DNA of 34,093 bases from Thermoleophilia bacterium (GTDB taxonomy: Bacteria; Actinomycetota; Thermoleophilia; Gaiellales; Gaiellaceae), in NCBI GenBank assembly GCA_025936995.1, contig JAICSH010000019.1:1-34093 (forward strand), written 5' to 3'. The position numbers and the translations under genes are program-made. The notes under the pieces were generated by a model. It did no database searches and was not told the origin of the DNA. It worked only from the letters and a program-made list of their open reading frames with translations. Of this stretch, positions 1 to 34,093 are shown piece by piece; within the stretch, counting starts at the first letter, position 1; each line of letters starts with the position of its first letter.

Positions 1-1107
1 CAGGCCGAGGTCTTCCCCGACCGCGAGCACTTCGGCCGGATCTTCTACAACCAGGCGCAGATGTCCGCGCAAGGCATCCCGCAGATCGCCGTCGTGATGG
101 GCTCCTGCACCGCCGGCGGCGCGTACGTGCCGGCGATGTCGGACGAGACGGTGATCGTGCGCGGCACCGGGACGATCTTCATCGGCGGCCCGCCGCTCGT
201 GAAGGCCGCGACGGGACAGGACGTGACGGCCGAGGAGCTCGGCGGCGCGGACGTCCACACCCGGCGCTCGGGCGTCGCCGACCACTACGCGACCTCCGAC
301 GAGCACGCGCTCGCGATCGCGCGCGGGATCGTGCGGCACCTCGACCGTCCGTCGCCCGATCCGGCCTGGGACGTCGCCGAGCCGGAGCCTCCCGCACTCG
401 ACCCGTCCGACCTCTACGGCCTCGTCCCCGAGGACTTCCGCCACCAGGTCGACCCGCGCGAGCTGATCGCGCGCGTCGTCGACGGCTCACGCCTGCAGGA
501 GTTCAAGCAGTCGTACGGAGAGACGCTCGTCACCGGCTTCGCGCGGATCGAGGGTTTCCACGTCGGGATCCTCGCCAACAACGGCGTGCTGTTCGCGGAG
601 TCGGCGCAGAAGGGCGCGCACTTCGTCGAGCTGTGCTGCAAGCGGAGGATCCCGCTCGTCTTCCTCCAGAACATCACCGGCTTCATGGTCGGCGCCGAGT
701 ACGAGGCCGGCGGGATCGCGCGGGACGGGGCGAAGCTCGTCATGGCCGTCGCGAACGCGCGCGTGCCGAAGTTGACGGTCGTGACCGGCGGCTCGTTCGG
801 CGCCGGCAACTACGCGATGTGCGGCCGCGCCTACTCCCCGCGCCAGCTCTGGATGTGGCCGAACGCCCGCATCTCCGTCATGGGCGGCGACCAGGCGGCG
901 ACCGTCCTTTCGATGGTCGGCGACGTGGACCAGGACGAGATCCGCGCGAAGTACGAGGAGGAGGGCAACCCGTACTACTCGACGGCGCGGCTCTGGGACG
1001 ACGGGATCATCGACCCGCTCGACACGCGGCGCGTGCTCGCGCTGGGGCTCGCGGCGGCCCGCAACGCGCCGATCCAGGAAACGACCTTCGGCGTCTTCCG
1101 GATGTGA
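1..1107 (+). CDS. liuB: Methylcrotonyl-CoA carboxylase beta (carboxyltransferase) subunit, 5' end outside the window
   Basis: Carboxyltransferase subunit of biotin-dependent methylcrotonyl-CoA carboxylase, which carboxylates 3-methylcrotonyl-CoA in cytosolic leucine catabolism. The frame is open from base 1, so the start lies upstream and 368 residues are visible. Seen: the glycine-rich acyl-CoA site [17 protein letters not shown], the stretch [18 protein letters not shown], the oxyanion region [16 protein letters not shown] and the C-terminal end [13 protein letters not shown]. The ITGFMVG version and this C-terminus are typical of MCC beta; propionyl-CoA carboxylase beta normally reads VPGFLPG at the first site. 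The stop overlaps the GTG of the next small gene by four bases, suggesting translational coupling. A biotin carboxylase/BCCP subunit that could partner it is encoded about 12.6 kb downstream at 13707, and the next enzyme of the pathway at 4286. Confidence 0.93.
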
Positions 1108-1328
1108 TCGCCCGCATCCTCATCTGGAACCTATTCGACTCGAAGACGACGCTCGAGGAGCTCCGCGAGCACCTGCCGTCGCTGCCCGAGGGCGACGTCT
1201 GGATCGCGAACGAGGGGCAGGATCGCTTCGGGGTGATCTCGTTCGGCGAGGAGCTGCCGGATCTCGGGGACGTGCCGCACCTGCTCGGTGACGAGCCGGC
1301 GGTGGCCGAAGAGTTCGACGTCGAGTGA
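1104..1328 (+). CDS. Small acidic protein of unknown function, coupled to MCC beta
   Basis: A 74-residue protein that I cannot assign to a family. It starts at a GTG inside the four-base GTGA overlap with the MCC beta stop, and its own stop lies in a GTGA overlap with the following membrane protein gene, so all three are probably translated in a coupled way. It is strongly acidic (18 Asp/Glu against 4 Lys/Arg), begins with a hydrophobic segment [10 protein letters not shown], and shows no cysteine or metal motif. Actinobacterial acyl-CoA carboxylases often carry a small epsilon subunit encoded beside the beta gene; size and position fit that idea, but I see no epsilon sequence motif, so this is only a suggestion. 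Existence is supported by tight packing and codon pattern. Confidence 0.7.
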
Positions 1329-2566
1329 CGCGAAGCCGGGGGACGTGGACTGCGGCTGCGACAGCCGGCGTCCTGCTCGGGTTCTCGTTCTACGTCCTCG
1401 TGCGCTGGCTCGAGCGGGGGCAGCTCTCCGACGTTCCGGTGTACGTCCACTACTCGCAGCTCATGCGCGGGGGCGCCGTCCCGTACCGCGACTTCCGCTT
1501 CGAGTATCCGCCGGCAGCGCTGCCGGCGATGCTCCTGCCGTCGTACCTGCCCTGGAGCTTTGCGACCTCGTTCGCGGTGCTCATGGGCGTCTGCGGCGCC
1601 GGCTGTGTCGCGGCCGCGGCGTCCATGCTGCGCGCGGTCGGCGCACGCGCAGAGCGCACGTGGATGTCGCTGCTCGCGATCGGCGTCTCCCCGCTCCTCC
1701 TCGGCTCCCTCTTCGACACGCGCTTCGACCTCTGGCCGACGCTGCTCGCGGTCGGCGGCCTCGCCGCGCTCGTCCGCGAGCGGTCCGTCCTGAGCGGCGC
1801 GCTCCTCGGACTCGGCTTCGCCGCCAAGCTCTGGCCGGCGGTGCTCCTGCCGATCGCGGTCCTACACCTCTGGCGGCGGCGCGGACGCGCGGGCGTGGTC
1901 GGCTGCCTCGTCGCGCTCGTCGCGGTGGCCGCAGCGTGCTTCCTGCCCTTCGCGGTCATCGCGCCGGGGGGACTCCACGCGATGTTCGCCGACCAGCTCG
2001 ACCGGCCGCTGCAGGTGGAGAGCCTCGGCGCGGCCGTGCTGATGGCTGCGCAGCACCTGGGGATGCATCCGCTGTCGACGGTCACGTCGCACGGCGCGCA
2101 GGCGCTGAGCGGGCACGGGGCCGGACTCGCGGCCGATCTCTCGACTGCGTGCGAGATCGTCGCCGTCCTCGGAATCTGGATCGCCTTCGCGCGGCGTCGG
2201 GTCGCTGAGGGAGAGGCCACCCTGCTCGCCGCGGCGGCCTCCGTGGCGGCTCTCGTCGCCTTCGACCGCGTCCTGTCGCCGCAGTACCTCGTCTGGCTCG
2301 TCCCGTTCGTCCTGATCGTGCGCGGCGGGAACGGTATCGCCGCCGGAGGGCTTCTCTTCCTCGCGCTCGGCCTGACCCAGACGTGGTTCCCCGGCAGCTA
2401 CTGGTCGCTCGCGCTCGACCACGCGTCGCCGTGGTCGTGGTACCTGCTCGCCCGCGACCTCGCGCTCGTCGCGCTCGCCGGTGTGCTGGTCCTCGAGCTC
2501 AGCCGCGGACGAGGTTTCGCAGGAAGAACAGCAGGTTGGCGGGACGCTCGGCGAGCCGCCGCATGA
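1325..2566 (+). CDS. Polytopic membrane protein, GT87/DUF2029-like glycosyltransferase
   Basis: A 413-residue integral membrane protein with about ten hydrophobic segments spread over its whole length. The early loop contains YRDFRFEYPPAALP, and a later loop has DTRFDLWPTLLA; the acidic EYPP loop after the first membrane span is characteristic of polyprenol-phosphate-sugar-dependent mannosyltransferases of the GT87/DUF2029 group, which work on cell-envelope glycans at the membrane. The GTG start overlaps the upstream stop by four bases. The last 68 bases overlap the 3' end of the convergent proline dehydrogenase gene; the encoded tail (after about residue 390) is Arg/Ala-rich and soluble, so the overlap costs no membrane segment. 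Substrate is unknown. The link with leucine breakdown appears to be operonic only. Confidence 0.75.
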   Translation: MTRSRGTWTAAATAGVLLGFSFYVLVRWLERGQLSDVPVYVHYSQLMRGGAVPYRDFRFEYPPAALPAMLLPSYLPWSFATSFAVLMGVCGAGCVAAAASMLRAVGARAERTWMSLLAIGVSPLLLGSLFDTRFDLWPTLLAVGGLAALVRERSVLSGALLGLGFAAKLWPAVLLPIAVLHLWRRRGRAGVVGCLVALVAVAAACFLPFAVIAPGGLHAMFADQLDRPLQVESLGAAVLMAAQHLGMHPLSTVTSHGAQALSGHGAGLAADLSTACEIVAVLGIWIAFARRRVAEGEATLLAAAASVAALVAFDRVLSPQYLVWLVPFVLIVRGGNGIAAGGLLFLALGLTQTWFPGSYWSLALDHASPWSWYLLARDLALVALAGVLVLELSRGRGFAGRTAGWRDARRAAA

Positions 2567-3416
2567 GGTAGCGGTACCACTCGGGCCCGTAGGGCGTCGC
2601 GACGAGGACGGCGAAGCCGCGCCGGACGAGGTCGAGCTGCAGGCGCGGCCGGACGCCGTACAGCATCTGGAACTGGAAGCGCTCGTTCGGGATGCTGCGC
2701 TCCCGCGCGAACGAGATCGCGTGCTCGATCAGCGTCTCGTCGTGGGTCGCCACCGCCGTGAAGCCGCCGCCCTCGAGCGACATCTCCAGCAGTCCGGCGT
2801 ACGCGGCGTCGACATCGCGCTTCTGCGGATACGCGATCTCCGGCGGCTCGAGGTACGCGCCCTTGACGATGCGCAGGTTGGGCGCGAGCGGCAGCAGCGC
2901 GGCGAGGTCGTCCTCGCTCCGGAAGAGATACGACTGCAGGACGGCGCCGACGTTCTCGTGCCCGGCCTCGCGCAGGGCGCGGTAGATGCGGAGCGTGGCG
3001 TCGACATGGCGCGACTCCTCCATGTCGATGCGGATGAAGTTGCCGACTCGCGCGGCGTGGTAGACGAGGTCGCCCACGTTGCGCTGCGCGAGCTCCTCGT
3101 CGATCGAGAGGCCTAGGTGCGTGAGCTTGACGGCGACGTTCGTCCGCAGCCCCTCGGCGTGGATACGGTCGAGCACGTCCCGGTAGGCGGCGACGACGGA
3201 GCGCGTCTCCGCCTCGTCGCGGACGCCCTCGCCGAGGAGGGTCGTGTTCGTGAGGAGCCCGCTCTCGTTCAGCCGCCGCAGCACGGGCACGGCGTCGTCG
3301 AGTGTCTCGCCCGCGACGAACCGTGCGGCGCCGAGCCGGAAGCCGTAGCGCTGCACGAGACGCTGCATCCGCGGGCTGTCCGCGGCCGCGAGGATCACGC
3401 TGCGAAGCGCGCTCAT
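2499..3416 (-). CDS. Proline dehydrogenase (monofunctional)
   Basis: FAD enzyme that oxidises L-proline to 1-pyrroline-5-carboxylate and passes electrons to quinone. The 305-residue length is that of stand-alone bacterial PRODH rather than bifunctional PutA. Seen in order: K97 in VKLTHLG, RIDMEES at 129-135, LRIVKGAY at 181-188, ATHD at 223-226, FQMLYGVR at 249-256 and the C-terminal TPYGPEWYRYLMRRLAERP with the paired arginines that bind the substrate carboxylate. The ATG lies in a four-base ATGA overlap with the stop of the upstream lyase gene, so the two are coupled. The next pathway enzyme, P5C dehydrogenase, is not in the window. Its 3' end overlaps the convergent GT87-like gene by 68 bases. 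Confidence 0.93.
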   Translation of the reverse strand: MSALRSVILAAADSPRMQRLVQRYGFRLGAARFVAGETLDDAVPVLRRLNESGLLTNTTLLGEGVRDEAETRSVVAAYRDVLDRIHAEGLRTNVAVKLTHLGLSIDEELAQRNVGDLVYHAARVGNFIRIDMEESRHVDATLRIYRALREAGHENVGAVLQSYLFRSEDDLAALLPLAPNLRIVKGAYLEPPEIAYPQKRDVDAAYAGLLEMSLEGGGFTAVATHDETLIEHAISFARERSIPNERFQFQMLYGVRPRLQLDLVRRGFAVLVATPYGPEWYRYLMRRLAERPANLLFFLRNLVRG

Positions 3417-4261
3417 CCGGGCCAGGACGCGACGATCCGCTCGACCTCCGCGCGCTCCCCGTCGGTGAGCCCGCGGAGCGGTGCGCGCACCTCCGGGCCG
3501 ACGGGCACGCCGCGGAAGCCGAGCGCCGCCTTCGACGCCGCGTGGAAGGGGAGCCGCTGCAGCTTCCCTCGGAGCGCGGTCGCCTTCTCCCCCGCCTCGG
3601 CCGTCGGCTCGCGCACGAGCGGCACGACCGCGTCGGGGAAGCTGCCGGCGAGCCCGGAGACGGCTCCGGCGGCGCCCGCCGCGAGCGCGCGCTCGAGCAG
3701 CGCCTCGGCGCCGACGAAGACGTCGAGGCCCTCGACGAGGTAGGGCTCGAGCCGCTCCCAGGGACTGTCGGAGACCTTCATCCCGGCGAGATTCGGGACC
3801 CGCTCGCGCAGCCGCTCGATCACCGGGAGCGGGATCGCGTAGCCGCTCCGTGCCTCGAACTCGTAGAGGTAGAACGGCAGCGGCGCGCAGGCCCGGGCGG
3901 CGGTTTCGAAGTGCGCGAGCAGCTCGTCCTCGCCGAGTGCGAAGTACGGCGGCGCGATCACGGCGACCGCGTCGGCGCCGGTCGCGGCCGCGTGCTCGGC
4001 GAGCAGCGCGGTCTCCCGCGTCGCCTGGGCGCCGCAGTGGACGGCGACCTGCAGCTTGCCGCGCGCCGCCTCGACGAACGCCGCTGCGATCTCTCGCCGC
4101 TCCTCGGGCGCGAAGAGCACGCCCTCGCCGGTCGTGCCGAGCGCGAGCAGGCCGTCGAGTCCGTGGCCCGCGAGGAAGTCGACGTACGGCCCGACCGCGG
4201 CCGCGTCGAAGGCGCCGTCCGAGAGCGGGGTCACTGCCGCCGCGAGCGCCCCGCGCAACAT
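3413..4261 (-). CDS. DapA-family (class I aldolase/lyase) protein
   Basis: A 282-residue protein of the dihydrodipicolinate synthase/N-acetylneuraminate lyase family, TIM-barrel enzymes that form a Schiff base between an active-site lysine and a 2-oxo acid such as pyruvate. Seen: GTTGE at 42-46, Y106 in APPYF, Y133 in FYLYEF and the Schiff-base lysine K162 in GMKVSDS. The spacing matches the family. The stretch after Y133 (EFEARSGYAIP) differs from the usual NVPGRTG of true lysine-biosynthetic DapA, and coupling to proline dehydrogenase argues against lysine synthesis. A role in catabolism of a hydroxyproline or sugar-acid 2-oxo acid is possible, since members of this family deaminate pyrroline-hydroxycarboxylate, but the substrate cannot be read from sequence. 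First gene of its operon, with a -10-like box six bases before the ATG. Confidence 0.85.
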   Translation of the reverse strand: MLRGALAAAVTPLSDGAFDAAAVGPYVDFLAGHGLDGLLALGTTGEGVLFAPEERREIAAAFVEAARGKLQVAVHCGAQATRETALLAEHAAATGADAVAVIAPPYFALGEDELLAHFETAARACAPLPFYLYEFEARSGYAIPLPVIERLRERVPNLAGMKVSDSPWERLEPYLVEGLDVFVGAEALLERALAAGAAGAVSGLAGSFPDAVVPLVREPTAEAGEKATALRGKLQRLPFHAASKAALGFRGVPVGPEVRAPLRGLTDGERAEVERIVASWPG

Positions 4262-4267
4262 GGCCGA

Positions 4268-4277
4268 ACTCTAAGCT
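4268..4277. promoter_or_regulatory. Overlapping divergent -10 boxes
   Basis: On the plus strand TAAGCT (4272-4277) lies eight bases before the GTG of the hydratase gene. On the minus strand TAGAGT (complement of 4268-4273) lies six bases before the ATG of the DapA-family gene. The two hexamers share two bases. Neither start has a Shine-Dalgarno, so both transcripts would begin at or next to the start codon. No convincing -35 was seen. The boxes are read from sequence; promoter activity is inferred. Confidence 0.55.
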
Positions 4278-4285
4278 CTCGCCTC

Positions 4286-5032
4286 GTGCCCTCGAACCTT
4301 CGTACGGAGCGAGACGGCGACGTCCTGCGCATCACGCTCGCGCGGCCCGACCGGCGGAACGCGTTCGACGCGGGGCTGATCGCGGAGCTCGCGGAGGCCT
4401 TCGTCGCCGTGGGTCGGGCGCGCGCCGTCGTCCTCGGCGGTGACGGGCCGAGCTTCTCCGCCGGCGCCGACGTCGACTGGATGCGTTCGTCCGTCGACCT
4501 CTCCTACGAGGAAAACGTGGCCGACGCGAACGCGCTGCGCGCGATGCTCGAGGCGATCGACGCCTGCCCCGCGCCCGTCGTCGCGCGGGTGCAGGGCCAC
4601 GCCCTCGGAGGCGGCGCCGGTCTCGTCGCGGCCGCCGACATCGCGATCGCCGCTGCCGACGCCGTGTTCGCCTTCTCGGAGGTGAAGCTCGGGATCATCC
4701 CGGCGGTCATCTCCCCCTTCGCGCTCGCGCGGATCGGCCCCGCCGCGGCGCGCCGCTACTTCGTGACCGGGGAGCGCTTCGATACCGAGACGGCGCTCCG
4801 GATCGGGCTCGTGCACGAGGTCGCGGAGGATCTCGACGCCGCGGTCCAGCGCGTCGTCGGCGAGCTCCTCTCCGCAGGCCCACAGGCAGCCCGGTGGGCG
4901 AAGCGCCTCGTGCGCGAGCGGCCGGACGGCCCCGAGACCGCCCGGTGGATCGCCGAGCGGCGCACGAGCGAGGAGGGGCAGGAGGGGTTGCGCGCCTTCC
5001 TCGAGAAGCGCCCGGCGACCTGGCGTTCCTGA
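4286..5032 (+). CDS. liuC: Methylglutaconyl-CoA hydratase (enoyl-CoA hydratase family)
   Basis: Crotonase-fold enzyme of 248 residues. Known role of the LiuC/AUH group: hydration of 3-methylglutaconyl-CoA to HMG-CoA, the step after methylcrotonyl-CoA carboxylase in leucine degradation. Seen: FSAGADVDWMRS at 57-68, GHALGGGAGLVAAADIAIA from 104 (oxyanion hole), E132 in SEVKLGIIPAVISPF, and ARRYFVTGERFDTETALRIGLVHEV. The FSAGAD-x-x-WM and IIPAVISPF patterns are characteristic of bacterial LiuC rather than generic fatty-acid EchA. The first canonical glutamate position (after GGG) is Gly112, as I recall for bacterial LiuC; E132 supplies the other. The frame is open far upstream, but GTG 4286 is chosen because family similarity begins there and a -10-like box sits eight bases before it. 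Confidence 0.9.
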   Translation: MPSNLRTERDGDVLRITLARPDRRNAFDAGLIAELAEAFVAVGRARAVVLGGDGPSFSAGADVDWMRSSVDLSYEENVADANALRAMLEAIDACPAPVVARVQGHALGGGAGLVAAADIAIAAADAVFAFSEVKLGIIPAVISPFALARIGPAAARRYFVTGERFDTETALRIGLVHEVAEDLDAAVQRVVGELLSAGPQAARWAKRLVRERPDGPETARWIAERRTSEEGQEGLRAFLEKRPATWRS

Positions 5033-5082
5033 CGCCGGCCGAGGAATACATCGAGCCGATCCGGGGAAACTGCTCCCCGGGC

Positions 5083-5703
5083 ATGAGCTGGACGACGTTT
5101 CTCGAGGACGCTCCTCCGGCGGACCACGGCGTGCAGGTCTACCGCGAGCTGGAGGAACTGGCCGCTTCCGTCGGCAGATTCCTCGCTGCCGGCTTTCGGG
5201 TCGGCGACCCCGCAGTCGTCATCGTGACGTCCGACCACTGGCAGGCCTTTCTGGAAGAGCTCGAGCGACGGGATCAGGACGTCGCCGCGCTGCGGGAGGA
5301 AGGGCTCCTCATCACATGGGACGCCGACGAGACCCTCGCGGCGTTCATGGACGGCGAGCTTCCGTCGGCCGGCCGCTTCGAGGAGATCGTCGGCGGCGCC
5401 GTCGACGCGGTCGCCCGGCGCTTTCCCGACAGGACCGTCCGTGCGTTCGGCGAGATGGTCGACCTTCTCCACCGGCGCGGGCAGGAATCGGCGGCCATCG
5501 CGCTCGAGGAGCTCTGGAACGGCCTGCTCGAGACGCGTAGGGTCGCGCTTCTCTGCGCGTACGAGCTCGACGTCTTCGATCTCGACACCCAGGCCTCGGC
5601 GCTGCCCGAGATCGTCCGCACCCACACGCACCCGCGGCCCGTCGCCGACACGGGACGGCTCGCGGCCGCCGTGCACGACACGCTGACCGAAGTCGTCGGC
5701 TAG
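5083..5703 (+). CDS. MEDS-domain (DcmR-like sensory) protein, probably truncated by a stop codon
   Basis: A 206-residue soluble protein with a MEDS domain, the sensory domain first named from methanogen/methylotroph DcmR proteins; its ligand is not generally known. Seen: the start of the domain PPADHGVQVY, then GRFLAAGFRVGDPAVVIVT, and the late FGEMVDLLHRRGQESAAIALEELWN followed by LLCAYELDVF, in the order usual for the domain. The ATG is the first good start after the hydratase stop, 50 bases downstream on the same strand. The frame ends at TAG 5701-5703, but the same frame stays open with coding-like sequence for 52 more codons (next entry), so a C-terminal part has probably been lost. The next gene is a signalling cyclase, which suits a regulatory role. 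Confidence 0.8.
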   Translation: MSWTTFLEDAPPADHGVQVYRELEELAASVGRFLAAGFRVGDPAVVIVTSDHWQAFLEELERRDQDVAALREEGLLITWDADETLAAFMDGELPSAGRFEEIVGGAVDAVARRFPDRTVRAFGEMVDLLHRRGQESAAIALEELWNGLLETRRVALLCAYELDVFDLDTQASALPEIVRTHTHPRPVADTGRLAAAVHDTLTEVVG

Positions 5704-5862
5704 GACGCAGCCGCGCGCATCTACCTCCGCGTCGCCGAGAACGTGCCGCGTACGGCGTTGCCGCGAGCGCAGGCCGTCCTGATGTGGCTCAGCCGCCACG
5801 AGCCCGCGACCGCAAAGCTCGTCTTGCAGGGCTCCGGCGCGCGTTACGCCGCGTCTGCGTAG
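5704..5862 (+). pseudogene. Detached C-terminal segment of the MEDS-domain gene
   Basis: Directly after the TAG the same frame runs on for 52 sense codons to a second TAG. It reads DAAARIYLRVAENVP, then RAQAVLMWLSRHEP and a short basic end. Forty-six of the 52 codons end in G or C, as in neighbouring genes, and the residue mix looks like folded protein (two amphipathic helices). A single change of GAG to TAG would explain the break, giving ...VVGEDAAARIY. No good start codon or ribosome site lies in front of it, so it is unlikely to be a gene by itself. Alternatives are a sequencing error or stop-codon readthrough. Confidence 0.5.
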
Positions 5863-5893
5863 CCGCGCCCTTCTTCGGCGTCCCCGGATGCTC

Positions 5894-5899
5894 TAGCCT
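5894..5899 (+). promoter_or_regulatory. -10-like box of the cyclase gene
   Basis: TAGCCT lies six bases before the ATG of the cyclase-AAA-TPR gene and no Shine-Dalgarno is present, so a leaderless transcript is likely. It follows the second stop of the interrupted MEDS frame by 31 bases. Confidence 0.45.
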
Positions 5900-5905
5900 C
5901 GGCGC

Positions 5906-8788
5906 ATGCCGATGCAGCGCAAGGTCGTGACCGTGGTCTTCTGCGACGTGACCGGCTCGACTGCGCTCGGCGAGTCGACCGACCCCGAGGCGCTGAGGGG
6001 GCTGCTCGCCCGCTACTTCGAGCGGATGAAGGGGATCGTCGAATCGCACGGCGGCTCGGTCGAGAAGTTCATCGGCGACGCGGTCATGGCGGTCTTCGGT
6101 GTCCCGGTCGCGCACGAGGACGACGCGCTCCGCGCCTGCCGCGCCGCAGTCGAGATGCGCGACGCCTTCCCCGAGCTCGCCATCGCCGGCCGCATCGGCG
6201 TCAACACAGGCGAGGTCGTGACGGGGACGGAGGAGCGGCTCGCGACGGGCGACGCGGTGAACGTCGCGGCGCGGCTGGAGCAGGCGGCGCAGCCCGGCCA
6301 GGTCCTGATCGGCGAGGCGACGCACGCGCTCGTGCGGGCGGCCGTGGATGTGGGCGACGAGCAACTCTTCGAGCTGAAGGGGAAGTCGGAGCCGGTTCCG
6401 GCACGCCTGCTCGTGGCGGTGACCGGAGAGCTGGAGCGGCGCTTCGCAACGCCGATGGTCGGGCGCGAGACCGAGCTGCGCCGCCTGCGCGACGCCTTCG
6501 AGCAGGCGGTGCACGACCGCTCGTGCCAGCTCTTCACGGTGCTCGGCTCGGCTGGCGTCGGGAAGTCCCGCCTCGCCACCGAGTTTCTCGCCGGTCTCGA
6601 CGCGCAGGTCGTGCGCGGCCGCTGCCTCTCCTACGGCGAGGGCATCACCTACTGGCCGGTCGTCGAGATCCTGAAGCAGCTCGGCACGCTGCCGGAGGGA
6701 GATCCTGCCCGGCCGCTGCGGTCCGTACTCGGAGAGTCGGAAGTCCCGGCGACGCCCGACGAGGTCGCGTGGGGCTTCCGCAAGCTGCTCGAGCAGGAGG
6801 CGCAGGAGCAGGCGCTCGTGTGCCTGCTCGACGACCTGCACTGGGGGGAGGAGACGCTGCTCGATCTCGTCGAGCACGTCTCCGACCTTTCGCGCGATGC
6901 GCCGATCCTGCTCCTGTGCATGGCCCGGCCGGAACTGCTGGAGCGGCGGCCCTCCTGGGGCGGTGGCAAGTGGAACGCGACGACGGTCCTGCTCGAGCCG
7001 CTCGACGCGGCCGAGACGGAGCGGCTGATCGCGGAGCTCGGCGGTGTCGGCGACGGGCTGCGGGAACGGATCCTCCAGGTCGCCGAGGGCAATCCGCTCT
7101 TCCTCGAGGAGATGCTGGCCCTCGTGCGCGACTCCGGCGGCGCGGAGGTGGAGGTGCCGCCCACGATCCAGGCGCTGCTCGCGGCCCGGCTCGACCAGCT
7201 CGATCCGGCCGAGCGCGCAGTGCTCGAGCGCGGCTCCGTCGAGGGCCGCACCTTCCATCGCGGCAGCGTCGCCGCCCTCACGGACGGGAACGGCTCCGTC
7301 GACCAACGGCTCATCGCGCTCGTCCGCAAGGAGCTCGTCCGGCCCGACCGGACGCAGCTGGTCGGAGACGACGCGTACCGCTTCCGCCATCTGCTCATCC
7401 GCGATGCCGCGTACGAGGCGCTCCCGAAGGCGACCCGCGCCGACCTCCATCGACGCTTCGCGACCTGGCTCGAGCAGCACGGGCCGGACCTGGTCGAGCT
7501 GGACGAGATTCTCGGCTACCACCTCGAGCAGGCCGCCCGCTATCTCCAGGAGCTCGGCCAGGAGGACCGCGAACTCGCGTTGGCTGCAGGCGAGCGCCTC
7601 GCGGTCGCCGGCGTTCGCGCCCACTCGCGCGGCGATCCACGGGCGGCAGGGGCGCTCCTCGAGCGTTCCCTCACGCTCACTCGTCCCTACCGCCTCGACA
7701 TCCATCTCGAGTTGAAGCTCGGCGATGCACTCGAGCCCGTCGACATCGCTCGCGGGCTCGCGGTCGTCAACTCTGCTACGGAGCGCGCGGAGGCCGCCGG
7801 AGATGAGGCCGGTGCGGCACTGTCACGCACCGTGGCCGGGAATCTGCGGCTGCAGACCGGGGACTGCTCCGCGGACGAGCTCGAGCGCCTGGCGCGGACC
7901 GCGCTGCCGTTGCTCGAGGCGCTTGGGGACGACGACGGGCTCGTCCATGTCTGGCTGGCGCTCGGCTGGGTGGCCAACATGCACTCGCATCAGGAGGGCT
8001 GGGCCGACGCGATCGAGCAAGCGCTGGTCCACGGCCGCCGCGCCGGGCACCACATCGGTGGCTCGTGGGCCCTCTCGGTACCGCTCGCCATGGGCCCGAA
8101 GCCGACTTCCGAGGCGCTGACGAAGCTCGATACCTTCATCGGCGAGCAGCCGCACCCCGGCGACGTCCAGTTGCGAGGCCTCTTGCTCGCGATGCTGGGC
8201 CAAATCGACGACGGGCTGGCCATCGCCGTTCCCGCAAACGAGCGACTACTCGAGCTGGGGATGGAAACGGGAGTGATCTGGCTCGGCGAGATCGCGCTGA
8301 TCAGCGGAGACCTGCCGGCCGCCGCGAAGTACCTGCGCACCGGCTGCGAGGAGCTCGAGAAACGGGGCGCCGTCAGTCAGGTGTCCACGTACGTTGCGCT
8401 GCTGGGCCGGGTCGTCTGCGCGCTCGGCCAGACCGACGAAGCCGAGCAGCTCGCCCGGAAGGGCCGGGAGCTCGGAGATCCCGACGACGTGTGGACGCAG
8501 GGCCTCTGGCGACAAGCCCAGGCTCTCGTCCACTCGGCGCGCAGGGAGCACGAAGACGCGATTCGCCTCGCCCGCGAAGCGGTCGACTGGTTCTCGCGCA
8601 CCGATTCGCTCCTGCGGCAAGGGGATGCGCAGTGCGACCTCGCCGAGGTGCTCGAGGCCGCCGGGCGCCGCGACGAAGCCGCCCGCGCCTGGCGAGAGGC
8701 GCTCGACCGCTATGAGCGGAAGCAGGTCGTCCCGCTCGCCGCCCGTGTCCGCGAACGAATTGCCGCCCTCGAGCCGGCGGCTACCTAG
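5906..8788 (+). CDS. Class III adenylyl cyclase-AAA ATPase-TPR regulator
   Basis: A 960-residue three-part signalling protein of a type frequent in actinobacteria. The N-terminal cyclase homology domain (about 1-170) keeps the two metal aspartates, D14 in VFCDVTGST and D58 in KFIGDAVMAVFG, the adenine-selecting pair K54 and D116, and the transition-state residues N119 and R123 in NVAARLE, so it should make cAMP from ATP. A STAND/AAA_16 ATPase follows, with Walker A GSAGVGKS at 214-221 and Walker B CLLDDLHW from 306. The second half (about 550-960) is alpha-helical, with TPR-like repeats such as LARKGRELGDPDD. No DNA-binding domain, membrane span or signal peptide is apparent. The ATG has a -10-like box six bases upstream. 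The stop TAG shares a CTAG with the stop of the convergent zur-like gene. The signal sensed is unknown. Confidence 0.93.
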   Translation: MPMQRKVVTVVFCDVTGSTALGESTDPEALRGLLARYFERMKGIVESHGGSVEKFIGDAVMAVFGVPVAHEDDALRACRAAVEMRDAFPELAIAGRIGVNTGEVVTGTEERLATGDAVNVAARLEQAAQPGQVLIGEATHALVRAAVDVGDEQLFELKGKSEPVPARLLVAVTGELERRFATPMVGRETELRRLRDAFEQAVHDRSCQLFTVLGSAGVGKSRLATEFLAGLDAQVVRGRCLSYGEGITYWPVVEILKQLGTLPEGDPARPLRSVLGESEVPATPDEVAWGFRKLLEQEAQEQALVCLLDDLHWGEETLLDLVEHVSDLSRDAPILLLCMARPELLERRPSWGGGKWNATTVLLEPLDAAETERLIAELGGVGDGLRERILQVAEGNPLFLEEMLALVRDSGGAEVEVPPTIQALLAARLDQLDPAERAVLERGSVEGRTFHRGSVAALTDGNGSVDQRLIALVRKELVRPDRTQLVGDDAYRFRHLLIRDAAYEALPKATRADLHRRFATWLEQHGPDLVELDEILGYHLEQAARYLQELGQEDRELALAAGERLAVAGVRAHSRGDPRAAGALLERSLTLTRPYRLDIHLELKLGDALEPVDIARGLAVVNSATERAEAAGDEAGAALSRTVAGNLRLQTGDCSADELERLARTALPLLEALGDDDGLVHVWLALGWVANMHSHQEGWADAIEQALVHGRRAGHHIGGSWALSVPLAMGPKPTSEALTKLDTFIGEQPHPGDVQLRGLLLAMLGQIDDGLAIAVPANERLLELGMETGVIWLGEIALISGDLPAAAKYLRTGCEELEKRGAVSQVSTYVALLGRVVCALGQTDEAEQLARKGRELGDPDDVWTQGLWRQAQALVHSARREHEDAIRLAREAVDWFSRTDSLLRQGDAQCDLAEVLEAAGRRDEAARAWREALDRYERKQVVPLAARVRERIAALEPAAT

Positions 8789-9207
8789 CGGCAGCCGGCG
8801 CAGAGGCCGACGATCTCGACCCGATGCTCGGTCGCGACGAAGTCGTGCTGCTTGGCGGCCGCGGCCACCCAGTCGTCCAGCCCGCACTCCTGGATCTCGA
8901 CGACCCGATGGCACTTCTCACAGAGGAGATGGTGGTGGTGCTCGTCCCCGCAGAGCCGGTAGCACTGCTCACCGCCGTGGTGTGACAGGACGTCCACGAC
9001 GCCCTTCTCGCTGAGGAGCGCGAGCGTCCGGTAGACGGTGGCGAGACCCGCGGCCGAGTCGCGCTCGCGTAGCCGGCTCCAGAGCTGCTGTGCCGTCACG
9101 TCGTCGCGCTCCCGCGCGAGCTCCTCGAGCACCTCGAGCCGGCGCGCCGTCGCCCGGACGCCGTTCCGCTCGAGCAGCTCCGAGATGTCCAGCCCGGTCG
9201 CAGTCAC
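8785..9207 (-). CDS. zur: Fur-family metalloregulator, probably Zur
   Basis: A 140-residue Fur-family repressor. An N-terminal winged helix contains LATVYRTLALLSEKG (from 55). The dimerisation/metal part has CEKC (C96, C99) and CAGC (C136, C139), the two pairs forming the structural zinc site, and a histidine run HHHH at 90-93 in the usual metal-sensing region. Divergence from a zinc-type ABC transporter makes Zur (zinc) far more likely than iron Fur. The start is set at GTG 9207 because a -10-like TAGGAT ends seven bases before it; a GTG two codons upstream (9213) would lie between that box and the predicted transcript start and would give 142 residues. The stop overlaps the cyclase stop in a shared CTAG. 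Confidence 0.88.
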   Translation of the reverse strand: MTATGLDISELLERNGVRATARRLEVLEELARERDDVTAQQLWSRLRERDSAAGLATVYRTLALLSEKGVVDVLSHHGGEQCYRLCGDEHHHHLLCEKCHRVVEIQECGLDDWVAAAAKQHDFVATEHRVEIVGLCAGCR

Positions 9208-9213
9208 GTCCAC

Positions 9214-9220
9214 TATCCTA
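9214..9220. promoter_or_regulatory. Shared divergent -10 element between zur and znuA
   Basis: The heptamer TATCCTA reads TATCCT on the plus strand, seven bases before znuA ATG 9227, and TAGGAT on the minus strand, seven bases before zur GTG 9207. The arrangement is symmetrical and both starts lack a Shine-Dalgarno, so two leaderless transcripts from one bidirectional element are likely. No clear -35 was seen on either side. Confidence 0.6.
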
Positions 9221-9226
9221 GCCGAG

Positions 9227-10099
9227 ATGGTAATGAGAACCGTTATCGTTCTCGTCGTGATCACCCTCACGGGCTGCGGCAGCACCTCGACGAACGGGCC
9301 CCTGAGCGTCGTCGCCGCCGAGAACGTCTACGGGAACATCGCCGCCCAGATCGGCGTCCCCCACGTCTCGGTCACCTCCATCCTGACGGGGCCGAGCGCC
9401 GACCCCCACCTCTTCGAGCCGGGCACGGCGGACGAGCTCGCGGTCGCCCAGGGGAAAGTCGTGGTCCAGAACGGGCTCGGCTACGACGCCTTCATGAAGA
9501 AGCTCGAGGACGCCTCGCCGAGCGGGAGCCGCGTCGTCGTCACGGTCGCGGACGTGCTCGGCATCGACGGCGCCGACGCGAATCCACACCTCTGGTACGA
9601 CGCGCCGCAGCTCGGTCGCATCGCCGGCGCGATCGCCGCGGCGCTCGAGCGCGCCGACCGCCGGCACGCCGCCGCCTACCGCGCCGGTCTCGCCCGCTTC
9701 GACCGCTCGCTCGCGCCGCTGCGCCGAGCGGTCGCGACGATCCGCTCCCGCTACGCGGGTGTTCCGGTCGCGTACACGGAGCCCGTTCCCGGCTATCTCG
9801 TCGCCGCCGCCGGGCTGCGCAACCTCGCGCCGGACTCGTTCACGCGGCCGATCGAGGAGGGGACCGAGCCGTCGCCGTCGGCCGTCGCCGCGATGAGCGA
9901 GCTCGTCGCACACCACCGGATCCGTGCGCTCCTCTACAACGCCCAGGCCCCGTCCCCCATCACCGCGCGACTGCGGGCCGCGGCGCGGAGCGCCGGCATC
10001 CCCCTCGTCCCGGTGCGCGAGACCCTGCCCGCCGGTCGGACCTTCCAGCAGTGGCAGCTCGACCAGGCGCGCGCGCTCGCGGCCGCCCTCGCGAGATGA
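9227..10099 (+). CDS. znuA: Zinc-type ABC transporter substrate-binding lipoprotein (ZnuA-like)
   Basis: Cluster A-I metal-binding protein of 290 residues, anchored outside the membrane as a lipoprotein. Signal peptide MVMRTVIVLVVITLTGC ends in the lipobox LTGC with the lipidated Cys17. Metal ligands by position: H61 in DPHLFEP, H121 in NPHLWYD and E185 in AYTEPVPGY, where zinc proteins more often have His. At the fourth position, usually Asp/Glu, the sequence reads LLYNAQAPSP (N238). There is no long His-rich loop. Zinc is favoured over manganese because of the Zur-like neighbour and the His-rich tail of the ATPase, but the ligand set alone leaves this open. ATG 9227 fits the -10 spacing; ATG 9233 is an alternative. 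The stop overlaps the ATPase start by four bases. Confidence 0.88.
   Translation: MVMRTVIVLVVITLTGCGSTSTNGPLSVVAAENVYGNIAAQIGVPHVSVTSILTGPSADPHLFEPGTADELAVAQGKVVVQNGLGYDAFMKKLEDASPSGSRVVVTVADVLGIDGADANPHLWYDAPQLGRIAGAIAAALERADRRHAAAYRAGLARFDRSLAPLRRAVATIRSRYAGVPVAYTEPVPGYLVAAAGLRNLAPDSFTRPIEEGTEPSPSAVAAMSELVAHHRIRALLYNAQAPSPITARLRAAARSAGIPLVPVRETLPAGRTFQQWQLDQARALAAALAR
9232..9250 (+). promoter_or_regulatory. Probable Zur operator over the znuA start
   Basis: An imperfect palindrome AATGAGAACcGTTATCGTT centred on C9241; seven of nine arm positions pair. It resembles the AT-rich palindromes bound by Fur-family repressors and stands out from the GC-rich surroundings. It covers codons 3-8 of znuA, just downstream of the predicted leaderless transcription start, a position suited to blocking transcription when zinc is bound. 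The match to any lineage-specific Zur consensus was not tested. Confidence 0.55.
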
Positions 10100-10896
10100 G
10101 CGTCGTCACCGTCGACGACCTCGCGCTGCGATTCGGGGAGCGCACGCTCTTCGAAGGGCTCGGCTTCGAGCTCGAGCGCGGTGAGCTCCTCTCCGTCCTC
10201 GGGCCAAACGGAACGGGGAAGACGTCTCTGATCCGGGTCCTGCTCGGGCTCCTCCAGCCGAGCGCAGGCCGCGTCGTCGTGGAGGGCTGCCCGCCACGTG
10301 AGCGCTGCCACCGGATCGGCTACGTGCCGCAGCAGCGGATCTTCGACCGTGACGTCGTCCTGCGCGGGCGCGACCTCGTCCGGTTCGGGCTCGACGGCCA
10401 CCGCTGGGGATTCGCGCGGCTCGACGGCGAGGCGACTGCGCAGGTGGATGCCGCGCTCGCCGAGGTCGGGGCATCCGCGTACGCGGATGCCCCGGTCGGG
10501 CGCCTCTCCGGCGGCGAGCAGCAGCGGCTGCGGATGGCGCAGGCGCTCGTCGCCGACCCGGTGCTGATCCTCGCCGATGAGCCGCTGCTCTCCCTCGACC
10601 TCGCACAACAGCGCGCCGTGGTCGACCTCCTCGACGCGCGCCGGCGACGCGCCGGAACGCCGGTCGTCTTCGTCACGCACGACATCAACCCCGTCCTCCA
10701 CACCGTCGACCGCGTGCTCTACCTCGCGCCCGGCTCGTGGGCCATCGGCACTCCGGACGAGGTGCTCACGTCGGACACGCTGTCGCGGCTTTACGACACG
10801 GACGTCGACGTGCTCCGCGTGCGCGACCGGGTCGTCGTCGTCGGGACGCCGGACGACCAGCACGTGCACCACGTGGGCGAGGAGCACGTCCACTGA
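10096..10896 (+). CDS. znuC: Zinc-type ABC transporter ATPase (ZnuC-like)
   Basis: ATP-binding subunit of 266 residues for metal import. Seen: Walker A GPNGTGKT at 36-43, Q-loop GYVPQQ, signature LSGGEQQ at 137-143, Walker B LILADE at 157-162 and the switch histidine H195 in VTHD. The C-terminal tail DDQHVHHVGEEHVH is rich in histidine, a common trait of zinc transporter ATPases that may bind or sense zinc. The ATG start overlaps the znuA stop (ATGA), and the stop overlaps the permease ATG by one base (TGATG), so the three genes form one coupled operon. A perfect 28-base palindrome lies in the codons for residues 124-133, just before the signature motif; the protein length there is normal. 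Confidence 0.93.
   Translation: MSVVTVDDLALRFGERTLFEGLGFELERGELLSVLGPNGTGKTSLIRVLLGLLQPSAGRVVVEGCPPRERCHRIGYVPQQRIFDRDVVLRGRDLVRFGLDGHRWGFARLDGEATAQVDAALAEVGASAYADAPVGRLSGGEQQRLRMAQALVADPVLILADEPLLSLDLAQQRAVVDLLDARRRRAGTPVVFVTHDINPVLHTVDRVLYLAPGSWAIGTPDEVLTSDTLSRLYDTDVDVLRVRDRVVVVGTPDDQHVHHVGEEHVH
10467..10494. repeat. Perfect 28-bp palindrome inside znuC
   Basis: The sequence from C10467 to G10494 equals its own reverse complement with no spacer; each arm reads CGGGGCATCCGCGT outward to the centre between 10480 and 10481. It encodes parts of VGASAYADAP without disturbing the reading frame. A role in RNA structure, protein binding or element insertion cannot be decided from one copy. Confidence 0.8.
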
Positions 10897-11750
10897 TGTT
10901 CGGGCAGCTGCTCGCCCAGCACTTCGTCCACACAGCGCTCTGGGCGGGCGCCGTCGTGGCGATCGTCTCGGGCGCGATCGGCGTCTTCGTCGTCTCCCGC
11001 GGGATGAGCTTCGCCGTGCACGCCATCTCGGAGCTCGGGTTCACCGGCGCCGCGGGCGCGCTCGTCGTCGGCATCGACCCGGTGCTCGGGATCCTCGGCG
11101 GCTCGCTCCTCGTCGGCCTCGTGCTAGGGCTCCTCTCACTGCGCGGGCGCGAGCGGGACAGCGCGATCGGAGCCGTCCTCGCGTTCGGGCTCGGCGTCGG
11201 CGTCCTTTTCCTCTCGCTCTACCAGGGCTACGCGACCGAGGCGACGAACCTGCTCTTCGGCAGCATCGTCGGCGTCTCCGACGGGCAGCTCCGCGACCTC
11301 GTGATCGTCGGCGGGATCGTCCTCGTCGGGCTCGCCGTGCTCTACCGGCCGCTCTTCTTCTCGAGCGTCGACCCGGAGATCGCGGCCGCGCGCGGCGTGC
11401 CGCTGCGCGCTCTCTCGGTGGCGATCTTCCTCCTGCTCGGCCTGACGACGGCGGAGGCGATCCAGGTCGTCGGCGTCCTGCTCGTCCTGACGCTCGTGAT
11501 CACGCCGGCGGCCGCCGCGCAACGGTTGACGGCTCGCCCGGGGCTCGCGCTCGTGCTCAGCGTGGCCATCGCGCTCGGCTCGACCGAAGGCGGGATTTTG
11601 CTCTCACTCGAGAAGTCGTGGCCGACGAGCTTCTTCATCACGACGCTCTCGTTCGCCGCCTATGTCGCCGCGCGGATCTACGACTGGAGTCGCGGACGTC
11701 AGAAGCGCCTGAGCTCGAGCCCGCCGCGGCGTCTGTGGGCCGTGAGATAG
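10896..11750 (+). CDS. znuB: Zinc-type ABC transporter permease (ZnuB-like)
   Basis: Membrane subunit of 284 residues in the ABC-3 family, with about eight hydrophobic segments. Seen: the N-terminal ALWAGAVVAIVSGAIGVFVVSRG, the cytoplasmic coupling region DPEIAAARGVPLRAL that contacts the ATPase, and the conserved later span VVGVLLVLTLVITPAAAAQ. The ATG overlaps the ATPase stop by one base. The final 52 bases overlap the convergent cupin gene; they encode a basic tail after the last span (SRGRQKRLSSSPPRRLW), so the overlap is harmless to the fold. Regulation is presumably by the Zur-like repressor through the operator at znuA. Confidence 0.92.
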   Translation: MFGQLLAQHFVHTALWAGAVVAIVSGAIGVFVVSRGMSFAVHAISELGFTGAAGALVVGIDPVLGILGGSLLVGLVLGLLSLRGRERDSAIGAVLAFGLGVGVLFLSLYQGYATEATNLLFGSIVGVSDGQLRDLVIVGGIVLVGLAVLYRPLFFSSVDPEIAAARGVPLRALSVAIFLLLGLTTAEAIQVVGVLLVLTLVITPAAAAQRLTARPGLALVLSVAIALGSTEGGILLSLEKSWPTSFFITTLSFAAYVAARIYDWSRGRQKRLSSSPPRRLWAVR

Positions 11751-11992
11751 CGGACGCCGTCCGGCCCGGCGACGAGCGCGCGTCGCGTGCCTTTCTCGAC
11801 GATCGTCGCCTCGCCTGCCCGCAGCTCCTGCGGCTCCCCGTCCACGGTCAGCGTCGCCGAGCCTTCGAGCACGACGTAGAGGACGTCGAGGTGCTCGTTC
11901 ACGTGCTCGGCGGGCCCCTCGCCCGCCGGCCACTCAAGCAGCGTCGCGTTGAGGTCGGGGCTCGCGGCGCCCCAGACCGGACCGCGCGCCAC
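11699..11992 (-). CDS. Small single-domain cupin protein
   Basis: A 97-residue cupin. Seen: the first cupin motif in modified form, EHVNEHLDVLYVVLEGSA, followed by LTVDGEPQELRAGEATIVEKGTRRALVA, where the PxGxxH of the second motif is replaced by KGTRRAL. The usual metal-binding His/His/Glu set is therefore incomplete (two His in EHVNEH, and no His in the second motif), so catalysis is doubtful and a ligand-binding role is possible. GTG 11992 is chosen: it lies five bases after the stop of the SpoIID-like gene and gives a normal small-cupin length. Function unknown. The 3' end overlaps the permease gene by 52 bases. Confidence 0.75.
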   Translation of the reverse strand: MARGPVWGAASPDLNATLLEWPAGEGPAEHVNEHLDVLYVVLEGSATLTVDGEPQELRAGEATIVEKGTRRALVAGPDGVRYLTAHRRRGGLELRRF

Positions 11993-11997
11993 CGCGG

Positions 11998-13605
11998 CTA
12001 CCGGCCGAGGCCGAGCAGCATCCGGCGCGTCACGTGGAGCCACGTCCGCGCAGCCGCGAGCCTCCCGTCGGCGGCCACGGTGATCCGGTAGTCGACCGGC
12101 CGGAGCGGCAGCGGCGTCCTGAACGCGCCATGTGCATCGAGGATCGGGCGCGCGACGACGCGCCACCGTCCGCGCTCCCGCCGCCAGACCTCCACGGCAG
12201 CGTCCGGCCGCGGCAGCACCTTCCCTCCGAGCAGCCTCGGCCCGAGCGGCTGGACGCGTACGCGCGGCGCGACGTCGACCGAGAGCGACGTCCCGCTCGT
12301 GCCGGGGAGCATGAGGCGGAACGCGGTGTTCGCAAGCGGCTGCAGCCGGAGCTTTGCGGGACGGGCGACCTGACGAACCGTCCGCCACGCGCCGGCGCCG
12401 CTCCTCTGTTGCAGCACCGCCCCCTGCACGTTGGCGGCGTGGGCCACCACACTGACGCGACCGCCGTACACGACGCGCGTGCTGCTCGCCGAGAGCTCAA
12501 GCGCTCCGATCGAGAACCACGTCGACAGGAGGTGCAGCGCCTGCGCGACCCGTTCCCCACTGCGGCTGACGACCGCGCCCGATGCGAGGTGGAAGTCGAC
12601 CGACTCGACGCGCCAGGCTTCGTTCCGTCGCACCGAGACCGAGTCGATCGGGCTGCTCAGTCCCAGCCGCGCTGCGAGACGCGTCGCGGAGCTCGCGAAC
12701 GGCCCCCAGTCGTGGTGCGGCGAGTAGACGTCGTACGGATCCGGCACCGAGCGGAGGTACGGGATCGGCGTCGTCCCCGGCCATGCGTCCTGCGCGGCCT
12801 CGGTGCGGCCGCCGGAGCTCGAGGAGTAGTACGTCCGCGCGACCTGGCCGTCCCACATGAGCACCTCGCCGAGCGTCTGGTAGACGGCGTTGTCGGTGCG
12901 CGGCTTCTCCGCCGCGACGCCGCCGTAGACCTGGTCGCTCGTGCTCGGCAGAAGGTCGTAGAAGGCGCTGGGCCGCAGCTCCGAGACGGCGTAGGAGCGC
13001 GCGGCCACTGCCTGTGTCTCGAGCGCCGCGAGCGGCCAGCGCGACGGCGACTCCGACGGGACGACACCGCGCAGGTACGTGTCGAGCGCGAGCGAGTTGA
13101 CGACGGAGACGTGCCGGCCGTCGCTGCGCACGGTCAGCGTGCCGTGGTACTCGCGCCCGTCGAGGGCCAGCGGCGCGCGGGGGCAGTCGAACACGGCGAG
13201 GCGTCCGAACGAGAGCCCGGCTCCGTTCCGCTTCACCGGGAGGGAGAGCTTCGGCCCGATCCCGTACGTGCCGGGCCCGAGCTTGCGGGTCAGGCGTCTC
13301 CCGTCCGTGACGCGCATCGGCGTCGCACAGCCCACGGTCACGACATTCACGTCGCGCGCGAGCAGGACGCGGACCGGCACCTCGCCCACATGGCCGAAGC
13401 GCGTGCCCGGGTAGTAGTGGGAGAGGATCCGGTGGTACCGCCAGCCGTGCACCGCGTAGCCGTATGCGCCCCACTGGCTCATCCCCACGCCGTGGCCCCA
13501 GCCGTGGCCGGTGACGATCAGCGCCGTTCCGCCGCGCGCCGTGGCGCCGCTCGCAGCAGCGACCGCAGCAACCAGCACGACCAGGATTCCGAGCCTCACC
13601 CGCAA
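11998..13605 (-). CDS. SpoIID/LytB-domain secreted protein
   Basis: An exported protein of about 535 residues. An N-terminal signal peptide (RVRLGILVVLVAAVAAASG) is followed by GHGWGHGVGMSQWGAYGYAVHG, the hallmark of the SpoIID/LytB family, and the central catalytic-type segment LRGVVPSESPSRWPLAALETQAVAARSYA, in which the glutamate after PS matches the catalytic acid of SpoIID lytic transglycosylases that trim denuded peptidoglycan. About 130 residues at the C-terminus look beta-rich, perhaps a wall- or sugar-binding domain. No other sporulation gene is present, and such proteins occur in non-sporulating actinobacteria, so a general cell-wall role is more likely. TTG 13605 lies 12 bases from a GGAGG; GTG 13599 is an alternative start. 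Followed closely by the cupin gene. Confidence 0.85.
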   Translation of the reverse strand: MRVRLGILVVLVAAVAAASGATARGGTALIVTGHGWGHGVGMSQWGAYGYAVHGWRYHRILSHYYPGTRFGHVGEVPVRVLLARDVNVVTVGCATPMRVTDGRRLTRKLGPGTYGIGPKLSLPVKRNGAGLSFGRLAVFDCPRAPLALDGREYHGTLTVRSDGRHVSVVNSLALDTYLRGVVPSESPSRWPLAALETQAVAARSYAVSELRPSAFYDLLPSTSDQVYGGVAAEKPRTDNAVYQTLGEVLMWDGQVARTYYSSSSGGRTEAAQDAWPGTTPIPYLRSVPDPYDVYSPHHDWGPFASSATRLAARLGLSSPIDSVSVRRNEAWRVESVDFHLASGAVVSRSGERVAQALHLLSTWFSIGALELSASSTRVVYGGRVSVVAHAANVQGAVLQQRSGAGAWRTVRQVARPAKLRLQPLANTAFRLMLPGTSGTSLSVDVAPRVRVQPLGPRLLGGKVLPRPDAAVEVWRRERGRWRVVARPILDAHGAFRTPLPLRPVDYRITVAADGRLAAARTWLHVTRRMLLGLGR

Positions 13606-13692
13606 ACCGCAGTTCCACCTCCGCTCAACATCAAACGGGAACGGTAGAGCCGAACGCGCGACCTCGCACCGGATCTTGGTCGAGGGGCCACC

Positions 13693-13698
13693 TAGACT
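13693..13698 (+). promoter_or_regulatory. -10-like box of the biotin carboxylase gene
   Basis: TAGACT lies eight bases before the ATG of the carboxylase gene. There is no Shine-Dalgarno, so a leaderless start is likely. It sits at the end of a 101-base divergent spacer with the SpoIID-like gene; the rest of that spacer shows only a GGAGG (13618-13622, minus strand) near the SpoIID-like start. Confidence 0.45.
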
Positions 13699-13706
13699 CA
13701 CTCGCC

Positions 13707-15326
13707 ATGCGCCGGCTGCTCGTCGCGAACCGAGGGGAGATCGCGTTGCGCATCTTCCGGGCCTGCCGTGAGGAGGGAGTCGAGACCGTCGCCGTCGCGG
13801 CGCCGGACGACCGGGGGGCGCTTCATACGGAATCTGCCGACTCGCTCGTAGAGATCTCGTCGTACCTCGACCCGGCGGAGCACGTGCGGGCGGCGCGGGA
13901 GTCCGGCGCCGACGCGGTTCATCCCGGCTACGGGTTCCTTTCCGAGAGCGCGGAGCTCGCCGAGGCAGTGCTCGAGGGCGGCCTGACGTGGGTCGGGCCG
14001 CCGCCGGCCGCGCTGCGGGCGGGCGGAGACAAGCTCGCCGCGAAGGAGACGGCACGGGCGGCCGGCGTCCCGGTGCTCCCGAGTGGGACACCGGAGGAGA
14101 TCGGCTTCCCGCTCCTCGTCAAGGCGGCCGCCGGCGGCGGCGGGCGCGGCATGCGTGTCGTCCGCCGGCCGGAGGAGCTCGACGAGGCGCTCGCGGCGGC
14201 CCGGCGCGAGGCCGCCGCGGCCTTCGGCGACGATTCCGTCTTCTGCGAGCGCTACCTCGAGCGGCCGCGCCACGTCGAGATCCAGCTCCTCGCCGACCGG
14301 CATGGCAACGTCGTGGCCCTCGGCGAGCGTGACTGCTCGATTCAGCGCCGCCATCAGAAGGTGCTGGAGGAGGCGCCGTCGCCTGCGCTCGACCCCGAGC
14401 TGCGCGAGCGGATGGGCGACGCGGCGATCGCGTTCGCCCGCGCGATCGGCTACGAGAGCGCGGGGACGGCGGAGTTCGTCCTCGACGGCCGCGACTTCTG
14501 GTTCCTCGAGCTCAACGCGCGGATCCAGGTCGAGCATCCGGTGACGGAGCTCGTCACGGGCGTCGACATCGTGCGCGAGCAGCTGCGCATCGCGTCCGGA
14601 GAGGCCCTGTCTTTCCTTGTGACAAATTGTTACTTGCGCGGGCACGCGGTCGAGGTGCGGCTGTACGCGGAGGATCCGCAGTCGTTCCTGCCGCAGGCCG
14701 GCCGGCTCGATCGGCTGCGGCTGCCGGAGGGGATCCGGGTCGACTCCGGCGTCCGCGAGGGCGACGAGATAGGCACCTCGTACGACCCGATGATCGCGAA
14801 GCTCGTCGCGGCCGGGGATACGCGCGGCGAGGCGCTCGACCGGCTGGCCCGCGCACTGCGCGAGACGGAGATCGCCGGCGTCACGACCAACCTCCCGTTC
14901 CTGCGCTGGCTCGTCGCGCACCCACTCGTCCGCGCCGGGCGTGTCACGACCGCGTTCCTGACCGAGAATCCGCCACTGTCGGAGCACCCGGCCGCCACGC
15001 CGGCCGAGGTCTGGAGCGAGCCGTGGCGCTTGAACCTCCCCGCTCCAACGCTGCAGGCCGCGCCCGACGTCGACGCCGCAGCCGGCGGGCCGGGATCGAC
15101 CGGAGGCGAGCAGTCGGAGGTCGTCGCGCCCATGCCGGGAACGGTGATCCGCGTCCTCGTCGAGCCGGGCGCCAAGGTCTCCGCCCGCCAGCCGCTCGTC
15201 GTGCTCGAGGCGATGAAGATGGAGACGCCGCTCGTGTCCCCCTACGAGGCGACGGTCCGCGCCGTCCGCGTCGCGGAGGGCGACCGCGTCGCGGGCGGCG
15301 CGGTCCTGGTGGAGCTGGACGAGTGA
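13707..15326 (+). CDS. liuD: Acyl-CoA carboxylase biotin carboxylase/BCCP subunit, probably MCC alpha
   Basis: A 539-residue biotin-dependent carboxylase alpha subunit. Biotin carboxylase domain about 1-443: ATP-grasp glycine loop KAAAGGGGRGMRVV from 139, RDCSIQRRHQKVLEEAPSP from 208 and ELNARIQVEHPVTE from 268 (usual form MNTR). Biotin carrier domain about 470-539 with biotinyl K504 in EAMKME. The match with MCC beta and methylglutaconyl-CoA hydratase in the window favours methylcrotonyl-CoA as substrate; propionyl- or acetyl-CoA cannot be excluded. Odd: only some 25 residues (Pro/Ala-rich) join the two domains, whereas MCC/PCC alpha subunits of about 650-700 residues have a BT domain there that contacts the beta subunit. 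Also odd: codons 302-310 are AT-rich. The stop overlaps the GNAT start (TGATG). Confidence 0.9.
   Translation: MRRLLVANRGEIALRIFRACREEGVETVAVAAPDDRGALHTESADSLVEISSYLDPAEHVRAARESGADAVHPGYGFLSESAELAEAVLEGGLTWVGPPPAALRAGGDKLAAKETARAAGVPVLPSGTPEEIGFPLLVKAAAGGGGRGMRVVRRPEELDEALAAARREAAAAFGDDSVFCERYLERPRHVEIQLLADRHGNVVALGERDCSIQRRHQKVLEEAPSPALDPELRERMGDAAIAFARAIGYESAGTAEFVLDGRDFWFLELNARIQVEHPVTELVTGVDIVREQLRIASGEALSFLVTNCYLRGHAVEVRLYAEDPQSFLPQAGRLDRLRLPEGIRVDSGVREGDEIGTSYDPMIAKLVAAGDTRGEALDRLARALRETEIAGVTTNLPFLRWLVAHPLVRAGRVTTAFLTENPPLSEHPAATPAEVWSEPWRLNLPAPTLQAAPDVDAAAGGPGSTGGEQSEVVAPMPGTVIRVLVEPGAKVSARQPLVVLEAMKMETPLVSPYEATVRAVRVAEGDRVAGGAVLVELDE
14610..14636 (+). other. AT-rich island of rare codons inside the carboxylase gene
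   Basis: Nine codons for residues 302-310 (SFLVTNCYL) have 9 G/C in 27 bases, in a gene otherwise close to 70 percent GC, and use ctt, aca, aat, tgt and ttg together. The family usually has an acidic stretch like TQEDV here, followed by the same LRGHA that resumes in this gene, so length is kept but content is changed. The core also forms an imperfect palindrome around ACAAATTGT. Confidence 0.6.
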
Positions 15327-16186
15327 TGGACGCGGCTCGGCTCGAAGACGCAGCGGAGTTCCTCGCGGCGGCGGAGCCGCTCCTGCTCGCCGACGAGGCG
15401 CGGCACAACCTGATCCTCGGGATCGCCGGCACGATCCGCGACACGGTGGATCTCTATCCGGTGCGGAGCTTCTGGCTCGTCCGCGACGGCGGCGAAGCCG
15501 TCGCCGCCGCGCTGCGGACGCCGCCGTACAACCTGATCCTCGCCCGGCCGCGGTCCCCGGAGGCGCTTGCAACGCTGGCCGATGCCGTCGCCGGCGAGGA
15601 GCTGCCCGGCGTCGTCGGCGCCGTTCCCGAGGTGGAGGAGTTCGCCGAGCTGTGGTCCCGTCGGACCGGGATCGCGACGCACGCGAACATGCGGCAGGGC
15701 ATCTACGCCCTCGAACAGGTCGAGCCACCGCCGGCGCCGTCCGGCTTGGCCAGGGTGGCAGACCCGGAGGACCGCGAGCTCGCGCTGCGCTGGTGGATCG
15801 CCTTCGGCGACGAGGTGCTGCACGAAGGAGGCCCGGGCCGCGAGCAGGCAGAGGCCACGCTCGACCACCGGCTCTCGTCGGCGACGGCCGGGCTCGTCCT
15901 GTGGGAGGACGGCGGCGAAGCGGTGTCGCTCGCGGGCTGGGGCGGCGCGACGCCGCACGGCATCCGCATCGGCGCGGTCTACACGCCGCCGGAGCTGCGC
16001 GGCCGCGGCTACGCGACGGCCCTCACGGCCGAGGTGTCGCAGCGGCTGCTCGACGGCCGCCTCTTCGACGGCAACCGCCGCTTCTGCTTCCTCTACACCG
16101 ATCTCGCGAACCCGACCTCGAATGCGATCTACGAGCGAATCGGCTACCGCCGCATCGCAGAAGCGGCGGAGATCGTGTTCGGCTAG
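15326..16186 (+). CDS. GNAT-family N-acetyltransferase
   Basis: A 286-residue protein with an acetyltransferase fold in its C-terminal half: GAVYTPPELRGRGYATALTA carries the acetyl-CoA pyrophosphate loop (RGRGYAT), and the family ending LYTDLANPTSNAIYERIGY is present. The N-terminal 140 residues are less conserved and may be a degenerate second GNAT-like domain. ATG 15326 overlaps the carboxylase stop by one base, so the gene is co-expressed with the carboxylase; a GTG one codon upstream is an alternative. Its acceptor substrate is unknown. The stop shares a CTAG with the stop of the convergent SCP2 gene. Confidence 0.87.
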   Translation: MDAARLEDAAEFLAAAEPLLLADEARHNLILGIAGTIRDTVDLYPVRSFWLVRDGGEAVAAALRTPPYNLILARPRSPEALATLADAVAGEELPGVVGAVPEVEEFAELWSRRTGIATHANMRQGIYALEQVEPPPAPSGLARVADPEDRELALRWWIAFGDEVLHEGGPGREQAEATLDHRLSSATAGLVLWEDGGEAVSLAGWGGATPHGIRIGAVYTPPELRGRGYATALTAEVSQRLLDGRLFDGNRRFCFLYTDLANPTSNAIYERIGYRRIAEAAEIVFG

Positions 16187-16500
16187 TTGGGAAAGAGCTT
16201 TTGCAGCTTCATGGCGGCGCCCATGTCGCCCTTGAGCTTGAGCTTGCCGGTCATGTAGGCGCTCGTCGGGTTCTGCTCGCCCGCGACGATCTTCTGGAAG
16301 ACCTCCTGCGAGGCGCTGATCGTGACGTCTGCGTCGTCGTCGATCCCGTCGTGGACGCTGACGCTGCCATCGACGACCTTGACCGTCCACTGCCCGGCAC
16401 CTTCGATGTCGAAGCCGTACGAGTTGTTCATGCCCGCCGTCTGGGACGTGTCCGCCTGGGACGGAAGCGTCTCGAAGAACTCCTGCACGGTGCCTGGCAT
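16183..16500 (-). CDS. SCP2 sterol-carrier-domain protein
   Basis: A single SCP2-like lipid-binding domain of 105 residues. Seen: GAGQWTVKVVDGSVSVHDG, then DADVTISASQEVFQKIVAGE and the C-terminal NPTSAYMTGKLKLKGDMGAAMKL, which form the usual beta sheet and closing helix of the domain. Stand-alone members bind acyl-CoAs or other lipids; the position between acyl-CoA carboxylase and acyl-CoA dehydrogenase genes fits handling of acyl chains, though the ligand is unknown. The ATG is well set by AAGGAG six bases upstream (16507-16512 on the minus strand), so this gene uses a normal leadered mRNA, unlike many neighbours. Confidence 0.9.
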   Translation of the reverse strand: MPGTVQEFFETLPSQADTSQTAGMNNSYGFDIEGAGQWTVKVVDGSVSVHDGIDDDADVTISASQEVFQKIVAGEQNPTSAYMTGKLKLKGDMGAAMKLQKLFPN

Positions 16501-16560
16501 CTATTGCTCCTTCTCGGGGTTCGCGGCGAGTCTATGCGCCACCGACGAGGCGGAAGCCGT

Positions 16561-16566
16561 TAGCAT
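16561..16566 (+). promoter_or_regulatory. -10-like box of the aminopeptidase gene
   Basis: TAGCAT lies ten bases before the ATG of the M17 aminopeptidase gene; no Shine-Dalgarno is visible. The spacing is a little longer than at the other starts, giving at most a three-base leader. Confidence 0.35.
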
Positions 16567-16576
16567 CGCCATCCGC

Positions 16577-18058
16577 ATGACGAAGGTGGAGATCGCCCTG
16601 CCGGAGCAGGCGGGCGCAGATGCGCTGGCCCTTCCGGTCGCCCAGCCGCTCGGCGGCGACGGCGCGAAGATCGTCGACGACAAGCTCGGCGGACAGCTCG
16701 GCCGGCTCGGCGAGAGCGGTGAGCTGCGCGGCGAGCGCGGCGAGGCCGTCCTCCTCCACCTGAACGGCGAGCTCGAGGCGCCGCGCCTCGTCGCGGCCGG
16801 GGTCGGCAAGCGCGAAGAGGTCGACGTCGACGCGCTGCGCACGGCAGGGGCCGCCGCAGCCCAGTCGCTCTCCCGCGTCGGCGGAACGCTCGTCTGGCTG
16901 CTCGACGACTCGCTTCCGGTCCCGCTGCCCGAGCAGGCGGCGGCGCTCGTCGAGGGGACGATTCTCGGCGCATACTCGCCGGGACGCTGGAAGGCGAAGA
17001 ACGACACGCTCGCGCCCGAGCGGATCGTCATCGGTCACGCCGACGACCCGGAGCTGCGGGCTGCCGTGGAGCGCGCCGCGATCATCGCCGAGCGCGCCAA
17101 CCGGGCGCGCGACCTCTCGAACATGCCGCCGAACGAGCTCACGCCGCACACGCTCGGCGAGAAGGCCAAGGAGCTCGCGGCCGAGCACGAGCATCTGACC
17201 TGCGAGGTTCTCGCCACCCGTGAACTCGACGACCTCGGCATGGGCGCGCTCAGCGCGGTCGGGCGTGGGAGCCGGAACGAGCCGCGGCTGATCGTCCTCC
17301 GCTACGACCCGCCCGACGCGAAAGGCGACACGGTGCTCGGGCTCATCGGCAAGTCGATCACGTTCGACGCCGGCGGCATCTCGATCAAGCCGGCCGGTGG
17401 GATGCAGGACATGAAGGGGGACATGTCGGGCGGCTCCGGGACGCTGCACGGCATCGGCGCCCTCGCCGCGCTCGGCACGCCGGTGCGCGCTATCGCGGCG
17501 CTCGCCGCGGCCGAGAACCTGCCGGGCGGCGACGCGTTCCGTCCGGGCGACATCCTGACGGCCGCGAACGGCAAGACGATCGAGGTCATCAACACGGACG
17601 CGGAGGGCCGGCTCGTGCTCGCCGACGCGCTCTGGTACGTCCGGCGCGAGGGCGCGACGCACATGCTCGATCTCGCCACGCTGACCGGAGCGATGGAGCT
17701 CGCGCTCGGCGACCTCTATGCCGGCGGCTTCGCCAACGACGACGAGTGGCGCGACACGATCGTCGAGGCAGGACGGCGCAGCGGCGACCTCGTCTGGCCG
17801 TTCCCGCTCCACCCGCGCTTCCGCCGCTACATCGACTCGGCGTTCGCGGACATGAAGAACGGCTCGACACTGCGCCAGGCGTCCCCGGCTCTGGCGGCGG
17901 AGTTCCTCCACGAGTTCGTCGGCGAGGGCCCCTGGATGCACGTCGACATGGCAGGTCCTGCGTTCCTCGAGCGCAGCCGCGGCGACTACCTGCGCGTGCC
18001 CGGCGGAACGGGCTACGGCGTTCGGCTCATCGCCGAGCTGGGCAGAATGCTCGCTTGA
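16577..18058 (+). CDS. pepA: Leucyl aminopeptidase (M17 family)
   Basis: Cytosolic two-metal aminopeptidase of 493 residues that releases N-terminal amino acids from peptides. The catalytic domain has all the key residues: metal ligands K259 and D264 in GKSITFDAGG, D282 in DMKGDMSGG, D341 and E343 in NTDAEGR, and catalytic K271 (SIKPAGG) and R345. The N-terminal domain (about 1-160) is divergent, as is usual. ATG 16577 gives normal family length; the frame is open further upstream only across the SCP2 promoter region. Its stop overlaps the TTG start of the acyl-CoA dehydrogenase (TTGA), so peptide breakdown and acyl-CoA oxidation genes are coupled. Confidence 0.93.
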   Translation: MTKVEIALPEQAGADALALPVAQPLGGDGAKIVDDKLGGQLGRLGESGELRGERGEAVLLHLNGELEAPRLVAAGVGKREEVDVDALRTAGAAAAQSLSRVGGTLVWLLDDSLPVPLPEQAAALVEGTILGAYSPGRWKAKNDTLAPERIVIGHADDPELRAAVERAAIIAERANRARDLSNMPPNELTPHTLGEKAKELAAEHEHLTCEVLATRELDDLGMGALSAVGRGSRNEPRLIVLRYDPPDAKGDTVLGLIGKSITFDAGGISIKPAGGMQDMKGDMSGGSGTLHGIGALAALGTPVRAIAALAAAENLPGGDAFRPGDILTAANGKTIEVINTDAEGRLVLADALWYVRREGATHMLDLATLTGAMELALGDLYAGGFANDDEWRDTIVEAGRRSGDLVWPFPLHPRFRRYIDSAFADMKNGSTLRQASPALAAEFLHEFVGEGPWMHVDMAGPAFLERSRGDYLRVPGGTGYGVRLIAELGRMLA

Positions 18059-19188
18059 ACTTCGAGCTGAGCGACGAGCAAGAGCTGATCCGCCGCACCG
18101 TCCGCGAGTTCGCGGAGACGAAGGTCGCGCCTGTCGCCGAGGAGCTCGACCGCGAGGCACGGTTCCCCTACGAGCTGGTCGCGGAGCTCGGCGAGCTCGG
18201 GCTGATGGGCCTGCCGATCCCCGAGGAGTTCGGTGGCGCCGGCGGCGACACGGTCTCCTACGCGATCGCGATCGAGGAGCTGACGCGGATCGACTCCTCC
18301 GTCGCGATCACCGTCGCGGCGCATACGTCTCTGGGGACGATGCCGATCCTGCTCTTCGGCAACGAGGAGCAGAAGCGGGAGTGGCTGCCGCGGCTCGCTT
18401 CGGGGAGCGCGCTCGCGGCCTTCGGGCTGACGGAGCCCGACGCCGGCTCCGACGCCGGCGCGACGCGGACGAAAGCCGAGCTGCGCGACAGCGAATGGGT
18501 GATCGACGGCTCGAAGATCTTCATCACGAACGCCGGCACCGACATCAGCGGCTGCGTCACGATCACCGCCCGCACCGGAGAGGACGAGATCTCGAACATC
18601 GTCGTCCCGAACGGCGCGCCCGGCTACGAGATCTCCGGACCGATGCACAAGCTCGGGTGGCGGGCCTCCGACACGCGGGAGCTGTCCTTCCGCTCGTGCG
18701 CCGTGCCGGAGGGGAACCTCCTCGGCGAGCGCGGGCGGGGCTTTTCGCAGTTCATGGAGATCCTCGACGGCGGCCGCATCTCGGTCGCGTCGATGGGCGT
18801 CGGGCTCGCGCAGGGCGCGTACGACCTCGCGACCGCGTACGCACAGGAGCGGCAGCAGTTCGGGAAGCCGATCGCCAAGTTCCAGGCGATCCAGTTCCAG
18901 CTCGCCGACATGGCGACGGAGATCGAGGCGGGACGGCAGCTCGTCTATCGCGCCGCCTGGCTGAAGGACGCGGGCCGCCCGTTCGCGCTCGCGGCCGCGC
19001 AGGCGAAGCTCTACACGGGCCTCCTCTCCAACCGCGTGGTGAACGCCGCGCTCCAGATTCACGGCGGCTACGGGTTCATGGAGGAGTTCGCGATCTCCCG
19101 CCTCTACCGCGACCAGAAGATCCTCGAGATCGGCGAGGGCACGAACGAGGTGCAGCGCATGGTGATCGCCAAGCATCTCGGCCTTTAA
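18055..19188 (+). CDS. Acyl-CoA dehydrogenase (short/medium-chain type)
   Basis: FAD-dependent enzyme of 377 residues introducing the alpha-beta double bond into an acyl-CoA, with electron transfer flavoprotein as acceptor. Seen: FELSDEQELIRRTVREFAE at the start, AFGLTEPDAGSDAGATRT, the flavin region IDGSKIFITNAG, ERQQFGKPIAKFQAIQFQLADM and the end YRDQKILEIGEGTNEVQR. E361 in GEGTNE is at the catalytic base position of short- and medium-chain enzymes; isovaleryl-CoA dehydrogenase normally lacks Glu here, so I do not call it LiuA. The TTG start lies in a TTGA overlap with pepA; translation from it begins exactly where family similarity begins and gives normal length. Confidence 0.92.
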   Translation: MNFELSDEQELIRRTVREFAETKVAPVAEELDREARFPYELVAELGELGLMGLPIPEEFGGAGGDTVSYAIAIEELTRIDSSVAITVAAHTSLGTMPILLFGNEEQKREWLPRLASGSALAAFGLTEPDAGSDAGATRTKAELRDSEWVIDGSKIFITNAGTDISGCVTITARTGEDEISNIVVPNGAPGYEISGPMHKLGWRASDTRELSFRSCAVPEGNLLGERGRGFSQFMEILDGGRISVASMGVGLAQGAYDLATAYAQERQQFGKPIAKFQAIQFQLADMATEIEAGRQLVYRAAWLKDAGRPFALAAAQAKLYTGLLSNRVVNAALQIHGGYGFMEEFAISRLYRDQKILEIGEGTNEVQRMVIAKHLGL

Positions 19189-19221
19189 GGCCACGTCCGG
19201 AACCTGGTACCGGACGTGGCC
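19189..19221 (+). terminator. GC-rich hairpin after the acyl-CoA dehydrogenase
   Basis: Immediately after the TAA a perfect 12-base stem (GGCCACGTCCGG paired with CCGGACGTGGCC) closes a nine-base loop. There is no following T run, so termination is plausible but unproven; it may instead be part of the repeat described next. Confidence 0.4.
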
Positions 19222-19246
19222 GGTACCTGGTACCGGACGTGGCCGG
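19189..19246. repeat. Compound palindromic intergenic repeat
   Basis: A 22-base direct repeat beginning ACCTGGTACCGGACGTGGCC occurs at 19202-19223 and 19225-19246 (period 23), and its second part is present once more in inverted form at 19189-19200. Between them GGTACCTGGTACC (19222-19234) is itself a palindrome with one central base. It fills most of the 92-base gap between the dehydrogenase and the first CtaG-like gene. The form recalls REP-like mobile repeats, but only one locus is in view. Confidence 0.7.
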
Positions 19247-19280
19247 ACCGGACGCGGCTCATCGGAGGCACAATCGAATC

Positions 19281-20063
19281 GTGGTTCCTGTCATCGCGGC
19301 CGCTGTCGCGGCGCTTCTCTTCCTTCAGGCCGTCGGGCGGCTGCGGCGGCGAGGACGCGCCGATCTCGCCGGCTGGGATCGGATCGCGCTCTTCGGCGCC
19401 GGGCTGGCGGTGAGCGTCTTCGCGCTCGTCGGACCGCTCGACCGGATCGCCGACGACAGGCTCCTCTCCGCCCACATGGGCCAGCACGTCCTGATCGGCG
19501 ACCTCGGCCCGGCGCTGATGGTGACCGCGCTCCGCGGGCCGCTCCTCGTCTTCCTCCTCCCCGCGCCGATCCTCGGCCCGCTCGCCCGCAGCTCGCGCGT
19601 CCGCTCGGCGCTCGGCGCGCTCCTCCGCCCGCGCGTCGCGTTCGGCCTCTGGGCCGCGAATCTCGCGGTCTGGCACGTCCCGTACCTCTACGACGCGGCG
19701 CTCGCCCACCAGGGCCTCCACGACTTCGAGCACGTCTGCTGGACGTCCGCCGGGATCCTCGTCTGGACGCTCCTCGTCGATCCCGGCTCGCACCGGAGGT
19801 TGAGCGTCGGCGGGCGCGTCGCGCTCGCAGCGGCGTTGTTCGCCGCGGGCCAGATCCTCACCGACGTGCTCGTCTTCTCGTTCACACGGCTCTATCCCGC
19901 GTACCACGGCGCGTACGGGATCTCGGCGCTCACGGACCAGCAGCTCTCCGGGATCGTGATGATGGTCGAGCAGCTCGTCACGCTGGGGACGTGCGTCGCG
20001 CTGCTGCTGCGGCCGCGCTGGAGCCGCACCCGCAAGGCCCGCCTCGCCGCCTCGCCCACGTGA
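19281..20063 (+). CDS. CtaG-like cytochrome c oxidase assembly membrane protein (first copy)
   Basis: A 260-residue membrane protein with about six or seven spans, of the caa3-type CtaG family found in Gram-positive bacteria and linked with assembly or copper supply of cytochrome c oxidase. Seen: SAHMGQHVLIGDLGPALMV, the loop AVWHVPYLYDAALAHQGLHD followed by FEHVCW, and LTDQQLSGIVMMVEQL. Histidines H in HMGQH, WH, LHD and EH sit at membrane edges, as expected for a copper-handling protein. The GTG start has a GGAGG 12 bases upstream, rather far. The stop overlaps the second copy's GTG by four bases (GTGA). No oxidase subunit gene is in the window. Confidence 0.85.
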   Translation: MVPVIAAAVAALLFLQAVGRLRRRGRADLAGWDRIALFGAGLAVSVFALVGPLDRIADDRLLSAHMGQHVLIGDLGPALMVTALRGPLLVFLLPAPILGPLARSSRVRSALGALLRPRVAFGLWAANLAVWHVPYLYDAALAHQGLHDFEHVCWTSAGILVWTLLVDPGSHRRLSVGGRVALAAALFAAGQILTDVLVFSFTRLYPAYHGAYGISALTDQQLSGIVMMVEQLVTLGTCVALLLRPRWSRTRKARLAASPT

Positions 20064-20803
20064 GCGCGACCGCATTCAGCTTCGAGCCGCTCTTCCTCGC
20101 GCTCGCAGCCGCGGGCGCCGGTCTCTACTGGCGCGCCTCGCGCACCGACCGGCCGCCGCGGTGGCGCATCGCCGCCTTCGCCTCCGGGCTGTTCCTGATC
20201 GCTGCCTCGCTCAACTCGCCGCTCGAGACGATCGCCTCGCACTACCTCCTGCTCATGCACCTGCTGCAGAACGCGCTCGTCGCCGACGTCGCGCCGCTCC
20301 TCGTCATGCTCGGCCTCACGCCGCGGATGCGGGAGAAACTCTCGCGCCTCGGGCTCGGCCGCCTCCGCTCGCGCTGGATCCTCCCCATCTGGCTCGCCGC
20401 CTGGTACTGCACGCACATCGCCCCGTTCTACGACTGGGCGCTGCGCACGGGCTGGGGCCTGAACATCGAGCACGGGACCCTGATCGCGGCCGGCCTCCTC
20501 TTCTGGTGGCCGATCGTGAGCGGCCGCCTGGCGCCACCGGCCGGGCTCGGCTATCTCGCCGTCGCCTTCATCGGCTCGTCCTTCCTCGGCCTCGCCTACA
20601 TCTTCTCGAGCAGCGCCTTCTACACGTTCTACGAGCAGGCGCCCCGGCTGTGGGGCCTCTCGCCCGTCCGCGACCAGAACCTCGGCGGGATCCTCATGAA
20701 CGGGGAGCAGACGCTCGTCTTCCTCCTCACGATCGGCTGGTTCGTGCTGCGCTTGCTCGACGAGGAGCAGGCGCGCGAGCCCGTTTCACTTTCGGATTCA
20801 TAG
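20060..20803 (+). CDS. CtaG-like cytochrome c oxidase assembly membrane protein (second copy)
   Basis: A 247-residue polytopic protein of the same family as its upstream neighbour but clearly diverged. Seen: SHYLLLMHLLQNALVADVAP, corresponding to the AHMGQHVLIGDLGP stretch of the first copy, then WYCTHIAPFYDWALRTGWGL with NIEHGT, and GGILMNGEQTLVFLLTIGW near the end. The shared layout suggests an old tandem duplication with division of labour, perhaps a heteromeric complex. The GTG start lies in the GTGA overlap with the first copy, so the two are translationally coupled. The precise role is unknown beyond a likely link with copper enzymes or cytochrome oxidase assembly. Confidence 0.82.
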   Translation: MSATAFSFEPLFLALAAAGAGLYWRASRTDRPPRWRIAAFASGLFLIAASLNSPLETIASHYLLLMHLLQNALVADVAPLLVMLGLTPRMREKLSRLGLGRLRSRWILPIWLAAWYCTHIAPFYDWALRTGWGLNIEHGTLIAAGLLFWWPIVSGRLAPPAGLGYLAVAFIGSSFLGLAYIFSSSAFYTFYEQAPRLWGLSPVRDQNLGGILMNGEQTLVFLLTIGWFVLRLLDEEQAREPVSLSDS

Positions 20804-20816
20804 CCGCGACCGGTGC

Positions 20817-20822
20817 TAGCGT
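20817..20822 (+). promoter_or_regulatory. -10-like box of the metallo-beta-lactamase/rhodanese gene
   Basis: TAGCGT lies six bases before the GTG start in a 25-base gap after the second CtaG-like gene. No Shine-Dalgarno is present, suggesting a separate leaderless transcript. Confidence 0.45.
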
Positions 20823-20828
20823 CGCCGC

Positions 20829-22166
20829 GTGCTGTTCAAGCAGTTCCTGGACGACGATCTGGGCTGCGCGTCGTATCTGATCGGTGACGAACACGCCGGT
20901 CTGGCGGTCGTCGTCGATCCTCCCTATGCGATCGAGCCGGTGCTCGCGGAGGCGGAGCGCAAGGGCGTCGAACTCGCAGCGGTTCTCGAGACGCACACGC
21001 ACGCGGATCACGTCTCCGGTCACGGCCGCCTCGCGCTCGAGCAGGGCGTCCCGATCCGCATCCACAGCGCCGCGGAGGCGGCGTTCCCCCGCGAGCAGCT
21101 CGAAGACGGAACCGAGGTCGAGGTCGGCCAGGTCGTCCTGCGGACGCTCCACACGCCGGGGCACCGCCCGGAGCACTGCTGCTTCGCTGTGATCGACCGC
21201 TCCCGCAGCCAGGAGCCGTGGCTCGTCCTCACGGGCGACTCGCTCTTCGTCGGCGACGCAGGCCGGCCCGACCTCGCGGTCGAGGCGAAGGAGGGAGCCG
21301 AGGGCCTGTTCCACAGCCTGCGCCGGCTCGTCGAGCTCGGGGACGGCGTCGAGGTGTTCCCCGGCCACGTCGCCGGCTCGCTGTGCGGGGCCGCGATGAG
21401 CTCGAAGGCGTCGACGACGATCGGGTTCGAGCGCCGCTTCAACCCGGCGCTCCAGGGCGAGCTCGCGGACTTCCTCTCGGGCGCGCTCGGCCCCCAGCCG
21501 CCGCGGCCGCCGAACATGGAGCGGATCGTCGAGCTGAACCGCGGCGAGCTTCTCGGGGCGCAGCCGCCGCTGCAACGGCTCGAAGCCGCGCCGGAGGACG
21601 CGATCGTCCTCGACGTGCGGCGGACGGACGATTTCGCGGCGGGCCACCATCCCGGCGCCGTGGGCATCCCGATCGTGGGCTCGAGCTTCGCGACGAAGGC
21701 GGCGTTCGTCCTGCCCGAGCGTCCCGTCGTCCTGCACGTGAGCGACGAGTCGGAGGCCGTGCGCGCCGCGCGGTCGCTGCACGCGGTCGCGGTCTTCGAG
21801 CTCGCCGGGTGGCAGGAGGGCGGCGGCGACGAGAAGCTCATCCCGGTCTCGCTCGACGAGCTCGAGCGGCTGCTCGCAGAGGATTCGGTCGAGCTCCTCG
21901 ACGTCCGGGAGGCCGACGAGCGGGACACCGCCCAGGTTCCCGGCTCCCGGCATCTCCCCTACCGCACGGCGCGAGCGGCTGCCGAGGCGGGCCTGTTCAA
22001 CGGCCGGCCGGTGGTCACGATCTGCGAGTCGGGCGCGCGCGCCGCGATCGCCGCGAGCGTCCTGCAGGCGGCCGGCGTGGACGCGCGTCCGGTGCTCGAC
22101 GGCGGCATCGCCGGCTGGCGTGCGCGAGGCGGCGAGACGACCTCGTTCCGCCGCTGCGGCTCCTAG
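20829..22166 (+). CDS. Metallo-beta-lactamase fold/rhodanese fusion, persulfide dioxygenase-like
   Basis: A 445-residue cytosolic protein. An N-terminal metallo-beta-lactamase domain has THTHADHVSGH (H56, H58, D60, H61) and the later TPGHRPEH and FPGHV, the metal site of persulfide dioxygenases (ETHE1 type), which oxidise glutathione or other persulfides to sulfite. Two rhodanese domains follow: the first (about 255-345) has no active-site cysteine, and its loop reads LHVSDESEAV; the second (about 350-440) keeps C399 in CESGAR. This layout matches the CstB/ETHE1-rhodanese class used in sulfide and persulfide detoxification. GTG start with a -10-like box six bases before it. Neighbours are CtaG-like proteins and a nitrite reductase, enzymes sensitive to sulfide. 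Confidence 0.9.
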   Translation: MLFKQFLDDDLGCASYLIGDEHAGLAVVVDPPYAIEPVLAEAERKGVELAAVLETHTHADHVSGHGRLALEQGVPIRIHSAAEAAFPREQLEDGTEVEVGQVVLRTLHTPGHRPEHCCFAVIDRSRSQEPWLVLTGDSLFVGDAGRPDLAVEAKEGAEGLFHSLRRLVELGDGVEVFPGHVAGSLCGAAMSSKASTTIGFERRFNPALQGELADFLSGALGPQPPRPPNMERIVELNRGELLGAQPPLQRLEAAPEDAIVLDVRRTDDFAAGHHPGAVGIPIVGSSFATKAAFVLPERPVVLHVSDESEAVRAARSLHAVAVFELAGWQEGGGDEKLIPVSLDELERLLAEDSVELLDVREADERDTAQVPGSRHLPYRTARAAAEAGLFNGRPVVTICESGARAAIAASVLQAAGVDARPVLDGGIAGWRARGGETTSFRRCGS

Positions 22167-22242
22167 CGCCCGCGACGCGAATCCGCATTTTCCCGCAACC
22201 GGCGTGCGGGCTGCCGCCGAAGTAGGCGCGCGCCGCGTCTCC

Positions 22243-22273
22243 TAGGTTCCTGACAACTCGAGCTCAGGAGGAG
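22243..22273 (+). promoter_or_regulatory. Promoter and ribosome site of the nitrite reductase gene
   Basis: TAGGTT (22243-22248) is a -10-like box, and AGGAGGAG starting at 22266 is a strong Shine-Dalgarno ending four bases before GTG 22278, so this gene has a short leader of about 23 bases. The rest of the 111-base gap holds an inverted repeat CCCGCA/TGCGGG (22192-22210) without a downstream T run. Confidence 0.5.
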
Positions 22274-22277
22274 CCAA

Positions 22278-23474
22278 GTGGCATCGCATCCCGCGTCGAC
22301 CCGGCTGCCGTCAGCCGTGTATTACAACCGCCCCGATCCGGAGTCGACGTCGAACGTCGTGCTCAAGCTGCTCGTGCTCTTCCTGGGCCTGGCCGTCGGG
22401 GCGATGATCCCGATCGGGATCTGGCTCGCCTCCTCCGCGCAGAGCGCGCGCCACGACGCGCAGCTCGCAGCTTCCAAGGCGACCTCGGGCCAGACGTCCG
22501 TCCCCTCCATGCCGGGCATGGGATCCTCGACCGCGGCTCAGGGCGGCTCGTATGCGTCGCCGAGCTACGCCGGGATGGCGCCCACCAACGCCGACGCCCT
22601 TGCGATGGCGCATGCCGCAGCCCCGGCAACTCTCCCGGCCGCGCCTCCGGGACCGGTCGCCCACGTTCGCCTCGCCATCGAGCACGGCGTCGTCTCGATC
22701 GCGCCCGGCATCCGCTACGAGGCGTGGACGTTCGGAGGAACCGCGCCGGGCCCGGCGATCCACGTCCGGCAGGGCCAGAGGGTCGACGTCACGATCGTGA
22801 ACAAGGCGCCGATGCCGCATTCCGTGGACTTCCACGCCGCGCAGGTGGCGCCGAACCTCGACGTCAGCGACGTTCTGCCCGGCAAGTCGAAGACCTTCAG
22901 CTTCGTCGCCTCGGCGCCCGGCGTCTACATGTACCACTGCGGCACGGCTCCCGCGTTCCAGCACATCGCGAACGGCATGTACGGCGCGATCGTGGTCGAG
23001 CCGAAGGGCATGCCGCCCGTGCAGAAGCAGTACGTGCTGGTCGCGAGCGAGTGGTACCTGAACGGCCCCGGCACGAAGACGCCCGCGGCGCTCGACGTGA
23101 CGAAGGCCGACGAGATGACGCCGGACTGGGTCACCTGGAACGGGTACGCGGGCCAGTACAAGATGCACCCGCTGACCGCGGCGCCGGGACAGACCGTCCG
23201 CTTCTGGGTGGTCGACGCCGGCCCGAGCCTGAACACCGACTTCCACGTCGTCGGAACGGTCTTCAAGCGCGCCTGGATCAACGGCGACCTCGTGGACGCG
23301 CCGCAGCACGACATCCAGACGGCGGGAGTGCCTGCCGGCGGAGGCGGCGTCTTCGACGTCACCATCGCGCAGAAGGGCATCTATCCCTTCGTCTCGCACA
23401 GCTTCGCGAGCGTGAACATGGGCCAGGTCGGCCTGCTCAACGTCGGCAACGTCCCCGGGACGATGGGCCACTGA
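22278..23474 (+). CDS. nirK: Copper nitrite reductase, AniA-like, membrane-anchored
   Basis: Two-cupredoxin enzyme of 398 residues reducing nitrite to NO outside the membrane. An uncleaved anchor (about 27-52) follows a short cytoplasmic start; a linker to about 125 is rich in Ala, Ser and Met (SMPGMG). Type 1 copper ligands: H181, C221, H229, M234 (YHCGTAPAFQHIANGMYG, the AniA spacing). Type 2 ligands: H186, H220, H374. The catalytic pair is kept: D184 in HSVDFH and H323 in FHVVG, and H323 to H374 spans 51 residues as in Alcaligenes NirK (255 to 306). This full set separates it from laccase-like two-domain oxidases. The GTG start has a strong Shine-Dalgarno. The stop overlaps the DoxX-like start by one base. 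Confidence 0.9.
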   Translation: MASHPASTRLPSAVYYNRPDPESTSNVVLKLLVLFLGLAVGAMIPIGIWLASSAQSARHDAQLAASKATSGQTSVPSMPGMGSSTAAQGGSYASPSYAGMAPTNADALAMAHAAAPATLPAAPPGPVAHVRLAIEHGVVSIAPGIRYEAWTFGGTAPGPAIHVRQGQRVDVTIVNKAPMPHSVDFHAAQVAPNLDVSDVLPGKSKTFSFVASAPGVYMYHCGTAPAFQHIANGMYGAIVVEPKGMPPVQKQYVLVASEWYLNGPGTKTPAALDVTKADEMTPDWVTWNGYAGQYKMHPLTAAPGQTVRFWVVDAGPSLNTDFHVVGTVFKRAWINGDLVDAPQHDIQTAGVPAGGGGVFDVTIAQKGIYPFVSHSFASVNMGQVGLLNVGNVPGTMGH

Positions 23475-24097
23475 TGGCGGCCGGCATGCATCGCAAGGCG
23501 GCGAGCCCGGCGATCACGGCGCTCCTCCTCGTCCAGATCTGCCTCGGCTACGAGTGGCTCGTCTCCGGCGTGACCAAGGTTGCGCACGGGGACTTCCCGG
23601 CGGGTCTCTCCTCCTCGCTCGCCGACATGGGCAAGCAGGCGCCCGGCTGGTATCGCGGCCTCCTGACCAACGCGTTCGAGCCGCACGCGGTGGTACTCGG
23701 CTACGCCATCGAGGTGTCCGAGGTCCTGCTCGGCGTCGTGCTGCTCGGCGGGGCGATCCTCTTGCTCGCGCGCGGCTCCCGGCTGGCTCCGCGCAACGGG
23801 GAAACGCTGCAGCTGGCGATCGGCGCGGCGAGCATCCTCGGGATCCTGCTGCTCGCCAACTTCGAGCTGGCGAACGGCGGCGGCTTCGGCCTGCGCCTCG
23901 CGTCCGACAGCTTCGACGAGGGAATCGACCTCGACACCATGATGATCGGGCTCCACCTCGCGCTCCTGGTCTTCGCCGTGCGCGCGCTGCCGATCCGCGC
24001 ACGCATGCGGCTGGCCGTCGCCGATCGGGCCGCTCGCCGGGATAGCCCCGGCAGCGCGCCTGTTCGCAGCGAGCTGGGCCGCGCGTCGGTCGGATGA
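23474..24097 (+). CDS. DoxX/DoxD-like membrane protein
   Basis: A 207-residue membrane protein with four likely spans and a polar C-terminal tail of about 30 residues. Seen: CLGYEWLVSGVTKVAHGDFPAG, the typical opening of DoxX/DoxD-like proteins (spans with a short GDF loop), then LGYAIEVSEVLLGVVLLGGA and IGLHLALLVFAVRAL. Some family members are the quinone-reducing subunit of thiosulfate:quinone oxidoreductase; others have no known reaction. Coupling to nirK by a TGATG overlap suggests it serves the nitrite reductase, perhaps as a link to the quinone pool, which is inference. Eight bases separate its stop from that of the convergent hydrolase gene; a short palindrome CGTAGCTACG lies there. 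Confidence 0.75.
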   Translation: MAAGMHRKAASPAITALLLVQICLGYEWLVSGVTKVAHGDFPAGLSSSLADMGKQAPGWYRGLLTNAFEPHAVVLGYAIEVSEVLLGVVLLGGAILLLARGSRLAPRNGETLQLAIGAASILGILLLANFELANGGGFGLRLASDSFDEGIDLDTMMIGLHLALLVFAVRALPIRARMRLAVADRAARRDSPGSAPVRSELGRASVG

Positions 24098-24105
24098 GCT
24101 CGTAG

Positions 24106-25194
24106 CTACGCGACCCAGCGCACGAGCGGGATATCCACCTCGTCCGGGCTGAGCCCGCCGTGCTGGCCGAGGAACCGCTGCTCGAACCACGGCGGATCGA
24201 GCCAGTACGCGGCTTCGCCGGGATGCGGCAGGACGACGAGGTTCGCGAGCCTCTCGCGGAGCGGCTCGGTCAGCGCGGGAAAGAGGCCGTCGTCCGTCCG
24301 GCGCACGTCGGCCTTCCCCTCCAGCCGCGACGCGAGCTCGGCATGGACCTCGTCGAGCCGGTGGGGCAGGACGTGGAGGAAGAGGTCGCGCGCGGAGCCG
24401 GCGGGCGCGAGCGGCTTGCCGTCGGCGCCGTGAAGGAGGTGTCCCGCCAGCTCCGGCCAGACGACGTTGACGTAGCTCGTCCGCTCCGGTGAGATCGCCG
24501 CCATGCCGTGGTCGGCCGTGAGCAGGACGGCCGTTCCCTCCGGCCAGCTCGCCTCCGACAGCGCCGTCAGCGTCGCGTCCATCAGGGCGGGCACCTCGGG
24601 CGCATCCGGCCCGTGCTCGTGCATGAACGCGTCGACCGCCGGGAGGTAGATGGTCCCGTAGGCGCGCTCCTCGGCTGCGAGCGCCCCGACCAGCCGCTCG
24701 AGCCCGTCCGTCGGCGTCCCGAACGGATGCACCGTCGCGCCTGCGAGGAGTCGGGCGTTGGGCGCCGAACCTGCGAAGCTCGCCGGCATGGCCACGTGGC
24801 TCGGCACGTCGAGCCGCTCGTACAGCGTCGGGAACGGGAACACGTCTTCGACACGCAGCCCCGCGGCGAGGCACGTGTCCCGCGCCTGCTCGCCCGCGAA
24901 GCACAACCAGAGCGGGATGATCAGCCGGTCGAGGCGCGGCTCGTAGACGTGCCACTCGTACAGGCCGTGCTCTGCAAGCGGCAGCCCGGTGTGGATCGTC
25001 GTTGCATGGACGGTGGTCGTCGAGGGGAACTGCGTCGACCATTTCTCGACGCTCGCGTGCGCGAGGAGCGGGTGGTCGGCATGCCGCTCGACGAAGCGCC
25101 AGCCGAACGCGTCGAAGTAGACGAGCGCGACACGGTCGTGCTCCGCGAGCAGCTCCTCGACCAGGCCGGGCAGCTCGGCGAACGAGCGCGTCAA
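24106..25194 (-). CDS. Alkaline phosphatase-superfamily hydrolase (phosphodiesterase/nucleotide pyrophosphatase type)
   Basis: A 362-residue protein of the type I phosphodiesterase/nucleotide pyrophosphatase branch. Two-metal site residues appear in order: D28 in VYFDAFGW, the nucleophile threonine in FPSTTTVHATTIHTG (about 60), D and H in PAVDAFMHEHGP, D and H in LLTADHGM, and a late H in FLGQHGGLSPDE. No signal peptide or membrane span, so it is cytosolic. The substrate is not predictable. The TTG start lies in a TTGA overlap with the stop of the threonine dehydratase gene, so it is coupled to it; no alternative start nearby fits better. Confidence 0.85.
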   Translation of the reverse strand: MTRSFAELPGLVEELLAEHDRVALVYFDAFGWRFVERHADHPLLAHASVEKWSTQFPSTTTVHATTIHTGLPLAEHGLYEWHVYEPRLDRLIIPLWLCFAGEQARDTCLAAGLRVEDVFPFPTLYERLDVPSHVAMPASFAGSAPNARLLAGATVHPFGTPTDGLERLVGALAAEERAYGTIYLPAVDAFMHEHGPDAPEVPALMDATLTALSEASWPEGTAVLLTADHGMAAISPERTSYVNVVWPELAGHLLHGADGKPLAPAGSARDLFLHVLPHRLDEVHAELASRLEGKADVRRTDDGLFPALTEPLRERLANLVVLPHPGEAAYWLDPPWFEQRFLGQHGGLSPDEVDIPLVRWVA

Positions 25195-26375
25195 TCCAGC
25201 CGTTCGACCGGATAGCCCCAGCCGCGCATCTGCGCGAGGAGCTGGTCGCAGTGAGCCGGATCACGCGTCAGCAAGATGAGCTCGACGCCTGTGTGGCCGA
25301 CCGGAACTCCGGCCGCCTCGCGCTGGTGCTCCACCTCGACGACGTTGACGCGCTCGGCCGCGAGCAGGCCGAGCAGCTTCGCGAGCTCGCCCGGCCGGTC
25401 GGGCACACGGGTCCGCACGACGAGGTAGCGGCCGTGGCTCGCGAGGCCGCGCCGCATCACCTGCACCATGAGCGAAGCGTCGATGTTGCCGCCCGAGAGC
25501 AGCGCGAGCGCGGGGCCGGAGCCGCCGGCGAGCCCGCCGAGGATCGCCGCCACGCTGACCGCGCCGGCACCTTCGACGACGAGCTTCGTCCGCTCCGCGA
25601 GGAGGACGATCGCCTCCGCGATCTGCTCGTCCTCGACCGTGACGATCTCGTCGAGCGTCTCGCCGAGGATTCCCATCGTCAGCTCGCCCGGCTCCTTGAC
25701 CGCGATCCCGTCCGCGATCGTGTAGCCGGAGCCGCCAGGTCGCGTTCCTGCGGCCTGCACGCCGACGAGGCGCAGTCCGGGCCGCACGGCGCGCAGCGCG
25801 AGCGAGATGCCAGAGGCGAGGCCGCCGCCGCCGATGGGCAGGACGACGGTGTCGAGCTCCTCCACCTGCTCCGCAAGCTCGAGCCCGATCGTCCCCTGGC
25901 CCGACATCACGAGCGTGTCCTCGTACGGATGGACAAACGTGCCGCCGCTCACCTCGACGTACTCGACCGCGGCCGCCAGCGTCTCCTCGAACGCGGGTCC
26001 TGTCAGCACGACCTCGGCGCCGTAGTTGCGCGTCGCGTCGACCTTCGCCATCGGCGAGTCCTGCGGCATGAAGATGCGCGCGGGCGCACCGACCTCGCGA
26101 GCCGCCCACGCGACCGCCTGGCCGTGGTTGCCGGCGCTCGCCGCAACGACGCCCGCTTCTCGCTGCTCGGCCTCGAGGCTCGAGACCTTCGTGTAGGCGC
26201 CGCGGATCTTGAACGCGCCGGTCCGCTGCAGGTTCTCGGCCTTGCGGCGCACCGGCCGGCCCGCGAGCCGCGACAGCGTCTCCGACGGGAAGACCGGCGT
26301 GACGCGAGCGACTCCTTCGAGCCGCTCGCGTGCGCGCTCGATGTCAGGAAGGCCGGGTGCGATCTGCGTCGCCAT
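25191..26375 (-). CDS. ilvA: Threonine dehydratase (threonine ammonia-lyase) with ACT domain
   Basis: PLP enzyme of 394 residues converting threonine (or serine) to 2-oxobutyrate (or pyruvate) and ammonia. Seen: PLP lysine K56 in RTGAFKIRGA, SAGNHGQAVA, the phosphate-binding loop PIGGGGLASG and LLSGGNIDASL. A single C-terminal ACT domain (about 325-394: VPDRPGELAKLLGLLAAERV) replaces the longer double ACT-like domain of classical biosynthetic IlvA. The length fits the short TdcB/IlvA form with one regulatory domain. The product 2-oxobutyrate leads to propionyl-CoA, which fits the MeaB-type gene upstream. The ATG lies 32 bases inside the 3' end of that gene. Isoleucine synthesis and threonine catabolism are both possible. 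Confidence 0.92.
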   Translation of the reverse strand: MATQIAPGLPDIERARERLEGVARVTPVFPSETLSRLAGRPVRRKAENLQRTGAFKIRGAYTKVSSLEAEQREAGVVAASAGNHGQAVAWAAREVGAPARIFMPQDSPMAKVDATRNYGAEVVLTGPAFEETLAAAVEYVEVSGGTFVHPYEDTLVMSGQGTIGLELAEQVEELDTVVLPIGGGGLASGISLALRAVRPGLRLVGVQAAGTRPGGSGYTIADGIAVKEPGELTMGILGETLDEIVTVEDEQIAEAIVLLAERTKLVVEGAGAVSVAAILGGLAGGSGPALALLSGGNIDASLMVQVMRRGLASHGRYLVVRTRVPDRPGELAKLLGLLAAERVNVVEVEHQREAAGVPVGHTGVELILLTRDPAHCDQLLAQMRGWGYPVERLD

Positions 26376-27342
26376 CGTCGATCCGGAAGACCTTCTCGAG
26401 TATCTCGCGCACCGCGGTCAGCGGGTCGAGCTCACGCGCCTGCACCTCTGCGAGAAGCCGCCGCAACTCGGCGTCGTCCGCGACCGCCTGCTCGAGGTGG
26501 CGGCTCGCGCGGCTCGACGCGACCGCGAAGACCTCGCGCGCGAGGTTCGCCCGGCGCCGCTCCTCGAGCTGCCCACTCTGCTCGAGGAAGGCGCGATGCT
26601 CCTCGACCTTCTCCCACAACTCGGGCACGTGCTCACCGCGCACCGCCTCGGTCAGGACGATCGGCGGATTCCACTCGCGGCTGCGGTCGAGGCCGAGAAT
26701 CGAGCGCACCTCGTTCAGCATCGTCTTCGCTGCCGGGTTGTCCATCTTGTTGATCGCGATCACGTCCGGAATCTCCATGATCCCCGCCTTCAACGCCTGC
26801 ACGGCGTCGCCGGAGCCGGGCATGAGCACGAGGAGGACTGTGTCGGCGATCCCGATCACCTCGACCTCGCTCTGCCCCGCGCCGACGGTCTCGAGGAAGA
26901 CGACGTCCTTGCCGGCCGCGTCGAGCACGAGCAGCGCCTGCAGCGTCGCCTCGGCGAGGCCGCCGAGATGGCCGCGCGTCCCCATCGAGCGAATGAAGAC
27001 GTCGGGGTCGAGGAAGTGGTCGCTGAGCCGGATCCTGTCGCCGAGCAGGGCTCCGTGCGAGAACGGGCTCGAAGGGTCGACGGAGACGACACCGACGGTG
27101 GTCCCACCCTCGCGCACGTGGCGGATCAGCGACGAGACGAGGCTCGACTTGCCGACCCCGGGCGGGCCGGTGACGCCGACCGAGTACGCGGAGCCGGTCT
27201 GCGGATAGAGGTCGGCGACGACCCCGTACGCGATGGGATCGCCGTCCTCCACGAGCGAGATCGCGCGCGCGAGGGCACGCCGGTCTCCCTCACGGACGCC
27301 GGCGGCCAGAGTCTCCTGTGTCCACTCGCGCCGCCCCGCCAC
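26344..27342 (-). CDS. meaB: MeaB/ArgK-type GTPase, methylmalonyl-CoA mutase chaperone
   Basis: A G3E-family GTPase of 332 residues that protects and reloads B12-dependent acyl-CoA mutases. Seen: P-loop GPPGVGKS at 59-66, VDPSSPFSHGALLGDRIRL (the Mg- and switch-region motif), ETVGAGQSEVEV, MPGSGDAVQALKAGI and the guanine-specifying NKMD. A helical C-terminal arm follows. GTG 27342 is chosen: it lies 14 bases after the MFS stop and the family similarity (EWTQETLAAGVREGDRRALARAIS) begins just there. No mutase gene is in the window, but threonine dehydratase next to it yields 2-oxobutyrate, a source of propionyl- and methylmalonyl-CoA. The 3' end overlaps ilvA by 32 bases. Confidence 0.92.
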   Translation of the reverse strand: MAGRREWTQETLAAGVREGDRRALARAISLVEDGDPIAYGVVADLYPQTGSAYSVGVTGPPGVGKSSLVSSLIRHVREGGTTVGVVSVDPSSPFSHGALLGDRIRLSDHFLDPDVFIRSMGTRGHLGGLAEATLQALLVLDAAGKDVVFLETVGAGQSEVEVIGIADTVLLVLMPGSGDAVQALKAGIMEIPDVIAINKMDNPAAKTMLNEVRSILGLDRSREWNPPIVLTEAVRGEHVPELWEKVEEHRAFLEQSGQLEERRRANLAREVFAVASSRASRHLEQAVADDAELRRLLAEVQARELDPLTAVREILEKVFRIDDGDADRTRPS

Positions 27343-27356
27343 CGAGCGGAATCTAC

Positions 27357-28625
27357 TCAGTTCGCCGCAGCGACCGGGGCGGCGTCGCGCCGGACCTCGG
27401 CCTCCGAGACCGCTTCGCCTCCGAGCTTCCGGGCGAGCATCCAGCCGGCGACCGCCGCGACGAGCAGTGTCCCGCCGGCCCCGCCCCACAGCCAGCGCGC
27501 GCCGGTGCGGTCGAGGAAGAGGCCGCCGATCCCCTCGCCGATCCCGACGAGGACGTAGGTGATGCTCATGACGAACGTGAGGGCGCGGCCGCGGAGCAGG
27601 TCGAACGTCCCGCGCTGGACGAGGAGCGCGTTGCACGCGACGGCAGCGCCGTTACCGACCCCGACCACGAGGCAGCAGCCGGCGGCCACCCACACATCGG
27701 GACTGGCGGCCGAGGCTCCGTAGCCCGCAGCCATCACGGCCAGGCTCCCGCCGTAGACCCGCGCCGTTCCGTATCTGGCGAGCAGGCCCGCGCTCGCGAA
27801 GCTGCCGAGCACGAGGCCGCCTCCGATCGCCGCGTAGAGCAGGCCGTACCCGAAGTCGCCGGCCGAGAACGTGTTCTTCGCGAGGAAGATCTCGCTCACG
27901 TTCGCGCCGCCGGTCGCGAGCGAGGCGATGCCCCAGGCGACGAGGACGGCGAGCATCGAGCGCGAGCGCAACGCGGCGAGGAAGCCGTCGGCGAGATCGC
28001 GCCAGTGGCCACGCGAGAGCGCGCGCTCGCTCTGCAACAGCCGCGGCGGGATGCCGACGACGAGCGCGATCGAGACGAGGAACGACGCGGCGTTGATCCC
28101 GTACGCGGCGGAGGGCCCGGCCGCCGCCGTCAGGACTCCTCCGACGAGCGGCCCGACGGCCCAGCTCGCGTTCTCGACGGTCTGGAGGAGCGCGTTCGCC
28201 GCGGGCAGCTCGTCGCCGGGGACGAGGTTCGGCACTCCGGCGTAGACCGCCGGGCGGAAGAAGCCGGTCGCGAGCCCCGCGACGAGAGCCAGGCCGACGA
28301 CGGTCACCGCGTTCCCCGCGAACGGGAGCGCGACGAAGACCCCGAACCGCAGCGCGTCGGCGGCGATCATCAGCGAACGGCGCTCGAGCCGGTCGAGGAG
28401 CGGCCCGAGCAGGAGCCCGACGACGATCGTCGGCAAGAACTCGACGATGAGGACGGCGCCGACCCAGAGACCCGTGTGCGGCGACCCGTCCGTCCGGTCC
28501 TTGACGTCGATCGCCAGCGCCACGGCGGCGAGCAGCGTCCCGACGCTCGAGCCGAGCGTCGCGTAGAAAAGGTTCCGGAACCCGGGCAGCCTGAGCGGCG
28601 CAAGCTGGGCGGACGAGAGCCTCAC
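27357..28625 (-). CDS. Major facilitator superfamily transporter
   Basis: A 422-residue membrane protein with about twelve hydrophobic spans in two halves. Seen: the opening LPGFRNLFYATLGSSVGTLL, the loop LLGPLLDRLERRSLMIAADALR, equivalent to the MFS signature between spans 2 and 3, and FFRPAVYAGVPNLVPGDELPAANAL, typical of the MFS_3 group that includes enterobactin exporter EntS-like proteins. Efflux is likely but the substrate is unknown. GTG start; no Shine-Dalgarno. The 36-base gap to the aminotransferase stop holds no clear promoter. The coding frame of meaB begins 14 bases after its stop, so the two are probably in one transcript. Confidence 0.88.
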   Translation of the reverse strand: MRLSSAQLAPLRLPGFRNLFYATLGSSVGTLLAAVALAIDVKDRTDGSPHTGLWVGAVLIVEFLPTIVVGLLLGPLLDRLERRSLMIAADALRFGVFVALPFAGNAVTVVGLALVAGLATGFFRPAVYAGVPNLVPGDELPAANALLQTVENASWAVGPLVGGVLTAAAGPSAAYGINAASFLVSIALVVGIPPRLLQSERALSRGHWRDLADGFLAALRSRSMLAVLVAWGIASLATGGANVSEIFLAKNTFSAGDFGYGLLYAAIGGGLVLGSFASAGLLARYGTARVYGGSLAVMAAGYGASAASPDVWVAAGCCLVVGVGNGAAVACNALLVQRGTFDLLRGRALTFVMSITYVLVGIGEGIGGLFLDRTGARWLWGGAGGTLLVAAVAGWMLARKLGGEAVSEAEVRRDAAPVAAAN

Positions 28626-28661
28626 GAGTCTGCGCCCGAACGTACCACCTCGGCCTGCCGT

Positions 28662-29756
28662 TTACGAGACGCCAGAAAGGACGTGTCCACAGGCGACAGC
28701 GAAGACCTCGTTCTCCTCCGGTGTGCCCACGCTGACGCGGAGCGCCTCGGGCGCGCCGAAGGCGTCGAGGGGCCGGACGATGACGCCTTCGCGCTGCAGC
28801 CGCTCGAACAGCGCCCGCCCGCCGCCGACGTCCGCGAAGAGGAAGTTGCCGCGCGCCGGCCCCGCCGGCTCGAGGCCGTGGCCGCGCAGGATCTCGGCCA
28901 GCCGGTCGCGGCCCGACGCGTTGAGCTCCCGCCGCCGTGCGATCTCCACCGCGTCGTCGAGGCTCGCCAGAGCCGCCGCCTGCGCCGTCGCGGCGACGTC
29001 GAACGCGCGCCGCACCTTGCTCGTCGCCGTCACGACGTCCACGGGCGCGACTCCCCAGCCGACCCGCAGGCCGGCGAGCCCGTAGATCTTCGAGAACGTC
29101 CGCAGCACGGCGATGCGGCGTCCCTCGCGGAAGAGCTCGAGCCCGTCGACGTAGTCCGGGTCGTCGATGTACTCGAAGTACGCCTGGTCGATGACGCAGA
29201 GGACGTGCTCCGGGAGCCGGTCGAGAAAGGTGCGCAGCTCGTCTCTGCCGTTGGCCGTGCCCGTCGGGTTGTTCGGATGGCAGACGTAGACGAGCTTCGT
29301 CCGTGGCCCGATCGCCGCGAGGAGGCCGTCGAGGTCGTACGTGTGATCGCGCAGCGGAACGCGCCGTACCTCGGCGCCGAGCTTCGCAGCCGTGAGCACG
29401 TAGCTCGGGAACGAAGGCCAGCCGCAGACGACCTCGTCGCCCGGGTCGAGGGTCGCCTGCGCGAGCAGGTCGATGATCCCGTCGGCGCCTGCGCCGACGA
29501 TCAGCTCCTCGAACGCGACGCCGTTCCGCTCGGCGAGCGCGGTACGCAGCGTCCACGCGCCGCCGTCCGGATAGCGGTTGAGCTCGAGCGCGGCGCGCTC
29601 CATCGCCTCGATCGCCGCGGGAAAAGGCGGAAACGGCCCCTCGTTCGAGGCGAGCTTGACGACGTGCTCGAGCCCGAGCTCCCGTTGCACGGCCTCGACC
29701 GGCTTCCCCGGCTCGTACGGCACGAGGCCGTCGATCGAGGCGCGGAAGAGGCTCAA
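28662..29756 (-). CDS. Class I/II aminotransferase, HisC-like
   Basis: PLP aminotransferase of 364 residues. Seen: KLASNEGPFPPFP near the start (usual HisC form LNENP), YPDGGAWTLRTALAE, PNNPTG at 161-166, D190 and Y193 in VIDQAYFEY, PLP lysine K223 in RTFSKIYGLAGLRVGW, and the carboxylate-binding arginine in EALRVSVGTPEEN. The fold is that of histidinol-phosphate aminotransferase, but the group also includes aromatic and other amino acid aminotransferases; no other his gene is here and the operon contains 2-oxoacid dehydrogenase genes, so amino acid catabolism is as likely. The TTG start lies in a TTGA overlap with the stop of the 46-residue gene, which supports this start. Confidence 0.88.
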   Translation of the reverse strand: MSLFRASIDGLVPYEPGKPVEAVQRELGLEHVVKLASNEGPFPPFPAAIEAMERAALELNRYPDGGAWTLRTALAERNGVAFEELIVGAGADGIIDLLAQATLDPGDEVVCGWPSFPSYVLTAAKLGAEVRRVPLRDHTYDLDGLLAAIGPRTKLVYVCHPNNPTGTANGRDELRTFLDRLPEHVLCVIDQAYFEYIDDPDYVDGLELFREGRRIAVLRTFSKIYGLAGLRVGWGVAPVDVVTATSKVRRAFDVAATAQAAALASLDDAVEIARRRELNASGRDRLAEILRGHGLEPAGPARGNFLFADVGGGRALFERLQREGVIVRPLDAFGAPEALRVSVGTPEENEVFAVACGHVLSGVS

Positions 29757-29893
29757 GCGCTTTTCTTGTCGCTCTTCTTGCCCCGGCCCATGAAGCGGCC
29801 GCGCACCTGCTTCGCCTTTCGGCGCGCGACCACCTTCCCCACCTTCAGCGTGAGGAAGCCGATGACAGCGTTGCGTCTGTTGACGATGCTCAT
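29753..29893 (-). CDS. Small basic protein of 46 residues, unknown function
   Basis: A short gene that is easy to miss. It reads MSIVNRRNAVIGFLTLKVGK, then VVARRKAKQVRGRFMGRGKK and SDKKSA. It has 15 Lys/Arg and one acidic residue in 46. A hydrophobic patch (AVIGFLTL) near the start is followed by a basic, probably helical tail. Three things support it: a strong Shine-Dalgarno GGAGGAG just upstream of the ATG, a TTGA overlap of its stop with the aminotransferase start, and its place in a gap of otherwise unexplained length between two genes on the same strand. I recognise no family. The basic tail could bind RNA, DNA or membrane phospholipid; this is not decided by the sequence. Confidence 0.8.
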   Translation of the reverse strand: MSIVNRRNAVIGFLTLKVGKVVARRKAKQVRGRFMGRGKKSDKKSA

Positions 29894-29896
29894 TCG

Positions 29897-29903
29897 CTCC
29901 TCC
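29897..29903 (-). promoter_or_regulatory. Strong Shine-Dalgarno of the 46-residue gene
   Basis: GGAGGAG on the minus strand ends three bases before the ATG, with the GGAGG core five bases away. Few genes in this window have so clear a site, which supports the reality of the small gene and, by coupling, the TTG start of the aminotransferase. Confidence 0.75.
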
Positions 29904-29922
29904 TGTCCGGCGCTGCGCAGGG

Positions 29923-31332
29923 CTAAGCCGGTGCGGCCGCCCGCGGCTTGCGGTTGGGGATGTGGATGGCCCGGCCGAGCGCGACGAGGCCGGCCTCCTT
30001 GATCGCCTCCGACAGCGTGGGATGCGGCGCGATGCCGTCCGCGACCGTCTCCACCGTCGACTCCGCCTCGATGGCCACGACGCCGACCTCGACCATGTCC
30101 GTGACGTGCGGCCCGACCATGACGAGCCCGAGCAGCTCGCCGTATCGCGTCTCGTGGATCGACTTCACCCAGCCGATCGTCTCGTCCTGCATCACGGCGC
30201 GCGCGTTCGCGACCCAGGGGAACTGCCCGACCGCGACGTCGTCGCCGTACTGCTCGCGCGCCTCGGCCTCGGTGAGCCCGACTGCCGCGATCTCGGGATC
30301 CGTGTAGATGGGGCGCGGGATCGCGCGATTGTCGAACACGGCTTCGTGCCCGGTCGCGTTCTCCGCGGCGATCTCTCCCTCGCGGAACGCGGTGTGGGCG
30401 AGCTGCCAGTAGCCGGCGCAGTCACCGACCGCGTAGATGTGCGGGACGCTCGTCCGCCGGTGGTCGTCGGTCGAGATGCCTGCGCGGCGGTCGAAGTCGA
30501 CGCCGGCGGCCTCGAGGCCGATCCCCTCGACGAGCGGGCCGCGCCCGACGGAGACGAGCATCAGGTCGGCCTGCACGGTCTCCCCGTCCCCGAAGTGGAC
30601 GGTGAGCTGCGAGCCGTCGTCCTCGACCTTCGAGCACTGCTTGCCGAGCTGGAGCGTGATCCCGCGGCGCCCGAACTGCTTCGCGAGCTCCTTCGCCGCG
30701 TCGGCGTCCTCCTGCGGGATGAGCGTTTCGAGCATCTCGACGATCGTCACCTCGGAGCCGAAGCGGTTGAAGATCGAGGCGAACTCGCAGCCGATGATGC
30801 CGCCGCCGAGGACGACGAGCCGGGCCGGCACCTTCTCCTGGGCGAGCAGGCCGGTCGAGTCGACGCAGCGGGGCGAGTCGAGGCCGTCGATCGGCGGGCG
30901 GAGTGGATACGACCCGGTGGCCACGATCGCCGAGCGGAACGAGACGTCCTCGCCGCCCTCGACCGCGATCGTGTTCGCGTCGGTGAAGCTGCCCTTGCCC
31001 TTGACCCACTCGACGCCGTTCGCCTTGAAGAGGCTCGCGACGCCCGAGGTCATCTGCTTGACGACGCCGGCCTTCCACTCGTTCGCGGTGGCGAGGTCGA
31101 GCTTCGCCTCCGCGACGGCGACCCCGAACTTCCCGAAGTGCTCCTCCGCCTCCTTGAGTGCGAACGCGGTCTGCACCCAGGCCTTCGTCGGGATGCAGCC
31201 GACGCGCAGGCACGTGCCGCCGAGCTCAGGCTCCTTCTCGACGCAGGCGACCTTCGCGCCGAGCTGCGCGGCGCGAATGGCGGCGGTGTACCCGCCCGGG
31301 CCGCCTCCGAGGACGGCGACATCAACGTCCAT
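29923..31332 (-). CDS. lpdA: Dihydrolipoyl dehydrogenase (E3)
   Basis: FAD/NAD disulfide oxidoreductase of 469 residues that reoxidises the lipoyl group of 2-oxoacid dehydrogenase complexes. Seen: the FAD-binding GGGPGGYTAAIRAAQLG from 9, redox cysteines C41 and C46 in GGTCLRVGCIPTK, NAD-binding LGGGIIGCEFASIFNRFG, YAVGDCAG and the C-terminal catalytic pair H437 and E442 in HPTLSE. ATG with AGGGAG seven bases upstream. It lies downstream of E1 beta and E2 genes on the same strand, separated by two short genes and by a 37-base gap from the GNAT gene, so it completes the complex locally. Confidence 0.95.
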   Translation of the reverse strand: MDVDVAVLGGGPGGYTAAIRAAQLGAKVACVEKEPELGGTCLRVGCIPTKAWVQTAFALKEAEEHFGKFGVAVAEAKLDLATANEWKAGVVKQMTSGVASLFKANGVEWVKGKGSFTDANTIAVEGGEDVSFRSAIVATGSYPLRPPIDGLDSPRCVDSTGLLAQEKVPARLVVLGGGIIGCEFASIFNRFGSEVTIVEMLETLIPQEDADAAKELAKQFGRRGITLQLGKQCSKVEDDGSQLTVHFGDGETVQADLMLVSVGRGPLVEGIGLEAAGVDFDRRAGISTDDHRRTSVPHIYAVGDCAGYWQLAHTAFREGEIAAENATGHEAVFDNRAIPRPIYTDPEIAAVGLTEAEAREQYGDDVAVGQFPWVANARAVMQDETIGWVKSIHETRYGELLGLVMVGPHVTDMVEVGVVAIEAESTVETVADGIAPHPTLSEAIKEAGLVALGRAIHIPNRKPRAAAPA

Positions 31333-31369
31333 TGCTCATCTCCCTGGTCATCGTTGCGCCTGAGCGTAC

Positions 31370-31816
31370 TTAGAGGGTCGCGACCATCGTCACGGTTCGG
31401 TCCTCGCGTTCCAGCTCTTCGAAGCCGTGCTTCTCGTAGAAGCCCGTCTGGCCCGGCTCGGCACTGAGGCTGACACGCGAGTAGCCCTGCTCCCGGGCGC
31501 GCGCGAGCAGCGCCTCGAGCAGCTCGCCGCCGGTGCCGTGGCCGCGGTGGCTCGGGACGACGGCGATCGTCAGCTCCGGCGTCTCCTCGTCGACGAAGCC
31601 GAAGCCGGGCGTCGCCTCCGGGAACAGCCGGTACCAGGCGGCGCCGTAGGCGTTCGGGCCGTCGAACGCGACGACACCCGCGTCGCCGCGACGTCCCCAG
31701 TTCTGGACGTAGCGGAAGACCGGCAGGTCGGGATCCTGCGCCATCCGCCAGTGGTAGGCGTGGCGGAGCAGGTCCCGGAGAAAGCGCATGTCCTGCTGGT
31801 CGACCGGCCGCAGCAT
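31370..31816 (-). CDS. GNAT-family N-acetyltransferase (small)
   Basis: A single-domain acetyltransferase of 148 residues. The acetyl-CoA loop is HRGHGTGGELLEALL in the context LTIAVVPSHRGHGTG, and the C-terminal EPGQTGFYEKHGFEEL is the usual fourth motif. The start MLRPVDQQDMRFLRDLLRHA is typical of the family. Its ATG overlaps the stop of the glyoxalase-fold gene by one base. It sits inside a 2-oxoacid dehydrogenase gene set; a protein or small-molecule substrate cannot be told apart. Confidence 0.87.
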   Translation of the reverse strand: MLRPVDQQDMRFLRDLLRHAYHWRMAQDPDLPVFRYVQNWGRRGDAGVVAFDGPNAYGAAWYRLFPEATPGFGFVDEETPELTIAVVPSHRGHGTGGELLEALLARAREQGYSRVSLSAEPGQTGFYEKHGFEELEREDRTVTMVATL

Positions 31817-32151
31817 CAGTCCCGCAGCTCCTGGGCGAGCTGGATCCGGTTGCCGTCTGGGTCGTACACGTCCAGGAGGCGCATCTCCCCGGTCAGCTCG
31901 AGAACGATGCCGACCTCGACGCCCGCCCCGCGGAGCCGCTCCGCCTCCTCCTTGAGGTCGGTGACGTCGACGTGCGCGACGCCGTCGTCGGCCGGCTCGC
32001 CCTCCGCGAGCCCGATCTCCATCGCCCCGCGCCGGAGCGTCGACCAGCGCGCCTCGAAATCGACACCGAGCTCCTCGAAGCCGAGCAGCTCGCGGTAGAA
32101 GCGGCGCCCCTCGTCGAGGTCCCGGACGTGGTACCAGACCGTGGGCGCCAT
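31816..32151 (-). CDS. Glyoxalase/bleomycin-resistance fold (VOC) protein
   Basis: A 111-residue vicinal-oxygen-chelate protein with two beta-alpha-beta-beta-beta halves: VWYHVRDLDEGRRFYRELLGF and, later, GVAHVDVTDLKEEAERLRGAG with the end LLDVYDPDGNRIQLAQE. Candidate metal ligands are H8 in WYHV, H60 in VAHVDV and the late E in QLAQE, so a metal-dependent activity is possible. The substrate is unknown. It lies nine bases after the E2 gene and overlaps the GNAT gene by one base, so it belongs to the same transcript. Confidence 0.87.
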   Translation of the reverse strand: MAPTVWYHVRDLDEGRRFYRELLGFEELGVDFEARWSTLRRGAMEIGLAEGEPADDGVAHVDVTDLKEEAERLRGAGVEVGIVLELTGEMRLLDVYDPDGNRIQLAQELRD

Positions 32152-32160
32152 GTGACAGTT

Positions 32161-33360
32161 CTACAACGCGAGCCCCGGGTCCTCGAGGCTCTCTTTCAGC
32201 GTCTGGAGGAAGGCCGCGGCGGGCGCGCCGTCGACGGCGCGGTGGTCGAAGGTGCCGGTGAGCGTGACCATCGGCCGGACGGCGGTCGCGCCGGCGTACG
32301 GGACGACGCGGTCCTCGGTCGCGCCGACGGCCACGATCGCCGCCTGGGGCGGGTTGAGTACCGCCGTGAAGCGCTCGACCGCGTACATGCCGAGGTTGGA
32401 GATCGTGAACGTGCCGCCGTCGAGATCCTCCGCACGGAGCTTGTTCTCACGTGCCCTCCCCACGAGGTCGGCGCGGGCAGCGGCGATCTCCGTGAGCGAG
32501 AGCCGCTCGGCGCCGCGGATCACCGGCACGACGAGGCCTTGCGGCGCGGCGACGGCGAGACCGACATTCGCGCTCGGGTGGAGGAGGATCGCGTCCTCCG
32601 TGAACTCGGCGTTCACCTCGCGGTGTCGCATCAGCGCCTGGGCGCAGACCTTCGTGAGGACGTCGGTGACGGTGACCCGCACGTCCGGGTCGCGCTCGCG
32701 GAGCCTCGCGACGAGCGCGTTCACGCGTGTCATGTCCGCCGACGCCTGGAGCTGGAAGACCGGGATCTGCCACGCCTCGGTGAGCCGGCGGGCGATCGTC
32801 TTGCGGACGTTCGAGAGCGGGATGCGCTCGACCTCGCCGGCGGGAACTGCAGCTGCGGGGACCGCGGGAGCCGTCGGGCCTCCGACCTCGGCGCGCTCGA
32901 CGTCCTCGGCGACGATGCGGCCGTCGGGTCCGGTGCCGTGGATGCGGGAGAGCTCGACGCCGCGCTCCCGTGCGATCCGCCGCGCGAGCGGCGAGGCCTT
33001 GATCCGGCCGTTGCCGGAGGCGACCGGCGCAACCTCCTGCTCCGCAGCCATCGTCTCGCGCTCTGTTGCCTTCACCTCCTCCTGCGGCGGCGGCGACGCC
33101 GGCGCGACGTCGGGGACGTCCTCGCCCTGCTCGCCGATGAAGGCCACTGTCTGCCCGACGGGGACCTCGCCCTCGGCGACGGCGATCCTGAGCAGGACGC
33201 CGGCCGCCTCGGCCTCGACCTCCTGTGTCACCTTGTCGGTGTCGAGCTCGAAGAGCGGCTCGCCCTTCTCGACCGCCTCGCCCTCGGACTTGAGCCAGCG
33301 GACGATCGTGCCCGACTCCATCCCCTGCCCGAGCCGCGGGAGGATGACCTCGGTCGCCAC
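32161..33360 (-). CDS. Dihydrolipoamide acyltransferase (E2) of a 2-oxoacid dehydrogenase complex
   Basis: A 399-residue E2 with one lipoyl domain (1-80; lipoyl K43 in ELDTDKVTQEVE), an acidic and Pro-rich linker, a peripheral-subunit-binding domain (about 120-157: ASPLARRIARERGVELS then GTGPDGRIVAEDVE) and the acyltransferase core with the catalytic H373 and D377 in TFDHRAVDGAP. The GTG start directly follows the E1 beta stop (TAGGTG, no spacer). The acyl group could be acetyl or branched-chain; the neighbouring E1 beta reads like the pyruvate/acetoin type (see that entry). Co-transcription with E1 beta and, further on, E3 is likely. Confidence 0.92.
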   Translation of the reverse strand: MATEVILPRLGQGMESGTIVRWLKSEGEAVEKGEPLFELDTDKVTQEVEAEAAGVLLRIAVAEGEVPVGQTVAFIGEQGEDVPDVAPASPPPQEEVKATERETMAAEQEVAPVASGNGRIKASPLARRIARERGVELSRIHGTGPDGRIVAEDVERAEVGGPTAPAVPAAAVPAGEVERIPLSNVRKTIARRLTEAWQIPVFQLQASADMTRVNALVARLRERDPDVRVTVTDVLTKVCAQALMRHREVNAEFTEDAILLHPSANVGLAVAAPQGLVVPVIRGAERLSLTEIAAARADLVGRARENKLRAEDLDGGTFTISNLGMYAVERFTAVLNPPQAAIVAVGATEDRVVPYAGATAVRPMVTLTGTFDHRAVDGAPAAAFLQTLKESLEDPGLAL

Positions 33361-34093
33361 CTACGACTTCCCCACGGTCCGCCTGATGGCCGCGAGCACA
33401 TCCTCCGCGTGCGGGACGACGAACGCCTCCATCACGGGCGCGAACGGGAGCGGCGCGAACTTCGCACCGACGCGCTCGATCGGCGCGTCGAGCCAGTCGA
33501 ACGCCTGGTACTGGAGGACGGCCGCGACCTCGGCGCCGAAGCCCATCCTCGTGACCGCCTCGTGAGCGACGACGGCGCGGTTCGTCTTCTTCACCGAGCC
33601 GACGAGCGTCTCCTCGTCGAGCGGCTGCAACGTCCGCGGGTCGACGACCTCGACCGAGATCCCGTCGTGCTCGGCCTCCTCGGCTGCCTTGAGGCTCTCG
33701 TGCACGAGCCGGCCGGTCGCGATCACGGTCACGTCTTCGCCCTCCCGATGCACGCGCGCGCGTCCGAAGGGGATCGGCTCGATCTCCTGCGGCACCTCGC
33801 CCTTGATCGGGTACAGCGTCCTGTGCTCGAAGAAGACGACCGGGTTGTCGTCGTAGATCGCCGACCAGAGGAGCCCGCGCACGTCCTCCGGCGTCGAGGC
33901 GAAGACGACCTTGAGCCCCGGAATGTGGACGAACCACGCCTCGAGCTGCTGCGCGTGCTGCGCGCCCGGAGACCAGCCGGCCCCGCCCTGCGTCCTGAAG
34001 ACGACCGGGACGGTGAGCTGCCCGCCCGACATGTAGCGGTGCTTCGCCGCCTGGTTGACGATCTGCTCCGTCGCGAGCGTGAGGAAGTCCTCG
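33361..34093 (-). CDS. 2-oxoacid dehydrogenase E1 beta subunit, 5' end outside the window
   Basis: The visible C-terminal 243 residues of the thiamine-dependent E1 beta subunit. The frame is open to the window edge; an internal ATG at 34032 is not the start, because family similarity (DFLTLATEQIVNQAAKHRY) continues upstream. Seen: MSGGQLTVPVVFRTQGG, QLEAWFVHIPGLKVVFASTP, LLWSAIYDDNPVVFFEH, then the C-terminal transketolase domain with VDPRTLQPLDEETL and AVVAHEAVTRMGFGAEVA. The YMSGGQ form followed by PVVFR is found in pyruvate and acetoin dehydrogenases; branched-chain E1 beta usually reads RSGGLFNCGSLTIR. So pyruvate/acetoin-type is favoured, although leucine genes elsewhere would suit a branched-chain complex. 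Confidence 0.92.
   Translation of the reverse strand, partial: EDFLTLATEQIVNQAAKHRYMSGGQLTVPVVFRTQGGAGWSPGAQHAQQLEAWFVHIPGLKVVFASTPEDVRGLLWSAIYDDNPVVFFEHRTLYPIKGEVPQEIEPIPFGRARVHREGEDVTVIATGRLVHESLKAAEEAEHDGISVEVVDPRTLQPLDEETLVGSVKKTNRAVVAHEAVTRMGFGAEVAAVLQYQAFDWLDAPIERVGAKFAPLPFAPVMEAFVVPHAEDVLAAIRRTVGKS

Follow-up and report, generated by a model that had tools for sequence, protein, structure and literature searches.

A putative symmetric leaderless promoter shared by zur and znuA, with a predicted Zur operator inside the znuA codons, in the Gaiellaceae

How can two divergent genes be both started and controlled from a spacer of only 19 bases? This question is raised by a zinc locus of an uncultured Thermoleophilia bacterium of the Gaiellaceae, located in a window of 34,093 nucleotides, which is the whole stretch of DNA that was analysed and one entire contig of a 1.85 Mb, 70%-complete assembly with 72% GC. 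Here zur, on the minus strand, diverges from znuA-znuC-znuB on the plus strand, and the start codons of zur and znuA are 20 bp apart. The genes were identified by Pfam (Table 1), and the translation of znuA opens with the signal peptide MVMRTVIVLVVITLTGC. At the far end of zur, a large plus-strand gene (5906-8788), encoding a guanylate/adenylate cyclase domain, an AAA_16 ATPase and a TPR-like region, ends 4 bases within the zur end. Our overall reading, to which we assign a probability of roughly 80%, is that a single bidirectional core promoter would serve both genes, that both mRNAs would be leaderless, and that zinc-bound Zur on an operator inside znuA would repress znuACB and probably zur as well. 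The elements, their conservation, spacing and reading frame, and the protein family are taken from the sequence, and from these we infer the transcript starts, the zinc-dependent binding and the repression of both genes.

Table 1. Genes and predicted regulatory elements of the zur-znuA region, in window positions.
Feature	Position	Strand	Description
zur, Fur family, 140 aa	8785..9207	-	PF01475, E=4e-29; GTG start 9207, predicted leaderless, 7 nt from TAGGAT
Symmetric -10, TATCCTA (putative)	9214..9220	both	TATCCT (+, 9214-9219, znuA) overlaps TAGGAT (-, 9220-9215, zur) by 5 bases
znuA-type zinc-binding lipoprotein, 290 aa	9227..10099	+	PF01297, E=4.5e-42; ATG start 9227, predicted leaderless
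Extended predicted operator, 6-6-1-6-6	9229..9253	+	Hexamers GGTAAT-GAGAAC-C-GTTATC-GTTCTC, read from the sequence by eye
Core predicted Zur box, 6-1-6	9235..9247	+	GAGAACCGTTATC; +9 to +21 of znuA, about -28 to -40 of zur
znuC ATPase	10096..10896	+	PF00005; start overlaps the znuA stop (ATGA)
znuB permease	10896..11750	+	PF00950; probable ATG 10896, from translation, overlapping the znuC stop

The first part of the answer lies in TATCCTA, which the first-pass annotation had proposed as a mirror-symmetric -10 on both strands, each exactly seven bases from its start codon. This spacing was confirmed in the sequence: on the plus strand TATCCT is followed by the seven nucleotides AGCCGAG and the ATG of znuA (9227-9229), and on the minus strand TAGGAT is followed by AGTGGAC and the GTG of zur (9207-9205). 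The proposed mirror symmetry holds for the TA...TA ends, which make TANNNT readable both ways, but not for the word as a whole (TATCCT vs TAGGAT). Overlapping -10s on both strands with flanking predicted starts, as expected of a bidirectional promoter, are present.

A sample of about 691 kb of the same genome, in which 598 genes were called by a simple codon model, places these distances in context. TANNNT peaks 6-10 nt before start codons, at 82 of 436 ATG candidates and 84 of 689 GTG candidates, while elsewhere the counts are flat and mostly 0-5 per position; the control codons CTG, GCG and GAG at the same places in the 691 kb gave no TANNNT peak. With a TANNNT at 5-11 nt before the start, 169 of the 598 genes (about 28%) follow this pattern. 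Because of this genome-wide peak, zur and znuA, whose -10s likewise stand within the 6-10 nt or so before the start codon that mark a leaderless gene, both look leaderless. In the other leaderless promoters sampled here, TANNNT is followed by C in 55% of cases and by A in only 13%. A -35 element was considered and discarded, the base composition upstream of 164 leaderless -10s being flat, with no consensus.

Comparison with relatives bears on whether the element is used in both directions. Within the family, 24 orthologous regions were compared (zur 53-93% identical), and in 23 of them TANNNTA separates zur from the gene that diverges from it, with middles that read TCC, TGC, TTC, GGA, CAA, GCT, AGA, CCC, TCG, GGG, CGA or GAG; among these 24 loci, the full 7-mer is absent from one orthologue (L013). 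From the -10 to the zur start, most orthologues have 6-10 nt and the nine members of the genus all have 7 nt, with ATG and GTG exchanged among them; the distance to the start of the other gene is 6-9 nt. Conserved ends, combined with changing middles and start codons, are what would be expected if TANNNTA is used two ways. Alternative starts at GTG 9213 for zur and ATG 9233 for znuA were rejected, as they are unconserved in the orthologues, where an ATG or GTG at the 9227 position is conserved. A shared -10 in one genome could of course be a coincidence, in which case TATCCTA would be a chance AT-rich word, with transcripts starting elsewhere and both genes leadered. However, the spacing is fixed on both strands in 23 of 24 loci while the flanks change, and the peak at 6-10 nt is the rule of this genome, which leaves this explanation very unlikely. 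As such, conservation in relatives and the genome-wide peak lend support to leaderless starts and one shared -10 as predicted at first. Sharing is not universal in the family, since distant clades have separate -10s and a second box for zur; in L179-L187 (genera g11, g12 and g13), znuA and the Fur-family gene have separate -10s, and a second box-like sequence lies over the zur-side -10. In the same order but outside the family, L033 and L034 have neither the shared -10 nor the in-gene box.

Nor does zur-znuA appear to be alone in its own genome. Among 91 sampled divergent pairs, 26 have leaderless-type starts on both sides, and nine share overlapping -10s, six with a full TANNNTA. TANNNTA with a mirrored start occurs in 12 of 62 close divergent leaderless genes vs 1 of 70 codirectional ones (Fisher p = 0.003 at the pair level, p = 0.0006 per gene), and symmetric promoters of predicted leaderless genes are a recurring type in this genome. 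Eight more divergent pairs with overlapping leaderless -10s were recorded besides zur-znuA, for example at L131:4593-4609, L134:6815-6834, L149:2943-2984, L123:13985-14006 and L152:11210.

The second part of the answer concerns control. An imperfect 19-base palindrome just inside znuA, also part of the earlier annotation, was located at 9232-9250 (AATGAGAACCGTTATCGTT, centre 9241, with 7 of 9 pairs complementary), where it begins at the sixth base of the gene, and a second dyad, GAGAAC-7-GTTCTC, extends over 9235-9253. The stretch 9231-9251 is identical at 17 of 21 positions to the EMSA-verified Zur operator of C. glutamicum cg0042/cg0043, and it is the best site in the 691 kb, the next reaching 14 of 21. 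Judged by its sequence, the palindrome is an ordinary Zur/Fur hexamer-array box, and the four hexamers would offer room for two Zur dimers; the downstream hexamer, GTT(C/A)TC, is retained in nearly all members of the genus. The idea of a repressor operator within znuA codons that also touches zur thus gains from the comparative data, refined to a putative box of this ordinary kind. What is less ordinary is its place, at +3 to +27 of znuA and about -22 to -46 relative to zur, whereas such boxes typically, though not obligatorily, lie over the -35/-10 of the repressed gene. The expectation that the palindrome would also be found near other zinc genes of the same genome did not hold in the 70%-complete assembly, which has one copy only. 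Both the exact box and its loose form have this one occurrence in the 1.85 Mb, and a wider Zur regulon was dropped from consideration, neither the strict pattern nor up to three mismatches to the 19-mer giving a second site in this genome. Dozens of related genomes, by contrast, carry this box at the corresponding position.

The dyad might act not as a DNA operator but in the mRNA, as a hairpin in the leaderless 5' end. The first 50 nt do fold over the dyad, at -13.6 kcal/mol, but this stability is little above that of shuffled sequences (z -0.1 to -1.1), and an RNA hairpin at the znuA start was rejected for that reason. The 6-1-6 core with its single centre base moreover suits a protein dimer and not a stable stem-loop, and besides its association with Fur-family genes the box matches a Zur operator proven on DNA. 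Together these points render the hairpin barely plausible and argue for a DNA operator.

So what protein would bind there? By its Fur fold and its nearness to known Zur proteins, the product of the divergent gene is a Zur-like regulator: its closest solved structures are M. tuberculosis FurB/Zur (2o03, E=5e-43) and S. coelicolor Zur (3mwm, E=3e-39), which rank above Fur/PerR. C96, C99, C136, C139, D72, C86, H90-H93, E104 and H128 are invariant in 24 orthologues; with the residue correspondence taken from alignment to the solved relatives, these are presumably the structural Cys4 site and the regulatory D/C/H ligands. Fur-family specificity is hard to read from sequence, and all NCBIfam equivalogs fall below their cut-off (59.8 of 167 bits for the E. 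coli Zur model, which Fur models outscore, while no actinobacterial Zur model matched), so that a regulator sensing another metal, such as Fe or Mn, must be weighed. We consider this unlikely, as the best structural relatives are actinobacterial Zur proteins, and the partner is a PF01297/ABC-3 system that is swapped in relatives for a ZIP zinc transporter.

The box, in the form GAGAAYNRTTMTC, recurs at the zur locus in relatives. The pattern GAGAAYSRTTMTC was found at 60 places in 103 family genomes, vs 4 for the reversed control, and 45 of the 60 are within about 110 bp of a Fur-family gene. Measured from the start codon's first base, the offset of the box is +8 at the majority of family loci, with a few at +5 or +2; all three offsets keep the same frame, across about 13 genera and in some cases with a regulator only about 35% identical. 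In this frame it reads AGA-AYC-RTT-MTC, or R-[IT]-[IV]-[IL], the start of a lipoprotein signal peptide (AGA ACC GTT ATC, R T V I, in the window), while the remaining frames give E-N-H-S or, after T, a stop. The chance of finding a single frame is about 1e-6, assuming independent genera and equally likely frames; for 14 genera it was computed as 2e-7, and the lower count was used because one genus is without the -10. Lying in translated sequence, the operator would be kept in the frame that reads Arg and hydrophobic residues, and it would double as signal-peptide codons. The comparison with relatives shows, for this putative zur/znuA layout, that it has been kept by selection.

Across 399 genomes of the class, RTG-N5-box gave 59 matches vs 1 for the control. 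We nevertheless rejected the in-gene box as a class-wide trait and call the layout family-specific, since 16 of the 17 matches read outside the family do not show it; L240 is the one possible exception, encoding a predicted leaderless znuA that has the box at +8. In other outside-family matches beside znuA, the box precedes a -10 and the ATG is there by accident; some matches do not adjoin zinc genes. Box-like sequences also stand in frame at +2 of leaderless genes in L201, L202 and L168, which are not obviously zinc genes (MRTVLVAAALLL..., MRIVLVDPLAY...), and these may be chance N-terminal codons or further targets. A leaderless 66-codon ORF (MRIILMVDVHNLSSDW...) is found behind the operator in L019/L207 (G054), in place of znuA or ZIP.

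The gene behind the promoter is not always znuA. In four genomes of the genus (G093-G096; loci L007, L006, L004 and L003) a ZIP transporter (PF02535) replaces it, and the two are mutually exclusive in the genus, ZIP genomes having no znuA match and znuA carriers no ZIP match. Promoter, operator and first nine codons are nearly unchanged at the ZIP loci (MVMRTVIVL in both G000 and L004). There they open a predicted leaderless mini-ORF of 13-15 codons, the TGA of which overlaps the ZIP start (GTGA, ATGA, TTGA and GTGA). Mini-ORF and ZIP are arranged alike in L016, from another genus (ATGA), and in L209, where the regulator is more distant (GTGA). In L018 an 8-codon mini-ORF precedes a different gene, whose short visible translation resembles, by eye only, a metal-ABC permease. 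On the zur tree, in which many forks are weakly supported, at least two znuA/ZIP changes are needed. Frame and overlap of the mini-ORF are kept while its tail residues differ, which provides an independent line of evidence for ribosomes starting at the predicted 5' codon; the kept frame and the NTGA coupling are best explained in this way, and the mini-ORF looks like what is left of the znuA start. We lean towards a broader interpretation, in which promoter, operator and first 8-16 codons would form one heritable 'start module', the operator being dual-coded as signal-peptide residues in a fixed frame. After the exchange of znuA for ZIP, at least twice by parsimony, this module would persist as a leaderless mini-ORF, from which ribosomes would pass to the new importer through the NTGA overlap.

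Taken as a mechanism, TANNNTA would be usable by a sigma-70-type RNA polymerase in either orientation, and both transcripts would begin no more than one base from the start codon, yielding two leaderless mRNAs. Zinc-loaded Zur would bind the hexamer array at +3 to +27 of znuA, with the core at +9 to +21. As the operator would be within the polymerase footprint for znuA, at its downstream edge, and would also cover -22 to -46 upstream of zur, one repressor complex would shut off znuACB and probably zur. When zinc is scarce, Zur would leave and both zur and znuACB would be made. It is possible, though we doubt it, that only znuA is under the operator's control, through a roadblock downstream or a block to escape, and that zur is constitutive from the shared -10, with no autoregulation: the box is 28-40 bp upstream of the zur start, and with leaderless promoters of this genome lacking a -35 consensus, its occupancy need not stop zur. 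Yet the site is still inside the usual polymerase footprint, which spans about -40 to +20, and clades with separate promoters have a second box-like half over the zur -10, which suggests zur autoregulation in the family. Both points favour repression of the two genes by one complex.

Within about 45 bp, the locus would fit two leaderless genes, their 7-bp core promoter and an operator that is itself also coding, with a promoter symmetry that is conserved while the surrounding bases changed. It would be a natural example of a repressor obliged to bind within the first translated codons, and if the start-module interpretation is true, repression would act from inside translated sequence by general rule. 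The exchange between ZIP and znuA lends itself to asking whether an operator limits the choice of N-terminal codons, and how a gene start that stays behind turns into a leaderless mini-ORF.

None of the ingredients is novel in itself, as Zur regulation, leaderless genes and symmetric promoters are all established; what looks new is that they are combined, that the coding register is fixed and that the mini-ORF is retained. The open-access papers searched described neither the conserved combination nor a translated operator that persists through gene exchange. The nearest known case is C. glutamicum cg0042/cg0043 (znuB2/znuC2), divergent Zur-controlled zinc-transport genes that are 29 bp apart and have one Zur motif for both (PMC2823685). 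The cg0042 start was mapped by RACE to the A of the ATG, that of cg0043 is predicted according to the figure legend, and a Zn-dependent gel shift of the operator has been published (PMC2823685). Both loci have divergent genes, starts at the start codon (predicted here), a short spacer and one Zur motif. However, in C. glutamicum the motif lies across the core promoters and zur is found at another locus, whereas here the pair is zur/znuA, one symmetric -10 would serve both, and the operator would lie downstream within znuA codons. Actinobacterial Zur boxes are 21 bp long, arranged 10-1-10 (PMC2823685), and the known ones often overlap the -35 or -10 (PMC6103462). Like the M. tuberculosis FurB and S. 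coelicolor Zur regulons, this locus has a zinc-responsive Fur-family repressor (predicted here) and a 21-bp box, but a box past the predicted start site, in coding sequence. Bidirectional promoters of E. coli and other prokaryotes use a pseudo-symmetric -10 both ways, with a preferred start-site distance of 18 bp (PMC12825309). The present locus resembles them in its one pseudo-symmetric -10, with start codons 20 bp apart, and differs in that it would drive two leaderless coding genes from an element conserved across genera at a repressor locus. More than 20% of genes in Actinobacteria are leaderless, with TANNNT upstream of the start (PMC3160421), and zur and znuA have the same -10 consensus and spacing. 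Finally, leaderless small ORFs with RTGA coupling are known from mycobacteria (PMC4633059) and share their architecture with the mini-ORF coupling in the ZIP relatives, where, unlike in mycobacteria, the mini-ORF carries a predicted repressor operator.
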